33,664 bases of DNA, from the NCBI GenBank assembly GCA_016281925.1, contig JAEEJP010000034.1:1-33664 (forward strand), in the 5' to 3' direction. The notes under the pieces were generated by a model. That model did not search any database. It was not told where the DNA came from and was given only the letters and a program-made list of their open reading frames with translations. Origin of the DNA: Methanomassiliicoccaceae archaeon. GTDB lineage: Archaea > Thermoplasmatota > Thermoplasmata > Methanomassiliicoccales > Methanomethylophilaceae. This document shows, in pieces, positions 1 to 33,664 of this stretch; position 1 is the stretch's first letter; every line of letters begins with the position of its first letter. Made by a program: the position numbers and the translations under genes.

Positions 1-1
1 G

Positions 2-127
2 ATCCGCACATATGTGCGCCCCAGCACGGACATCCTTATCTCCGGGAGCCCTATGCCCGCGGACATGACCTTGATTTCCACAGGAACCGTTATCGGTCGC
101 CCCGCGGGCCCAGCGACGCCGCCGTGA
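2..127 (+). CDS. C-terminal fragment of an unrecognised protein
   Basis: The frame is open from the left edge and ends at TGA 125-127. About 41 residues are visible, including the stretch ADMTLISTGTVIGRPAGP, with a natural-looking amino acid mix and GC-rich third positions. The stop overlaps a GTG start of the next frame (GTGA, 124-127), the tight spacing common in archaeal operons. I do not recognise the family from this tail. The assignment as coding is an inference from frame and composition only. Confidence 0.35.
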   Translation: MRTYVRPSTDILISGSPMPADMTLISTGTVIGRPAGPATPP

Positions 128-483
128 CCGTGAGGATGCCGAGGTCGCTGAGCTACGACCTCACCGCCCTGAGCCTGGTCTACGAGGAGCCGAAATGCTC
201 CATCCTCCTCCGCATCATCGAGCAGTACGTGGACTCCCACCGGGACGACGTCGAGCTGGGGGAATGGAAGCTGGCCCACTACAGCCCCGGCGGATGGGGG
301 GATGAAGTCGGGCCGCAGGGGGACGGGAAGGACGCGGGCGGGCCGCCTTCTGGCGAGGGATCCGTCGGCCGACGGGAAGGCGCACCGCGTTGCGTGGATC
401 AATACTGGCCCCCTCCCGGGGATTCCCGGGAGCGCCGCCGGCGCCGGGGGCCCAGGGAAGCGCCCTCTGAATCTCCCCTCTAG
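124..483 (+). CDS. possible ribbon-helix-helix protein, doubtful 3' half
   Basis: A GTG start at 124 overlaps the preceding stop. The first 40 residues (VRMPRSLSYDLTALSLVYEE, then SILLRIIEQYVDSH) have the strand-helix-helix spacing of ribbon-helix-helix DNA-binding domains, with hydrophobic residues at the right intervals. After about residue 58 the frame runs into Gly/Pro/Arg-rich sequence that looks like translated non-coding DNA. The stop is TAG at 481-483, an uncommon stop in this window; reading through it would run to a TGA near 590. The real gene may be shorter, frameshifted or a decayed remnant. Function is unknown; a role as a small DNA-binding regulator is only a guess from the fold pattern. 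Confidence 0.3.
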   Translation: MTVRMPRSLSYDLTALSLVYEEPKCSILLRIIEQYVDSHRDDVELGEWKLAHYSPGGWGDEVGPQGDGKDAGGPPSGEGSVGRREGAPRCVDQYWPPPGDSRERRRRRGPREAPSESPL

Positions 484-848
484 GCCGGGCAGGGCATCCA
501 AGGCGCAGACGGGGGGCAACAACTTAACTACCTAACAGAACGGGGGCACGGCCGGTCGTTTCAGTATTCAGATATTAATATAATCCATTGATAATTCAAT
601 AAAAAATAGGATTATATGAATATCATATGCACATACAGTCTTATTGGTAGGTCAGACATGGAAAGATCCGGCGGCAAAGCGGCGGCATCGGACCCGCCCC
701 AGTCCGTCTCAATAGCGGCTCTCCGTGAACCGGGGCCCGCCCCGGTCGCAGGAGGCGGAGAAGGGCGCCGCTGACGACAGGAAAAGCTGTATGTCTCCCG
801 GCAGTTTTTATTGATTTCAAAAACAAGACTGCTGGCTGTCGATGGGAG
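484..848. other. 365-base gap: AT-rich promoter-like stretch, then GC-rich structured sequence
   Basis: No convincing protein gene. Bases 565-625 are very AT-rich for this genome and hold several TATA-like boxes and a perfect 9-base inverted repeat (ATATAATCC at 578-586, GGATTATAT at 609-617). From about 645 to 800 the sequence is GC-rich with short hairpins, for example ACAG-GAAAAG-CTGT near 777-790, and it ends in CAGTTTTTATTG at about 803-814. A TATA box, a structured body and a T tract in this order could mark a small RNA on the plus strand, but I recognise no RNA family. Confidence 0.3.
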
Positions 849-922
849 CGGGCCTGTCGGGATTCGAACCCGAGTCCGAGGCTCCGGAGGCCACCATGCT
901 ATCCAGGCTATACTACAGGCCC
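849..922 (-). tRNA. tRNA-Arg (anticodon CCG)
   Basis: The reverse strand folds as a tRNA. The acceptor stem is GGGCCTG with CAGGCCC and discriminator G. The T arm is TCGGG-TTCGAAT-CCCGA. The anticodon loop CTCCGGA carries CCG, which reads the arginine codon CGG. No CCA is encoded. The anticodon stem has one U-U mismatch and the D stem is weak. A TATA-like AAATAAAG at 931-938 is too close for a normal box A, so this tRNA may be cut from the S24e-S27ae operon transcript, which ends 48 bases upstream. Confidence 0.9.
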
Positions 923-970
923 GTAGTACAAAATAAAGCGTTTCTCCCGGGTCCCCCCGGGAATGGAACA

Positions 971-1156
971 TCAGTTCTTGTCGAACTCGGTGTATCCGCA
1001 GCGTCCGCAGGCCTTGCGGTCCTTGTGGACAGCCATGAAAACGCCGGGCCCGCACTTGGGGCAGACAGGCTTGACTCTGACGAGTTTGTCGCCTTCGACC
1101 TTGTATGCGCTGCTCTTCTTGACCGATGCTTTCTTAGCGGCTGCTTTTCCTGCCAT
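971..1156 (-). CDS. rps27ae: 30S ribosomal protein S27ae
   Basis: A 61-residue zinc-ribbon protein of the small ribosomal subunit. The lysine-rich start ([14 protein letters not shown]) is followed by [20 protein letters not shown] and then CGYTE, giving two CxxC-type knuckles that bind one zinc. Length and motif order match archaeal S27ae, the stand-alone version of the protein fused to ubiquitin in eukaryotes. The ATG at 1154-1156 was chosen because the Lys/Ala-rich N terminus is typical and GGAGTGA lies just upstream. It is the last protein gene of the rpo7 operon, five bases after S24e, and is followed by tRNA-Arg. Confidence 0.95.
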
Positions 1157-1161
1157 AAGAA

Positions 1162-1476
1162 TCACTCCTCGGCCTTGGGCGCCTCGTATTTGGGCGCCTC
1201 GATTCCATTCCTCTTCAGGAGATGCTCGCGGTCGTACTTGAGAGCGGCTTCGGTGCTCTTGTAGACCTTGGCGTATCCCTTGGACATGCCCCTTCCGTAG
1301 ACGGAGTCGATGCTGTCCACGACGACGCATTTCCTGTTGGATTTCAGCTGCTTTGCGACCTCTTCTGCGACCGCGTTCCTTCCGGGGGTGGATTCCCCGT
1401 TGTGATCGATCGTGAAGTAGACCTCTGTCCTCTCGAAGAGAGGGTTCTCCCTCTTCTGGGTGATTTCCATTTTCAT
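1162..1476 (-). CDS. rps24e: 30S ribosomal protein S24e
   Basis: A 104-residue protein of the archaeal/eukaryotic small subunit. The N-terminal strand region ([20 protein letters not shown]), the [19 protein letters not shown] segment and the acidic tail are typical of S24e, and the length fits. The ATG at 1474-1476 has a strong ribosome binding site (GGAGGAATC) and overlaps the TGA of the upstream kinase (ATGA), so the two are translationally coupled. Gene order with rpo7, spt4 and S27ae is widely conserved in archaea. Confidence 0.95.
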
Positions 1477-1979
1477 TTTGATTCCTCCAGTCTGGCGACC
1501 AGTTCGGCGGCCTTCATCTGGGCTTGCCCGTCCACTTCGACGAGCATCATGCACCGCCCGGGCCATCCGTATACGATCCGAGCGCCTTCGGGGGCATAGA
1601 GGATGCACGGCAGCAATGCCAGATCCTCCTCCCCTTCCACGCGGATCAGCCCGCATCCGGACTCCCCGATGCACCTGCGCACGGCATCCGCGAGCTGCGC
1701 GGATATCGTTCCCGCAGGGCTGACGACCCTCTCCTTGGGCTCATCGCGGACGAGCTCGGCGAATTGGGTCATCCCGCGGCGTTCGGTGAATCCGTCGTAT
1801 ATGGACAGATCCGGCCTTATGCCGCGGTTTCTGAACGTCAGGGACACCACGTCCCCTACCGTCACCAAAAGGGTTTCTTTACTGAACGAATCCAGATCGG
1901 AATCGTACAGCTCAGTTCCGATGGGCTCTTTGAACGCCTGCCTCTGGGAGGCCGGAAGGACAAGATCCCTCTCGAACAT
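1473..1979 (-). CDS. GTP-dependent dephospho-CoA kinase (DUF359 family)
   Basis: A 168-residue protein of the archaeal DUF359 family, shown in Thermococcus to phosphorylate dephospho-CoA with GTP, the last step of coenzyme A synthesis. Visible family hallmarks are [20 protein letters not shown] and IYDGFTERR in the N-terminal half and the [20 protein letters not shown] segment after residue 104. It is unrelated to bacterial CoaE and lacks a P-loop. The ATG at 1977-1979 starts just after the spt4 stop, with a five-base gap. The 3' end overlaps the S24e start. Position between transcription and ribosomal genes is the conserved archaeal context and supports the family call. Function is inferred from the family. 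Confidence 0.9.
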
Positions 1980-1984
1980 GAGTG

Positions 1985-2209
1985 TCAGCGGACCTTCAGG
2001 GCGTATTTGCCGTTCTTGGAGATCCCCATGGTCTTGGCGATCTCGGACTTCTCGAAGTCCACGACGGCGAGGTATCCCTGCCAATCCTTCGTGAGCTGCC
2101 CCCTGCACTGGGGACATTCTGACAGAGGGAGCTTCTGCTCCTTGAGCGCCTCCGAATCGAAGAGCATCTTGCATGACTTGCATGCGAGAAGATTCCTGAC
2201 GTCACTCAT
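1985..2209 (-). CDS. spt4: transcription elongation factor Spt4 (RpoE'')
   Basis: A 74-residue zinc-ribbon protein that pairs with Spt5 and keeps RNA polymerase processive. Two cysteine pairs, ACKSCKMLFDSE near residue 9 and CPQCRG near residue 33, form the zinc site. The central part, KDWQGYLAVVDFEKSEIAK, matches the Spt5-binding half and ends in GISKNGKYALKVR, as in archaeal Spt4. The ATG at 2207-2209 overlaps the end of rpo7, so the two are co-translated. The Spt5 partner is not in the window. Confidence 0.96.
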   Translation of the reverse strand: MSDVRNLLACKSCKMLFDSEALKEQKLPLSECPQCRGQLTKDWQGYLAVVDFEKSEIAKTMGISKNGKYALKVR

Positions 2210-2783
2210 CGTCTTCGCCTCCTCTGCGGACCGATTTCTTTCCGTCCTCTTCGAGCCACTGGAGCTTTCCGAGGCCGGTCTGGCGCATGGTGAGCCCGAT
2301 CTTGCTCTCCTGGGGGCTCTTCTCGTTGAGATCGAGGCTGACTATCCTCGCTCTGACGACGTCCCCGACGGCGAGATATCTTCCGCTCTCCTTTCCGACG
2401 AGCCTCTGGTTGCTCTCGTCGATGTCGACGCGGTCGTCCATCACCTGGCTCACGTGAAGGAGCCCGTCCAAAGGACCGAACCTGACGAAAGCCCCGAACT
2501 TCACGATCTCGACCACGTTGCCCTCGACGATCTCGTCGTTCTCGGGCTTGAACACTATCTCGTCGAACATGACGGACTGATGCACTCCCCCGTTGCCGTG
2601 GACTATGCGGCCGGGCCCCACTGATCTGACGTTCTGGATGAGCACGGTGAACGATTTGTCCTCTCCGAACCTCCCGCCGAAAGTCTCCCAAGTGAGCTTC
2701 TCAACGTTGGCCTCGTAGTCGTCGCCGAGCTCCACGGGCGGGATGCATACCTGCCTCTCGACATCTTTGATCATGGCGTACAT
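2202..2783 (-). CDS. rpoE1: DNA-directed RNA polymerase subunit Rpo7 (RpoE')
   Basis: A 193-residue stalk subunit of archaeal RNA polymerase, equivalent to eukaryotic Rpb7, which with Rpo4 forms the stalk that binds nascent RNA. The N-terminal half (IKDVERQVCIPPVELG) is the tip domain and the C-terminal half (GNVVEIVKFGAFVRFGPLDG) is an S1/OB fold. The ATG at 2781-2783 was chosen over an upstream in-frame start because it has GGAGG about 8 bases upstream and a TATA box 40 bases upstream. It is the first gene of the operon. The charged tail KKSVRRGGEDDE is an ordinary variable end. Confidence 0.96.
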   Translation of the reverse strand: MYAMIKDVERQVCIPPVELGDDYEANVEKLTWETFGGRFGEDKSFTVLIQNVRSVGPGRIVHGNGGVHQSVMFDEIVFKPENDEIVEGNVVEIVKFGAFVRFGPLDGLLHVSQVMDDRVDIDESNQRLVGKESGRYLAVGDVVRARIVSLDLNEKSPQESKIGLTMRQTGLGKLQWLEEDGKKSVRRGGEDDE

Positions 2784-2816
2784 ATTGGTCCTCCTTCCAA
2801 GCAATAAGGAAGAGGT

Positions 2817-2831
2817 ATTTAAAATATAAAC
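2817..2831 (-). promoter_or_regulatory. TATA box of the rpo7 operon
   Basis: On the minus strand the sequence reads TTTATATTTTAAATA, centred about 40 bases before the rpo7 ATG. That leaves a short leader containing GGAGG at about 2790-2795. It is the clearest archaeal box A in this part of the window and is the likely single promoter for rpo7-spt4-kinase-S24e-S27ae. Confidence 0.7.
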
Positions 2832-2841
2832 TCAGAATAAT

Positions 2842-2872
2842 GGGGGCCCGGCCCGGTGCGGGAAGGGCCCCC
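2842..2872 (-). terminator. GC hairpin after the pyrophosphatase gene
   Basis: GGGGGCCC at 2842-2849 pairs perfectly with GGGCCCCC at 2865-2872. On the minus strand it follows the ppa stop (2891) and is itself followed by an A/T-rich run. It could end or protect the ppa transcript. Archaeal termination depends mainly on T tracts, so the hairpin role is an inference. Confidence 0.4.
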
Positions 2873-2890
2873 GGAAGTTTGGGGCGGCGT

Positions 2891-3421
2891 TCACATGCCG
2901 GGGAATTTTTCGTCGTATCTTTTCTTGCAGACGGCCACCATTTCCTTCGCGTCATCGGCGTCCAGCATCTCCTTGGCCTCGGTGACCTTGCCCTCGAGGG
3001 CCTTGTAGACGGAGAAGAAGTGCCTGATCTCCTCGGTGAGATGCTTTGGGAGCTGATTGATGCTGTCGAAATCCCTGAAGTGGCGGTCCTTGGTGGGCAC
3101 GGCTATGACCTTGTCGTCCTGGTCGCCGCCGTCCACCATCTTGAGGAGCCCGATGGGCTTGCACTCGACGAGAGTGTTAGGGAACAGGGTCTCGGAGCAG
3201 AGGAGGACCACATCGAGGGGATCTCCGTCGAAAGCATAAGTCCTGGGGATGAAGCCGTAGTTCCAGGGGTATGCGGTGGAAGTGGAGAGGACCCTGTCGA
3301 GAGCGAGCAATCCGGTTTCCTCGTCGATCTCATACTTGACTTTGCTTCCCTTGGGGATCTCGATTATTGCGGTGAATTTGTCGGGCGTGACCCTGTCTTT
3401 GGAGAGCTCGTGCATTATCAT
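2891..3421 (-). CDS. ppa: inorganic pyrophosphatase (family I, soluble)
   Basis: A 176-residue enzyme that hydrolyses pyrophosphate and drives biosynthetic reactions. Family I hallmarks are IEIPKGSKVKYEID near residue 20, YPWNYGFIPRTYAFDGDPLD near 51-70 with the metal-binding Asp residues, and VDGGDQDDKVIAVP near 96-109, then KDRHF. The length is normal. The ATG at 3419-3421 was chosen because it overlaps the TGA of the upstream gene (ATGA) and because archaeal ppa starts close to here; a second ATG lies two codons in. A TATA-like TATATTATAT at about 3451-3461 inside the upstream gene may also drive it. Confidence 0.95.
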   Translation of the reverse strand: MIMHELSKDRVTPDKFTAIIEIPKGSKVKYEIDEETGLLALDRVLSTSTAYPWNYGFIPRTYAFDGDPLDVVLLCSETLFPNTLVECKPIGLLKMVDGGDQDDKVIAVPTKDRHFRDFDSINQLPKHLTEEIRHFFSVYKALEGKVTEAKEMLDADDAKEMVAVCKKRYDEKFPGM

Positions 3422-3777
3422 TGGTATCGCGGCCCGAATAGCCTTGGACTGATATAATATAGATTCCTGCCTGCCGACGGATGGCCCGATCGGCTGAGCT
3501 TGGAGATCTGCCATTGCTTCAGGTTGAACGTGCAGCACTGGACCTTGGAGGACACTATGGTGCCGTTCTTCCAGAGCCTCATGAGAGTCGGCTTTATGCT
3601 CCTCACGTATTCGAGATATGTGGCGTTGTCCTTGAACTCCTCCGGGCGGAGCTTCTTGACTATGGCGCGGGTGCATATCATCGGGTTCTCTTCGATGGTT
3701 CTCAGCAGCTCTTCCTCTGTGATCTCTTTCATAGGCATCCAGTCGGTTCGCAGATATATGCTGTTTTTCCCGTCCAA
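3418..3777 (-). CDS. small hypothetical protein, possible helix-turn-helix
   Basis: Up to 119 residues from TTG 3775-3777, or 104 from the ATG at 3730-3732 (MKEITEEELL). I do not recognise the family. The segment EITEEELLRTIEENPMICTR followed by AIVKKL and KPTLMRLWKNGTIVSSKV resembles a winged-helix pattern: a helix, a recognition-like helix and a short wing. It overlaps ppa by four bases (ATGA), so the two are co-transcribed. A TATA-like ATATAT lies about 27 bases before ATG 3732, favouring a leaderless start there. Its frame is the same as that of the upstream MetV-like gene, separated by one TAG and no other stop, so a readthrough fusion is possible. Confidence 0.6.
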   Translation of the reverse strand: MDGKNSIYLRTDWMPMKEITEEELLRTIEENPMICTRAIVKKLRPEEFKDNATYLEYVRSIKPTLMRLWKNGTIVSSKVQCCTFNLKQWQISKLSRSGHPSAGRNLYYISPRLFGPRYQ

Positions 3778-3816
3778 ATAAGGTATCTGTCCATTATCAT
3801 CTCTAATAAAACCGCC

Positions 3817-4224
3817 CTATGCGCCCGCGCGGACTGGAATCCCGGCTCGTGACAGCCTGGGGATGCCGTCCGGATCGAGGTATCCCACGCCGAGCGTCCT
3901 GACGGGATTCAGAACTTCGATTCCGGAGGCCTTCCTCGCGCACGACGCGCCTATCCCGCAGCAGAGGGCGAGGATGACGTCGCACCCGCCGGCTTCGGCG
4001 GCCATCTTTCCGGCGTTCTTCATGAAGCATGCGGCCGAGGTGGACTGCACCCCGGCGACATCGATCCCGTCTTCCCTGAGCTTCGAAGCGATGGCTTCGG
4101 CATATTCCTTCCCGCCGGCCCCGCAGAATCTGGCGCAGGTGTTGCATGTCCATACGTAAGCTTTCTTCCCTCCGAGGGCCTCCCTGATCTCGGGATAGCC
4201 CTTGGAACGCTCCATCACCATCAT
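3817..4224 (-). CDS. MetV-like (methylene-THF reductase C-terminal family) iron-sulfur protein, UAG-ended
   Basis: A 135-residue cysteine-rich protein resembling the first half of the MTHFR_C/MetV family, the partner of MetF in acetogens and some methanogens. Visible are TCNTCARFCGAGGKEYAE near residue 25, a helix-rich part containing STSAACFMKN, and ILALCCGIGASCA near 85-97, followed by LNPVRTLGVGYL. The second cysteine domain of full MetV (a CxxC near the C terminus and NGPCGG) is absent. It may bind an iron-sulfur cluster for C1 or corrinoid chemistry; this is inferred. The start lies in a run of ATG codons (4224, 4221, 4215), with ATATAT about 27 bases upstream suggesting a leaderless transcript. 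The stop is TAG (3817-3819). Confidence 0.65.
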   Translation of the reverse strand: MMVMERSKGYPEIREALGGKKAYVWTCNTCARFCGAGGKEYAEAIASKLREDGIDVAGVQSTSAACFMKNAGKMAAEAGGCDVILALCCGIGASCARKASGIEVLNPVRTLGVGYLDPDGIPRLSRAGIPVRAGA

Positions 4225-4262
4225 CGCAACGCCATCGGCAGCCCGATATATCCGCGATTCGA

Positions 4263-4838
4263 TTGGAGGGCGTGTTCGTGAGCATCGACGGCCTCGACGG
4301 AAGCGGGAAAACCACCGCGTCCAAGATCCTGGCGGACATGATCCGCCGGGAAGGGCAGGAAATCCTCCTGCTGGAGCACCCGGGGGAAGGATTCCTGGGC
4401 CGCACGTGCAGGCGCTTCCTTCTCAAAGACGGGATTCCCGCATCGTTCGCGGCCGCGGCGTTCCTTTCATCGGAGATGTTCCTGAACGCGTTCCGCATAA
4501 AGAAGAGCAGGAATGCTCTGGCTGTCAGGTACACGCTCTCCGCCTATTATCTTCCGGACCCTATCGCGGAGCCTGTCTTCAGACTGTTCTCGTCGGTGAT
4601 GCCCCGCCCGGACGCCATGATATTCATCGATCTGGACCCGGAGACGGCGATGGAACGCGCCGGCTCCCGCGGAAACGAGCGCGAAATGTTCGAGAATCTG
4701 GGTTCAATGAAGGAAATGAGGGAAAGAATCCTCTCCGTCCCCGGTCTGACGGTCATAGACGGCTCTGGAACCCCGGAGGAAACCGCGGAGCGCATGATGA
4801 AAGCCATGAGCATCGATTCTGCCGGCAACATATTTTAA
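4263..4838 (+). CDS. tmk: thymidylate kinase family protein
   Basis: A 191-residue P-loop kinase that likely makes dTDP from dTMP. The P-loop GLDGSGKT is at residues 10-17, followed by helix and strand (LLLEHPGEG) in place of the usual DR-containing segment after the second strand. FIDLDPETAMERAGSRGNE near 120-138 matches the lid of thymidylate kinases. Sequence between these motifs is divergent, so another small-molecule kinase is possible. The start is TTG 4263 with alternatives GTG 4272 and GTG 4278. The gene is divergent from the MetV-like gene across a 38-base gap that must hold both promoters. It ends with TAA. Confidence 0.8.
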   Translation: MEGVFVSIDGLDGSGKTTASKILADMIRREGQEILLLEHPGEGFLGRTCRRFLLKDGIPASFAAAAFLSSEMFLNAFRIKKSRNALAVRYTLSAYYLPDPIAEPVFRLFSSVMPRPDAMIFIDLDPETAMERAGSRGNEREMFENLGSMKEMRERILSVPGLTVIDGSGTPEETAERMMKAMSIDSAGNIF

Positions 4839-4862
4839 GGGAATGTCTCTAACCGGTGCCAA

Positions 4863-5822
4863 GTGGATATCATGCCCGAGAACGATCTGGAGCTTATACC
4901 TGTAGAAGACATCAGAATCACCAAAGGAATGACGGTAGACCAGCTGATGAGGGCCATGGGACGCGCCGGCGGATTCACCGCCCAGAAGCTCTCCGACGCC
5001 GCCGACATCGCCGAGAAGATGATCACCAAGAAAGGATGCCTCAGAATCCTCTCCTTCCCGGCCTGCATCAACGCCACCGGAACCCACGGCGTCATCGTCG
5101 ACATGGTGAAGAACCATATGGTGGACCTCATAATCACCACCTGCGGCACCCTGGACCACGACATCTCCAGGACTTACGAGGACTATTTCAAAGGGGATTT
5201 CATGATGGACGACGCCAAGCTCAGGGATGAGTATTCCATCTCCAGGCTCGGGAACGTCCTGGTCCCCGACTCCTGCTACGGAGAGGTCCTCGAAGGGGAG
5301 ATCCTGCCCATGTTCGACGAGATCTTCGAAGGGAAGGACTCCATGACCACCCACGAGATCATCTGGGAGGTCGGGAAGAGGATGGGCAACGAGGATTCCC
5401 TCATGTACCAGTGCTGGAAGAACCAGATCCCCGTCGTCGTCCCCGGGATCACCGACGGATCTTTCGGATGCCAGCTCTGGATGTACTACCAGACCCACAG
5501 GAAATTCAGGATCGACCTCTTCGGCGACGAGCAGATGCTGTCCGAGATGACCAACCATGCGGAATACACCGGCGCACTCATGATCGGGGGAGGCATCTCC
5601 AAGCACCACGTCATCTGGTGGAACCAGTTCCGCGGAGGCCTGGATTACGCCGTCTATCTTACCACCGCCGAGGAATACGACGGGTCGCTCTCCGGCGCCA
5701 GGCTGAGAGAGGCCGTCTCCTGGGGGAAGGTCAAGGCCGACGCCAAGAAGATGACTGTCGAAGGCGACGCCACCATCACTCTGCCTCTGATATACGCCTC
5801 CCTCGCCGAGAGGCTGCTCTGA
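4863..5822 (+). CDS. dys: deoxyhypusine synthase
   Basis: A 319-residue enzyme that transfers the aminobutyl group of spermidine to a lysine of translation factor aIF5A, using NAD. Family signatures are ACINATGTHGVIVDMVKNHM near residues 76-95, IITTCGTLDHDISRTY, the GGGISKHH segment, and SWGKV with the active-site lysine at residue 289. Length is normal for the archaeal enzyme. GTG 4863 and ATG 4872 are both possible starts; a TATA-like CATATTTTAAG at about 4828-4838 overlaps the tmk stop and points to a short leader. With dphB elsewhere in the window this gives two translation-factor modification genes. Confidence 0.96.
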   Translation: MDIMPENDLELIPVEDIRITKGMTVDQLMRAMGRAGGFTAQKLSDAADIAEKMITKKGCLRILSFPACINATGTHGVIVDMVKNHMVDLIITTCGTLDHDISRTYEDYFKGDFMMDDAKLRDEYSISRLGNVLVPDSCYGEVLEGEILPMFDEIFEGKDSMTTHEIIWEVGKRMGNEDSLMYQCWKNQIPVVVPGITDGSFGCQLWMYYQTHRKFRIDLFGDEQMLSEMTNHAEYTGALMIGGGISKHHVIWWNQFRGGLDYAVYLTTAEEYDGSLSGARLREAVSWGKVKADAKKMTVEGDATITLPLIYASLAERLL

Positions 5823-5949
5823 AACCCCGGCGGGGCGCTGGCTCCGCCTTTTTATCTGCACATCAGCCGTTTGATTCCTGGATGGCGGCATTTCTGCCCT
5901 TACCATTAAATATGGCCTCATCCACTCCGACGAGAAAAGAGGTATCCAG

Positions 5950-6930
5950 ATGGATAAGATACTCCTTCTTCCCGGAGACGGAATCGGAAAAGCTATGATG
6001 GATTCGGTCAGGTCCGTCCTGGATGCGTCCGCGGAAGGCATCGAATTCTTGGAAGGAAACATAGGGGCGTCCGCTTACGAGACCACCGGATCGCATCTTC
6101 CCCGCGGGACGATGGAGATGGCTTCTGAATGCGGGGCTGCTCTGTGCGGCCCCATAGACCTAAGCCAGTCATCCGTCAGCCAGAAAAGGGATCCGGTGAA
6201 CATTCTGAGGATACAGCTGGACCTGTACGCCGTCTGCAAAAGATTCCGCACCCTGGCCGATGACCTGGGGAAGACCGGGATCGACACCTCGCTCTGGTTC
6301 TGCAGCCCGGCCCCCGGAAGGGATACCGTGGAGACCGAGGATTTCGACGGCATAACCCTGACGAAATATGTCAGGAAAGGGAACTACAGCAGGATGATGG
6401 CCAAAGCGATGTCGTATGCCGAAATAGAGCATAAGAAGAAGGCCGTGTGCATCACCAGCGACATCTTCCCCGAATCCAGCGGGATGTTCAGGGACTGCTT
6501 CCGGAACATCTTCGGCACCGGCAGCTTCGAGCTCTCGGAGGAGACCGTCCGCAGATGGGCCGCTTCGGCCGTCAGAAGGCCGGGGGAGTACGGGACGGTA
6601 GTCTGCGCCGACCTGTTCGGGCAGGTCGCGGGAGGCATTCTGGCCGGCCTCACGGGAGGGAACCATCTGTCTCCGGACGTCTACGTCGGGGACGACCAGA
6701 TCCTGGCCGTGACCGGGAGCGTCCCGCAGGATGTGGATGGGAAATACGCCAATCCGACGTCCCTGATAATAGGCGGATGCCTGGCATTCTCCGATTTCGG
6801 GATGGAAAAGGAATCCCGCGCCCTGATGGACGCCCTCTGCGATGCCTACGCCGCCGGGGAAAGGACCCCGGACGTGGGCGGGACCCTGACGGCGGAGGAA
6901 TTCTCGGACCGCATAATACGCCGTCTATGA
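5950..6930 (+). CDS. isocitrate/isopropylmalate dehydrogenase-family protein lacking catalytic residues
   Basis: A 326-residue protein with the fold of the LeuB/AksF/Icd family. The N terminus KILLLPGDGIGKAMMDSV and the C-terminal TGSVPQDVDGKYANPTSLI (NAD loop) and TPDVGGTLTAEEF are typical. Key active-site parts are changed. Where the family has an HKAN motif with the catalytic lysine, this protein has CITSDIF. Where it has LFGDILSD with metal-binding aspartates, it has LFGQVAGG. The ENTEGLY substrate loop is replaced by a PAPGRDTVETED stretch. A normal dehydrogenase role is therefore unlikely. An AGAGGT ribosome binding site precedes ATG 5950, and a TATA-like ATTAAATATGG is at about 5905. 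The MtbA-like gene follows 35 bases later. Function is unknown. Confidence 0.75.
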   Translation: MDKILLLPGDGIGKAMMDSVRSVLDASAEGIEFLEGNIGASAYETTGSHLPRGTMEMASECGAALCGPIDLSQSSVSQKRDPVNILRIQLDLYAVCKRFRTLADDLGKTGIDTSLWFCSPAPGRDTVETEDFDGITLTKYVRKGNYSRMMAKAMSYAEIEHKKKAVCITSDIFPESSGMFRDCFRNIFGTGSFELSEETVRRWAASAVRRPGEYGTVVCADLFGQVAGGILAGLTGGNHLSPDVYVGDDQILAVTGSVPQDVDGKYANPTSLIIGGCLAFSDFGMEKESRALMDALCDAYAAGERTPDVGGTLTAEEFSDRIIRRL

Positions 6931-6965
6931 ACAAATAATATGAATCACGCGCGAGATTATCAGGC

Positions 6966-8090
6966 ATGAAAGACGCGGGACACAGGGCATGCGTCGAGGC
7001 GGCCCTGAATTTCGAAGAGACCGACAGGACGCCCGTCAACAATTTCGCTCTGGTCACCGCAGCCCGCAGCGCTGGGGTCACCATGGAAGCGGCCAGGTGG
7101 AACCCGGAGCTGTCAGCGAAGGTGTCCGTCGACTACGCGATGAAGACCTTGTCCGATTTCGTCAAGCCGATCCTCGATTCCCAGGTTCCGTTCGTGGACC
7201 TCGGAATGGACGTGAATTTCCCGGAGGACGACTACGGCCGCGTTCCCAGGCATCTCGTCGACACGGCCGAAGACATAGAGAGGATGGAGCTCTTCGACCC
7301 TTACGAGGAGAAGACCTGCCCGAAATTCACCCAGGTGTTCACCAGAAGCATCGAAGAGACCGCCAGGATCCTCCCCGAAGACCTGCACATCTGCGGACTG
7401 TCCTGGGGGCCGATCACCACATCCGGATATGTCATGGGCGTGGAGAACATGCTGATGAACACCTTCGACCAGCCCGAGCTTGTCAAAAAGCTGAACAGAA
7501 AGATCACCGGCCTGGTCTCCAGCATCCAGAGGCGCATGATAGACGCAGGAGCCACGCTCATGTGGATGGCCGACCCGACCTCGTCCCAGGACATCATCCC
7601 GCCGGAGATGTTCGCGGAATACTCCAAGGAGCACATAGCCAAAGTCGTCTCCGACGTCAGATCCATGGACAGGGAAGTCCCCACTTTCATCCACATCTGC
7701 GGGAACACCCTCGAGACCATGAAGCAGCTGCCCGAAACCGGAGCGGACTGCCTCAGCTTCGACCATGCCGTGGATCCGGGGAAAGCCAAAGAGAACGCGG
7801 CCGGGAAGATAGCTATAATGGGGAACATCGACCCCGTGCTGCAGATGATGTCGGGGACGCCGGAATCGATCACGTCCCAGTGCTACAGGATCCTGGACGC
7901 CGCAGGTCACGGAGGAGGGTTCATACTGGCCCCGGGATGCGAGACGCCCATATCGAGCCCTGACGCCAACGTCATCGCCCTGGGGAAAGCCGGGCGCGAA
8001 TACTGGCGCAGACGATCGCGCCGGGCTCCGCCCCTTCCTTTCCGGTCTGCGGAATCGGACGGGATGGGAGCGGCAATCCTGAAACCCTAA
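6966..8090 (+). CDS. MtbA/MtaA-family methylcobamide:CoM methyltransferase-like protein
   Basis: A 374-residue protein of the uroporphyrinogen decarboxylase/MtaA/MtbA superfamily. In methanogens these zinc enzymes move a methyl group from a corrinoid protein to coenzyme M. The zinc ligands fit: H243 and C245 in FIHICGN, and C325 in LAPGCETP. The barrel strands ADPTSSQDIIPPEMFAE and AIMGNIDPV also match. It is divergent from Methanosarcina MtbA as I recall it, so the corrinoid partner is unknown. Homology ends near residue 345; the last 29 residues are Arg/Pro-rich and unlike the family, as if the original stop had been lost. It follows the IPMDH-like gene and may share its transcript. There is no in-frame UAG. 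Confidence 0.8.
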   Translation: MKDAGHRACVEAALNFEETDRTPVNNFALVTAARSAGVTMEAARWNPELSAKVSVDYAMKTLSDFVKPILDSQVPFVDLGMDVNFPEDDYGRVPRHLVDTAEDIERMELFDPYEEKTCPKFTQVFTRSIEETARILPEDLHICGLSWGPITTSGYVMGVENMLMNTFDQPELVKKLNRKITGLVSSIQRRMIDAGATLMWMADPTSSQDIIPPEMFAEYSKEHIAKVVSDVRSMDREVPTFIHICGNTLETMKQLPETGADCLSFDHAVDPGKAKENAAGKIAIMGNIDPVLQMMSGTPESITSQCYRILDAAGHGGGFILAPGCETPISSPDANVIALGKAGREYWRRRSRRAPPLPFRSAESDGMGAAILKP

Positions 8091-8116
8091 ATACATGGAC
8101 AGAAAAAACAGAAAGA

Positions 8117-8126
8117 TTTATATTTA
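8117..8126 (+). promoter_or_regulatory. TATA box of tRNA-Leu
   Basis: TTTATATTTA, centred about 31 bases before the mature 5' end of the tRNA, is a near-consensus archaeal box A in an AT-rich stretch right after the methyltransferase stop. Confidence 0.75.
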
Positions 8127-8152
8127 AGTCTTCAATACGACCTCTTACCAGT

Positions 8153-8239
8153 GCAAGGGTAGTCAAGCATGGCCAACGACGCAAGGTTGAGGGCCTTGTC
8201 CTTAGTGGTCCGTGGGTTCAAATCCCATCCCTTGCACCA
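8153..8239 (+). tRNA. tRNA-Leu (anticodon GAG), CCA encoded
   Basis: The acceptor stem GCAAGGG pairs with CCCTTGC, followed by discriminator A and an encoded CCA at 8237-8239. The anticodon stem CAAGG/CCTTG encloses loop TTGAGGG with anticodon GAG, which reads CUC/CUU. A long variable arm (TCCTTAGTGGTCC) marks this as a class II leucine tRNA. The T arm is GTGGG-TTCAAAT-CCCAT. No intron is visible. Confidence 0.95.
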
Positions 8240-8379
8240 TTATCATTCTATTGCATTGTTTCAATGCGTTTATGTCCGTCCATTTGCCGGCCCAGCGCAG
8301 GCCATCGTTTCATACACAGATGCGGACGCAGAATGCCCCGCCGCCCGAAAGACCCGGCGACGGAGCGGAAAGGATTGTT

Positions 8380-9345
8380 TCATATTGTAAGCGACGGGAT
8401 CGCCATCATGATCGCCACATATGCGACGTATACCGCCAGGAAAAGGGCGCCGACAGGCCTGGATACCCTGTCCTTCCTGTAAACGGCCAGCATCATAGCG
8501 GCCGTCAGCAGCAGCATTATGGGCAGATGGAAGATGAGCGCGGAATCGGGTATGGGGACGTCCACCAGAAGGGCTCCGATCCCGAGCACGAACAGCACGT
8601 TGAATATGTTGCTCCCGACGATGTTCGCGACCGCCATCTCATTCTCGCCGCGGCGGGCCGCAAGAACGCTTATGCAGATTTCCGGCAGGGAAGTTCCGAC
8701 GGCGACGACGACCAATCCGATGAACATCTCGGACATTCCGAATATATGGGACAGCTCCACCGCCCCGTTGACGAAGAATCTTGCGCCGAAATAAAGCATG
8801 ATCAGGCCGATGACCACCATCAAAGCCAGAATGGGGTATCCCAGCGAATCCTCCTTTTCCTCCACGACTTCCGATGTATAAGATGCCTGCCCCTCCTCAT
8901 CGTTCTTCTTCAGACGGTAGACGACATATACGAACACGAAAAGGGCGGCTACGAAAATTGCTCCAACGATGAATCCCGCATATCCGATGAAGGCGAGCGC
9001 GAACATAGCCAAGGAAACTGCGAGCATCATTCCGAGCTCAAACCTCATGGTGGAGAACTTGGCCGCCATAGGCGAGATGATCGCGGCCAGACCGATGGCG
9101 AGGCCTATGTTCGCGATGTTGCTCCCGATGACGTTCCCCGTTATTATTTCGGGGGTCTCCGTGCTCACTATGGAGGTGATGCATTCCGGAGCCGACGAAC
9201 CGAACGCCAATATCGTAAGACCGATCACGAACGGCGGGACTCCCAGGCGGAGGGCCAAACCTTTGCCCCCTTTCACAAGCCACTCGGAACCCAGATAAAG
9301 CAGGCCGATCCCGATCGGAATCCCGAGCAGCAGCAGCAAATTCAT
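8380..9345 (-). CDS. calcium/sodium (cation/proton) exchanger, CaCA family
   Basis: A 321-residue inner-membrane antiporter with two inverted repeats of about five helices. The alpha-1 repeat has GLTILAFGSSAPE (residues 42-54) and GNVIGSNIANIG. The alpha-2 repeat has GLVVVAVGTSLPE near 205-217 and NIVGSNIFNVLFVLGIG. The two conserved acidic residues of the GSxPE/GTSLPE motifs bind the cation. A charged loop between the halves (KKNDEEGQASYTSEVVEEKE) is typical. The length matches YrbG-like prokaryotic members. Transported ions are inferred: Ca2+ out, Na+ or H+ in. It stands alone, tail to tail with tRNA-Leu. The 140 bases between them (8240-8379) show nothing. Confidence 0.92.
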   Translation of the reverse strand: MNLLLLLGIPIGIGLLYLGSEWLVKGGKGLALRLGVPPFVIGLTILAFGSSAPECITSIVSTETPEIITGNVIGSNIANIGLAIGLAAIISPMAAKFSTMRFELGMMLAVSLAMFALAFIGYAGFIVGAIFVAALFVFVYVVYRLKKNDEEGQASYTSEVVEEKEDSLGYPILALMVVIGLIMLYFGARFFVNGAVELSHIFGMSEMFIGLVVVAVGTSLPEICISVLAARRGENEMAVANIVGSNIFNVLFVLGIGALLVDVPIPDSALIFHLPIMLLLTAAMMLAVYRKDRVSRPVGALFLAVYVAYVAIMMAIPSLTI

Positions 9346-9369
9346 GCGGGTCCATTATTGAACTCAGTT

Positions 9370-10410
9370 TTAAATATGCCCATAGGTTCGCGGCCGGACC
9401 GCGAAAGATCGGCCGAACCTGTAGGTAAGCCTGCATTTCCCTCCGCGGACGTCGAAAACCGCGTAAGCGCCGTTGATGAACGTCATTCTTGGGGCTTTGT
9501 GGCCGACGTCGGCGCCGAAGACCTTCGGGACATCGAAATCCGACAGCACGGAACAGACGGTGCCCATATAGTCCTCTCCGGCGAAGAACAGAGGCCTCCC
9601 GAAAACGAATCCGGCCGCGCCGTCGAACCAGCCGTCCTCCGACATCCCCCTCAGCATCTCCGCGACGCGCCCGGCATCCATATCGTATGTCTCCATGTAC
9701 CAGACGATCCCTTCCCCCGAATACCTGGACACGAATCCTGACGGGTCGGCGGCGCCTTTCCTATGGAACCAATCCAGGACGTCCATGCACCCTCCAATCA
9801 GCCTCCCGCCGAATCTGGCGTCTCCGCAGGACGAGACCCATTCCGTAGGGGCGTCATCGCTGAACCCCTCCAATCCTGTTTCTCTGTCGGAGAAGCCTTC
9901 CTCGTGGAAAGGATACGAGGACTGGTCCGCCCTCCTGCCCTCTATTATCTCCAGATTCTCGGCGACGCTGCTGTGCCACTCTTCCATCCCGTAATCGCCG
10001 AAATTCCCCCCGTATGCCGTGGCTATGTCGTGCTCGGCTGTGGCCTTGAACAGAAGCACGGTGTTGTCTGAATAGCCCTGCATCCAGGTCGGATTCCTCG
10101 CCAGGCAGTCCCAGTCCATGAGAGGCAGCATCTCGATCTGAAAATCTCCTCCCTTGGCAGCGACGATGTATTGGACGTCGGGATCCTCCAGAAGGGAGCG
10201 CAGCTCGCGGACGCGCTGTTCTGCCGGGGCGCTCCTCCCCTCGCTGTCGGCCGTATAGACATCGGAAGTTTCGACGACCGGATGGCCCATGGACCCCAGC
10301 TTCCTCTTGGCGCTTGAAAAACGGGCTATATCCTTGGGGTCCGTGACTCCGAACGATGGCGCGGTCACTCCGATTTTTCCGGAAGAAGCCAGGAAAGGAG
10401 GGAAAATCAT
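9370..10410 (-). CDS. S66 family peptidase (LD-carboxypeptidase / MccF-like)
   Basis: A 346-residue serine peptidase of family S66, which includes muramoyl-tetrapeptide LD-carboxypeptidases and MccF, an enzyme that detoxifies microcin C. The catalytic triad is visible: Ser114 in GYSDNT, Glu240 in YMETYD and His304 in DVGHKAPR. The N terminus GKIGVTAPSFGV is the usual first strand. The protein has no signal peptide and is longer than E. coli LdcA, closer to MccF-like members. As the host should have no peptidoglycan, the substrate may be imported cell-wall peptides or peptide-nucleotide antibiotics; this is inferred. Starts at ATG 10408-10410, head to head with dcd; the 51 bases between them contain a TATTATTAAATC element that may serve both. 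Confidence 0.88.
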   Translation of the reverse strand: MIFPPFLASSGKIGVTAPSFGVTDPKDIARFSSAKRKLGSMGHPVVETSDVYTADSEGRSAPAEQRVRELRSLLEDPDVQYIVAAKGGDFQIEMLPLMDWDCLARNPTWMQGYSDNTVLLFKATAEHDIATAYGGNFGDYGMEEWHSSVAENLEIIEGRRADQSSYPFHEEGFSDRETGLEGFSDDAPTEWVSSCGDARFGGRLIGGCMDVLDWFHRKGAADPSGFVSRYSGEGIVWYMETYDMDAGRVAEMLRGMSEDGWFDGAAGFVFGRPLFFAGEDYMGTVCSVLSDFDVPKVFGADVGHKAPRMTFINGAYAVFDVRGGKCRLTYRFGRSFAVRPRTYGHI

Positions 10411-10461
10411 GCCCCGGAATCCCCTCTGTATTATTAAATCGTAGCCTGATATCGGGGAACC

Positions 10462-10953
10462 ATGGCAATACTGTCCGACGAAGACCTGATGCAGGGCATG
10501 ATGACCGGCACCATCGGAATCAGCGATTTCAGCGAAAGGGGGCTTACGCCCAACGGATACGACCTCCGCATAGCGCAGATCTCCATATCAGGCGATCCGG
10601 CCGCGATAGAGAAAGGGATCGCCGTCATCCCGCCGAAGACGATGTTCTACGTATCCACGGTCGAGCGCATCAGGATGCCGGACGACCTCTGCGCATCGCT
10701 CTGGATGAGGACGACCTGGATAAGAAAAGGGATAATCGGAGCGTTCGGAAAAATAGACGCCGGATTCGAAGGGACGCTGACGCTGGGCGGATACAATGCG
10801 TCCGGCGAACCCGTGGAGATACCGATCGGCGAGAGGTTCTGCCAGATGGTGTTCGAAACCCTCAGCTCGGCCTCCGCCAAGAACTACGCCAAAAGATCCG
10901 GCCATTACCAGGGCCAGACCGGAATCACGCTGAAACCGGTCGGAAAAGACTGA
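10462..10953 (+). CDS. dcd: dCTP deaminase (dCTP deaminase/dUTPase family)
   Basis: A 163-residue enzyme converting dCTP to dUTP, a source of dUMP for thymidylate synthesis, matching the tmk-like gene in the window. Family signatures are LTPNGYDLRIAQI near residue 28, the SLWMRTTWIRKGI stretch, and DAGFEGTLTLGGYN, which contains the catalytic glutamate. The C-terminal YQGQTGITL closes the active site in the trimer. It could instead be a bifunctional enzyme that goes on to dUMP. ATG 10462 follows GGGGAACC and a TATA-like ATTATTAAAT at about 10430. Confidence 0.92.
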   Translation: MAILSDEDLMQGMMTGTIGISDFSERGLTPNGYDLRIAQISISGDPAAIEKGIAVIPPKTMFYVSTVERIRMPDDLCASLWMRTTWIRKGIIGAFGKIDAGFEGTLTLGGYNASGEPVEIPIGERFCQMVFETLSSASAKNYAKRSGHYQGQTGITLKPVGKD

Positions 10954-11224
10954 AACCATAGCGGCATCCGGCCGGAGAAAAGATGGATAGGCCGGGTGCC
11001 CCCAGCCCAAATGAGGAAAACAGATTGTTTGAAGATGCTTCAACATAAATGATGAGACATCAATAAAGTGTAACAATCAATCATATTTAAGATATTCTGA
11101 ACCGAACAGATGATTTCCATCGGACCGCAGACGTCCACGGCTGAATGATCATAAGAAGCAATGAAAAAAGGGAAAGAAAATTGAAAGGAACCCGGGAACG
11201 GATCCCGGGGTTAGGACCTTGAAA
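10954..11224. other. 271-base gap with a TATA-like box and the terminator of the small membrane gene
   Basis: No protein gene of normal size. A TATA-like CATATTTAAG lies at about 11082-11091 on the plus strand. A 12-codon ATG frame starts about 20 bases later (MISIGPQTSTAE) but has no further support. The right end holds the hairpin and T tract for the minus-strand gene at 11225. Confidence 0.4.
11163..11209 (-). terminator. terminator of the 51-residue membrane protein gene
   Basis: On the minus strand a perfect stem CCCGGGATC...GATCCCGGG-like hairpin (11191-11209, CCCGGG arms) follows the stop at 11225 by 16 bases. It is followed by a long pyrimidine run ending in CCCTTTTTTC (about 11163-11180). 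Both hairpin and T tract are present, so efficient termination is likely. Confidence 0.7.
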
Positions 11225-11380
11225 TCACTCTGCGGAAGACTCGGCTCCGGTCTGTCCGAGATAGTACTGCTCAACGACCTTTCCAGATGCGTTGTCAGCC
11301 CTGTAAGCTGCGTAGGTAACAGCGACGACTGCGGCAAGGGTGACTGCGGCGACTGCAACTGCGGTGATGATTGCGACCAT
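11225..11380 (-). CDS. 51-residue single-pass membrane protein, uncharacterised
   Basis: A small protein read on the minus strand from ATG 11378-11380 to TGA 11225-11227. Residues 2-24 are a single hydrophobic helix (start MVAIITAVAVAAVTLAAVV), followed by YAAYRADNASG and a short polar tail ending QTGAESSAE. It has an AGAGGTAG ribosome binding site, a perfect TATA box about 80 bases upstream (leader about 60 bases) and a strong terminator, so it is a real and probably highly expressed monocistronic gene. I recognise no family. The helix plus polar tail suggests a small subunit or regulator of a membrane complex, or an exported surface peptide; this is speculation. Confidence 0.8.
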   Translation of the reverse strand: MVAIITAVAVAAVTLAAVVAVTYAAYRADNASGKVVEQYYLGQTGAESSAE

Positions 11381-11460
11381 TTGTATCTACCTCTCATTGT
11401 TTTTGTTGTGGGCTGTCTCACTTTGACTGATGCCTCAACATTATCTGATTCGACATGACA

Positions 11461-11470
11461 GTATATAAAG
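11461..11470 (-). promoter_or_regulatory. TATA box of the small membrane protein gene
   Basis: On the minus strand the sequence CTTTATATAC is a textbook archaeal box A preceded by an A-rich BRE-like GAAATC. Transcription should start near 11440, leaving a leader of about 60 bases, longer than usual in this window. Confidence 0.75.
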
Positions 11471-11542
11471 ATTTCTGAGTATCAATGCCTTTTCTTACAT
11501 ACAAATGCTTAATAATATCCATTGTTGCGCCTGCCGTCTGGC

Positions 11543-12544
11543 TCAGGACTCCCGGCGGATGTCCAGCGAGTAGACGCTCATGGTCGGCGAATAGGTCTTG
11601 AGCTCGGAGGCTTCCACGCTTATCCCGAATCCCAGGGCCGCCATATCAGATTCCAGCTTTGCGCAGAATCCGCTGAACCCTTCGCACTCCGTTATCTTGT
11701 ACATATGCGCGATGCCGCCTATGCGGAGCCTTCCCAGGGCGCAGCCGAGGAACCTGTCCGCCGTCTGCGGGAGATTCATGATTATGCGGTCGGCGATGGG
11801 AAGCCTCTGTATGACCTCGATGGCATCGCCGGTGATCGGGAACAGCTTGTTTATATGGTTCTTCTCGGCGTTGATCCTGGCGAACCTCTCGGCCTCCGGG
11901 TTGAGATCTATGGAATAAACCGCGCCGGGATCCGCGTTCCTGCAGATGACCGTCCCGAAAGGCGCGACGCCGGCGAACATGTCTATGACCGTCTCCCCGT
12001 CCTCCACGAGGGACGCGATCCTTGCTCTTTCAGAGGATAGCCTGGGATTGAAATACACTTTGGAAGGGTCGGTGCGCAGAGAGACCCCGAACTCCCTGTG
12101 GACGGTCTCCGAAGGCCCGGAGCCGGCGATCCTTTCGAGGTCGCGGATCCTGAACTCGCCTTTGACCCCTGAATCCAGGAACGCCGTGCGTATGCTTCCG
12201 TTGACCTCCATCAGAGCCCTTCCGATCTCGCATTTGTACGGCATCAGGGAATCCGGAAGCTTGATCAGGGCTATGTCGCCTATGACGTCAAAAGATGACG
12301 GCAGTTCGTCCCTGAGATCGGCAGGGATATCAGCTACCTCCCTGTAGTCGGTGGGACGGCGCTCCTGGGCCGGGGAATCGGCCTCGACGACCTCGAAATC
12401 CCCGTAGGACGGGACGTTTATGGGGATGAGAAGATTGTCGCCTTCCGCGCGTATCCTATGGCCGAGATCCAGGATGCCTTCGGAAAGAAGCTGGGACCTG
12501 ACGGATTCCCCCCGGCGCTTGGGGACGACGATGCAGACGGGCAT
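11543..12544 (-). CDS. trm5: tRNA (guanine37-N1)-methyltransferase Trm5
   Basis: A 333-residue SAM-dependent enzyme that makes m1G37 next to the anticodon and prevents frameshifting. The small N-terminal domain recognises the tRNA elbow, the middle domain contains KLPDSLMPYKCEIGRAL, and the Rossmann domain has VIDMFAGVAPFG (motif I, about 187-197), then YSIDLNPEAERFA and the catalytic NLP motif at 257-259. Length and order fit archaeal Trm5. ATG 12542-12544 was chosen because MPVCIVVPK is the expected N terminus and a TATA-like CTTATTTACG lies about 25 bases upstream; a longer frame upstream is not supported. It ends with TGA. Confidence 0.95.
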   Translation of the reverse strand: MPVCIVVPKRRGESVRSQLLSEGILDLGHRIRAEGDNLLIPINVPSYGDFEVVEADSPAQERRPTDYREVADIPADLRDELPSSFDVIGDIALIKLPDSLMPYKCEIGRALMEVNGSIRTAFLDSGVKGEFRIRDLERIAGSGPSETVHREFGVSLRTDPSKVYFNPRLSSERARIASLVEDGETVIDMFAGVAPFGTVICRNADPGAVYSIDLNPEAERFARINAEKNHINKLFPITGDAIEVIQRLPIADRIIMNLPQTADRFLGCALGRLRIGGIAHMYKITECEGFSGFCAKLESDMAALGFGISVEASELKTYSPTMSVYSLDIRRES

Positions 12545-12623
12545 GCCACCCGATTGGGCGCATCGTAAATAAGGCGGACGGTCGGGAGGAAAAACCGGGG
12601 GCAAGAAGGGCCCCGGGAAAGGT

Positions 12624-13421
12624 TCAGTCGTCCTCGACTATCTCTTCGGGAGCCCCGGCGAACTTGACCAGCGCATAGGATTCCATGAAATGCAGGTTCC
12701 CTGGGAGGACGAGGGTGTGGAGCGGCTCCCCCAGGTCCATGGCCAGGAGATCGCGCGGATACCCGGCGAATACCTTCTCCTCCGGGGATCCCACCTTGGA
12801 AGCAACGCAGAGGAGCGTCTTGTCGGTGATGAGGCCTTCCCCCCACTTGCTCTCGCCCTACAGCAGCCACTCTATGGCCTGATGGGCGGTCATGTATCTG
12901 TGCTCGTCGGCGCGGATGTCCAGGAGGATCATCGTGTGGAGGCCGCGGGCCTTGTTCTCCATGATGTGGTCGTACGGGGACTTGGGGTGGTAATTCCTCT
13001 CCAAGAAAGGAAGGGTGACCGCCCTCCCGAATTTGTAGGGCTGGAGGCCCAGCGATGTGGGGCATCCGGAGAATATGGAAACTCCATGGAACATCCTCAC
13101 GGGGATCCCGGCTTCTGCGGCCTGAATCCTCAGATCCACGTGGGTGGTTGCCAGCATGGTGTCGCCGGCGGTCACGAAGGCTACCCTGTGGCTCATGGCA
13201 TCCCTGATGATGTCCTCGCCTTCCTCCACCTGCGCCCTGTACAGGACGTTGACCTTCTTCCCGACGGCCTTTTCGAGATCCTCGGGGGAAGTCCCTATCA
13301 GCGTGGACGTATAGAATTCGGCGTAGATGATGTCGCATTCCTTGAGGGCGTTGAGAGCCTTGACGGTCATTCCGTCGGTGCCGCTGAGGCCCAGCCCGAC
13401 GAATACGAGTTCGGATGTCAT
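12624..13421 (-). CDS. dphB: diphthine synthase with an in-frame UAG codon
   Basis: DphB methylates the modified histidine of elongation factor 2 on the way to diphthamide. The first 187 codons (start LVFVGLGLSGTDGMTVKA; VAFVTAGDTMLATTHVDLRI; YMTAHQAIEWLL) are followed by TAG at 12858-12860, and the same frame continues for 77 residues (GESKWGEGLITDKTL; FAGYPRDLLAMDLGEPLH; VLPGNLHFMESYALVKFAGA) to TGA 12624-12626. These are the missing C-terminal third of the family; with the UAG read through the protein is 265 residues, the normal size. In an alignment with Pyrococcus DphB from memory there is no gap and the UAG falls on a lysine. UAG as pyrrolysine or readthrough is the best explanation; a recent nonsense mutation is the alternative. 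ATG 13419-13421 has GGAGGG upstream. Confidence 0.9.
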
Positions 13422-13511
13422 GGCCCTCCATCGCCAGCGGCTATTAAACCCGTTCCGTCGGATCGATGCGGAGAACGCGGGAAAAAGGGAGGGAAAACCC
13501 TCCCGGAAAAA

Positions 13512-15608
13512 TCATTCTTTGAAGAGGGTCACGAGGGCGTCCACGGCCCAGCATCCCTTGCCCTTGAGTCCGACGATGACGGGGTTGATCTCCAGCTCGT
13601 GGATCTCGGGGTTCTCCTGTGCTATGAGGACGATCCTCCTGATGGCATCCTTCATCGCGTCGATGTCTGCCGGGGGAAGCCCTCTGGCTCCGGAGAGAAG
13701 CTTGTATGCCTTGGTGGTGGTGATCATCTCGTCGAGCTGCTGCTCCGTCATGGGGACGTGGGCCTGGGATATCTCCCTGAGGATCTCCACATATATTCCG
13801 CCGAGGCCGAAGGAAACCACGGGCCCGAACTGGGAATCGCGGATCATGGACAGGATGACTTCCTGGCCGGAGACCATCTGCTGGATCGAAACGCCGTCGA
13901 TCCTCGCGTTCGGAACGTTCTTCCTGCAGGAATCCAGGATCTTCGTGTATGCTTCCTTGGCGGCAGCGGAATCCTTGACTCCGACGACGACCCCTCCCAC
14001 ATCGGTCTTGTGCTTGATGTCGGGCGAGACCACCTTCATGACGACGGGATAGCCTATCCTGTCGCATTCCTTGGCGGCTTCCTCAGCGCTGTTGGCCGTC
14101 CCTTCCCCGGGAATCGGCACTCCGTAGGCGGTGAAGATCTGTTTGCCCTCGGATTCGGTGAGGGAGTTCCTGCCTTCCGACCTGGCCTTCCTGATGATGG
14201 CTTCGGTCTGGGCCCTTCCGGAGACTGCCGGGACCTTGAGGGGATCGCGGGGGATCTCCGAGCGGATGGTGTATTTCCTGAGGGCGTTGAGGGCTCTGAC
14301 GGCCCTGTCTGGGGTGTCGAAGCAGGGGAACCCTCCGCTCCTGAGAATCTCGTTGGCGCGGTCGCACTTGTATCCTCCGGCGAAGCAAACCACCGCAGGG
14401 ACCGGAATCTCGTCCTTCATCTCGACGAGAATCTTGGCGACGGATTCCAGATCGGCGGTATCAAGAGGCGATCCCATGATGACCAGCCCTCCGACCTGCG
14501 GATCCTTATAGAGAACCCTGATGACCTCCCTGAAGTACTCGGGCTTGGCGTCACCGCGGACGTCGATGGGATTGGTGACTCCGGCGACACTGGGCACCCT
14601 CTCCCTGATCTCTTTGATTGTCTCGTCGGAGAACTTGACGGCATGGATGTAGGGCGCCTCGAAGGTAGCGTCGGCGGACATGACCCCCAGGCCCCCGGCG
14701 TTGGTGATTATCCCGATGCCGTCCTTCTTCATGGGGCTGCAGCTGCTGAACACCTTCAGCACATCGAACATCTCGTCCAGATCCAATGCCCTGTGGATGT
14801 TGAGCTTGTTGAACACCACGTTGTTGACCGCATCGGATCCTGCGAGGGACCCGGTGTGGGACGAAGCGGCGGCGGATCCGGCCTGGGTCCTTCCGGACTT
14901 GAATATCACGATGGGCTTCTTGACCGGCATGTTCTCGATGGCTCTGACGAACTTCTCGCCGTTGGAGATGCCTTCGCAGTACATGCCTATGACCTTGGTG
15001 TTGGGATCGGCCGAGATCTGGTCGATGAGGTCTGCCTCGTCGATGTCGGCCTTGTTGCCGAACGTGATGAAATTGGCGAAGCCGATCTGGTTGCGGTATG
15101 CCCAGTCGATGATGGACGAACCGACGGCGCCGGATTGGGAGAAGATCGTGATGTTCCCGGGCTTGGGGAGAAGGTGCGCGAACGTGGCGTTGACGCCCGC
15201 CCCAGGATTCATGTTTCCGAAGCAGTTCGGACCGAAGAATCTGACCCCGTTCTTTTTCGCTTCCTCTTTGAGCTGCTTCTCCAGCTCTGCTCCTTCCGGG
15301 CTGTCCTCTTTGAAGCCTGCGGTCAGGATGGTCGCATATTTGATTCCGGCTTTTCCGAGGTTGGCCATCTCTCCCGGGACGAATGCGGCCTTGACGGCGA
15401 TGACCGCGAGATCGACGGGCTCGCCGATTTCAGTTACGCTCTTATAAGCTTTGTAGCCCTGTATCTCTCCGCCTTTGGGGTTGACCGGGTAGAGTTTTCC
15501 CTTGAAACCCGCATTTATCATGTTTTTGACGAGCATCCCGCCGAGTTTAGTCTCGTCGTTGGATGCCCCGATGATCGCGACAGATGTTGGAGCCAGCAAT
15601 GACTTCAT
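13512..15608 (-). CDS. acd: acetate-CoA ligase (ADP-forming), fused alpha-beta form
   Basis: A 698-residue ADP-forming acyl-CoA synthetase that converts acyl-CoA, ADP and phosphate into acid, CoA and ATP, or the reverse. The alpha part has a CoA-binding Rossmann start (PTSVAIIGASNDETKLGG), a ligase-CoA domain with the active-site histidine in SSHTGSLAG (about residue 251) and TNAGGLGVM. The beta part (after about 460) is an ATP-grasp domain with GYPVVMKVVSPDIKHKTDVG, FGLGGIYVEI and LEINPVIV. The fused form is common in archaea. The ATG at 15606-15608 was chosen over TTG 15626 because a TATA-like GGTTTATCAAA sits about 25 bases before it (leaderless). Substrates may be acetate or other short acids. 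Confidence 0.93.
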   Translation of the reverse strand: MKSLLAPTSVAIIGASNDETKLGGMLVKNMINAGFKGKLYPVNPKGGEIQGYKAYKSVTEIGEPVDLAVIAVKAAFVPGEMANLGKAGIKYATILTAGFKEDSPEGAELEKQLKEEAKKNGVRFFGPNCFGNMNPGAGVNATFAHLLPKPGNITIFSQSGAVGSSIIDWAYRNQIGFANFITFGNKADIDEADLIDQISADPNTKVIGMYCEGISNGEKFVRAIENMPVKKPIVIFKSGRTQAGSAAASSHTGSLAGSDAVNNVVFNKLNIHRALDLDEMFDVLKVFSSCSPMKKDGIGIITNAGGLGVMSADATFEAPYIHAVKFSDETIKEIRERVPSVAGVTNPIDVRGDAKPEYFREVIRVLYKDPQVGGLVIMGSPLDTADLESVAKILVEMKDEIPVPAVVCFAGGYKCDRANEILRSGGFPCFDTPDRAVRALNALRKYTIRSEIPRDPLKVPAVSGRAQTEAIIRKARSEGRNSLTESEGKQIFTAYGVPIPGEGTANSAEEAAKECDRIGYPVVMKVVSPDIKHKTDVGGVVVGVKDSAAAKEAYTKILDSCRKNVPNARIDGVSIQQMVSGQEVILSMIRDSQFGPVVSFGLGGIYVEILREISQAHVPMTEQQLDEMITTTKAYKLLSGARGLPPADIDAMKDAIRRIVLIAQENPEIHELEINPVIVGLKGKGCWAVDALVTLFKE

Positions 15609-16058
15609 GGAAGACCGTATCCCCAATCATTTGATAAACCTTTGTGAAGTTAGGCCCATATGTTGCAGTTATTCGTAGACATAGGTACGAAAACATTTCG
15701 AAATCGAAGAATATTCTACTGATTCAGCAGATGTTCGACAATAAACTTACTGCTATTCGTACAGTTTTCCACGGAAACCGCCTCGCGCATGCCGTTCGGT
15801 CGGTTTTATCTACGCGCAGAGCATGGGTGCTTTGCCGGTCCGGCGAAGGGGCGCGATCAGTGAGCGCCATGTGCACGGGACGGCGCACAGCGGCCCATAT
15901 CCCATTATTGGGGCTCCTGCGGGAGTTGGCGGCGCGTCGCCGCAGCGATGACCGGAGGCCAACGTTGGGTCCGACACATACCCCCGGCGTAAGTCAGTGC
16001 CCGGAGGCCGGCGTCATCGCCGGACCGTGATGCGGCGTGTTAGCGCTCGGGGGACACC
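15609..16058. other. 450-base gap with a cluster of short hairpins, possible structured RNA
   Basis: No protein gene is supported. The left third is AT-rich and contains the acd promoter. A TATA-like GGTTTTATCTACG is at 15802-15814 on the plus strand. From 15901 to 16026 there are consecutive perfect hairpins: CCCA-TTAT-TGGG (15901-15912), CTCC-TGCG-GGAG (15914-15925), GCGGCG-CGT-CGCCGC (15929-15943) and CCGGCG-TCAT-CGCCGG (16008-16023). GGTCCG (15968-15973) can pair with CGGACC (16021-16026). CCGGAGGCC occurs twice (15952-15960, 16001-16009). I match it to no known RNA. Confidence 0.35.
15630..15640 (-). promoter_or_regulatory. TATA box of acd
   Basis: On the minus strand GGTTTATCAAA is centred about 27 bases before ATG 15608. 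This spacing predicts a nearly leaderless mRNA and supports the shorter start of the gene. Confidence 0.55.
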
Positions 16059-16751
16059 TCAGACGGTCACTCCTATTCTGGCCAGCTCCTCGGAGAGCTC
16101 GTCTCTGCGCGGATATTGGGACAGCTTCTCCTCGAATTCCCTGTTCTCCCTTCTTCTGCATGGGACGAACCCGATGGACACACGGAGAAGCAGCGAATAT
16201 ACGGCGTAATCGAACGCTTCGTCGGAGATCTCGTCGGAATCCAGTTTCGGAGATGCGCCGACGACTTTCATCAGGACGCTTGAGCGGCCGGCACCCGGCT
16301 CCCCGTAGCCGTGGTCCCATCCTAAGAACACCCTCCGATCCTCGTCCAGAAAACCGGACGATACCAGCCTTCCGTACGATGCGCGGAGATCTTTGTGCTT
16401 TCCCTCTTCCGGCGGCACCATGCCGTCTTTCCTTGAGATATAAATCGGCTGGTTCCTTTCTACGAAGCCGTCGGATGTGAGCCAATCGCAGACCTCCCCG
16501 GAATAATCGGAGCCTTCCGCAGAAAAGATCTTCCTCATAAGGGTCTCCGCGATGGATTCGGCGACTTCCTTGGGTGCGTCGCCCAGATAATCGCTGACGA
16601 AAAACCGCGCCCAACCGCCGTGCCTGACCCATTTCAGCTTCAGCTCTTCGAACTCGGCAAACTCTGCCGTGACAGTTTCGTACCCATACTTTTTCCCGAC
16701 CTCGGAATAGATCACCGAAATATCATATCCCAATTCATCTGCGAATGCCAT
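16059..16751 (-). CDS. uncharacterised soluble protein, 230 residues
   Basis: I do not recognise the family. The protein starts at ATG 16749-16751 (MAFADELGYDISVIYSEVGK) and ends with TGA. It is mixed alpha/beta, acidic and free of transmembrane segments or a signal peptide. Notable parts are LKLKWVRHGGWARFFVSDYL, LGWDHGYGEPG and a C-terminal helical segment (DEAFDYAVYSLLLRVSIGFV) with CRRRENREFEEKL after it. Cysteines are few and there is no HExxH, P-loop or nucleotide-binding motif. Codon use is like its neighbours, so it looks resident. It lies 296 bases downstream of the BspA-like gene on the same strand, and its own promoter is not obvious. Confidence 0.75.
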   Translation of the reverse strand: MAFADELGYDISVIYSEVGKKYGYETVTAEFAEFEELKLKWVRHGGWARFFVSDYLGDAPKEVAESIAETLMRKIFSAEGSDYSGEVCDWLTSDGFVERNQPIYISRKDGMVPPEEGKHKDLRASYGRLVSSGFLDEDRRVFLGWDHGYGEPGAGRSSVLMKVVGASPKLDSDEISDEAFDYAVYSLLLRVSIGFVPCRRRENREFEEKLSQYPRRDELSEELARIGVTV

Positions 16752-17047
16752 GCTAACATCCTGCGGACCTGCCGCATGACATGAGTCCTCAGAACCGTTC
16801 TTAACTGCTGGGCGTGCGGTAACGCTGCATATGTCCCGGGGATGCCGATTGTACGGGAGAACCCGAAACGGAATCCGTGATAGGACATGCCAAATTAAAG
16901 GCGCACGGCTGTCTGAAAACCGCCAACCGGCATTCCGACTGTGGCTCAGCAGGAATGATTGAGCAGCGGACGAACTGAATGATATAGAAAGACTGGGGGG
17001 CCCTTTTACAGGGCCCAGCGTTTTGATAGGTATCAGATTGCTGCCAA
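16752..17047. other. 296-base gap between the unknown gene and the BspA-like gene
   Basis: Contains the probable terminator of the surface protein gene (about 16988-17018). Apart from that I see no gene, repeat or recognisable RNA. No clear TATA box precedes ATG 16751. Confidence 0.4.
16988..17018 (-). terminator. hairpin and T-rich run after the BspA-like gene
   Basis: GGGCCC at 16998-17003 pairs with GGGCCC at 17011-17016 around loop TTTTACA, and a further CTG/CAG can extend the stem. On the minus strand it is followed by TCTTTCTATATC. It lies about 30 bases after the stop codon at 17048. Confidence 0.5.
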
Positions 17048-18970
17048 TCAAGCAGCAGAACGGTACAGCCACACGTACCCTACATACAGATAGCCGGCTA
17101 GGGCCTCTGCGGTCACCGGCAGCATCTTTCCGCTTTCGTCGCAGAATTTGATCCCGTAGAATGCCTGGTCGCCGATGGAACTTACGGAGCTTCCTATGGC
17201 TACGCGGGAAAGGGATGTGCACAGCCAGAACGCGCGGTCGCCGACGGTCTCCACAGAATCGGGGATGACGACTTCCGTGAGAGACGGGCACAGCGGGAAC
17301 GCGCACCTGCCTATGGACACCGCGGAATCCGGGATGATGACGGAATCCAGGGAATCGCATGCATAGAAAGCGTACCCTCCCACTGACCTCAGGGAACCCC
17401 CGAAGTCGACGGTCTCCAGCGCGGCGCAGCGGGCGAAAGCCTTCATGCCTATCTCGGTTACGCTCCCCAAATCGGCGGAGACCAGCTCTCCGACACCATA
17501 GAAAGCCTTAGGGCCGATGTCATAGACTGGATAATACTTACCTCCGTATGTTACAGAAGCCGGAACCGCCAGATGCGAGGCGGGCTCGGAGAAACCGACG
17601 AGAGTCGCGTCCTCGTCTCCGGACCAGTCCAGCTTGAACACCAACCCGCCGGATACGAACGTGATGCCGCCCGCCACGCGCTGGAGCACGCGGCAACTCC
17701 CCTCGTACGCGTATCCGCTCATACAATCAGCAGAGAAGTCGAGCGCGTTGCCCATCTCGTCCAAGAACCTGAGCCCGTAGAACGCGTTCTCCCCGATGGA
17801 GATCACTGAGTCCGGGATAACCACGCTGGTCAGCGCAGTGCATCCGCTGAACGCGCTCTTCCCTATGGACGCTGCCGAATCCGGGATATTAACGGAGGCA
17901 AGGGAACCGCATCCGAAGAAAGCGTACGCCCCTATCTCCCTCAGGGAACCGCCAAAGCTGACGGTTTCCAGCGAAGCGCAGCGGGCGAAAGCCTTCATCC
18001 CTATCTCAGAAATGCCGCCCAAATCGGCGGATACCAGCTCTGAGAGACCGTAAAAAGCTTTAGGGCCTATGCCGGAGACCTGATAATCCTTTCCTTCATA
18101 AAATACCGAAACCGGGACCGCAAGGTTCTCCAACGGCTCTGAATGGCCGACCAGTGTTACGACCTCGGCGCCTGGCTGTTCCAATTTAAACTGGAGCCCG
18201 TCAGTAACGAATGTGTAATCAGAAGCCACGCGCTTTAGCACTCTTGCGGAGCCCTCATAGGTGTAACCCCTGAGACTTTTCGCCGTATGAGGAAGATCGA
18301 TCCCGTCAACGTCCAGGAATCTGATACTGCTGAACGCATCTTCCCCTATGTACGTAATCGAAAAAGGTAAGTTTACGGATGTCAAAGAATAGCAAAAGTA
18401 GAATGCGTACGGCCCGATGCTCTTGACCGAATCAGAGATGCTCACGGAGGCCAGAGAGGAGCAACCATAGAATGCATACGCCCCGATGGATGTGACCGAG
18501 TCAGGTATGTCTACGGCTGTCAATCTGGTGCAACCATAGAATGCATACCCCCCGATGGATGTGACCGAGTCAGGTATGTCTACGGCTGTCAATATAAAGC
18601 ATTCATAGAATGCATACACCCCGATGGATGTGACCGAGTCCGGGATGGTGACGGAAAAGAATTCACACATACGGAATGCGTAACTGCCTATACTCGTCAC
18701 CGAGCCTTCGAAGCTGACTGATATTATCCGGGTGTTCCACCAAGGCACTTTACCATATCCAAAGTCATACATGCCGCCGCTGCCGGAGATTGTCAGATTC
18801 CCATCGTCGTCGAGTTCCCACGTGAGATCGTCCCCGCATTTGCCGGATTGAGCCCCGTCTGAGCCGTCTGACTGCGAGACCATGGTGAATGCCGCTGCTG
18901 CCATGATAATCACGGCGGCAGCGATCAAGCGCCAGGCTCTCATCTCTTTAGAATCACAGAAATATCCCAT
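17048..18970 (-). CDS. BspA-like leucine-rich-repeat (LRR_5) surface protein
   Basis: A 640-residue exported protein. An N-terminal signal or anchor helix (WRLIAAAVIIMAAAAFTMVS, from about residue 13) is followed by a short Ser/Asp stretch and then many 23-residue LRR_5 repeats of the pattern (V)TSIGxYAFYxCxxLTAVDIPDS. After the first repeat block a module of about 185 residues occurs twice: FLDxxG, GYxYEGSxRVLxRVA, FKLxxxG, GPKAFYG, ELVSADLG, EIGMKAFARCA. There is no C-terminal anchor, so tethering may be through the N-terminal helix. Such proteins mediate adhesion in gut microbes; the role here is inferred. ATG 18968-18970 or ATG 18941-18943 are possible starts; the TATA box at 18991-19000 suits a leaderless start at the first. 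Confidence 0.9.
   Translation of the reverse strand: MGYFCDSKEMRAWRLIAAAVIIMAAAAFTMVSQSDGSDGAQSGKCGDDLTWELDDDGNLTISGSGGMYDFGYGKVPWWNTRIISVSFEGSVTSIGSYAFRMCEFFSVTIPDSVTSIGVYAFYECFILTAVDIPDSVTSIGGYAFYGCTRLTAVDIPDSVTSIGAYAFYGCSSLASVSISDSVKSIGPYAFYFCYSLTSVNLPFSITYIGEDAFSSIRFLDVDGIDLPHTAKSLRGYTYEGSARVLKRVASDYTFVTDGLQFKLEQPGAEVVTLVGHSEPLENLAVPVSVFYEGKDYQVSGIGPKAFYGLSELVSADLGGISEIGMKAFARCASLETVSFGGSLREIGAYAFFGCGSLASVNIPDSAASIGKSAFSGCTALTSVVIPDSVISIGENAFYGLRFLDEMGNALDFSADCMSGYAYEGSCRVLQRVAGGITFVSGGLVFKLDWSGDEDATLVGFSEPASHLAVPASVTYGGKYYPVYDIGPKAFYGVGELVSADLGSVTEIGMKAFARCAALETVDFGGSLRSVGGYAFYACDSLDSVIIPDSAVSIGRCAFPLCPSLTEVVIPDSVETVGDRAFWLCTSLSRVAIGSSVSSIGDQAFYGIKFCDESGKMLPVTAEALAGYLYVGYVWLYRSAA
18477..18690 (-). 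repeat. 69-base tandem coding repeats in the BspA-like gene
   Basis: CCCCGATGGATGTGACCGAG starts at 18481, 18550 and 18619, exactly 69 bases (23 codons) apart. The first two copies are identical for more than 40 bases. This near identity at the DNA level, while other repeats in the gene differ, points to recent copy-number change by slippage or recombination. Confidence 0.85.
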
Positions 18971-18990
18971 GAAATTCGTATCAGTTTATG

Positions 18991-19000
18991 TATTTATATT
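18991..19000 (-). promoter_or_regulatory. TATA box of the BspA-like gene
   Basis: On the minus strand AATATAAATA is centred about 25 bases before ATG 18970 in an AT-rich stretch, which predicts a leaderless transcript beginning at that codon. Confidence 0.65.
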
Positions 19001-19159
19001 CGATTGTACGCATTATTCTTACCATTTCATAAGTCCCGCCTTATGTAGTAACCTGCTTACTTTGGCTCGGGCGAAAAACGCACAATCGCAGACTTTGACA
19101 AACGCATAGGATTTCGGCGGGCCCTCAACAATTATCAACGCGCAGAGAAATGGCATCCC

Positions 19160-19567
19160 ATGGAAGAGGATCCCAGAGAAAGAGAGATAGCAGACAAGAT
19201 ACTGGAAGCGATAAAACGCGAATACGGGTTCATACCTGTCGTCAATCAGGTGATGCAGACCCGCCCGGACATTTTCATCGCCCAAAGCAATCTGAACAAA
19301 GCGGTTTTCGAGGGAAAAAACGAATTGGACGACAAAACGAAGTACCTCTGCGCCGTGTCCGCCGCCGCCGCGAACTGCGGAGAATACTGCATCGGAGTGC
19401 ACATGAGACATGCCCAAGATGCCGGCGCGACCAAAGACGAGATACTGGAAGCGGTGACGATCGGCTGCCATGTCGCCATGAACCGCGCCCAATCCTATGC
19501 GCTGAGAAGATACGCCGAACTGTTCGGCATCGACACTGACGAGGGTTATTTGCGCAATGTTAAATAA
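19160..19567 (+). CDS. carboxymuconolactone decarboxylase / AhpD-like protein
   Basis: A 135-residue all-helical protein of the CMD/AhpD family. These proteins use two cysteines and a histidine as a thiol redox centre, for example in peroxide defence. The core is SAAAANCGEYCIGVHMRHAQ with C73, C77 and H81, then DAGATKDEILEAVTIG, a typical family helix pair. The usual spacing is CxxC; here it is C-x3-C, because the first cysteine has moved one position, so peroxidase-type chemistry is uncertain. ATG 19160 was chosen because the family homology begins shortly after. The 3' end overlaps a possible start of the HesB-like gene, so the pair is an operon. Confidence 0.85.
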   Translation: MEEDPREREIADKILEAIKREYGFIPVVNQVMQTRPDIFIAQSNLNKAVFEGKNELDDKTKYLCAVSAAAANCGEYCIGVHMRHAQDAGATKDEILEAVTIGCHVAMNRAQSYALRRYAELFGIDTDEGYLRNVK

Positions 19568-19595
19568 TACCGCAACAGTCGAGAGCCCGATAGCT

Positions 19596-19922
19596 ATGGT
19601 CCAAATAACGTCTGATGCGGAGAAGTTCATCAATGACCTTCTCGAGAAGAACAGCAAAGTAGGGTACGGCATCAAAATCTACCTCGCTGGAATGGCCTGC
19701 TCTGGACCTCAATTCGGGATGAGCTTCCAGAAAGAGGCGAACGAGGGCGAGAAAGTAGACAAAAGCGCCCAGGGATTCGACATGTACTACGACGACGCGA
19801 CCGCCGAGGAGCTCGACAAATGCATCATCGAATTCATCGACGACCCCAACTTCGGTACCGGCCTCAGAATCCGCGACCCCAACTTCAACGGATGCGCGTC
19901 CTGCGGCGGCGGATGCCACTGA
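19596..19922 (+). CDS. HesB/IscA-like iron-sulfur protein with Cys-rich tail
   Basis: A protein of 108 residues from ATG 19596 (MVQITSDAEKFINDLLEKNS), or 121 from ATG 19557, which would overlap the upstream gene by 11 bases. It has the HesB/IscA fold: an N-terminal helix, IKIYLAGMACSGPQFGMSF with the first cysteine, YYDD, and a tail NGCASCGGGCH that supplies further cysteines. The arrangement differs from IscA (single C then CxC) and resembles the HesB-like group common in methanogens and clostridia. It may carry or store an Fe-S cluster, or bind another metal; this is inferred. The preceding AhpD-like protein suggests a joint redox role. Confidence 0.82.
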   Translation: MVQITSDAEKFINDLLEKNSKVGYGIKIYLAGMACSGPQFGMSFQKEANEGEKVDKSAQGFDMYYDDATAEELDKCIIEFIDDPNFGTGLRIRDPNFNGCASCGGGCH

Positions 19923-19929
19923 TTCTCAA

Positions 19930-19953
19930 GGGCCGGAAGGCCCCCTTATTTTA
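19930..19953 (+). terminator. terminator of the AhpD-HesB operon
   Basis: GGGCC-GGAA-GGCCC (19930-19943) is followed by CCTTATTTTATC. The hairpin begins 8 bases after the stop codon. Confidence 0.65.
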
Positions 19954-20047
19954 TCTTCCCTGAATTCTGAACGTCGCCTGGATCCAGTATGGCAGGCGTT
20001 TTCCCTACACGCAAAAATGCCGTTATGCCCTCGGACTGTCCGGAAGA

Positions 20048-20101
20048 CGAAAAACAAAAACCCGCTGCAAGACTGTTCTGAAAACGGGGGATGTGTCCCC
20101 C
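20048..20101 (-). terminator. terminator of the 104-residue protein gene
   Basis: On the minus strand the stop at 20116 is followed by the hairpin GGGGGA-CACA-TCCCCC (20086-20101), a TTTTC run and then TTTTTGTTTTTC (about 20048-20061). Hairpin and two T tracts together make termination likely. Confidence 0.65.
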
Positions 20102-20115
20102 ATCTTCTCAGAAGA

Positions 20116-20430
20116 TCATTCCCACTCGATGGTGACAGGCTTTTTGAGGGCCAGTCCGGCTGCCGCCTCTACGCATTTTACTATGCCGCAAGGCACTGGG
20201 CAGGCCGTATGGCGGATGTTCTCCTCCGCCCACCGGTATACCGCGGATTCTCCAAAGGGTTTGCCGACCTCCTCATAGCACGATATGTTCTCGATCACCG
20301 GAGACTTGGAGACCATGGGGCAGTCGCTTTCGATTCTGACCGTGATGGTCATCATGTCGTCCGAGGGGATGGCCGTGACCCTGGTCGTCTTGCCGCATAC
20401 GCCGGCATTTATGATGGCGGTCTCGCTCAT
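20116..20430 (-). CDS. conserved cysteine-containing small protein, function unknown
   Basis: A 104-residue soluble protein from ATG 20428-20430. The pattern NAGVCGKTTRVTA near residue 8, VRIESDCPMVSK near 31 and CPVPCGIVKCVEAAAGLALK near 77-96 recalls a small family I have seen in methanogens and corrinoid-using anaerobes, probably DUF6951; the name is from memory. Four or more conserved cysteines suggest metal or cluster binding. It lies head to tail after the ligase gene with a 49-base gap (20431-20479) and may be co-transcribed. No enzyme motif is seen. Confidence 0.75.
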   Translation of the reverse strand: MSETAIINAGVCGKTTRVTAIPSDDMMTITVRIESDCPMVSKSPVIENISCYEEVGKPFGESAVYRWAEENIRHTACPVPCGIVKCVEAAAGLALKKPVTIEWE

Positions 20431-20479
20431 AGTATCGGAAATCGGTTATCGCCTGCGCCATATATAACTGAGAGTCGGG

Positions 20480-22294
20480 TCATTCTTCTCTGGCATTCCC
20501 GCCTTCCGATGAGAGCCCGTCGGAATCGTGGGACTGCATCCCGTACATCCGGACTATCTCGTCGACGGTGGTGGCCTGCTCCGGAGCTTTGTCGTCCCTG
20601 ACGCGCCCCGTGAACCTGGGGAACCTTATCCCCAAGCCGGATCCTTCCTTGATCAGGTCCCTCGCGGCCGTGTGGATGGGGCTGAGCGTGATCTCCGCCG
20701 CGACGACCTCCAGAACCACGGTGGGCTCGAACCAGACGTCCGGGACCATCTCGGCGTCCACGGACCTCGGCATCGTCTCGGATATATCGTCGCCCAGAAG
20801 CCCGGCCATGCCGTCCAGGAACTCGTCGTCGAACCCGGTCCCGAGCTTGCAGACGGTCTCGAACAGGCCTTCCTCCGGATCGAAGGCCGCCATCAGCAGG
20901 GCGCCGTATTTCCCTGCCCTCTTTCCCATGCCGTAGAACGCCCCCACGACGACGAGATCGAAGGAATCGGTGAGCGCCTGCTGGTAATCCTTCTTGTATT
21001 TGATCCATAGGAACCCTCTGGAGCCCGCCCTGTATACGGATTCCGGGGCCAGGGATTTGGCCATGATGCCCTCGCATCTCGCGGACACCGCCGAAGCGAA
21101 GAACCTTTCGCCGTCTTCCGGGCTCTCCACGATCTTCATGGTTGTCATCTGGACCATCCCGCCCAGCGAGAAACCGCTTTCGAGAGCCTTCCTGCGCTCC
21201 GGATACGGCAGCGACGTCATGTCGTTCCCGTCGGCGTACAGGATGTCGAACATGAATATCCGTACCGGGACGTCGCGCACGGCCTCGTCCATCCCGTGCT
21301 TCTTCCTCCTGTGGGTGACGGTCTGGAACGGAAGCATGAAACCGGTTTCCGGGTGTATGGCGACGCATTCGCCCTCAATTATGGCCTCGGCGAAATTGCA
21401 GCGGGTCCTCAGCGACTGGGCGATGTCCGGGAAATTCGGGGTGAGGTCCTCCAGCCTGCGCGAGAACAGCTTGACATTCCCGTCCCTGCTGATATGGGCC
21501 TGGACCCTGATTCCGTCGTACTTGTATTCCATGGCGCACTTCCCGCCCATCTTCTCCACGAGCTCGGAAACGGACGGCAGGCGCTCGGCCAGCATGACCT
21601 TGACCGGGCTTCCGACTCTGACTCCTATTTCCCTTATGGAGTCCATGCCGCCTTCGGCTATCGTCTGGGCCACCAGGCCTATGTCGCAGGTGACGTTGAA
21701 CGCCCTTTCGATTTCCGGGCGCTCCTCCTTGGTGGCGAAAGCCTCTGCCAGAGCATCGAGGATGGTCATATCGCCGGCCCCGACCCTCATCCTCCCGGTG
21801 ACCATCCTGGACAGATATTTGGCTTCGTTCGGAGTGGATTTGGTTATCAGTCCTTTGAAAATCTCGATTTTCTTGTCCTGGGACCTCTTCCCGCTGGCTT
21901 TCTCGATCTGCCCGAGAGACTTCACCACGTCTCCCACCGAAAGCTCGCCTTTCTCAGGGGCAGCATCGAAAGCGAAAAGGTTTGTCTGCTTTTTCTTCCC
22001 CATGAGCGTGACCACGACCTCGCCGGGATCCCCGCTCTTGATCAGCAGCTGCTCCGCCTTCTTCTCATCCGCGAATGTCGCCTCGACTATCGCCTTGAGC
22101 ACCAGCTTATCCGACATCCCCAGGACTGACGGGTAAAAATCAGGGTGGAGTTTGCCCTGGCACAGATACACTATGTCCCGAAGCTCGCTTTTGTCCGCCC
22201 CACGGAAGAATTCCGCCAGAATGGAAGCCATCTCGAGGCGGCTGCCCGTGGATTCGAGCCTGTCGAAGGTTGAAGCGAGATCGGAGTAGAGCAT
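20480..22294 (-). CDS. lig: ATP-dependent DNA ligase
   Basis: A 604-residue replicative ligase of the archaeal/eukaryotic type. The N-terminal DNA-binding domain (1-240) is followed by motif I EYKYDGIR with the AMP-accepting Lys258, motif III (RIFMFDILYADG), motif IV (CEGIMAKSL) and motif V (FLWIKYKKDY), then an OB domain ending in the GIRFPRFTGRVRDDK segment. Length and all nucleotidyltransferase motifs are normal. ATG 22292-22294 is the only good start. The next gene upstream is the Hef-like helicase on the same strand, 122 bases away, so replication and repair functions are clustered. Confidence 0.96.
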   Translation of the reverse strand: MLYSDLASTFDRLESTGSRLEMASILAEFFRGADKSELRDIVYLCQGKLHPDFYPSVLGMSDKLVLKAIVEATFADEKKAEQLLIKSGDPGEVVVTLMGKKKQTNLFAFDAAPEKGELSVGDVVKSLGQIEKASGKRSQDKKIEIFKGLITKSTPNEAKYLSRMVTGRMRVGAGDMTILDALAEAFATKEERPEIERAFNVTCDIGLVAQTIAEGGMDSIREIGVRVGSPVKVMLAERLPSVSELVEKMGGKCAMEYKYDGIRVQAHISRDGNVKLFSRRLEDLTPNFPDIAQSLRTRCNFAEAIIEGECVAIHPETGFMLPFQTVTHRRKKHGMDEAVRDVPVRIFMFDILYADGNDMTSLPYPERRKALESGFSLGGMVQMTTMKIVESPEDGERFFASAVSARCEGIMAKSLAPESVYRAGSRGFLWIKYKKDYQQALTDSFDLVVVGAFYGMGKRAGKYGALLMAAFDPEEGLFETVCKLGTGFDDEFLDGMAGLLGDDISETMPRSVDAEMVPDVWFEPTVVLEVVAAEITLSPIHTAARDLIKEGSGLGIRFPRFTGRVRDDKAPEQATTVDEIVRMYGMQSHDSDGLSSEGGNAREE

Positions 22295-22395
22295 GGCTGA
22301 CAGTATGGCGGAGCCCTATTAACGTTTCACGGAGCCTTCATCGCAGGTACTCCCAGGCACCGGAAGTCGTATGGTCCCCGGTGCTCTGTCTGGTG

Positions 22396-22428
22396 ATACT
22401 ATAGTGCAACATAGAATTATACTATAGT
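22396..22428. repeat. two direct copies of ATACTATAGT around the hef stop
   Basis: ATACTATAGT occurs at 22396-22405 and 22419-22428, 23 bases apart. Each copy contains the 8-base palindrome ACTATAGT. The pair overlaps the end of the hef-like gene and lies about 100 bases before the ligase start. It may be a regulator site or an A/T-rich promoter for lig; the function is unknown. Confidence 0.5.
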
Positions 22429-23994
22429 CTTACCAATCCCATCTCGGAAGTCATCTATCCCGGACTGCTTCCTGCGCGACGAATGGGGAGATGATCTGCT
22501 GAGCTCTTCGCTGAGCTTCTCCAGCCTGCCGCGCATGTCGTCCTCCTTCCTTTTGCTGCTCCTGTCGGAGACCTCGTCCATGGTGCCTCTGGCTATCAGG
22601 ACGTACACTTCCCCGTCGTTCTTCCTGCCTGTGCGTCCGCGCCTCTGGATGGTCCTGATCTCGGACGGCACCGGCTCATAGAATATGACCGCGTTCGTGC
22701 TGGACACGTCCAAACCTTCCTCGCCGACGGACGTGGAGACGACGACGTTGAATTCGCCGGAGCGGAACTTCGTCAGGAGATCTATCTGCTCCTTCTGCTT
22801 CAGGCCCCCGTTGGCCTGCCCCACCAGCTTCCCCACTCTGGCCCCGGGTATCTGGGACAGCTTAGAAACCAGAAGATCGCAGGTATCCCTGTACTGGGAG
22901 AATACGAGGACCTTGCTGCCGGGATTGTCCGCCATTATCATGCTCACCAGAGACATTGCCTTCGAAATCTTCGGATGCTCCGCGTTGGTGTTCTGGGAGA
23001 TCCTCACGACTTCTTTGAACCTGCTGTCGTTCACTATAGTCTTAGCTGCCTTCCCGCCCTTCTCCTGGCAGGATTCGGTCACCAGCTTATCCAGATAAAT
23101 CCTGAGGGCGGTCATGCCCTGGGTCTCAACAAGGGAGATCGCATGCAGAAGCTTGATGCAGACCGCCTGAAGGGAGAGCCCTCTGAACACGGTCATGCTT
23201 CTCTCGCCGTTGGCCGCCCTCTTCTGGAGCCCGGCGCCTATCATAAGCATATGCTTGGTGGACGCCGGCCATCCGCGGTCCATGAGCCCGAGGGACGCCA
23301 GGGAATCCGCGTGCGTATCGAGCATTGACCTGAGTATGCTCGAAATCCTGACCAGATCCGGCGGGAGGTTGACCTCTATCCTGTTTATGTATGTGTCGTA
23401 GACGTACGGGGACACGTCCGGATCGTCGTCCGACCTGATGTCTATCCTCCTGAGATCGAGGTTCCCGCAGACCTCCTTGATCTTCTCATAATCGCTTCCG
23501 GGCGATGCCGTCATGCCTACGGAGCGCATCCCGCTCCAGCAGTGGCCGGCCACGGTCACATACGAATAATTTCCTACCCCGCGGTGGGCTTCGTCATAGA
23601 TTACGAGCGAGAAAGCGTCCAGATTATATTTCCCTGACTCGAGATCGTTGGCTACGCACTGCGGCGTGCTTATTATGACGTCCGAGGACGATACCGTCTC
23701 CGCCCTTTTTTCCGGTTTCATGGTGCCCGTCATTACGGCGACGGAAGTGTCCACCAGCGACTCCGAAAAGAACCTGCTGTGCTGGTCCGCCAGCGGCTTC
23801 GTGGGCGCCAGGATCAGGACCTTGCCTCTGGAGAGAAACTCCGCGGCGACCCTGAGCGCGACCACGGTCTTCCCGAGGCCGGTAGGGAGGATCACCAGGG
23901 TGTTGCACCCGATGCAGCCGTTGACCATGGCGGTCTGGTATTTCCTCTCCTCCACCTTCCCCGGTGCTATGCGCGGATGGGACACGGCATTCAT
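22417..23994 (-). CDS. hef: Hef-like superfamily 2 helicase without nuclease domain
   Basis: A 525-residue DEAH helicase related to Hef/FANCM, which remodels stalled replication forks. Motifs are in order: LPTGLGKT (36-43), TKPLADQH, DEAH (135-138), TASPG, then helicase domain 2 with VLVFSQYRDT, VSTSVGEEGLDV and QRRGRTGR (motif VI). The insert between the two domains (about 200-330) is the Hef DNA-binding region. Euryarchaeal Hef is usually about 750 residues with a C-terminal ERCC4 nuclease and HhH domain; here the protein ends soon after motif VI in a basic tail (SSKRKEDDMRGRLEKLSEEL; SSRRKQSGIDDF). The final segment GIDDF could be a clamp-binding peptide. Starts at ATG 23992-23994 and ends with TAA. 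Confidence 0.92.
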   Translation of the reverse strand: MNAVSHPRIAPGKVEERKYQTAMVNGCIGCNTLVILPTGLGKTVVALRVAAEFLSRGKVLILAPTKPLADQHSRFFSESLVDTSVAVMTGTMKPEKRAETVSSSDVIISTPQCVANDLESGKYNLDAFSLVIYDEAHRGVGNYSYVTVAGHCWSGMRSVGMTASPGSDYEKIKEVCGNLDLRRIDIRSDDDPDVSPYVYDTYINRIEVNLPPDLVRISSILRSMLDTHADSLASLGLMDRGWPASTKHMLMIGAGLQKRAANGERSMTVFRGLSLQAVCIKLLHAISLVETQGMTALRIYLDKLVTESCQEKGGKAAKTIVNDSRFKEVVRISQNTNAEHPKISKAMSLVSMIMADNPGSKVLVFSQYRDTCDLLVSKLSQIPGARVGKLVGQANGGLKQKEQIDLLTKFRSGEFNVVVSTSVGEEGLDVSSTNAVIFYEPVPSEIRTIQRRGRTGRKNDGEVYVLIARGTMDEVSDRSSKRKEDDMRGRLEKLSEELSRSSPHSSRRKQSGIDDFRDGIGKTIV

Positions 23995-24082
23995 GATGGC
24001 ACCATAAAGCGGAGGAAAGACATAACCGTAACGAAAACGGCATATTCCCTCTTAATTGTAAGAAATAGGCGCTACCGAAACG

Positions 24083-24092
24083 TTATTTATAG
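24083..24092 (+). promoter_or_regulatory. TATA box of rpo11
   Basis: TTATTTATAG is centred about 25 bases before the rpo11 ATG at 24112, so the transcript should be nearly leaderless. This is the shared promoter region facing away from the hef-like gene. Confidence 0.65.
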
Positions 24093-24111
24093 GCAGAGTA
24101 TAGGCGAACCC

Positions 24112-24357
24112 ATGCAGACCTACCTCATCGAGGACACCGGCGAAACCGCCGTCATCGGATTCAAGGATGCCAACGTGACCCTTATAACCCCTCTTATCAA
24201 GACGCTTTACGACGACTCCAACGTCGAGATGGTGAGGTATGTGGACAAGCATCCGGAGCTCGAGGACAGGACTCTCTTCGTCCAGGTCAAGAAAGGGAGC
24301 GCCCTGGAAGCCATCAAGAAAGCGTCCCTCGCGATCGCCGATTATTTCAGGCTCTGA
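24112..24357 (+). CDS. rpo11: DNA-directed RNA polymerase subunit Rpo11 (RpoL)
   Basis: An 81-residue subunit that pairs with Rpo3 in the assembly platform of archaeal RNA polymerase. The core ITPLIKTLYDDSNVEMVRYV and the KHPELEDRTLFVQVKKG segment, ending in a C-terminal helix (ALEAIKKASLAIADYF), match Rpo11/Rpb11. Length is normal. ATG 24112 follows the TATA box at the expected distance. The truD gene begins one base after the stop, so they form an operon. Confidence 0.95.
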   Translation: MQTYLIEDTGETAVIGFKDANVTLITPLIKTLYDDSNVEMVRYVDKHPELEDRTLFVQVKKGSALEAIKKASLAIADYFRL

Positions 24358-24358
24358 C

Positions 24359-25678
24359 ATGGGCTACAGAGAATGCCGCACAGCAGAGGCCGGCATCGGG
24401 ATGAGATGCTACCTCTGCGACACCGACGGGACCGGCGGGCATCTGAAGACGGTGCCTGAAGACTTCGTGGTGAGGGAGATCTCGGATCCCCCCAGACAGA
24501 AGGAGGACGGGAAATACACCATAGCGACCGTCACCACCCGCAACTGGGAGACCAACAGGCTGGTGAGGATGCTCTCCCGCTCCATGGGGATATCCCGGGA
24601 AAGGATAGGGTTCGCCGGGACCAAAGACAAAAGGGCCGTGACGACCCAGCTGATGTCTTTCTACGGGAATCCGGACCTCGGGAAAGTCGACCTCAAAGAC
24701 GTCGGGATAAGCGGCGCATACAGGGGCGCCCGCGGGATACAGATAGGCGACCTCATCGGGAACTCCTTCGAGATCACCGTCAGGGACTGCTCCGTGCCGA
24801 TGGACGAGGCGGAAAGCATCATTTCCTCAGACGTCGCGACGATCAAGAAGACCGGCGGATTCCCGAATTATTTCGGGGTGCAGAGGTTCGGGTCGGTGAG
24901 GCCGGTGACCCATCTCGTAGGCGAGAGGCTGGTCCGCGGCGATTTCGAAGGGGCAGTCAGAACCTACGTGTCTTTCACCACCCCTGAAGAGGACCCCGAG
25001 ATCGGAGAGAGAAGAAAAAGCTTCGAAGGCAGGGACGACTGGGGCGCAATGATGAGGGAGATGCCGGAGAACATGTCCTTCGAAAGGATGATGGCCGGCC
25101 ATCTGGCGGAGAATCCCGGCGACTGGACCGGAGCGATAGAGATTCTGCCCACCAACCTCCAGATGATGTTCGTGCATGCCTATCAGTCCTGCCTGTTCAA
25201 TGAGATGCTCAGCAGAAGGATGGAATCGGGGCTGCCGCTTAACATGCCTGCCGAAGGCGACATAATAATCCCTCTGGACTCCAACGGCATACCCCAGCAC
25301 GAGAACCCGATCCTCACGACGCAGAAGAACATCGACCTCGTCGCCAGGCAGGTCCGCGTCGGAAGGGCTTTCGTCACCATCACGCTGTTCGGCCAGGACA
25401 GCATCCTCAGCGAAGGGGAGATGGGTGAGATCGAAAGGAAGGTCATAGGGGAGCAGAAGCTCTCCCAGGAAGACTTCAACATCCCCGAGCTGCCGAGATG
25501 CAGCTCCAAAGGCGCCAGAAGGGAGATTCTGTGCCCGATGAAGGATCTGAAAAGCTCGGTCGGCGAGGACAGCTACACCCTGTCGTTCTCGCTGCCGAAA
25601 GGCAACTACGCGACCTGCCTCCTCAGAGAGTTCATGAAATCCGAGATGAGGGATTACCGAGGCAATACCGTTATATAG
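24359..25678 (+). CDS. truD: tRNA pseudouridine(13) synthase TruD, UAG-ended
   Basis: A 439-residue enzyme of the TruD family that makes pseudouridine 13 in tRNA. The catalytic aspartate is D90 in GFAGTKDKRAVTTQ. Other family parts are KTVPEDFVVREI near residue 30, GGFPNYFGVQRFGSVRP near 163, and the helical TRUD insertion after residue 200. The protein ends MKSEMRDYRGNTVI, where homology to other TruD proteins also ends. The stop is TAG 25676-25678; readthrough would add 12 residues, a second UAG and 4 more residues before a TGA inside the tRNA-Gly gene. So UAG most likely acts as a stop here. It is also part of the TATA box of that tRNA. Confidence 0.94.
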   Translation: MGYRECRTAEAGIGMRCYLCDTDGTGGHLKTVPEDFVVREISDPPRQKEDGKYTIATVTTRNWETNRLVRMLSRSMGISRERIGFAGTKDKRAVTTQLMSFYGNPDLGKVDLKDVGISGAYRGARGIQIGDLIGNSFEITVRDCSVPMDEAESIISSDVATIKKTGGFPNYFGVQRFGSVRPVTHLVGERLVRGDFEGAVRTYVSFTTPEEDPEIGERRKSFEGRDDWGAMMREMPENMSFERMMAGHLAENPGDWTGAIEILPTNLQMMFVHAYQSCLFNEMLSRRMESGLPLNMPAEGDIIIPLDSNGIPQHENPILTTQKNIDLVARQVRVGRAFVTITLFGQDSILSEGEMGEIERKVIGEQKLSQEDFNIPELPRCSSKGARREILCPMKDLKSSVGEDSYTLSFSLPKGNYATCLLREFMKSEMRDYRGNTVI

Positions 25679-25679
25679 A
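25668..25679 (+). promoter_or_regulatory. TATA box of the first tRNA-Gly, overlapping the truD stop
   Basis: CGTTATATAGAG is centred about 29 bases before the tRNA 5' end, a standard archaeal distance. The truD UAG stop is embedded in it, so changing the stop codon would alter the promoter. Confidence 0.65.
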
Positions 25680-25699
25680 GACCCGAAATACAAGGCTCC

Positions 25700-25780
25700 G
25701 AGGCAACTGTGATCTAGCTGGTTAGGATCTGAGCCTTCCAAGCTCATTGCCCGGGTTCGAATCCCGGCGGTTGCACTCAT
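25700..25780 (+). repeat. 81-base direct repeat, copy 1 (contains tRNA-Gly)
   Basis: Bases 25700-25780 are identical to 29220-29300. The repeat includes the full tRNA plus 3 bases before and 5 after. Outside it the two flanks differ at once on the right, and on the left after a few shared bases. The pair encloses the thiamine operon. Confidence 0.9.
25703..25775 (+). tRNA. tRNA-Gly (anticodon TCC), copy 1
   Basis: The acceptor stem GCAACTG pairs with CGGTTGC (one G-U pair), discriminator A; CCA is not encoded. The D arm is ATCT...GGAT. The anticodon stem TGAGC/GCTCA holds loop CTTCCAA with anticodon TCC, reading GGA/GGG. The T arm is CCGGG-TTCGAAT-CCCGG. It is identical to the copy at 29223. 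Confidence 0.96.
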
Positions 25781-25844
25781 TATTATCTGTTCCGCTTCAT
25801 CCGCACAGGAATGCTTATGCCGAAAACGACGATGGCCAGATGCC

Positions 25845-26039
25845 ATGAAAGTCAACGGGGAGAACGAGAGCATCGCCGGGGGAATGACCGTGAAAGAATA
25901 TCTGGACGGCCGCGGATATGACGCGTCGAAGTCGGCCGTCCTGCTCAACGGAAAGGTGGTCCCCCGCGCCGAATTCGGATCCGTCACTCTGAGCGACGGC
26001 GACAGCATGGAGATAGTCAGCTTCGTAGGCGGCGGATGA
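25845..26039 (+). CDS. thiS: sulfur carrier protein ThiS
   Basis: A 64-residue ubiquitin-like protein that carries sulfur as a C-terminal thiocarboxylate for thiazole synthesis. The fold pattern is [20 protein letters not shown], then [16 protein letters not shown], and the end [12 protein letters not shown] with the required terminal Gly-Gly, here three glycines. ATG 25845 is the only start of suitable length. It is the first gene of the thiSFGHE operon and its stop directly abuts the thiF ATG. Confidence 0.93.
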
Positions 26040-26657
26040 ATGGGAATATCCGAAGACATATCGGCCAGGAGCCCTCCGGGCGTCTTCGAAGCTCTGCGCA
26101 GATCCGGCGCCGGGATCGCGGGATGCGGAGGCCTGGGATCCAACATCGCGGTTATGATGGCCCGCTCGGGCATAGGAAGGCTCGTGCTGGCCGATTTCGA
26201 CCGCGTGGAGATCGGCAACCTCAACCGCCAGCGCTACGATCTGGACGACATCGGGAAACCCAAAGCCGAGGCGCTGAAAGAGGCGATCCTCTCCATAGAC
26301 CCCGGAATAACGGTCGAAACATACGATGTCGTCCTCGATCGGAGCAATATCAAGGAAATATTCTCCGGATGCGACATCATCTTCGAGGCTTTCGACTCCC
26401 CGGAAGCCAAATCGATGATTCTGGAGGCGGTCCTGTCGGATATGCCCGGCAAACCTATCATATGCGGGAACGGCATGGGCGGGATATCGGACCCGTCGCT
26501 GATGTCCACGAGAAAGATCGCCGAGAACGCGTATGTCTGCGGCGACGGCGTCAGCGGGATGGATTCCGGCCTGTGCGCCCCCAGGGTCTGCATATGCGCC
26601 GGCCTCATGGCAAACAAAGCGATTCAGATACTCACAGGAAGCGGCAAAAATGTCTGA
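26040..26657 (+). CDS. thiF: ThiS adenylyltransferase ThiF (short form)
   Basis: A 205-residue E1-like enzyme that adenylates the C terminus of ThiS. The nucleotide loop GCGGLGSN is at residues 28-35, followed by LVLADFDRVEIGNLNRQRYD, the adenylation motif with the conserved Asn-Arg-Gln, and CDIIFEAFDSPEAKS. It is shorter than E. coli ThiF and lacks the CxxC zinc pairs at their usual places; the C-terminal part has CGDG and CAPRVCICAGL. This matches the short ThiF type found in clostridial thiamine operons, as I recall it. It overlaps thiG by 8 bases. Confidence 0.9.
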   Translation: MGISEDISARSPPGVFEALRRSGAGIAGCGGLGSNIAVMMARSGIGRLVLADFDRVEIGNLNRQRYDLDDIGKPKAEALKEAILSIDPGITVETYDVVLDRSNIKEIFSGCDIIFEAFDSPEAKSMILEAVLSDMPGKPIICGNGMGGISDPSLMSTRKIAENAYVCGDGVSGMDSGLCAPRVCICAGLMANKAIQILTGSGKNV

Positions 26658-27495
26658 CGACCTAATTATCGGAAAGAAGCGTTTCAGATCGAGGTTCATC
26701 CTCGGCTCCGGGAAATTCTCCCTCGACATTACCGACAAAGTCATCCGCAGCGGGAATGTGGAGATAGCCACCCTCGCGGTGCGCAGGGTCAACAGAGGCG
26801 GCCAGGAGAACGTCCTCGACTACATGCCGAAAGGGGTGACGCTTCTCCCGAACACCTCCGGGGCCAGGAATGCGGAGGAAGCACTGACGATAGCCCGGCT
26901 GGCCAGAGAGCTCGGGTGCGGGGACATGATCAAGATAGAGATCGTCCGCGACACGAGATATCTCCTTCCGGACAACGCGGAGACGGTGAAAGCAGTGAGG
27001 CTTCTGGCGGACGACGGTTTCACGCCGCTGCCTTACATGATGCCGGACCTCACGGCGGCCAGGGACATGGCGGATGCCGGAGCGGCGGCCATAATGCCTC
27101 TGGCGGCGCCCATAGGAAGCAACAGAGGGCTTCTTACCAGGGACTTCATCAGAATGATGGTGGAAGAGATCGACCTTCCGATAATAGTCGATGCCGGCAT
27201 AGGCCGTCCCTCCCAGGCCTGCGAAGCCATGGAGATGGGCTGCGGAGCCGTCATGGCCAACACCGCGATAGCTACCGCGGCGGATGTCCCGGCGATGGCT
27301 TCCGCGTTCAGGATGGCCATCGAAGCCGGGAGAGCCGCATATCTCGCCGGTCTGGGGAGGGTGCTCGAGGACAGAGGGGAAGCGTCGTCGCCTCTCACCG
27401 GATTCCTGGGTGAGCGAGATGGCGTTCAGAGCGCCGACGGACGCATGCGATTACTATCCCCATATGGAGAACATAGGCACCGACATCCTGGATAA
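26650..27495 (+). CDS. thiG: thiazole synthase ThiG
   Basis: A 281-residue TIM-barrel enzyme that joins deoxyxylulose phosphate, the imine from ThiH and sulfur from ThiS into the thiazole phosphate. Family parts are RFILGSGKFS, ATLAVRRVN, LLPNTSGARNAEEA, IKIEIV with the Schiff-base lysine at 95, MPLAAPIGSNRGL and VDAGIGRPSQACEAMEMG. The normal end of ThiG is near ASSPLTGFL (about residue 255); the last 25 residues run on over the start of thiH, giving a 77-base overlap if ATG 27419 is used. It ends with TAA. A bacterial-type gene; most archaea make the thiazole with Thi4. Confidence 0.95.
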   Translation: MSDDLIIGKKRFRSRFILGSGKFSLDITDKVIRSGNVEIATLAVRRVNRGGQENVLDYMPKGVTLLPNTSGARNAEEALTIARLARELGCGDMIKIEIVRDTRYLLPDNAETVKAVRLLADDGFTPLPYMMPDLTAARDMADAGAAAIMPLAAPIGSNRGLLTRDFIRMMVEEIDLPIIVDAGIGRPSQACEAMEMGCGAVMANTAIATAADVPAMASAFRMAIEAGRAAYLAGLGRVLEDRGEASSPLTGFLGERDGVQSADGRMRLLSPYGEHRHRHPG

Positions 27496-28591
27496 GGTTC
27501 TGGAAGCCGGCAGGGCCTGCGACTTCCGGTCTTTCTCGGAGGCGGACGTGCGGAAGGCTCTGGACAGGGAAAGGCTGGGCCCCGCCGACTTCGCCGCCCT
27601 TCTCTCGCCCGCGGCGGAGCCGTTCCTGGAAGACATAGCGAAGAAAGCCAGGAAAGCTACCAGGGACCATTTCGGGAACGCAGTGACCATGTTCACGCCG
27701 CTGTACGCCTCCAACCACTGCGAGAACCGCTGCCAGTACTGCGGGTTCAACGCCGGTAACGACATCGCGAGGGCCCGCCTCACCGAGGCTGAGGTGGAGA
27801 AAGAGATGGACAGCATCGCATCCACCGGCCTGACGGACATATTGCTGCTCACGGGGGAATCGAGAAGATTCTCGGACATGGAATACATAGGGATGTGCGT
27901 CCGGAAAGCCGCGGAACGCTTCTCAAGCGTCGGGCTCGAGATCTATCCGGCAAATACCGAGGACTACAGGCATCTGCATGAATGCGGAGCGGATTACGTG
28001 ACCGTATTCCAGGAGACGTACGACCCGGAAACCTATGCGAAATTCCATCTCGGAGGCCCGAAGAGGGTTATGTCCTACAGATTCAACGCCCAGGAGAGGG
28101 CCATCAGAGGCGGCATGAGAGGCGTGGGATTCGCCGCCCTTCTTGGACTAAGGGACGACTGGAGGAAAGACGCCTATTGCTGCGGGATGCATGCCTACCT
28201 TCTGCAGAGGAAGTATCCCCATGCGGAGATCGCGTTCTCCCTGCCGAGGCTCAGACCCACCAGCTCCCACAGAAGCGACGACGTGAAAGTGTCGGAGAGC
28301 AACCTCCTCCAGGTTGCCATGGCTTACAGGCTCTTCATGCCGTTCGCCTCGGAGACCATCTCTACGAGGGAATCCCCCAGATTCAGGGACGGCATCGTCG
28401 GCATCTGCGCCACGAAGATCTCGGCCGGCTCGTCCGTCGAGATAGGCGGCCACAGCGACGTGAAGAACAAAGGCGACGGCCAGTTCGAGCTGTCGGACAC
28501 CCGCGGCGTGGCCGAGGTCAGAGAAGCCCTGGTGAAAGAGGGGCTGCAGCCGGTTTTCAATGACTACGTGAGATCGGACCGATGGACATAA
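27419..28591 (+). CDS. thiH: 2-iminoacetate synthase ThiH
   Basis: A 390-residue radical SAM enzyme that cleaves tyrosine to dehydroglycine and p-cresol. The cluster motif CxxxCxxC is C101, C105, C108 (NHCENRCQYCGF). Other family parts are LLLTGESR, VTVFQETYDPETY, GFAALLGLRDDW, FSLPRLRPTS and STRESPRFRDG. The length matches E. coli ThiH. ATG 27419 has a GGTGAG ribosome binding site upstream; ATG 27464 would halve the overlap with thiG. The 3' end overlaps thiE by 10 bases. Tyrosine-based ThiH, not glycine oxidase, fits an anaerobe. Confidence 0.95.
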   Translation: MAFRAPTDACDYYPHMENIGTDILDKVLEAGRACDFRSFSEADVRKALDRERLGPADFAALLSPAAEPFLEDIAKKARKATRDHFGNAVTMFTPLYASNHCENRCQYCGFNAGNDIARARLTEAEVEKEMDSIASTGLTDILLLTGESRRFSDMEYIGMCVRKAAERFSSVGLEIYPANTEDYRHLHECGADYVTVFQETYDPETYAKFHLGGPKRVMSYRFNAQERAIRGGMRGVGFAALLGLRDDWRKDAYCCGMHAYLLQRKYPHAEIAFSLPRLRPTSSHRSDDVKVSESNLLQVAMAYRLFMPFASETISTRESPRFRDGIVGICATKISAGSSVEIGGHSDVKNKGDGQFELSDTRGVAEVREALVKEGLQPVFNDYVRSDRWT

Positions 28592-29193
28592 TCGCCGTTA
28601 CCGACCGGAAACGCTGCGCCAGGCCGATTCTGGAGCAGGCGCGCCTGATATGCTCCGCCGGAGCGGATATGATCGTCATGCGCGAGAAAGACCTCCCGTA
28701 CGCCGAATCCCTGGATCTGGCCGGGAGTCTGGCGGAAATATGCGGCGGATTCGGAACAGGATTCTGCGTCGACGGGGATCCCAGGATTGCCGAGGAGCTT
28801 GGGATAGAAGCCGTCTGGATGCCCTTCCGTTCCGTCCCGGATGAGATCCCGGCGGCGCCCAGGACCATAGTCTCCGTCCATTCCTATGATGAAGGGATAA
28901 AAGCGTCCGAAATGGGCGCATATGCCGTCGTATACGGCAACGTATTCGAAACGACCTGCAAACCCGGCAAAGCGGCTATGGGACTCGGAACCGTCGCGCG
29001 TCTGGCCTCCGAACTGGAAATCCCCGTATGGGCTATCGGAGGCATCGGACCGGGAAACATCCGCGCGGTCAGCGGAAGCGGAGCGTCGGGCGCCTGCCTC
29101 ATGTCCGGGCTGATGGCGGCGGAAGACCCGGAAAGAATCGTCTCGGAGTGCAGGAAGGCATGCCAGCACCCGGAACCTATACAATATTCTTAA
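28582..29193 (+). CDS. thiE: thiamine phosphate synthase ThiE (or TenI-like)
   Basis: A 203-residue TIM-barrel protein. ThiE couples the pyrimidine and thiazole halves to thiamine phosphate; TenI aromatises the thiazole. Visible are IIAVTDRKRC, DMIVMREKDLPYA, GFCVDGDPRIAEELG, VHSYDEG, YVV/YGNVFETTCKPG and PVWAIGGIGPGNIRAV. The position right after thiH, as in clostridial operons, and the VYGNVFET loop with CKPG leave TenI as a real alternative. Start ATG 28582 overlaps the thiH stop. A TATA-like element for the second tRNA-Gly overlaps its TAA stop. Confidence 0.87.
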   Translation: MDIIAVTDRKRCARPILEQARLICSAGADMIVMREKDLPYAESLDLAGSLAEICGGFGTGFCVDGDPRIAEELGIEAVWMPFRSVPDEIPAAPRTIVSVHSYDEGIKASEMGAYAVVYGNVFETTCKPGKAAMGLGTVARLASELEIPVWAIGGIGPGNIRAVSGSGASGACLMSGLMAAEDPERIVSECRKACQHPEPIQYS

Positions 29194-29199
29194 ATACAG
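29186..29199 (+). promoter_or_regulatory. TATA box of the second tRNA-Gly
   Basis: TTCTTAAATACAGC is centred about 29 bases before the tRNA and overlaps the thiE stop. It differs in sequence from the box of copy 1 although the tRNAs are identical. Confidence 0.55.
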
Positions 29200-29219
29200 C
29201 ATCAGCAGTCGGGAACTCA

Positions 29220-29300
29220 GAGGCAACTGTGATCTAGCTGGTTAGGATCTGAGCCTTCCAAGCTCATTGCCCGGGTTCGAATCCCGGCGGTTGCACTCAT
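29220..29300 (+). repeat. 81-base direct repeat, copy 2 (contains tRNA-Gly)
   Basis: Identical to 25700-25780 over all 81 bases. It marks the right border of the thiamine cassette. Confidence 0.9.
29223..29295 (+). tRNA. tRNA-Gly (anticodon TCC), copy 2
   Basis: Same sequence and fold as the copy at 25703: acceptor GCAACTG/CGGTTGC, anticodon TCC in CTTCCAA, T arm CCGGG/CCCGG, no encoded CCA. Both copies look functional. Confidence 0.96.
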
Positions 29301-29307
29301 CTCCTTT

Positions 29308-30015
29308 TTGACTTACATGTCGCCGATGAATCCTCCGCGCATAAGAGCCCCGATAGGCGAGAATTACAGATGCGCGAACGAATCGGAGTGGTTCCCGGAC
29401 AGGGATCACATAAAAGCCGACATAAAAAGCCTGATCTCCTTCCTGAAGGGCAGATGCGATTCCGTTCTCGACATCCCGTGCGGGGTCGGTAGCATATCCG
29501 CCGGCCTTTCGAAAGCAGGATTCGATGTCACCGGCACGGACGCCAACCCGTTCTTCATCGCCGCCGCCAGAAGCAGATGCGGAAGATGCGATTTCTTCTG
29601 CAGCGACATGAGGGATTTCTCATCGGGAAAAAGATTCGGATGCGTCCTGAACTGGTACACCAGCTTCGGCTATTTCAGCGACGGGGAGAACCGCGCCCTG
29701 ATCGGGAAGTTCGCCGGGCTGCTGGAAGAAGACGGGATCCTCATAATCGAGACGGAGAACATGCTGGGGACGTCCAGAGTGATGGACGAAGAGATGGTTC
29801 AGAACATGGCCTGGGACCCGGAAAGGAGATGCGCCGTCCACGCCAACACCGCCGATCCCTCGGACCCGACGGGATACGAGATCAGATTCTACTCGGCATC
29901 CGAGATAAGGGAGATGATGGAGGACGCCGGGCTGAGGGAGTTCAAGGTTTACTCGGACAGATTCTCCCCGTACCGCGAAGATTCCGACCGCGTGATTTAC
30001 GTCGGCAAAAAATGA
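29308..30015 (+). CDS. class I SAM-dependent methyltransferase, substrate unknown
   Basis: Up to 235 residues from TTG 29308; ATG 29317 or 29326 is also possible and more likely. The SAM motif I is VLDIPCGVGSISAGL (about residues 53-67), followed by VTGTDANPFFIAAA (motif II acid) and FFCSDMRDFSSG. LNWYTSFGYFS and LLEEDGILIIETENM are the usual later strands. The closest general type is the small-molecule methyltransferase group with an insert after the fourth strand (MAWDPERRC...GYEIRFYSASEI). The target cannot be named. It begins 13 bases after the second tRNA-Gly and lies outside the thi cassette. Confidence 0.85.
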   Translation: MTYMSPMNPPRIRAPIGENYRCANESEWFPDRDHIKADIKSLISFLKGRCDSVLDIPCGVGSISAGLSKAGFDVTGTDANPFFIAAARSRCGRCDFFCSDMRDFSSGKRFGCVLNWYTSFGYFSDGENRALIGKFAGLLEEDGILIIETENMLGTSRVMDEEMVQNMAWDPERRCAVHANTADPSDPTGYEIRFYSASEIREMMEDAGLREFKVYSDRFSPYREDSDRVIYVGKK

Positions 30016-30043
30016 AGGATGCCGTCCGGAGACGGCTGTTTCA

Positions 30044-31459
30044 TCAGATATCCTTCTTTTTGGGGCTGTTGTACACGGCATATATCGCCTTATACAGCAT
30101 GTAGACGTCGACCTTGGCGGTCACCTCGACGGGAGCGTGCATAGAAAGCACCGGGACACCGATGTCGATGGTATCGATGTTGTGGACGGAGATCTCCGAG
30201 GCGATGGTCCCGCCGCCGCCTATGTCGATCTTCCCCAGCTCGCCCATCTGCCAGACGATGCCGTTCTCCCTGAAGATGTCCAGCATGTATCCGACCATCT
30301 CCGCGGAAGCATCATTCGTGCTGTATTTGCCTCTGGATCCGTCGTATTTGGACAGTATCGGGCCGTAGTTGAGATAGGCGCAGTTGTTGGTCTCGTACAC
30401 GTCGCCGAACGCGGGATCGTAAGCGGATCCGACATCCGCAGACAGGCATATCGAATTGCGGAGGACATGCCTGACCTCGACGCCCTCGGCCTGGGCCAGA
30501 TCCTCGACGAAATCCCTGAAGAAATAGGATCTCATCCCGGTGACCCCGTCGGATCCGGTCTCTTCCTTGTCGGCGAATATGGTGAGCGTGGTGAATTCCG
30601 GCTCTTTGGTGTCGATCTCGGCCATGAACTCGGCGTAAGCGCAGGAGCTGTCGTCCTGCCCGTATCCGGCGACCATCGATCTGTCGAACCCGAGGTCCCT
30701 GGCTTTGAACGCGGGCACCGCGCAGAGCTCCGCGGATTCGAAATCGGCCTCGGTGATGCCGTATTTCTCGTTGAGTATGGACATTATGGCGAGCTTGACC
30801 TTCTTCTGCACCTTTTCGTCCTGATAAGGCCAGGATCCGATCAGAACGTTGAGCTGCTCGCCTTCTACGACCTTGGAGGCGGTCTTGGCCATCTGGTTCT
30901 GGGCGAGATGGACCAGAAGATCGGTTATGCAGAACGAGGGCTCGTCCTCCTCCTCTCCGATCCTGATGTCGACGGATGTCCCGTCTTTCTTCACGACTTT
31001 CCCGCGGATGGAGAGCGGGACGGTGGTCCACTGGTATTTCTTGATGCCGCCGTAATAATGGGTCTTGAAATACGCCATGTCCGCGTCCTCGAACAGAGGA
31101 TGGGGCTTGAAATCCAGCCTGGGGCTGTCCAGATGGGCGACAGAGACGCGGATGCCGTCTGCGACCGGCCTCTTGCCTTTGGTGCACATCAGTATGTTCT
31201 TCCCGCGGTTGACCATGTAGAACTTGTCGCCGGGCTTGTATACCTTGCCACGGACGAATTCTGTGTACCCGTGCTCCCTGAGAATCGGGACCGCATACGC
31301 GACGGCCTCGCGCTCGGTCTTGTTAGACAGGAATTCCTTGTATCCTTCGCAGAACTTCGAAGCCTCCCCGAGAATCTCGGGGTTGGACTCCGGGATGCTC
31401 TTAGGCTTTCTCAGCAGATTCTCGGCCAGAAGCTGGCCTTTGGTCTTCTCTTCCTCCAT
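30044..31459 (-). CDS. M18 family aminopeptidase (aspartyl aminopeptidase type)
   Basis: A 471-residue dizinc aminopeptidase that removes N-terminal residues, often acidic ones. Ligand motifs are AHLDSP with H109, GQDDSS with D269 or D270 as bridging ligand, DKEETGSDG with catalytic and ligand Glu299/Glu300, SADVGSA near 340, and SMHAPVEV near 447. The protein has no signal peptide and acts in the cytoplasm as a large oligomer. The strong similarity to the M18 enzymes of clostridia and other gut bacteria, from my recollection of the family, suggests transfer but is not proven. ATG 31457-31459 starts with MEEEKTKGQLLAENLL, as in clostridial homologs. It lies 28 bases from the 3' end of the plus-strand methyltransferase gene. 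Confidence 0.93.
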   Translation of the reverse strand: MEEEKTKGQLLAENLLRKPKSIPESNPEILGEASKFCEGYKEFLSNKTEREAVAYAVPILREHGYTEFVRGKVYKPGDKFYMVNRGKNILMCTKGKRPVADGIRVSVAHLDSPRLDFKPHPLFEDADMAYFKTHYYGGIKKYQWTTVPLSIRGKVVKKDGTSVDIRIGEEEDEPSFCITDLLVHLAQNQMAKTASKVVEGEQLNVLIGSWPYQDEKVQKKVKLAIMSILNEKYGITEADFESAELCAVPAFKARDLGFDRSMVAGYGQDDSSCAYAEFMAEIDTKEPEFTTLTIFADKEETGSDGVTGMRSYFFRDFVEDLAQAEGVEVRHVLRNSICLSADVGSAYDPAFGDVYETNNCAYLNYGPILSKYDGSRGKYSTNDASAEMVGYMLDIFRENGIVWQMGELGKIDIGGGGTIASEISVHNIDTIDIGVPVLSMHAPVEVTAKVDVYMLYKAIYAVYNSPKKKDI

Positions 31460-31525
31460 AGAAGGCGCGACGGATAAGCGGATACTTCAAAATTGCCATG
31501 GAAAGGCAGGATGGTGAATGACAGG

Positions 31526-31545
31526 CCGGGGGACGGAACCCCCGG
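31526..31545 (-). terminator. perfect hairpin after the MTA phosphorylase gene
   Basis: CCGGGGG (31526-31532) pairs with CCCCCGG (31539-31545) around a six-base loop. It begins nine bases after the phosphorylase stop on the minus strand. No T run follows, so it may stabilise the 3' end instead of terminating. Confidence 0.35.
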
Positions 31546-31553
31546 GAAAAAGA

Positions 31554-32336
31554 TCAGAGCGCTCCGGCGCCTTTCGCCGCTTCGATGCAGCAGGAGCATC
31601 CGCGGGATTCGATCCTGGGAAGGCCGAGCTCCAGGATCCTCAGGACTTTGCCGAGGCATTCGGACATCGTCTTCATGACCATCTCGATATCCACGGGCTC
31701 ATCCTTCCAGACGTCGTAGTCGGTGACAGTGGCGAGACTGCAGTAGCACATGCCGAGCTCCCTGGCGAGCTGGCATTCGGGGACCACGGTCATACCGATG
31801 ATGTCGGCGTAATCCCTGAACATGAAGCTCTCGGCCCTGGTGGAGAATCTGGGGCCCTCTATGCACATGTATCTCCCGCCTCTGTGGTATCTGATCCCCA
31901 TCTCCTCCGCCGCGCCGGCGAATATGCCGTTGAGATACGGGCAGAACGGATCGGGGATGGAGATGTGGACGATTTTATCGTCGAAATAAGTATAATCCCT
32001 TTTCTTGGTGGAATCTATGAACTGATCGGCGATCACCAGGTCCCCGGGGACGAAATCCTCCTGGAGGGATCCTACGGCGCACGCGGATATGATATATTTG
32101 CATCCGAGCTCTTTAAGCGCCCACATGTTTGCCCTGTAAGGGACAGAAGACGGCGGGTATCTCTCTTCCCCGGTTCCGTGGCGGAATAGGAAGGCGATCT
32201 CGACTCCGGCGATCTTTCCGATCAGTATTTTGGACGACGGCTTTCCGTATGGGGTGTCCGGGCGGACCTCCCTTATGAGCTCGAAAGTATCGGGGTTGTA
32301 GATCCCGGTGCCTCCGACAATCGCTATCTCTGGCAT
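31554..32336 (-). CDS. mtnP: S-methyl-5'-thioadenosine/thioinosine phosphorylase
   Basis: A 260-residue nucleoside phosphorylase of the MTAP family that cleaves methylthioadenosine, or methylthioinosine in methanogens, into base and methylthioribose phosphate. Visible are IAIVGGTGIYN at the N terminus (phosphate loop), FRHGTG, VPYRANMWALK, SACAVGSL, CIEGPRFSTRAES and TVTDYDVWK. The last motif, in the purine pocket, has Asp-x-Asp as in adenine-type enzymes, but I cannot decide the base. MTA is a by-product of spermidine synthesis, linked to deoxyhypusine formation. The cysteine-rich end (GCSCC) fits MTAPs stabilised by disulfides. Starts at ATG 32334-32336. Confidence 0.92.
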   Translation of the reverse strand: MPEIAIVGGTGIYNPDTFELIREVRPDTPYGKPSSKILIGKIAGVEIAFLFRHGTGEERYPPSSVPYRANMWALKELGCKYIISACAVGSLQEDFVPGDLVIADQFIDSTKKRDYTYFDDKIVHISIPDPFCPYLNGIFAGAAEEMGIRYHRGGRYMCIEGPRFSTRAESFMFRDYADIIGMTVVPECQLARELGMCYCSLATVTDYDVWKDEPVDIEMVMKTMSECLGKVLRILELGLPRIESRGCSCCIEAAKGAGAL

Positions 32337-32390
32337 GCTGAACGCTTATCTGACGTCGATATTTCTATTTGGCGATGGTCCGGACAGCCT

Positions 32391-33664
32391 TCAGAGCCTG
32401 TCCTCGCGGACTTCCTTCTCCTCGTTGAACGCCCAGGACAGGAACAGAGCGAGAATCGAGATGGCGGTGCCGGCTATCAGCGCGAAGGTGAACCCGGACA
32501 TGAAGACTTCCGGGGACAGATCGGCGATCGGGGTCCCCGATGACCCAGAACCCAGGGCGAAAAGCCCGGAATACAGCGCCGATCCTATCGCCGAACCCAG
32601 ATATATCACCAGGGATACCACCGGGGAAGCGTCCCCCTTGTTCTCCGAAGGCACGCTGTCCACTATCCTGCTTCCGAAGGATCCGCCTCCGAATCCCCAG
32701 ATGACACCGAGAAACACCACCGAAACCAGCATCGGAATCGGGGAACCGTCTCCGGCGAGGGCGGCAGCGGCGGACATGACCACAAGAGAGGCGCAGGCGA
32801 GGATGACGTAATGCCTGTTGCCTTTCCTGGGGATCATCTTCCCCACAGGGACGCACATCACCAGCGTGACCACGGACTGTATGGCCAGAACCGCCCCGGT
32901 CATCATCACGTCGTAGCCCAGGACGATCTGCATGTAGAAAGGCAGGAGGAAGAACGCGCCCATCCAGCACAGGTTGATCAGCAGGAAGACCGCGATTGCA
33001 GCTATGGTGGCAGGCCTCCTGAACACCGGGAACCTCAGGACGGGCTCCGGTGCCCTCCTCTCGCGGAAGATGAACAGAGCCGAGGATACAGCGAACAGCG
33101 CGATGAGGGCGGCAGAAGCCATATCGAATCCGCGGGACGGGATGGATTCCACCACATACAGCCCCGAGACCATGGCGACGAAAAGCACCGCGGAGCCTGG
33201 CCAGTCGAACCCGGAGGATCTGAACCCGAAGTCCTTCGGCACGGATCTCAAAGCCAGGATCACTCCTGCGATGCCTATCGGCACGTTTATCAGGAATATC
33301 CATTCCCAAGCGAAAAACTCGGTCAGAACGCCTCCGAGGACCGGGCCGATGGCCCCTCCGACCGAATATCCCAGGACGGATATCGAAAGCCCCATTGACA
33401 TGAGCCTGTGAGGCAGATACTTCACCGCGATCATTATGCCGGAAGCGGACAGCATCCCTGCCCCCACGCCTTGCACAGCTCTGAAAGCCAGGAGCGCCGG
33501 GAAAGACCACGAGAATGCGCACAGCAGCGATCCCGCGGTGAATGCGGCGAAACCCAGGACCAAGACCCTCTTCAAGGCGCCTTCATCGCTGATCTTCCCG
33601 AAGACAAGTATGAGCCCGGCCATCACCAGGAAATACACGGTGATGACCCACGACGAATCGGCCG
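32391..33664 (-). CDS. MFS transporter, DHA2-like, truncated at the window edge
   Basis: The visible 424 residues lack the N-terminal start, which is beyond the right edge; the frame is open to 33662. The part seen has about 12-13 hydrophobic helices. Hallmarks are WVITVYFLVMAGLILVFGKI, the FRAVQGVGAGMLSASG helix and GYSVGGAIGPVLGGVLTEFF (motif C, drug:H+ antiporters), WEWIFLINVPIGI typical of the 14-helix DHA2 group, and the GKMIPRKGNR loop in the second half. It likely exports drugs or other compounds using the proton gradient. The C terminus ends in a charged tail. It is convergent with nothing; mtnP lies 54 bases downstream on the same strand. Confidence 0.9.
   Translation of the reverse strand, partial: ADSSWVITVYFLVMAGLILVFGKISDEGALKRVLVLGFAAFTAGSLLCAFSWSFPALLAFRAVQGVGAGMLSASGIMIAVKYLPHRLMSMGLSISVLGYSVGGAIGPVLGGVLTEFFAWEWIFLINVPIGIAGVILALRSVPKDFGFRSSGFDWPGSAVLFVAMVSGLYVVESIPSRGFDMASAALIALFAVSSALFIFRERRAPEPVLRFPVFRRPATIAAIAVFLLINLCWMGAFFLLPFYMQIVLGYDVMMTGAVLAIQSVVTLVMCVPVGKMIPRKGNRHYVILACASLVVMSAAAALAGDGSPIPMLVSVVFLGVIWGFGGGSFGSRIVDSVPSENKGDASPVVSLVIYLGSAIGSALYSGLFALGSGSSGTPIADLSPEVFMSGFTFALIAGTAISILALFLSWAFNEEKEVREDRL

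Follow-up and report, generated by a model that had tools for sequence, protein, structure and literature searches.

An in-frame UAG codon, probably decoded as pyrrolysine, in the diphthine synthase gene of a Methanomassiliicoccaceae archaeon

The interrupted dphB frame

The window, i.e., the whole stretch of 33,664 nucleotides that was analyzed, corresponds to G000:C56:1-33664, where G000 is the assembly of the source genome (1.96 Mb, 122 contigs, 86% complete). On its minus strand lies a gene for diphthine synthase, dphB, with a TAG in frame. The features of this gene are as follows.

12624-13421, minus strand: dphB (diphthine synthase), 265 residues with the UAG counted as an amino acid; matches TIGR00522 and aligns ungapped with 29 relatives
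12858-12860, minus strand: in-frame TAG, codon 188 of dphB, inside a predicted helix (residues 179-193)
12861-13421, minus strand: part of dphB upstream of the TAG, 187 residues; TIGR00522 214.6 bits, Pfam TP_methylase 84.7 bits
12624-12857, minus strand: part of dphB downstream of the TAG, 77 residues whose pattern of substitutions is constrained; TIGR00522 48.3 bits

Translated from 13421 to 12624, the frame yields 187 residues, the TAG (12860-12858), 77 residues and a terminal TGA, and besides the single TAG it contains no TGA, TAA or frameshift. The original prediction held that the 187 and 77 residues together make one complete DphB, and the comparison with TIGR00522, the NCBIfam dph5 model (length 258, curated cut-off 114.3 bits), bears this out. 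The read-through product scores 278.3 bits over model positions 2-257 of 258, which passes the cut-off and exceeds the scores of the two parts added (214.6 + 48.3), each of which matches the model. The first part alone also passes the cut-off and covers model positions 2-186; near-full coverage is reached only when the UAG is read through. As had also been predicted, no frameshift is needed, and the read-through product can be aligned without gaps to each of the 29 relatives compared, including the nearest, G029 (95% identity). Since the two halves belong to one family and stand in register without a frameshift, a chance arrangement is ruled out.

The part beyond the TAG appears constrained. 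In a 28-row alignment of DphB, in which two contigs are each represented twice, through two collections (L012/L040 and L014/L042), 22 invariant columns lie downstream of the TAG. The dN/dS ratio was estimated against G029, G026 and G001 (G018 was left out, its locus being on the other strand), and was 0.031 after the TAG and 0.056 before it against G029, 0.053 and 0.079 against G001, and 0.088 and 0.047, i.e., higher after the TAG, against G026. On the G000 branch, five synonymous changes and one other are located after the TAG, and 12 synonymous changes and four others before it. These ratios and branch counts, which are small numbers, are consistent with continued use of the 3' part and do not amount to proof of it. 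A separate restart of translation downstream of the TAG was considered as well and judged unlikely, because the first in-frame ATG, GTG or TTG is 22 codons away.

Codon 188 among relatives and in structure

In a survey across the order Methanomassiliicoccales, dphB was matched above the TIGR00522 cut-off in 129 of 147 genomes, a few of the matches being partial. Among the matches listed for these 129 genomes, G000 is the only one with a stop inside the dph5 match. A UAG that encodes a required pyrrolysine (Pyl), as in MtmB, would be conserved among orthologs, and the DphB UAG was found in 1 of 129; because the codon is private to G000, the view of it as a functional Pyl site under conservation was rejected. 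At a threshold of E <= 0.001, with weak paralogue matches counted, dph5 is matched in 73 of the order's 74 good genomes. No dphB above the cut-off was found in G031, a 96% complete genome of the same family. In another member of the family (G077:C1:95630-96386), the dph5 match falls into two pieces in different frames, and dphB looks frameshifted; the match over model positions 2-125 ends before codon 188.

The residue at codon 188 varies among the 29 relatives, with Glu in 11, Leu in nine, Thr in three, Ala in two, and Gln, Asp, Lys and Ile in one each. The original prediction placed the UAG opposite a lysine of Pyrococcus DphB, and three alignments with solved DphB chains, which we take to be those of Pyrococcus, do have Lys opposite the TAG and are ungapped there. 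It went on to derive the TAG from AAG by a single base change and asked whether relatives use UAG, AAG or AAA at this codon; here the relatives point elsewhere, with UAG private to G000, Lys in 1 of 29 and Glu the commonest residue. The four nearest relatives (88-95% identical) carry GAA (G029, 95%) or GAG (all three of G026, G001 and G018, 88-91%), and an origin from AAG was accordingly rejected. The alignment makes it likely that a Glu codon was changed to TAG. An AlphaFold2 model of DphB, with Lys standing for Pyl at position 188, has a mean pLDDT of 87.6 and places the codon in the helix 179-193. Judged by the residues found in relatives, codon 188 is a variable position that appears tolerant of substitution. 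Being private to one genome and located at a variable position, the UAG thus resembles a neutral replacement, and not a functional or regulatory Pyl.

Pyrrolysine machinery and UAG usage in the genome

The genes required for Pyl decoding, whose presence had been proposed as a check on the prediction, were all recovered in G000. The tRNA-Pyl gene (pylT), with anticodon CUA, adjoins pylS (255.9 bits); pylC (306.8 bits) and pylD (198.5 bits) are both above the cut-off; and pylB is split across the ends of contigs C94 and C8, each piece alone being under the cut-off. Across 11 stretches of G000 scanned, four tRNA genes were found, with the CUA anticodon in tRNA-Pyl only. G000 has two mtmB genes with one TAG in each; a search for MttB in the assembly, which is 86% complete, found none. 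Within the genus, pylS was detected in 28 of 31 genomes, in 27 of them over the cut-off.

UAG also appears to serve as a stop in this genome. Two genes of the window have TAG as their first stop.

3817-4224, minus strand: 135-residue gene, first stop TAG at 3819-3817, apparently the true gene end
24239-25678, plus strand: 479-residue gene, which we take to be TruD, first stop TAG (25676), apparently the true gene end

These assignments are based on G029, in which the genes end elsewhere and the sequence downstream is unconserved. In G029, the 135-residue gene terminates at codon 126 (TAA), and the intergenic sequence does not align in frame; the 479-residue gene stops about six codons earlier there, and the sequence past the TAG is not conserved. 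UAG is therefore not always sense in G000. The 135-residue gene (3817-4224, minus strand) shares its frame with 3418-3777 (minus strand), with the TAG between them, and constant read-through would produce a fusion. The window also has a gene for deoxyhypusine synthase (PF01916; 4863-5822, plus strand), the enzyme that modifies aIF5A and hence a second translation-factor-modifying enzyme; it has no internal stop.

We compared stop codons at same-frame junctions in 208 kb of G000, which is 10.6% of the assembly and was sampled from contigs already involved in the analysis rather than at random. In the six-frame comparison, 19 junctions passed the coding filter: nine TAG, nine TGA and one TAA. 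One protein continues across eight of the nine TAGs, namely in the two mtmB genes, dphB and five other non-methyltransferase genes; the ninth, at 3819, looks like the real end of the 135-residue gene. A PHP-domain gene lies just past the end of the window.

C56:33865-34716, minus strand: PHP-domain gene (NF004981) with an in-frame TAG; loci L079 and L094-L099

NF004981 scores 291.9 bits across the TAG of the PHP-domain protein, PF04414 spans the TAG of the D-aminoacyl-tRNA deacylase gene dtdA (C62:14103, L087), and PF00005 spans that of an ABC transporter ATPase gene (C97:22027, L086). Alignment to G029 carries a Sel1-repeat protein (C56:58707, L080) past its TAG, and likewise an NTP transferase, for which the family match across the TAG is far below the cut-off. 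No Pfam domain was found across any of the ten TGA or TAA junctions of the sample. Several of these separate two different domains, e.g., pylS and pylB; one concerns a protein without a Pfam match, and a less clear case has a run of Sel1 repeats on either side.

The same comparison was made where G000 is syntenic with G029, over some 66 kb. Genes continue as one protein past a first stop that is TAG in four of six cases and past one that is TGA or TAA in 0 of 44 (P = 6.5×10−5, Fisher's exact test, after manual removal of five of 55 frames as shadows; the count of 0 in 44 is our own reading of the junction results). In this syntenic part four genes are interrupted by TAG, two of them having the TAG also in G029, and by the same reading none is interrupted by TGA or TAA. 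One-step mutational paths in 50 syntenic genes lead about equally often to TGA plus TAA (2858) and to TAG (2833); transitions alone give 503 paths to TAG versus 269 to TGA plus TAA.

When G029 frames were aligned to G000, the unsorted internal stops numbered five TAG, three TGA and three TAA. Set aside on grounds of position were TGA 10590 and TAA 40938, which precede the G000 start by 180 and 45 bases, respectively; TGA 32393, the gene's own end; TGA 61795, in a frame overlapping two longer genes; TAA 4157, TAA 17532, TAG 17523 and TAG 28886, in frames antisense to longer genes; and TAG 35319, within the antisense shadow frame C56:35184-36437. After this sorting two TAGs remain, one in dphB and one in the NTP transferase gene. 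In the reverse direction, G029 has five TGA, four TAA and no TAG, these being unsorted counts. The frame C56:35184-36437, whose TAG is opposite Tyr in G029, was dropped as a shadow, because two abutting minus-strand ORFs occupy the region and its amino-acid identity to G029 (81%) is lower than the nucleotide identity (87%).

Some of these UAGs are shared among relatives. The TAG of the PHP gene (C56:34203-34201, 537 bases past the window) occurs in six of the 29 same-genus genomes with a match, which are the six most similar; in the remaining 23, Ala, Met or Ile is encoded at this site. Its presence in six species indicates that UAG as sense is not new in the clade. The PHP UAG is an inherited UAG outside the methyltransferases; six further genomes, outside the family, have one TAG somewhere in their PHP match, and in G006, which carries the PHP UAG, no pylS was found in an assembly 82% complete. 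The Sel1 TAG is present in G000 and G029 only, the best matches in the four other genomes with a match (G026, G018, G002 and G001) having no stop. The dtdA gene was matched in 28 of the 31 genomes of the genus, with a TAG within the match in G000 only; the match contains one TGA in 13 other genomes of the genus, which may be the genes' own ends. Shared and private UAGs thus coexist.

Origin and meaning of the dphB UAG

The complete pyl cassette, the UAG-bearing mtmB genes and the other genes with in-frame UAG make Pyl decoding the best reading of dphB, and the original proposal of a Pyl or read-through residue stands in this respect. In the scenario that we consider probable, tRNA-Pyl(CUA) would read codon 188 as pyrrolysine to yield the full-length, 265-residue DphB. 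The TAG would have arisen after the split from G029, by neutral change of a Glu codon at a tolerant site in a helix, and would have been retained because the lineage tolerates UAG as sense in many genes. We infer from the sequences that the residue is Pyl, that the replacement was neutral, and that read-through is sufficient for function. A neutral sense-to-UAG replacement in a lineage using UAG as sense is the most likely account. The stronger claim that the UAG ties the diphthamide of EF2 to Pyl supply and methylamine metabolism, with loss of pyl genes being costly, we regard as very improbable.

Alternatively, the genuine codon could specify Glu, the TAG having come from faulty sequencing or assembly or representing a minor strain variant. 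This would account for a TAG that is seen in a single assembly of 122 contigs and is private among the 129 genomes over the cut-off (among the matches listed), and one G to T change from GAG would suffice. Errors would, however, also create TGA and TAA, to which the mutational paths are about as numerous as to TAG, although transitions favor TAG; the interrupted syntenic genes all have TAG, and two of those TAGs recur in G029. An error or variant is thus unlikely in our judgment. We give still less credence to the idea that dphB is being lost, with the UAG terminating translation and leaving a dead 187-residue product. A truncated DphB is indeed unlikely to function, because 22 invariant columns lie beyond the TAG; loss is possible in the family, as the lack of a dphB over the cut-off in G031 suggests; and the few changes on the G000 branch after the TAG (five synonymous and one other) would look alike after a recent loss. 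Yet G000 has the pyl cassette and other genes running through UAG, the frame is free of TGA, TAA and frameshifts, its 3' part is constrained (dN/dS 0.03-0.09), and nearly all good genomes of the order (73 of 74, weak paralogues included) retain a match.

Least credible to us is a regulatory switch, in which Pyl supply, set by methylamine use, would determine the proportions of full-length and truncated DphB, thereby coupling EF2 modification to methylotrophy. UAG seems to be both stop and sense in G000, which makes competition plausible, and Borrel et al. (2014) put forward that the Pyl cassette can become essential through UAG codons in genes of major function (PMC4153887). Against a switch, the dphB UAG is in no other genome over the cut-off, among the matches listed, the position is variable, and there is no sign of regulation.

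With Pyl decoding of a neutral replacement, a translation-factor-modifying enzyme joins the set of genes in which UAG seems to serve these methanogens as a sense codon. The case suggests a route by which UAG may enter core genes, through small changes at tolerant sites in lineages with a Pyl system, and as such sites build up, the cell would become bound to retain that system. A gene caller treating UAG only as a stop would truncate DphB in G000. The UAG of the PHP gene, shared by six species and older, offers better material for asking if Pyl ever has a function outside the methyltransferases.

Within the literature searched, dphB is a new example of an in-frame UAG, and the phenomenon itself is known in the order. 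No report was found on diphthine synthase together with pyrrolysine, and none, among the matches listed, on a genome-wide Pyl code, on which recent work is said to exist. The excerpts available of PMC3941956, PMC11363022 and PMC10804542 contain nothing decisive on the UAG question.

The case can be set beside three known systems. One is a tRNA-His guanylyltransferase that reportedly comes from a Methanosarcina. It is a different enzyme from DphB, but similarly related to translation, and, by the title of the report, its Pyl is ascribed to neutral evolution (Heinemann et al. 2009). 'Ca. Methanomethylophilus alvus' belongs to the same order as G000 and likewise has pyl genes and TAG-interrupted genes with a homologous continuation; for this species the consulted portion of Borrel et al. 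(2014) gives 16 predicted Pyl proteins besides the methylamine methyltransferases and links them to the rarity of TAG stops, although the Pyl list in its Table 7 is without diphthine synthase (PMC4153887). The third is the rumen Methanomassiliicoccales strain ISO4-H5, reported to have 46 genes with an in-frame amber codon, methyltransferase genes and insertion elements included. While the main text on ISO4-H5 does not contain 'diphth', 'deacylase' or 'PHP', amber codons are located there, as in G000, in metabolic genes too, e.g., that of adenylate kinase (PMC5011839).
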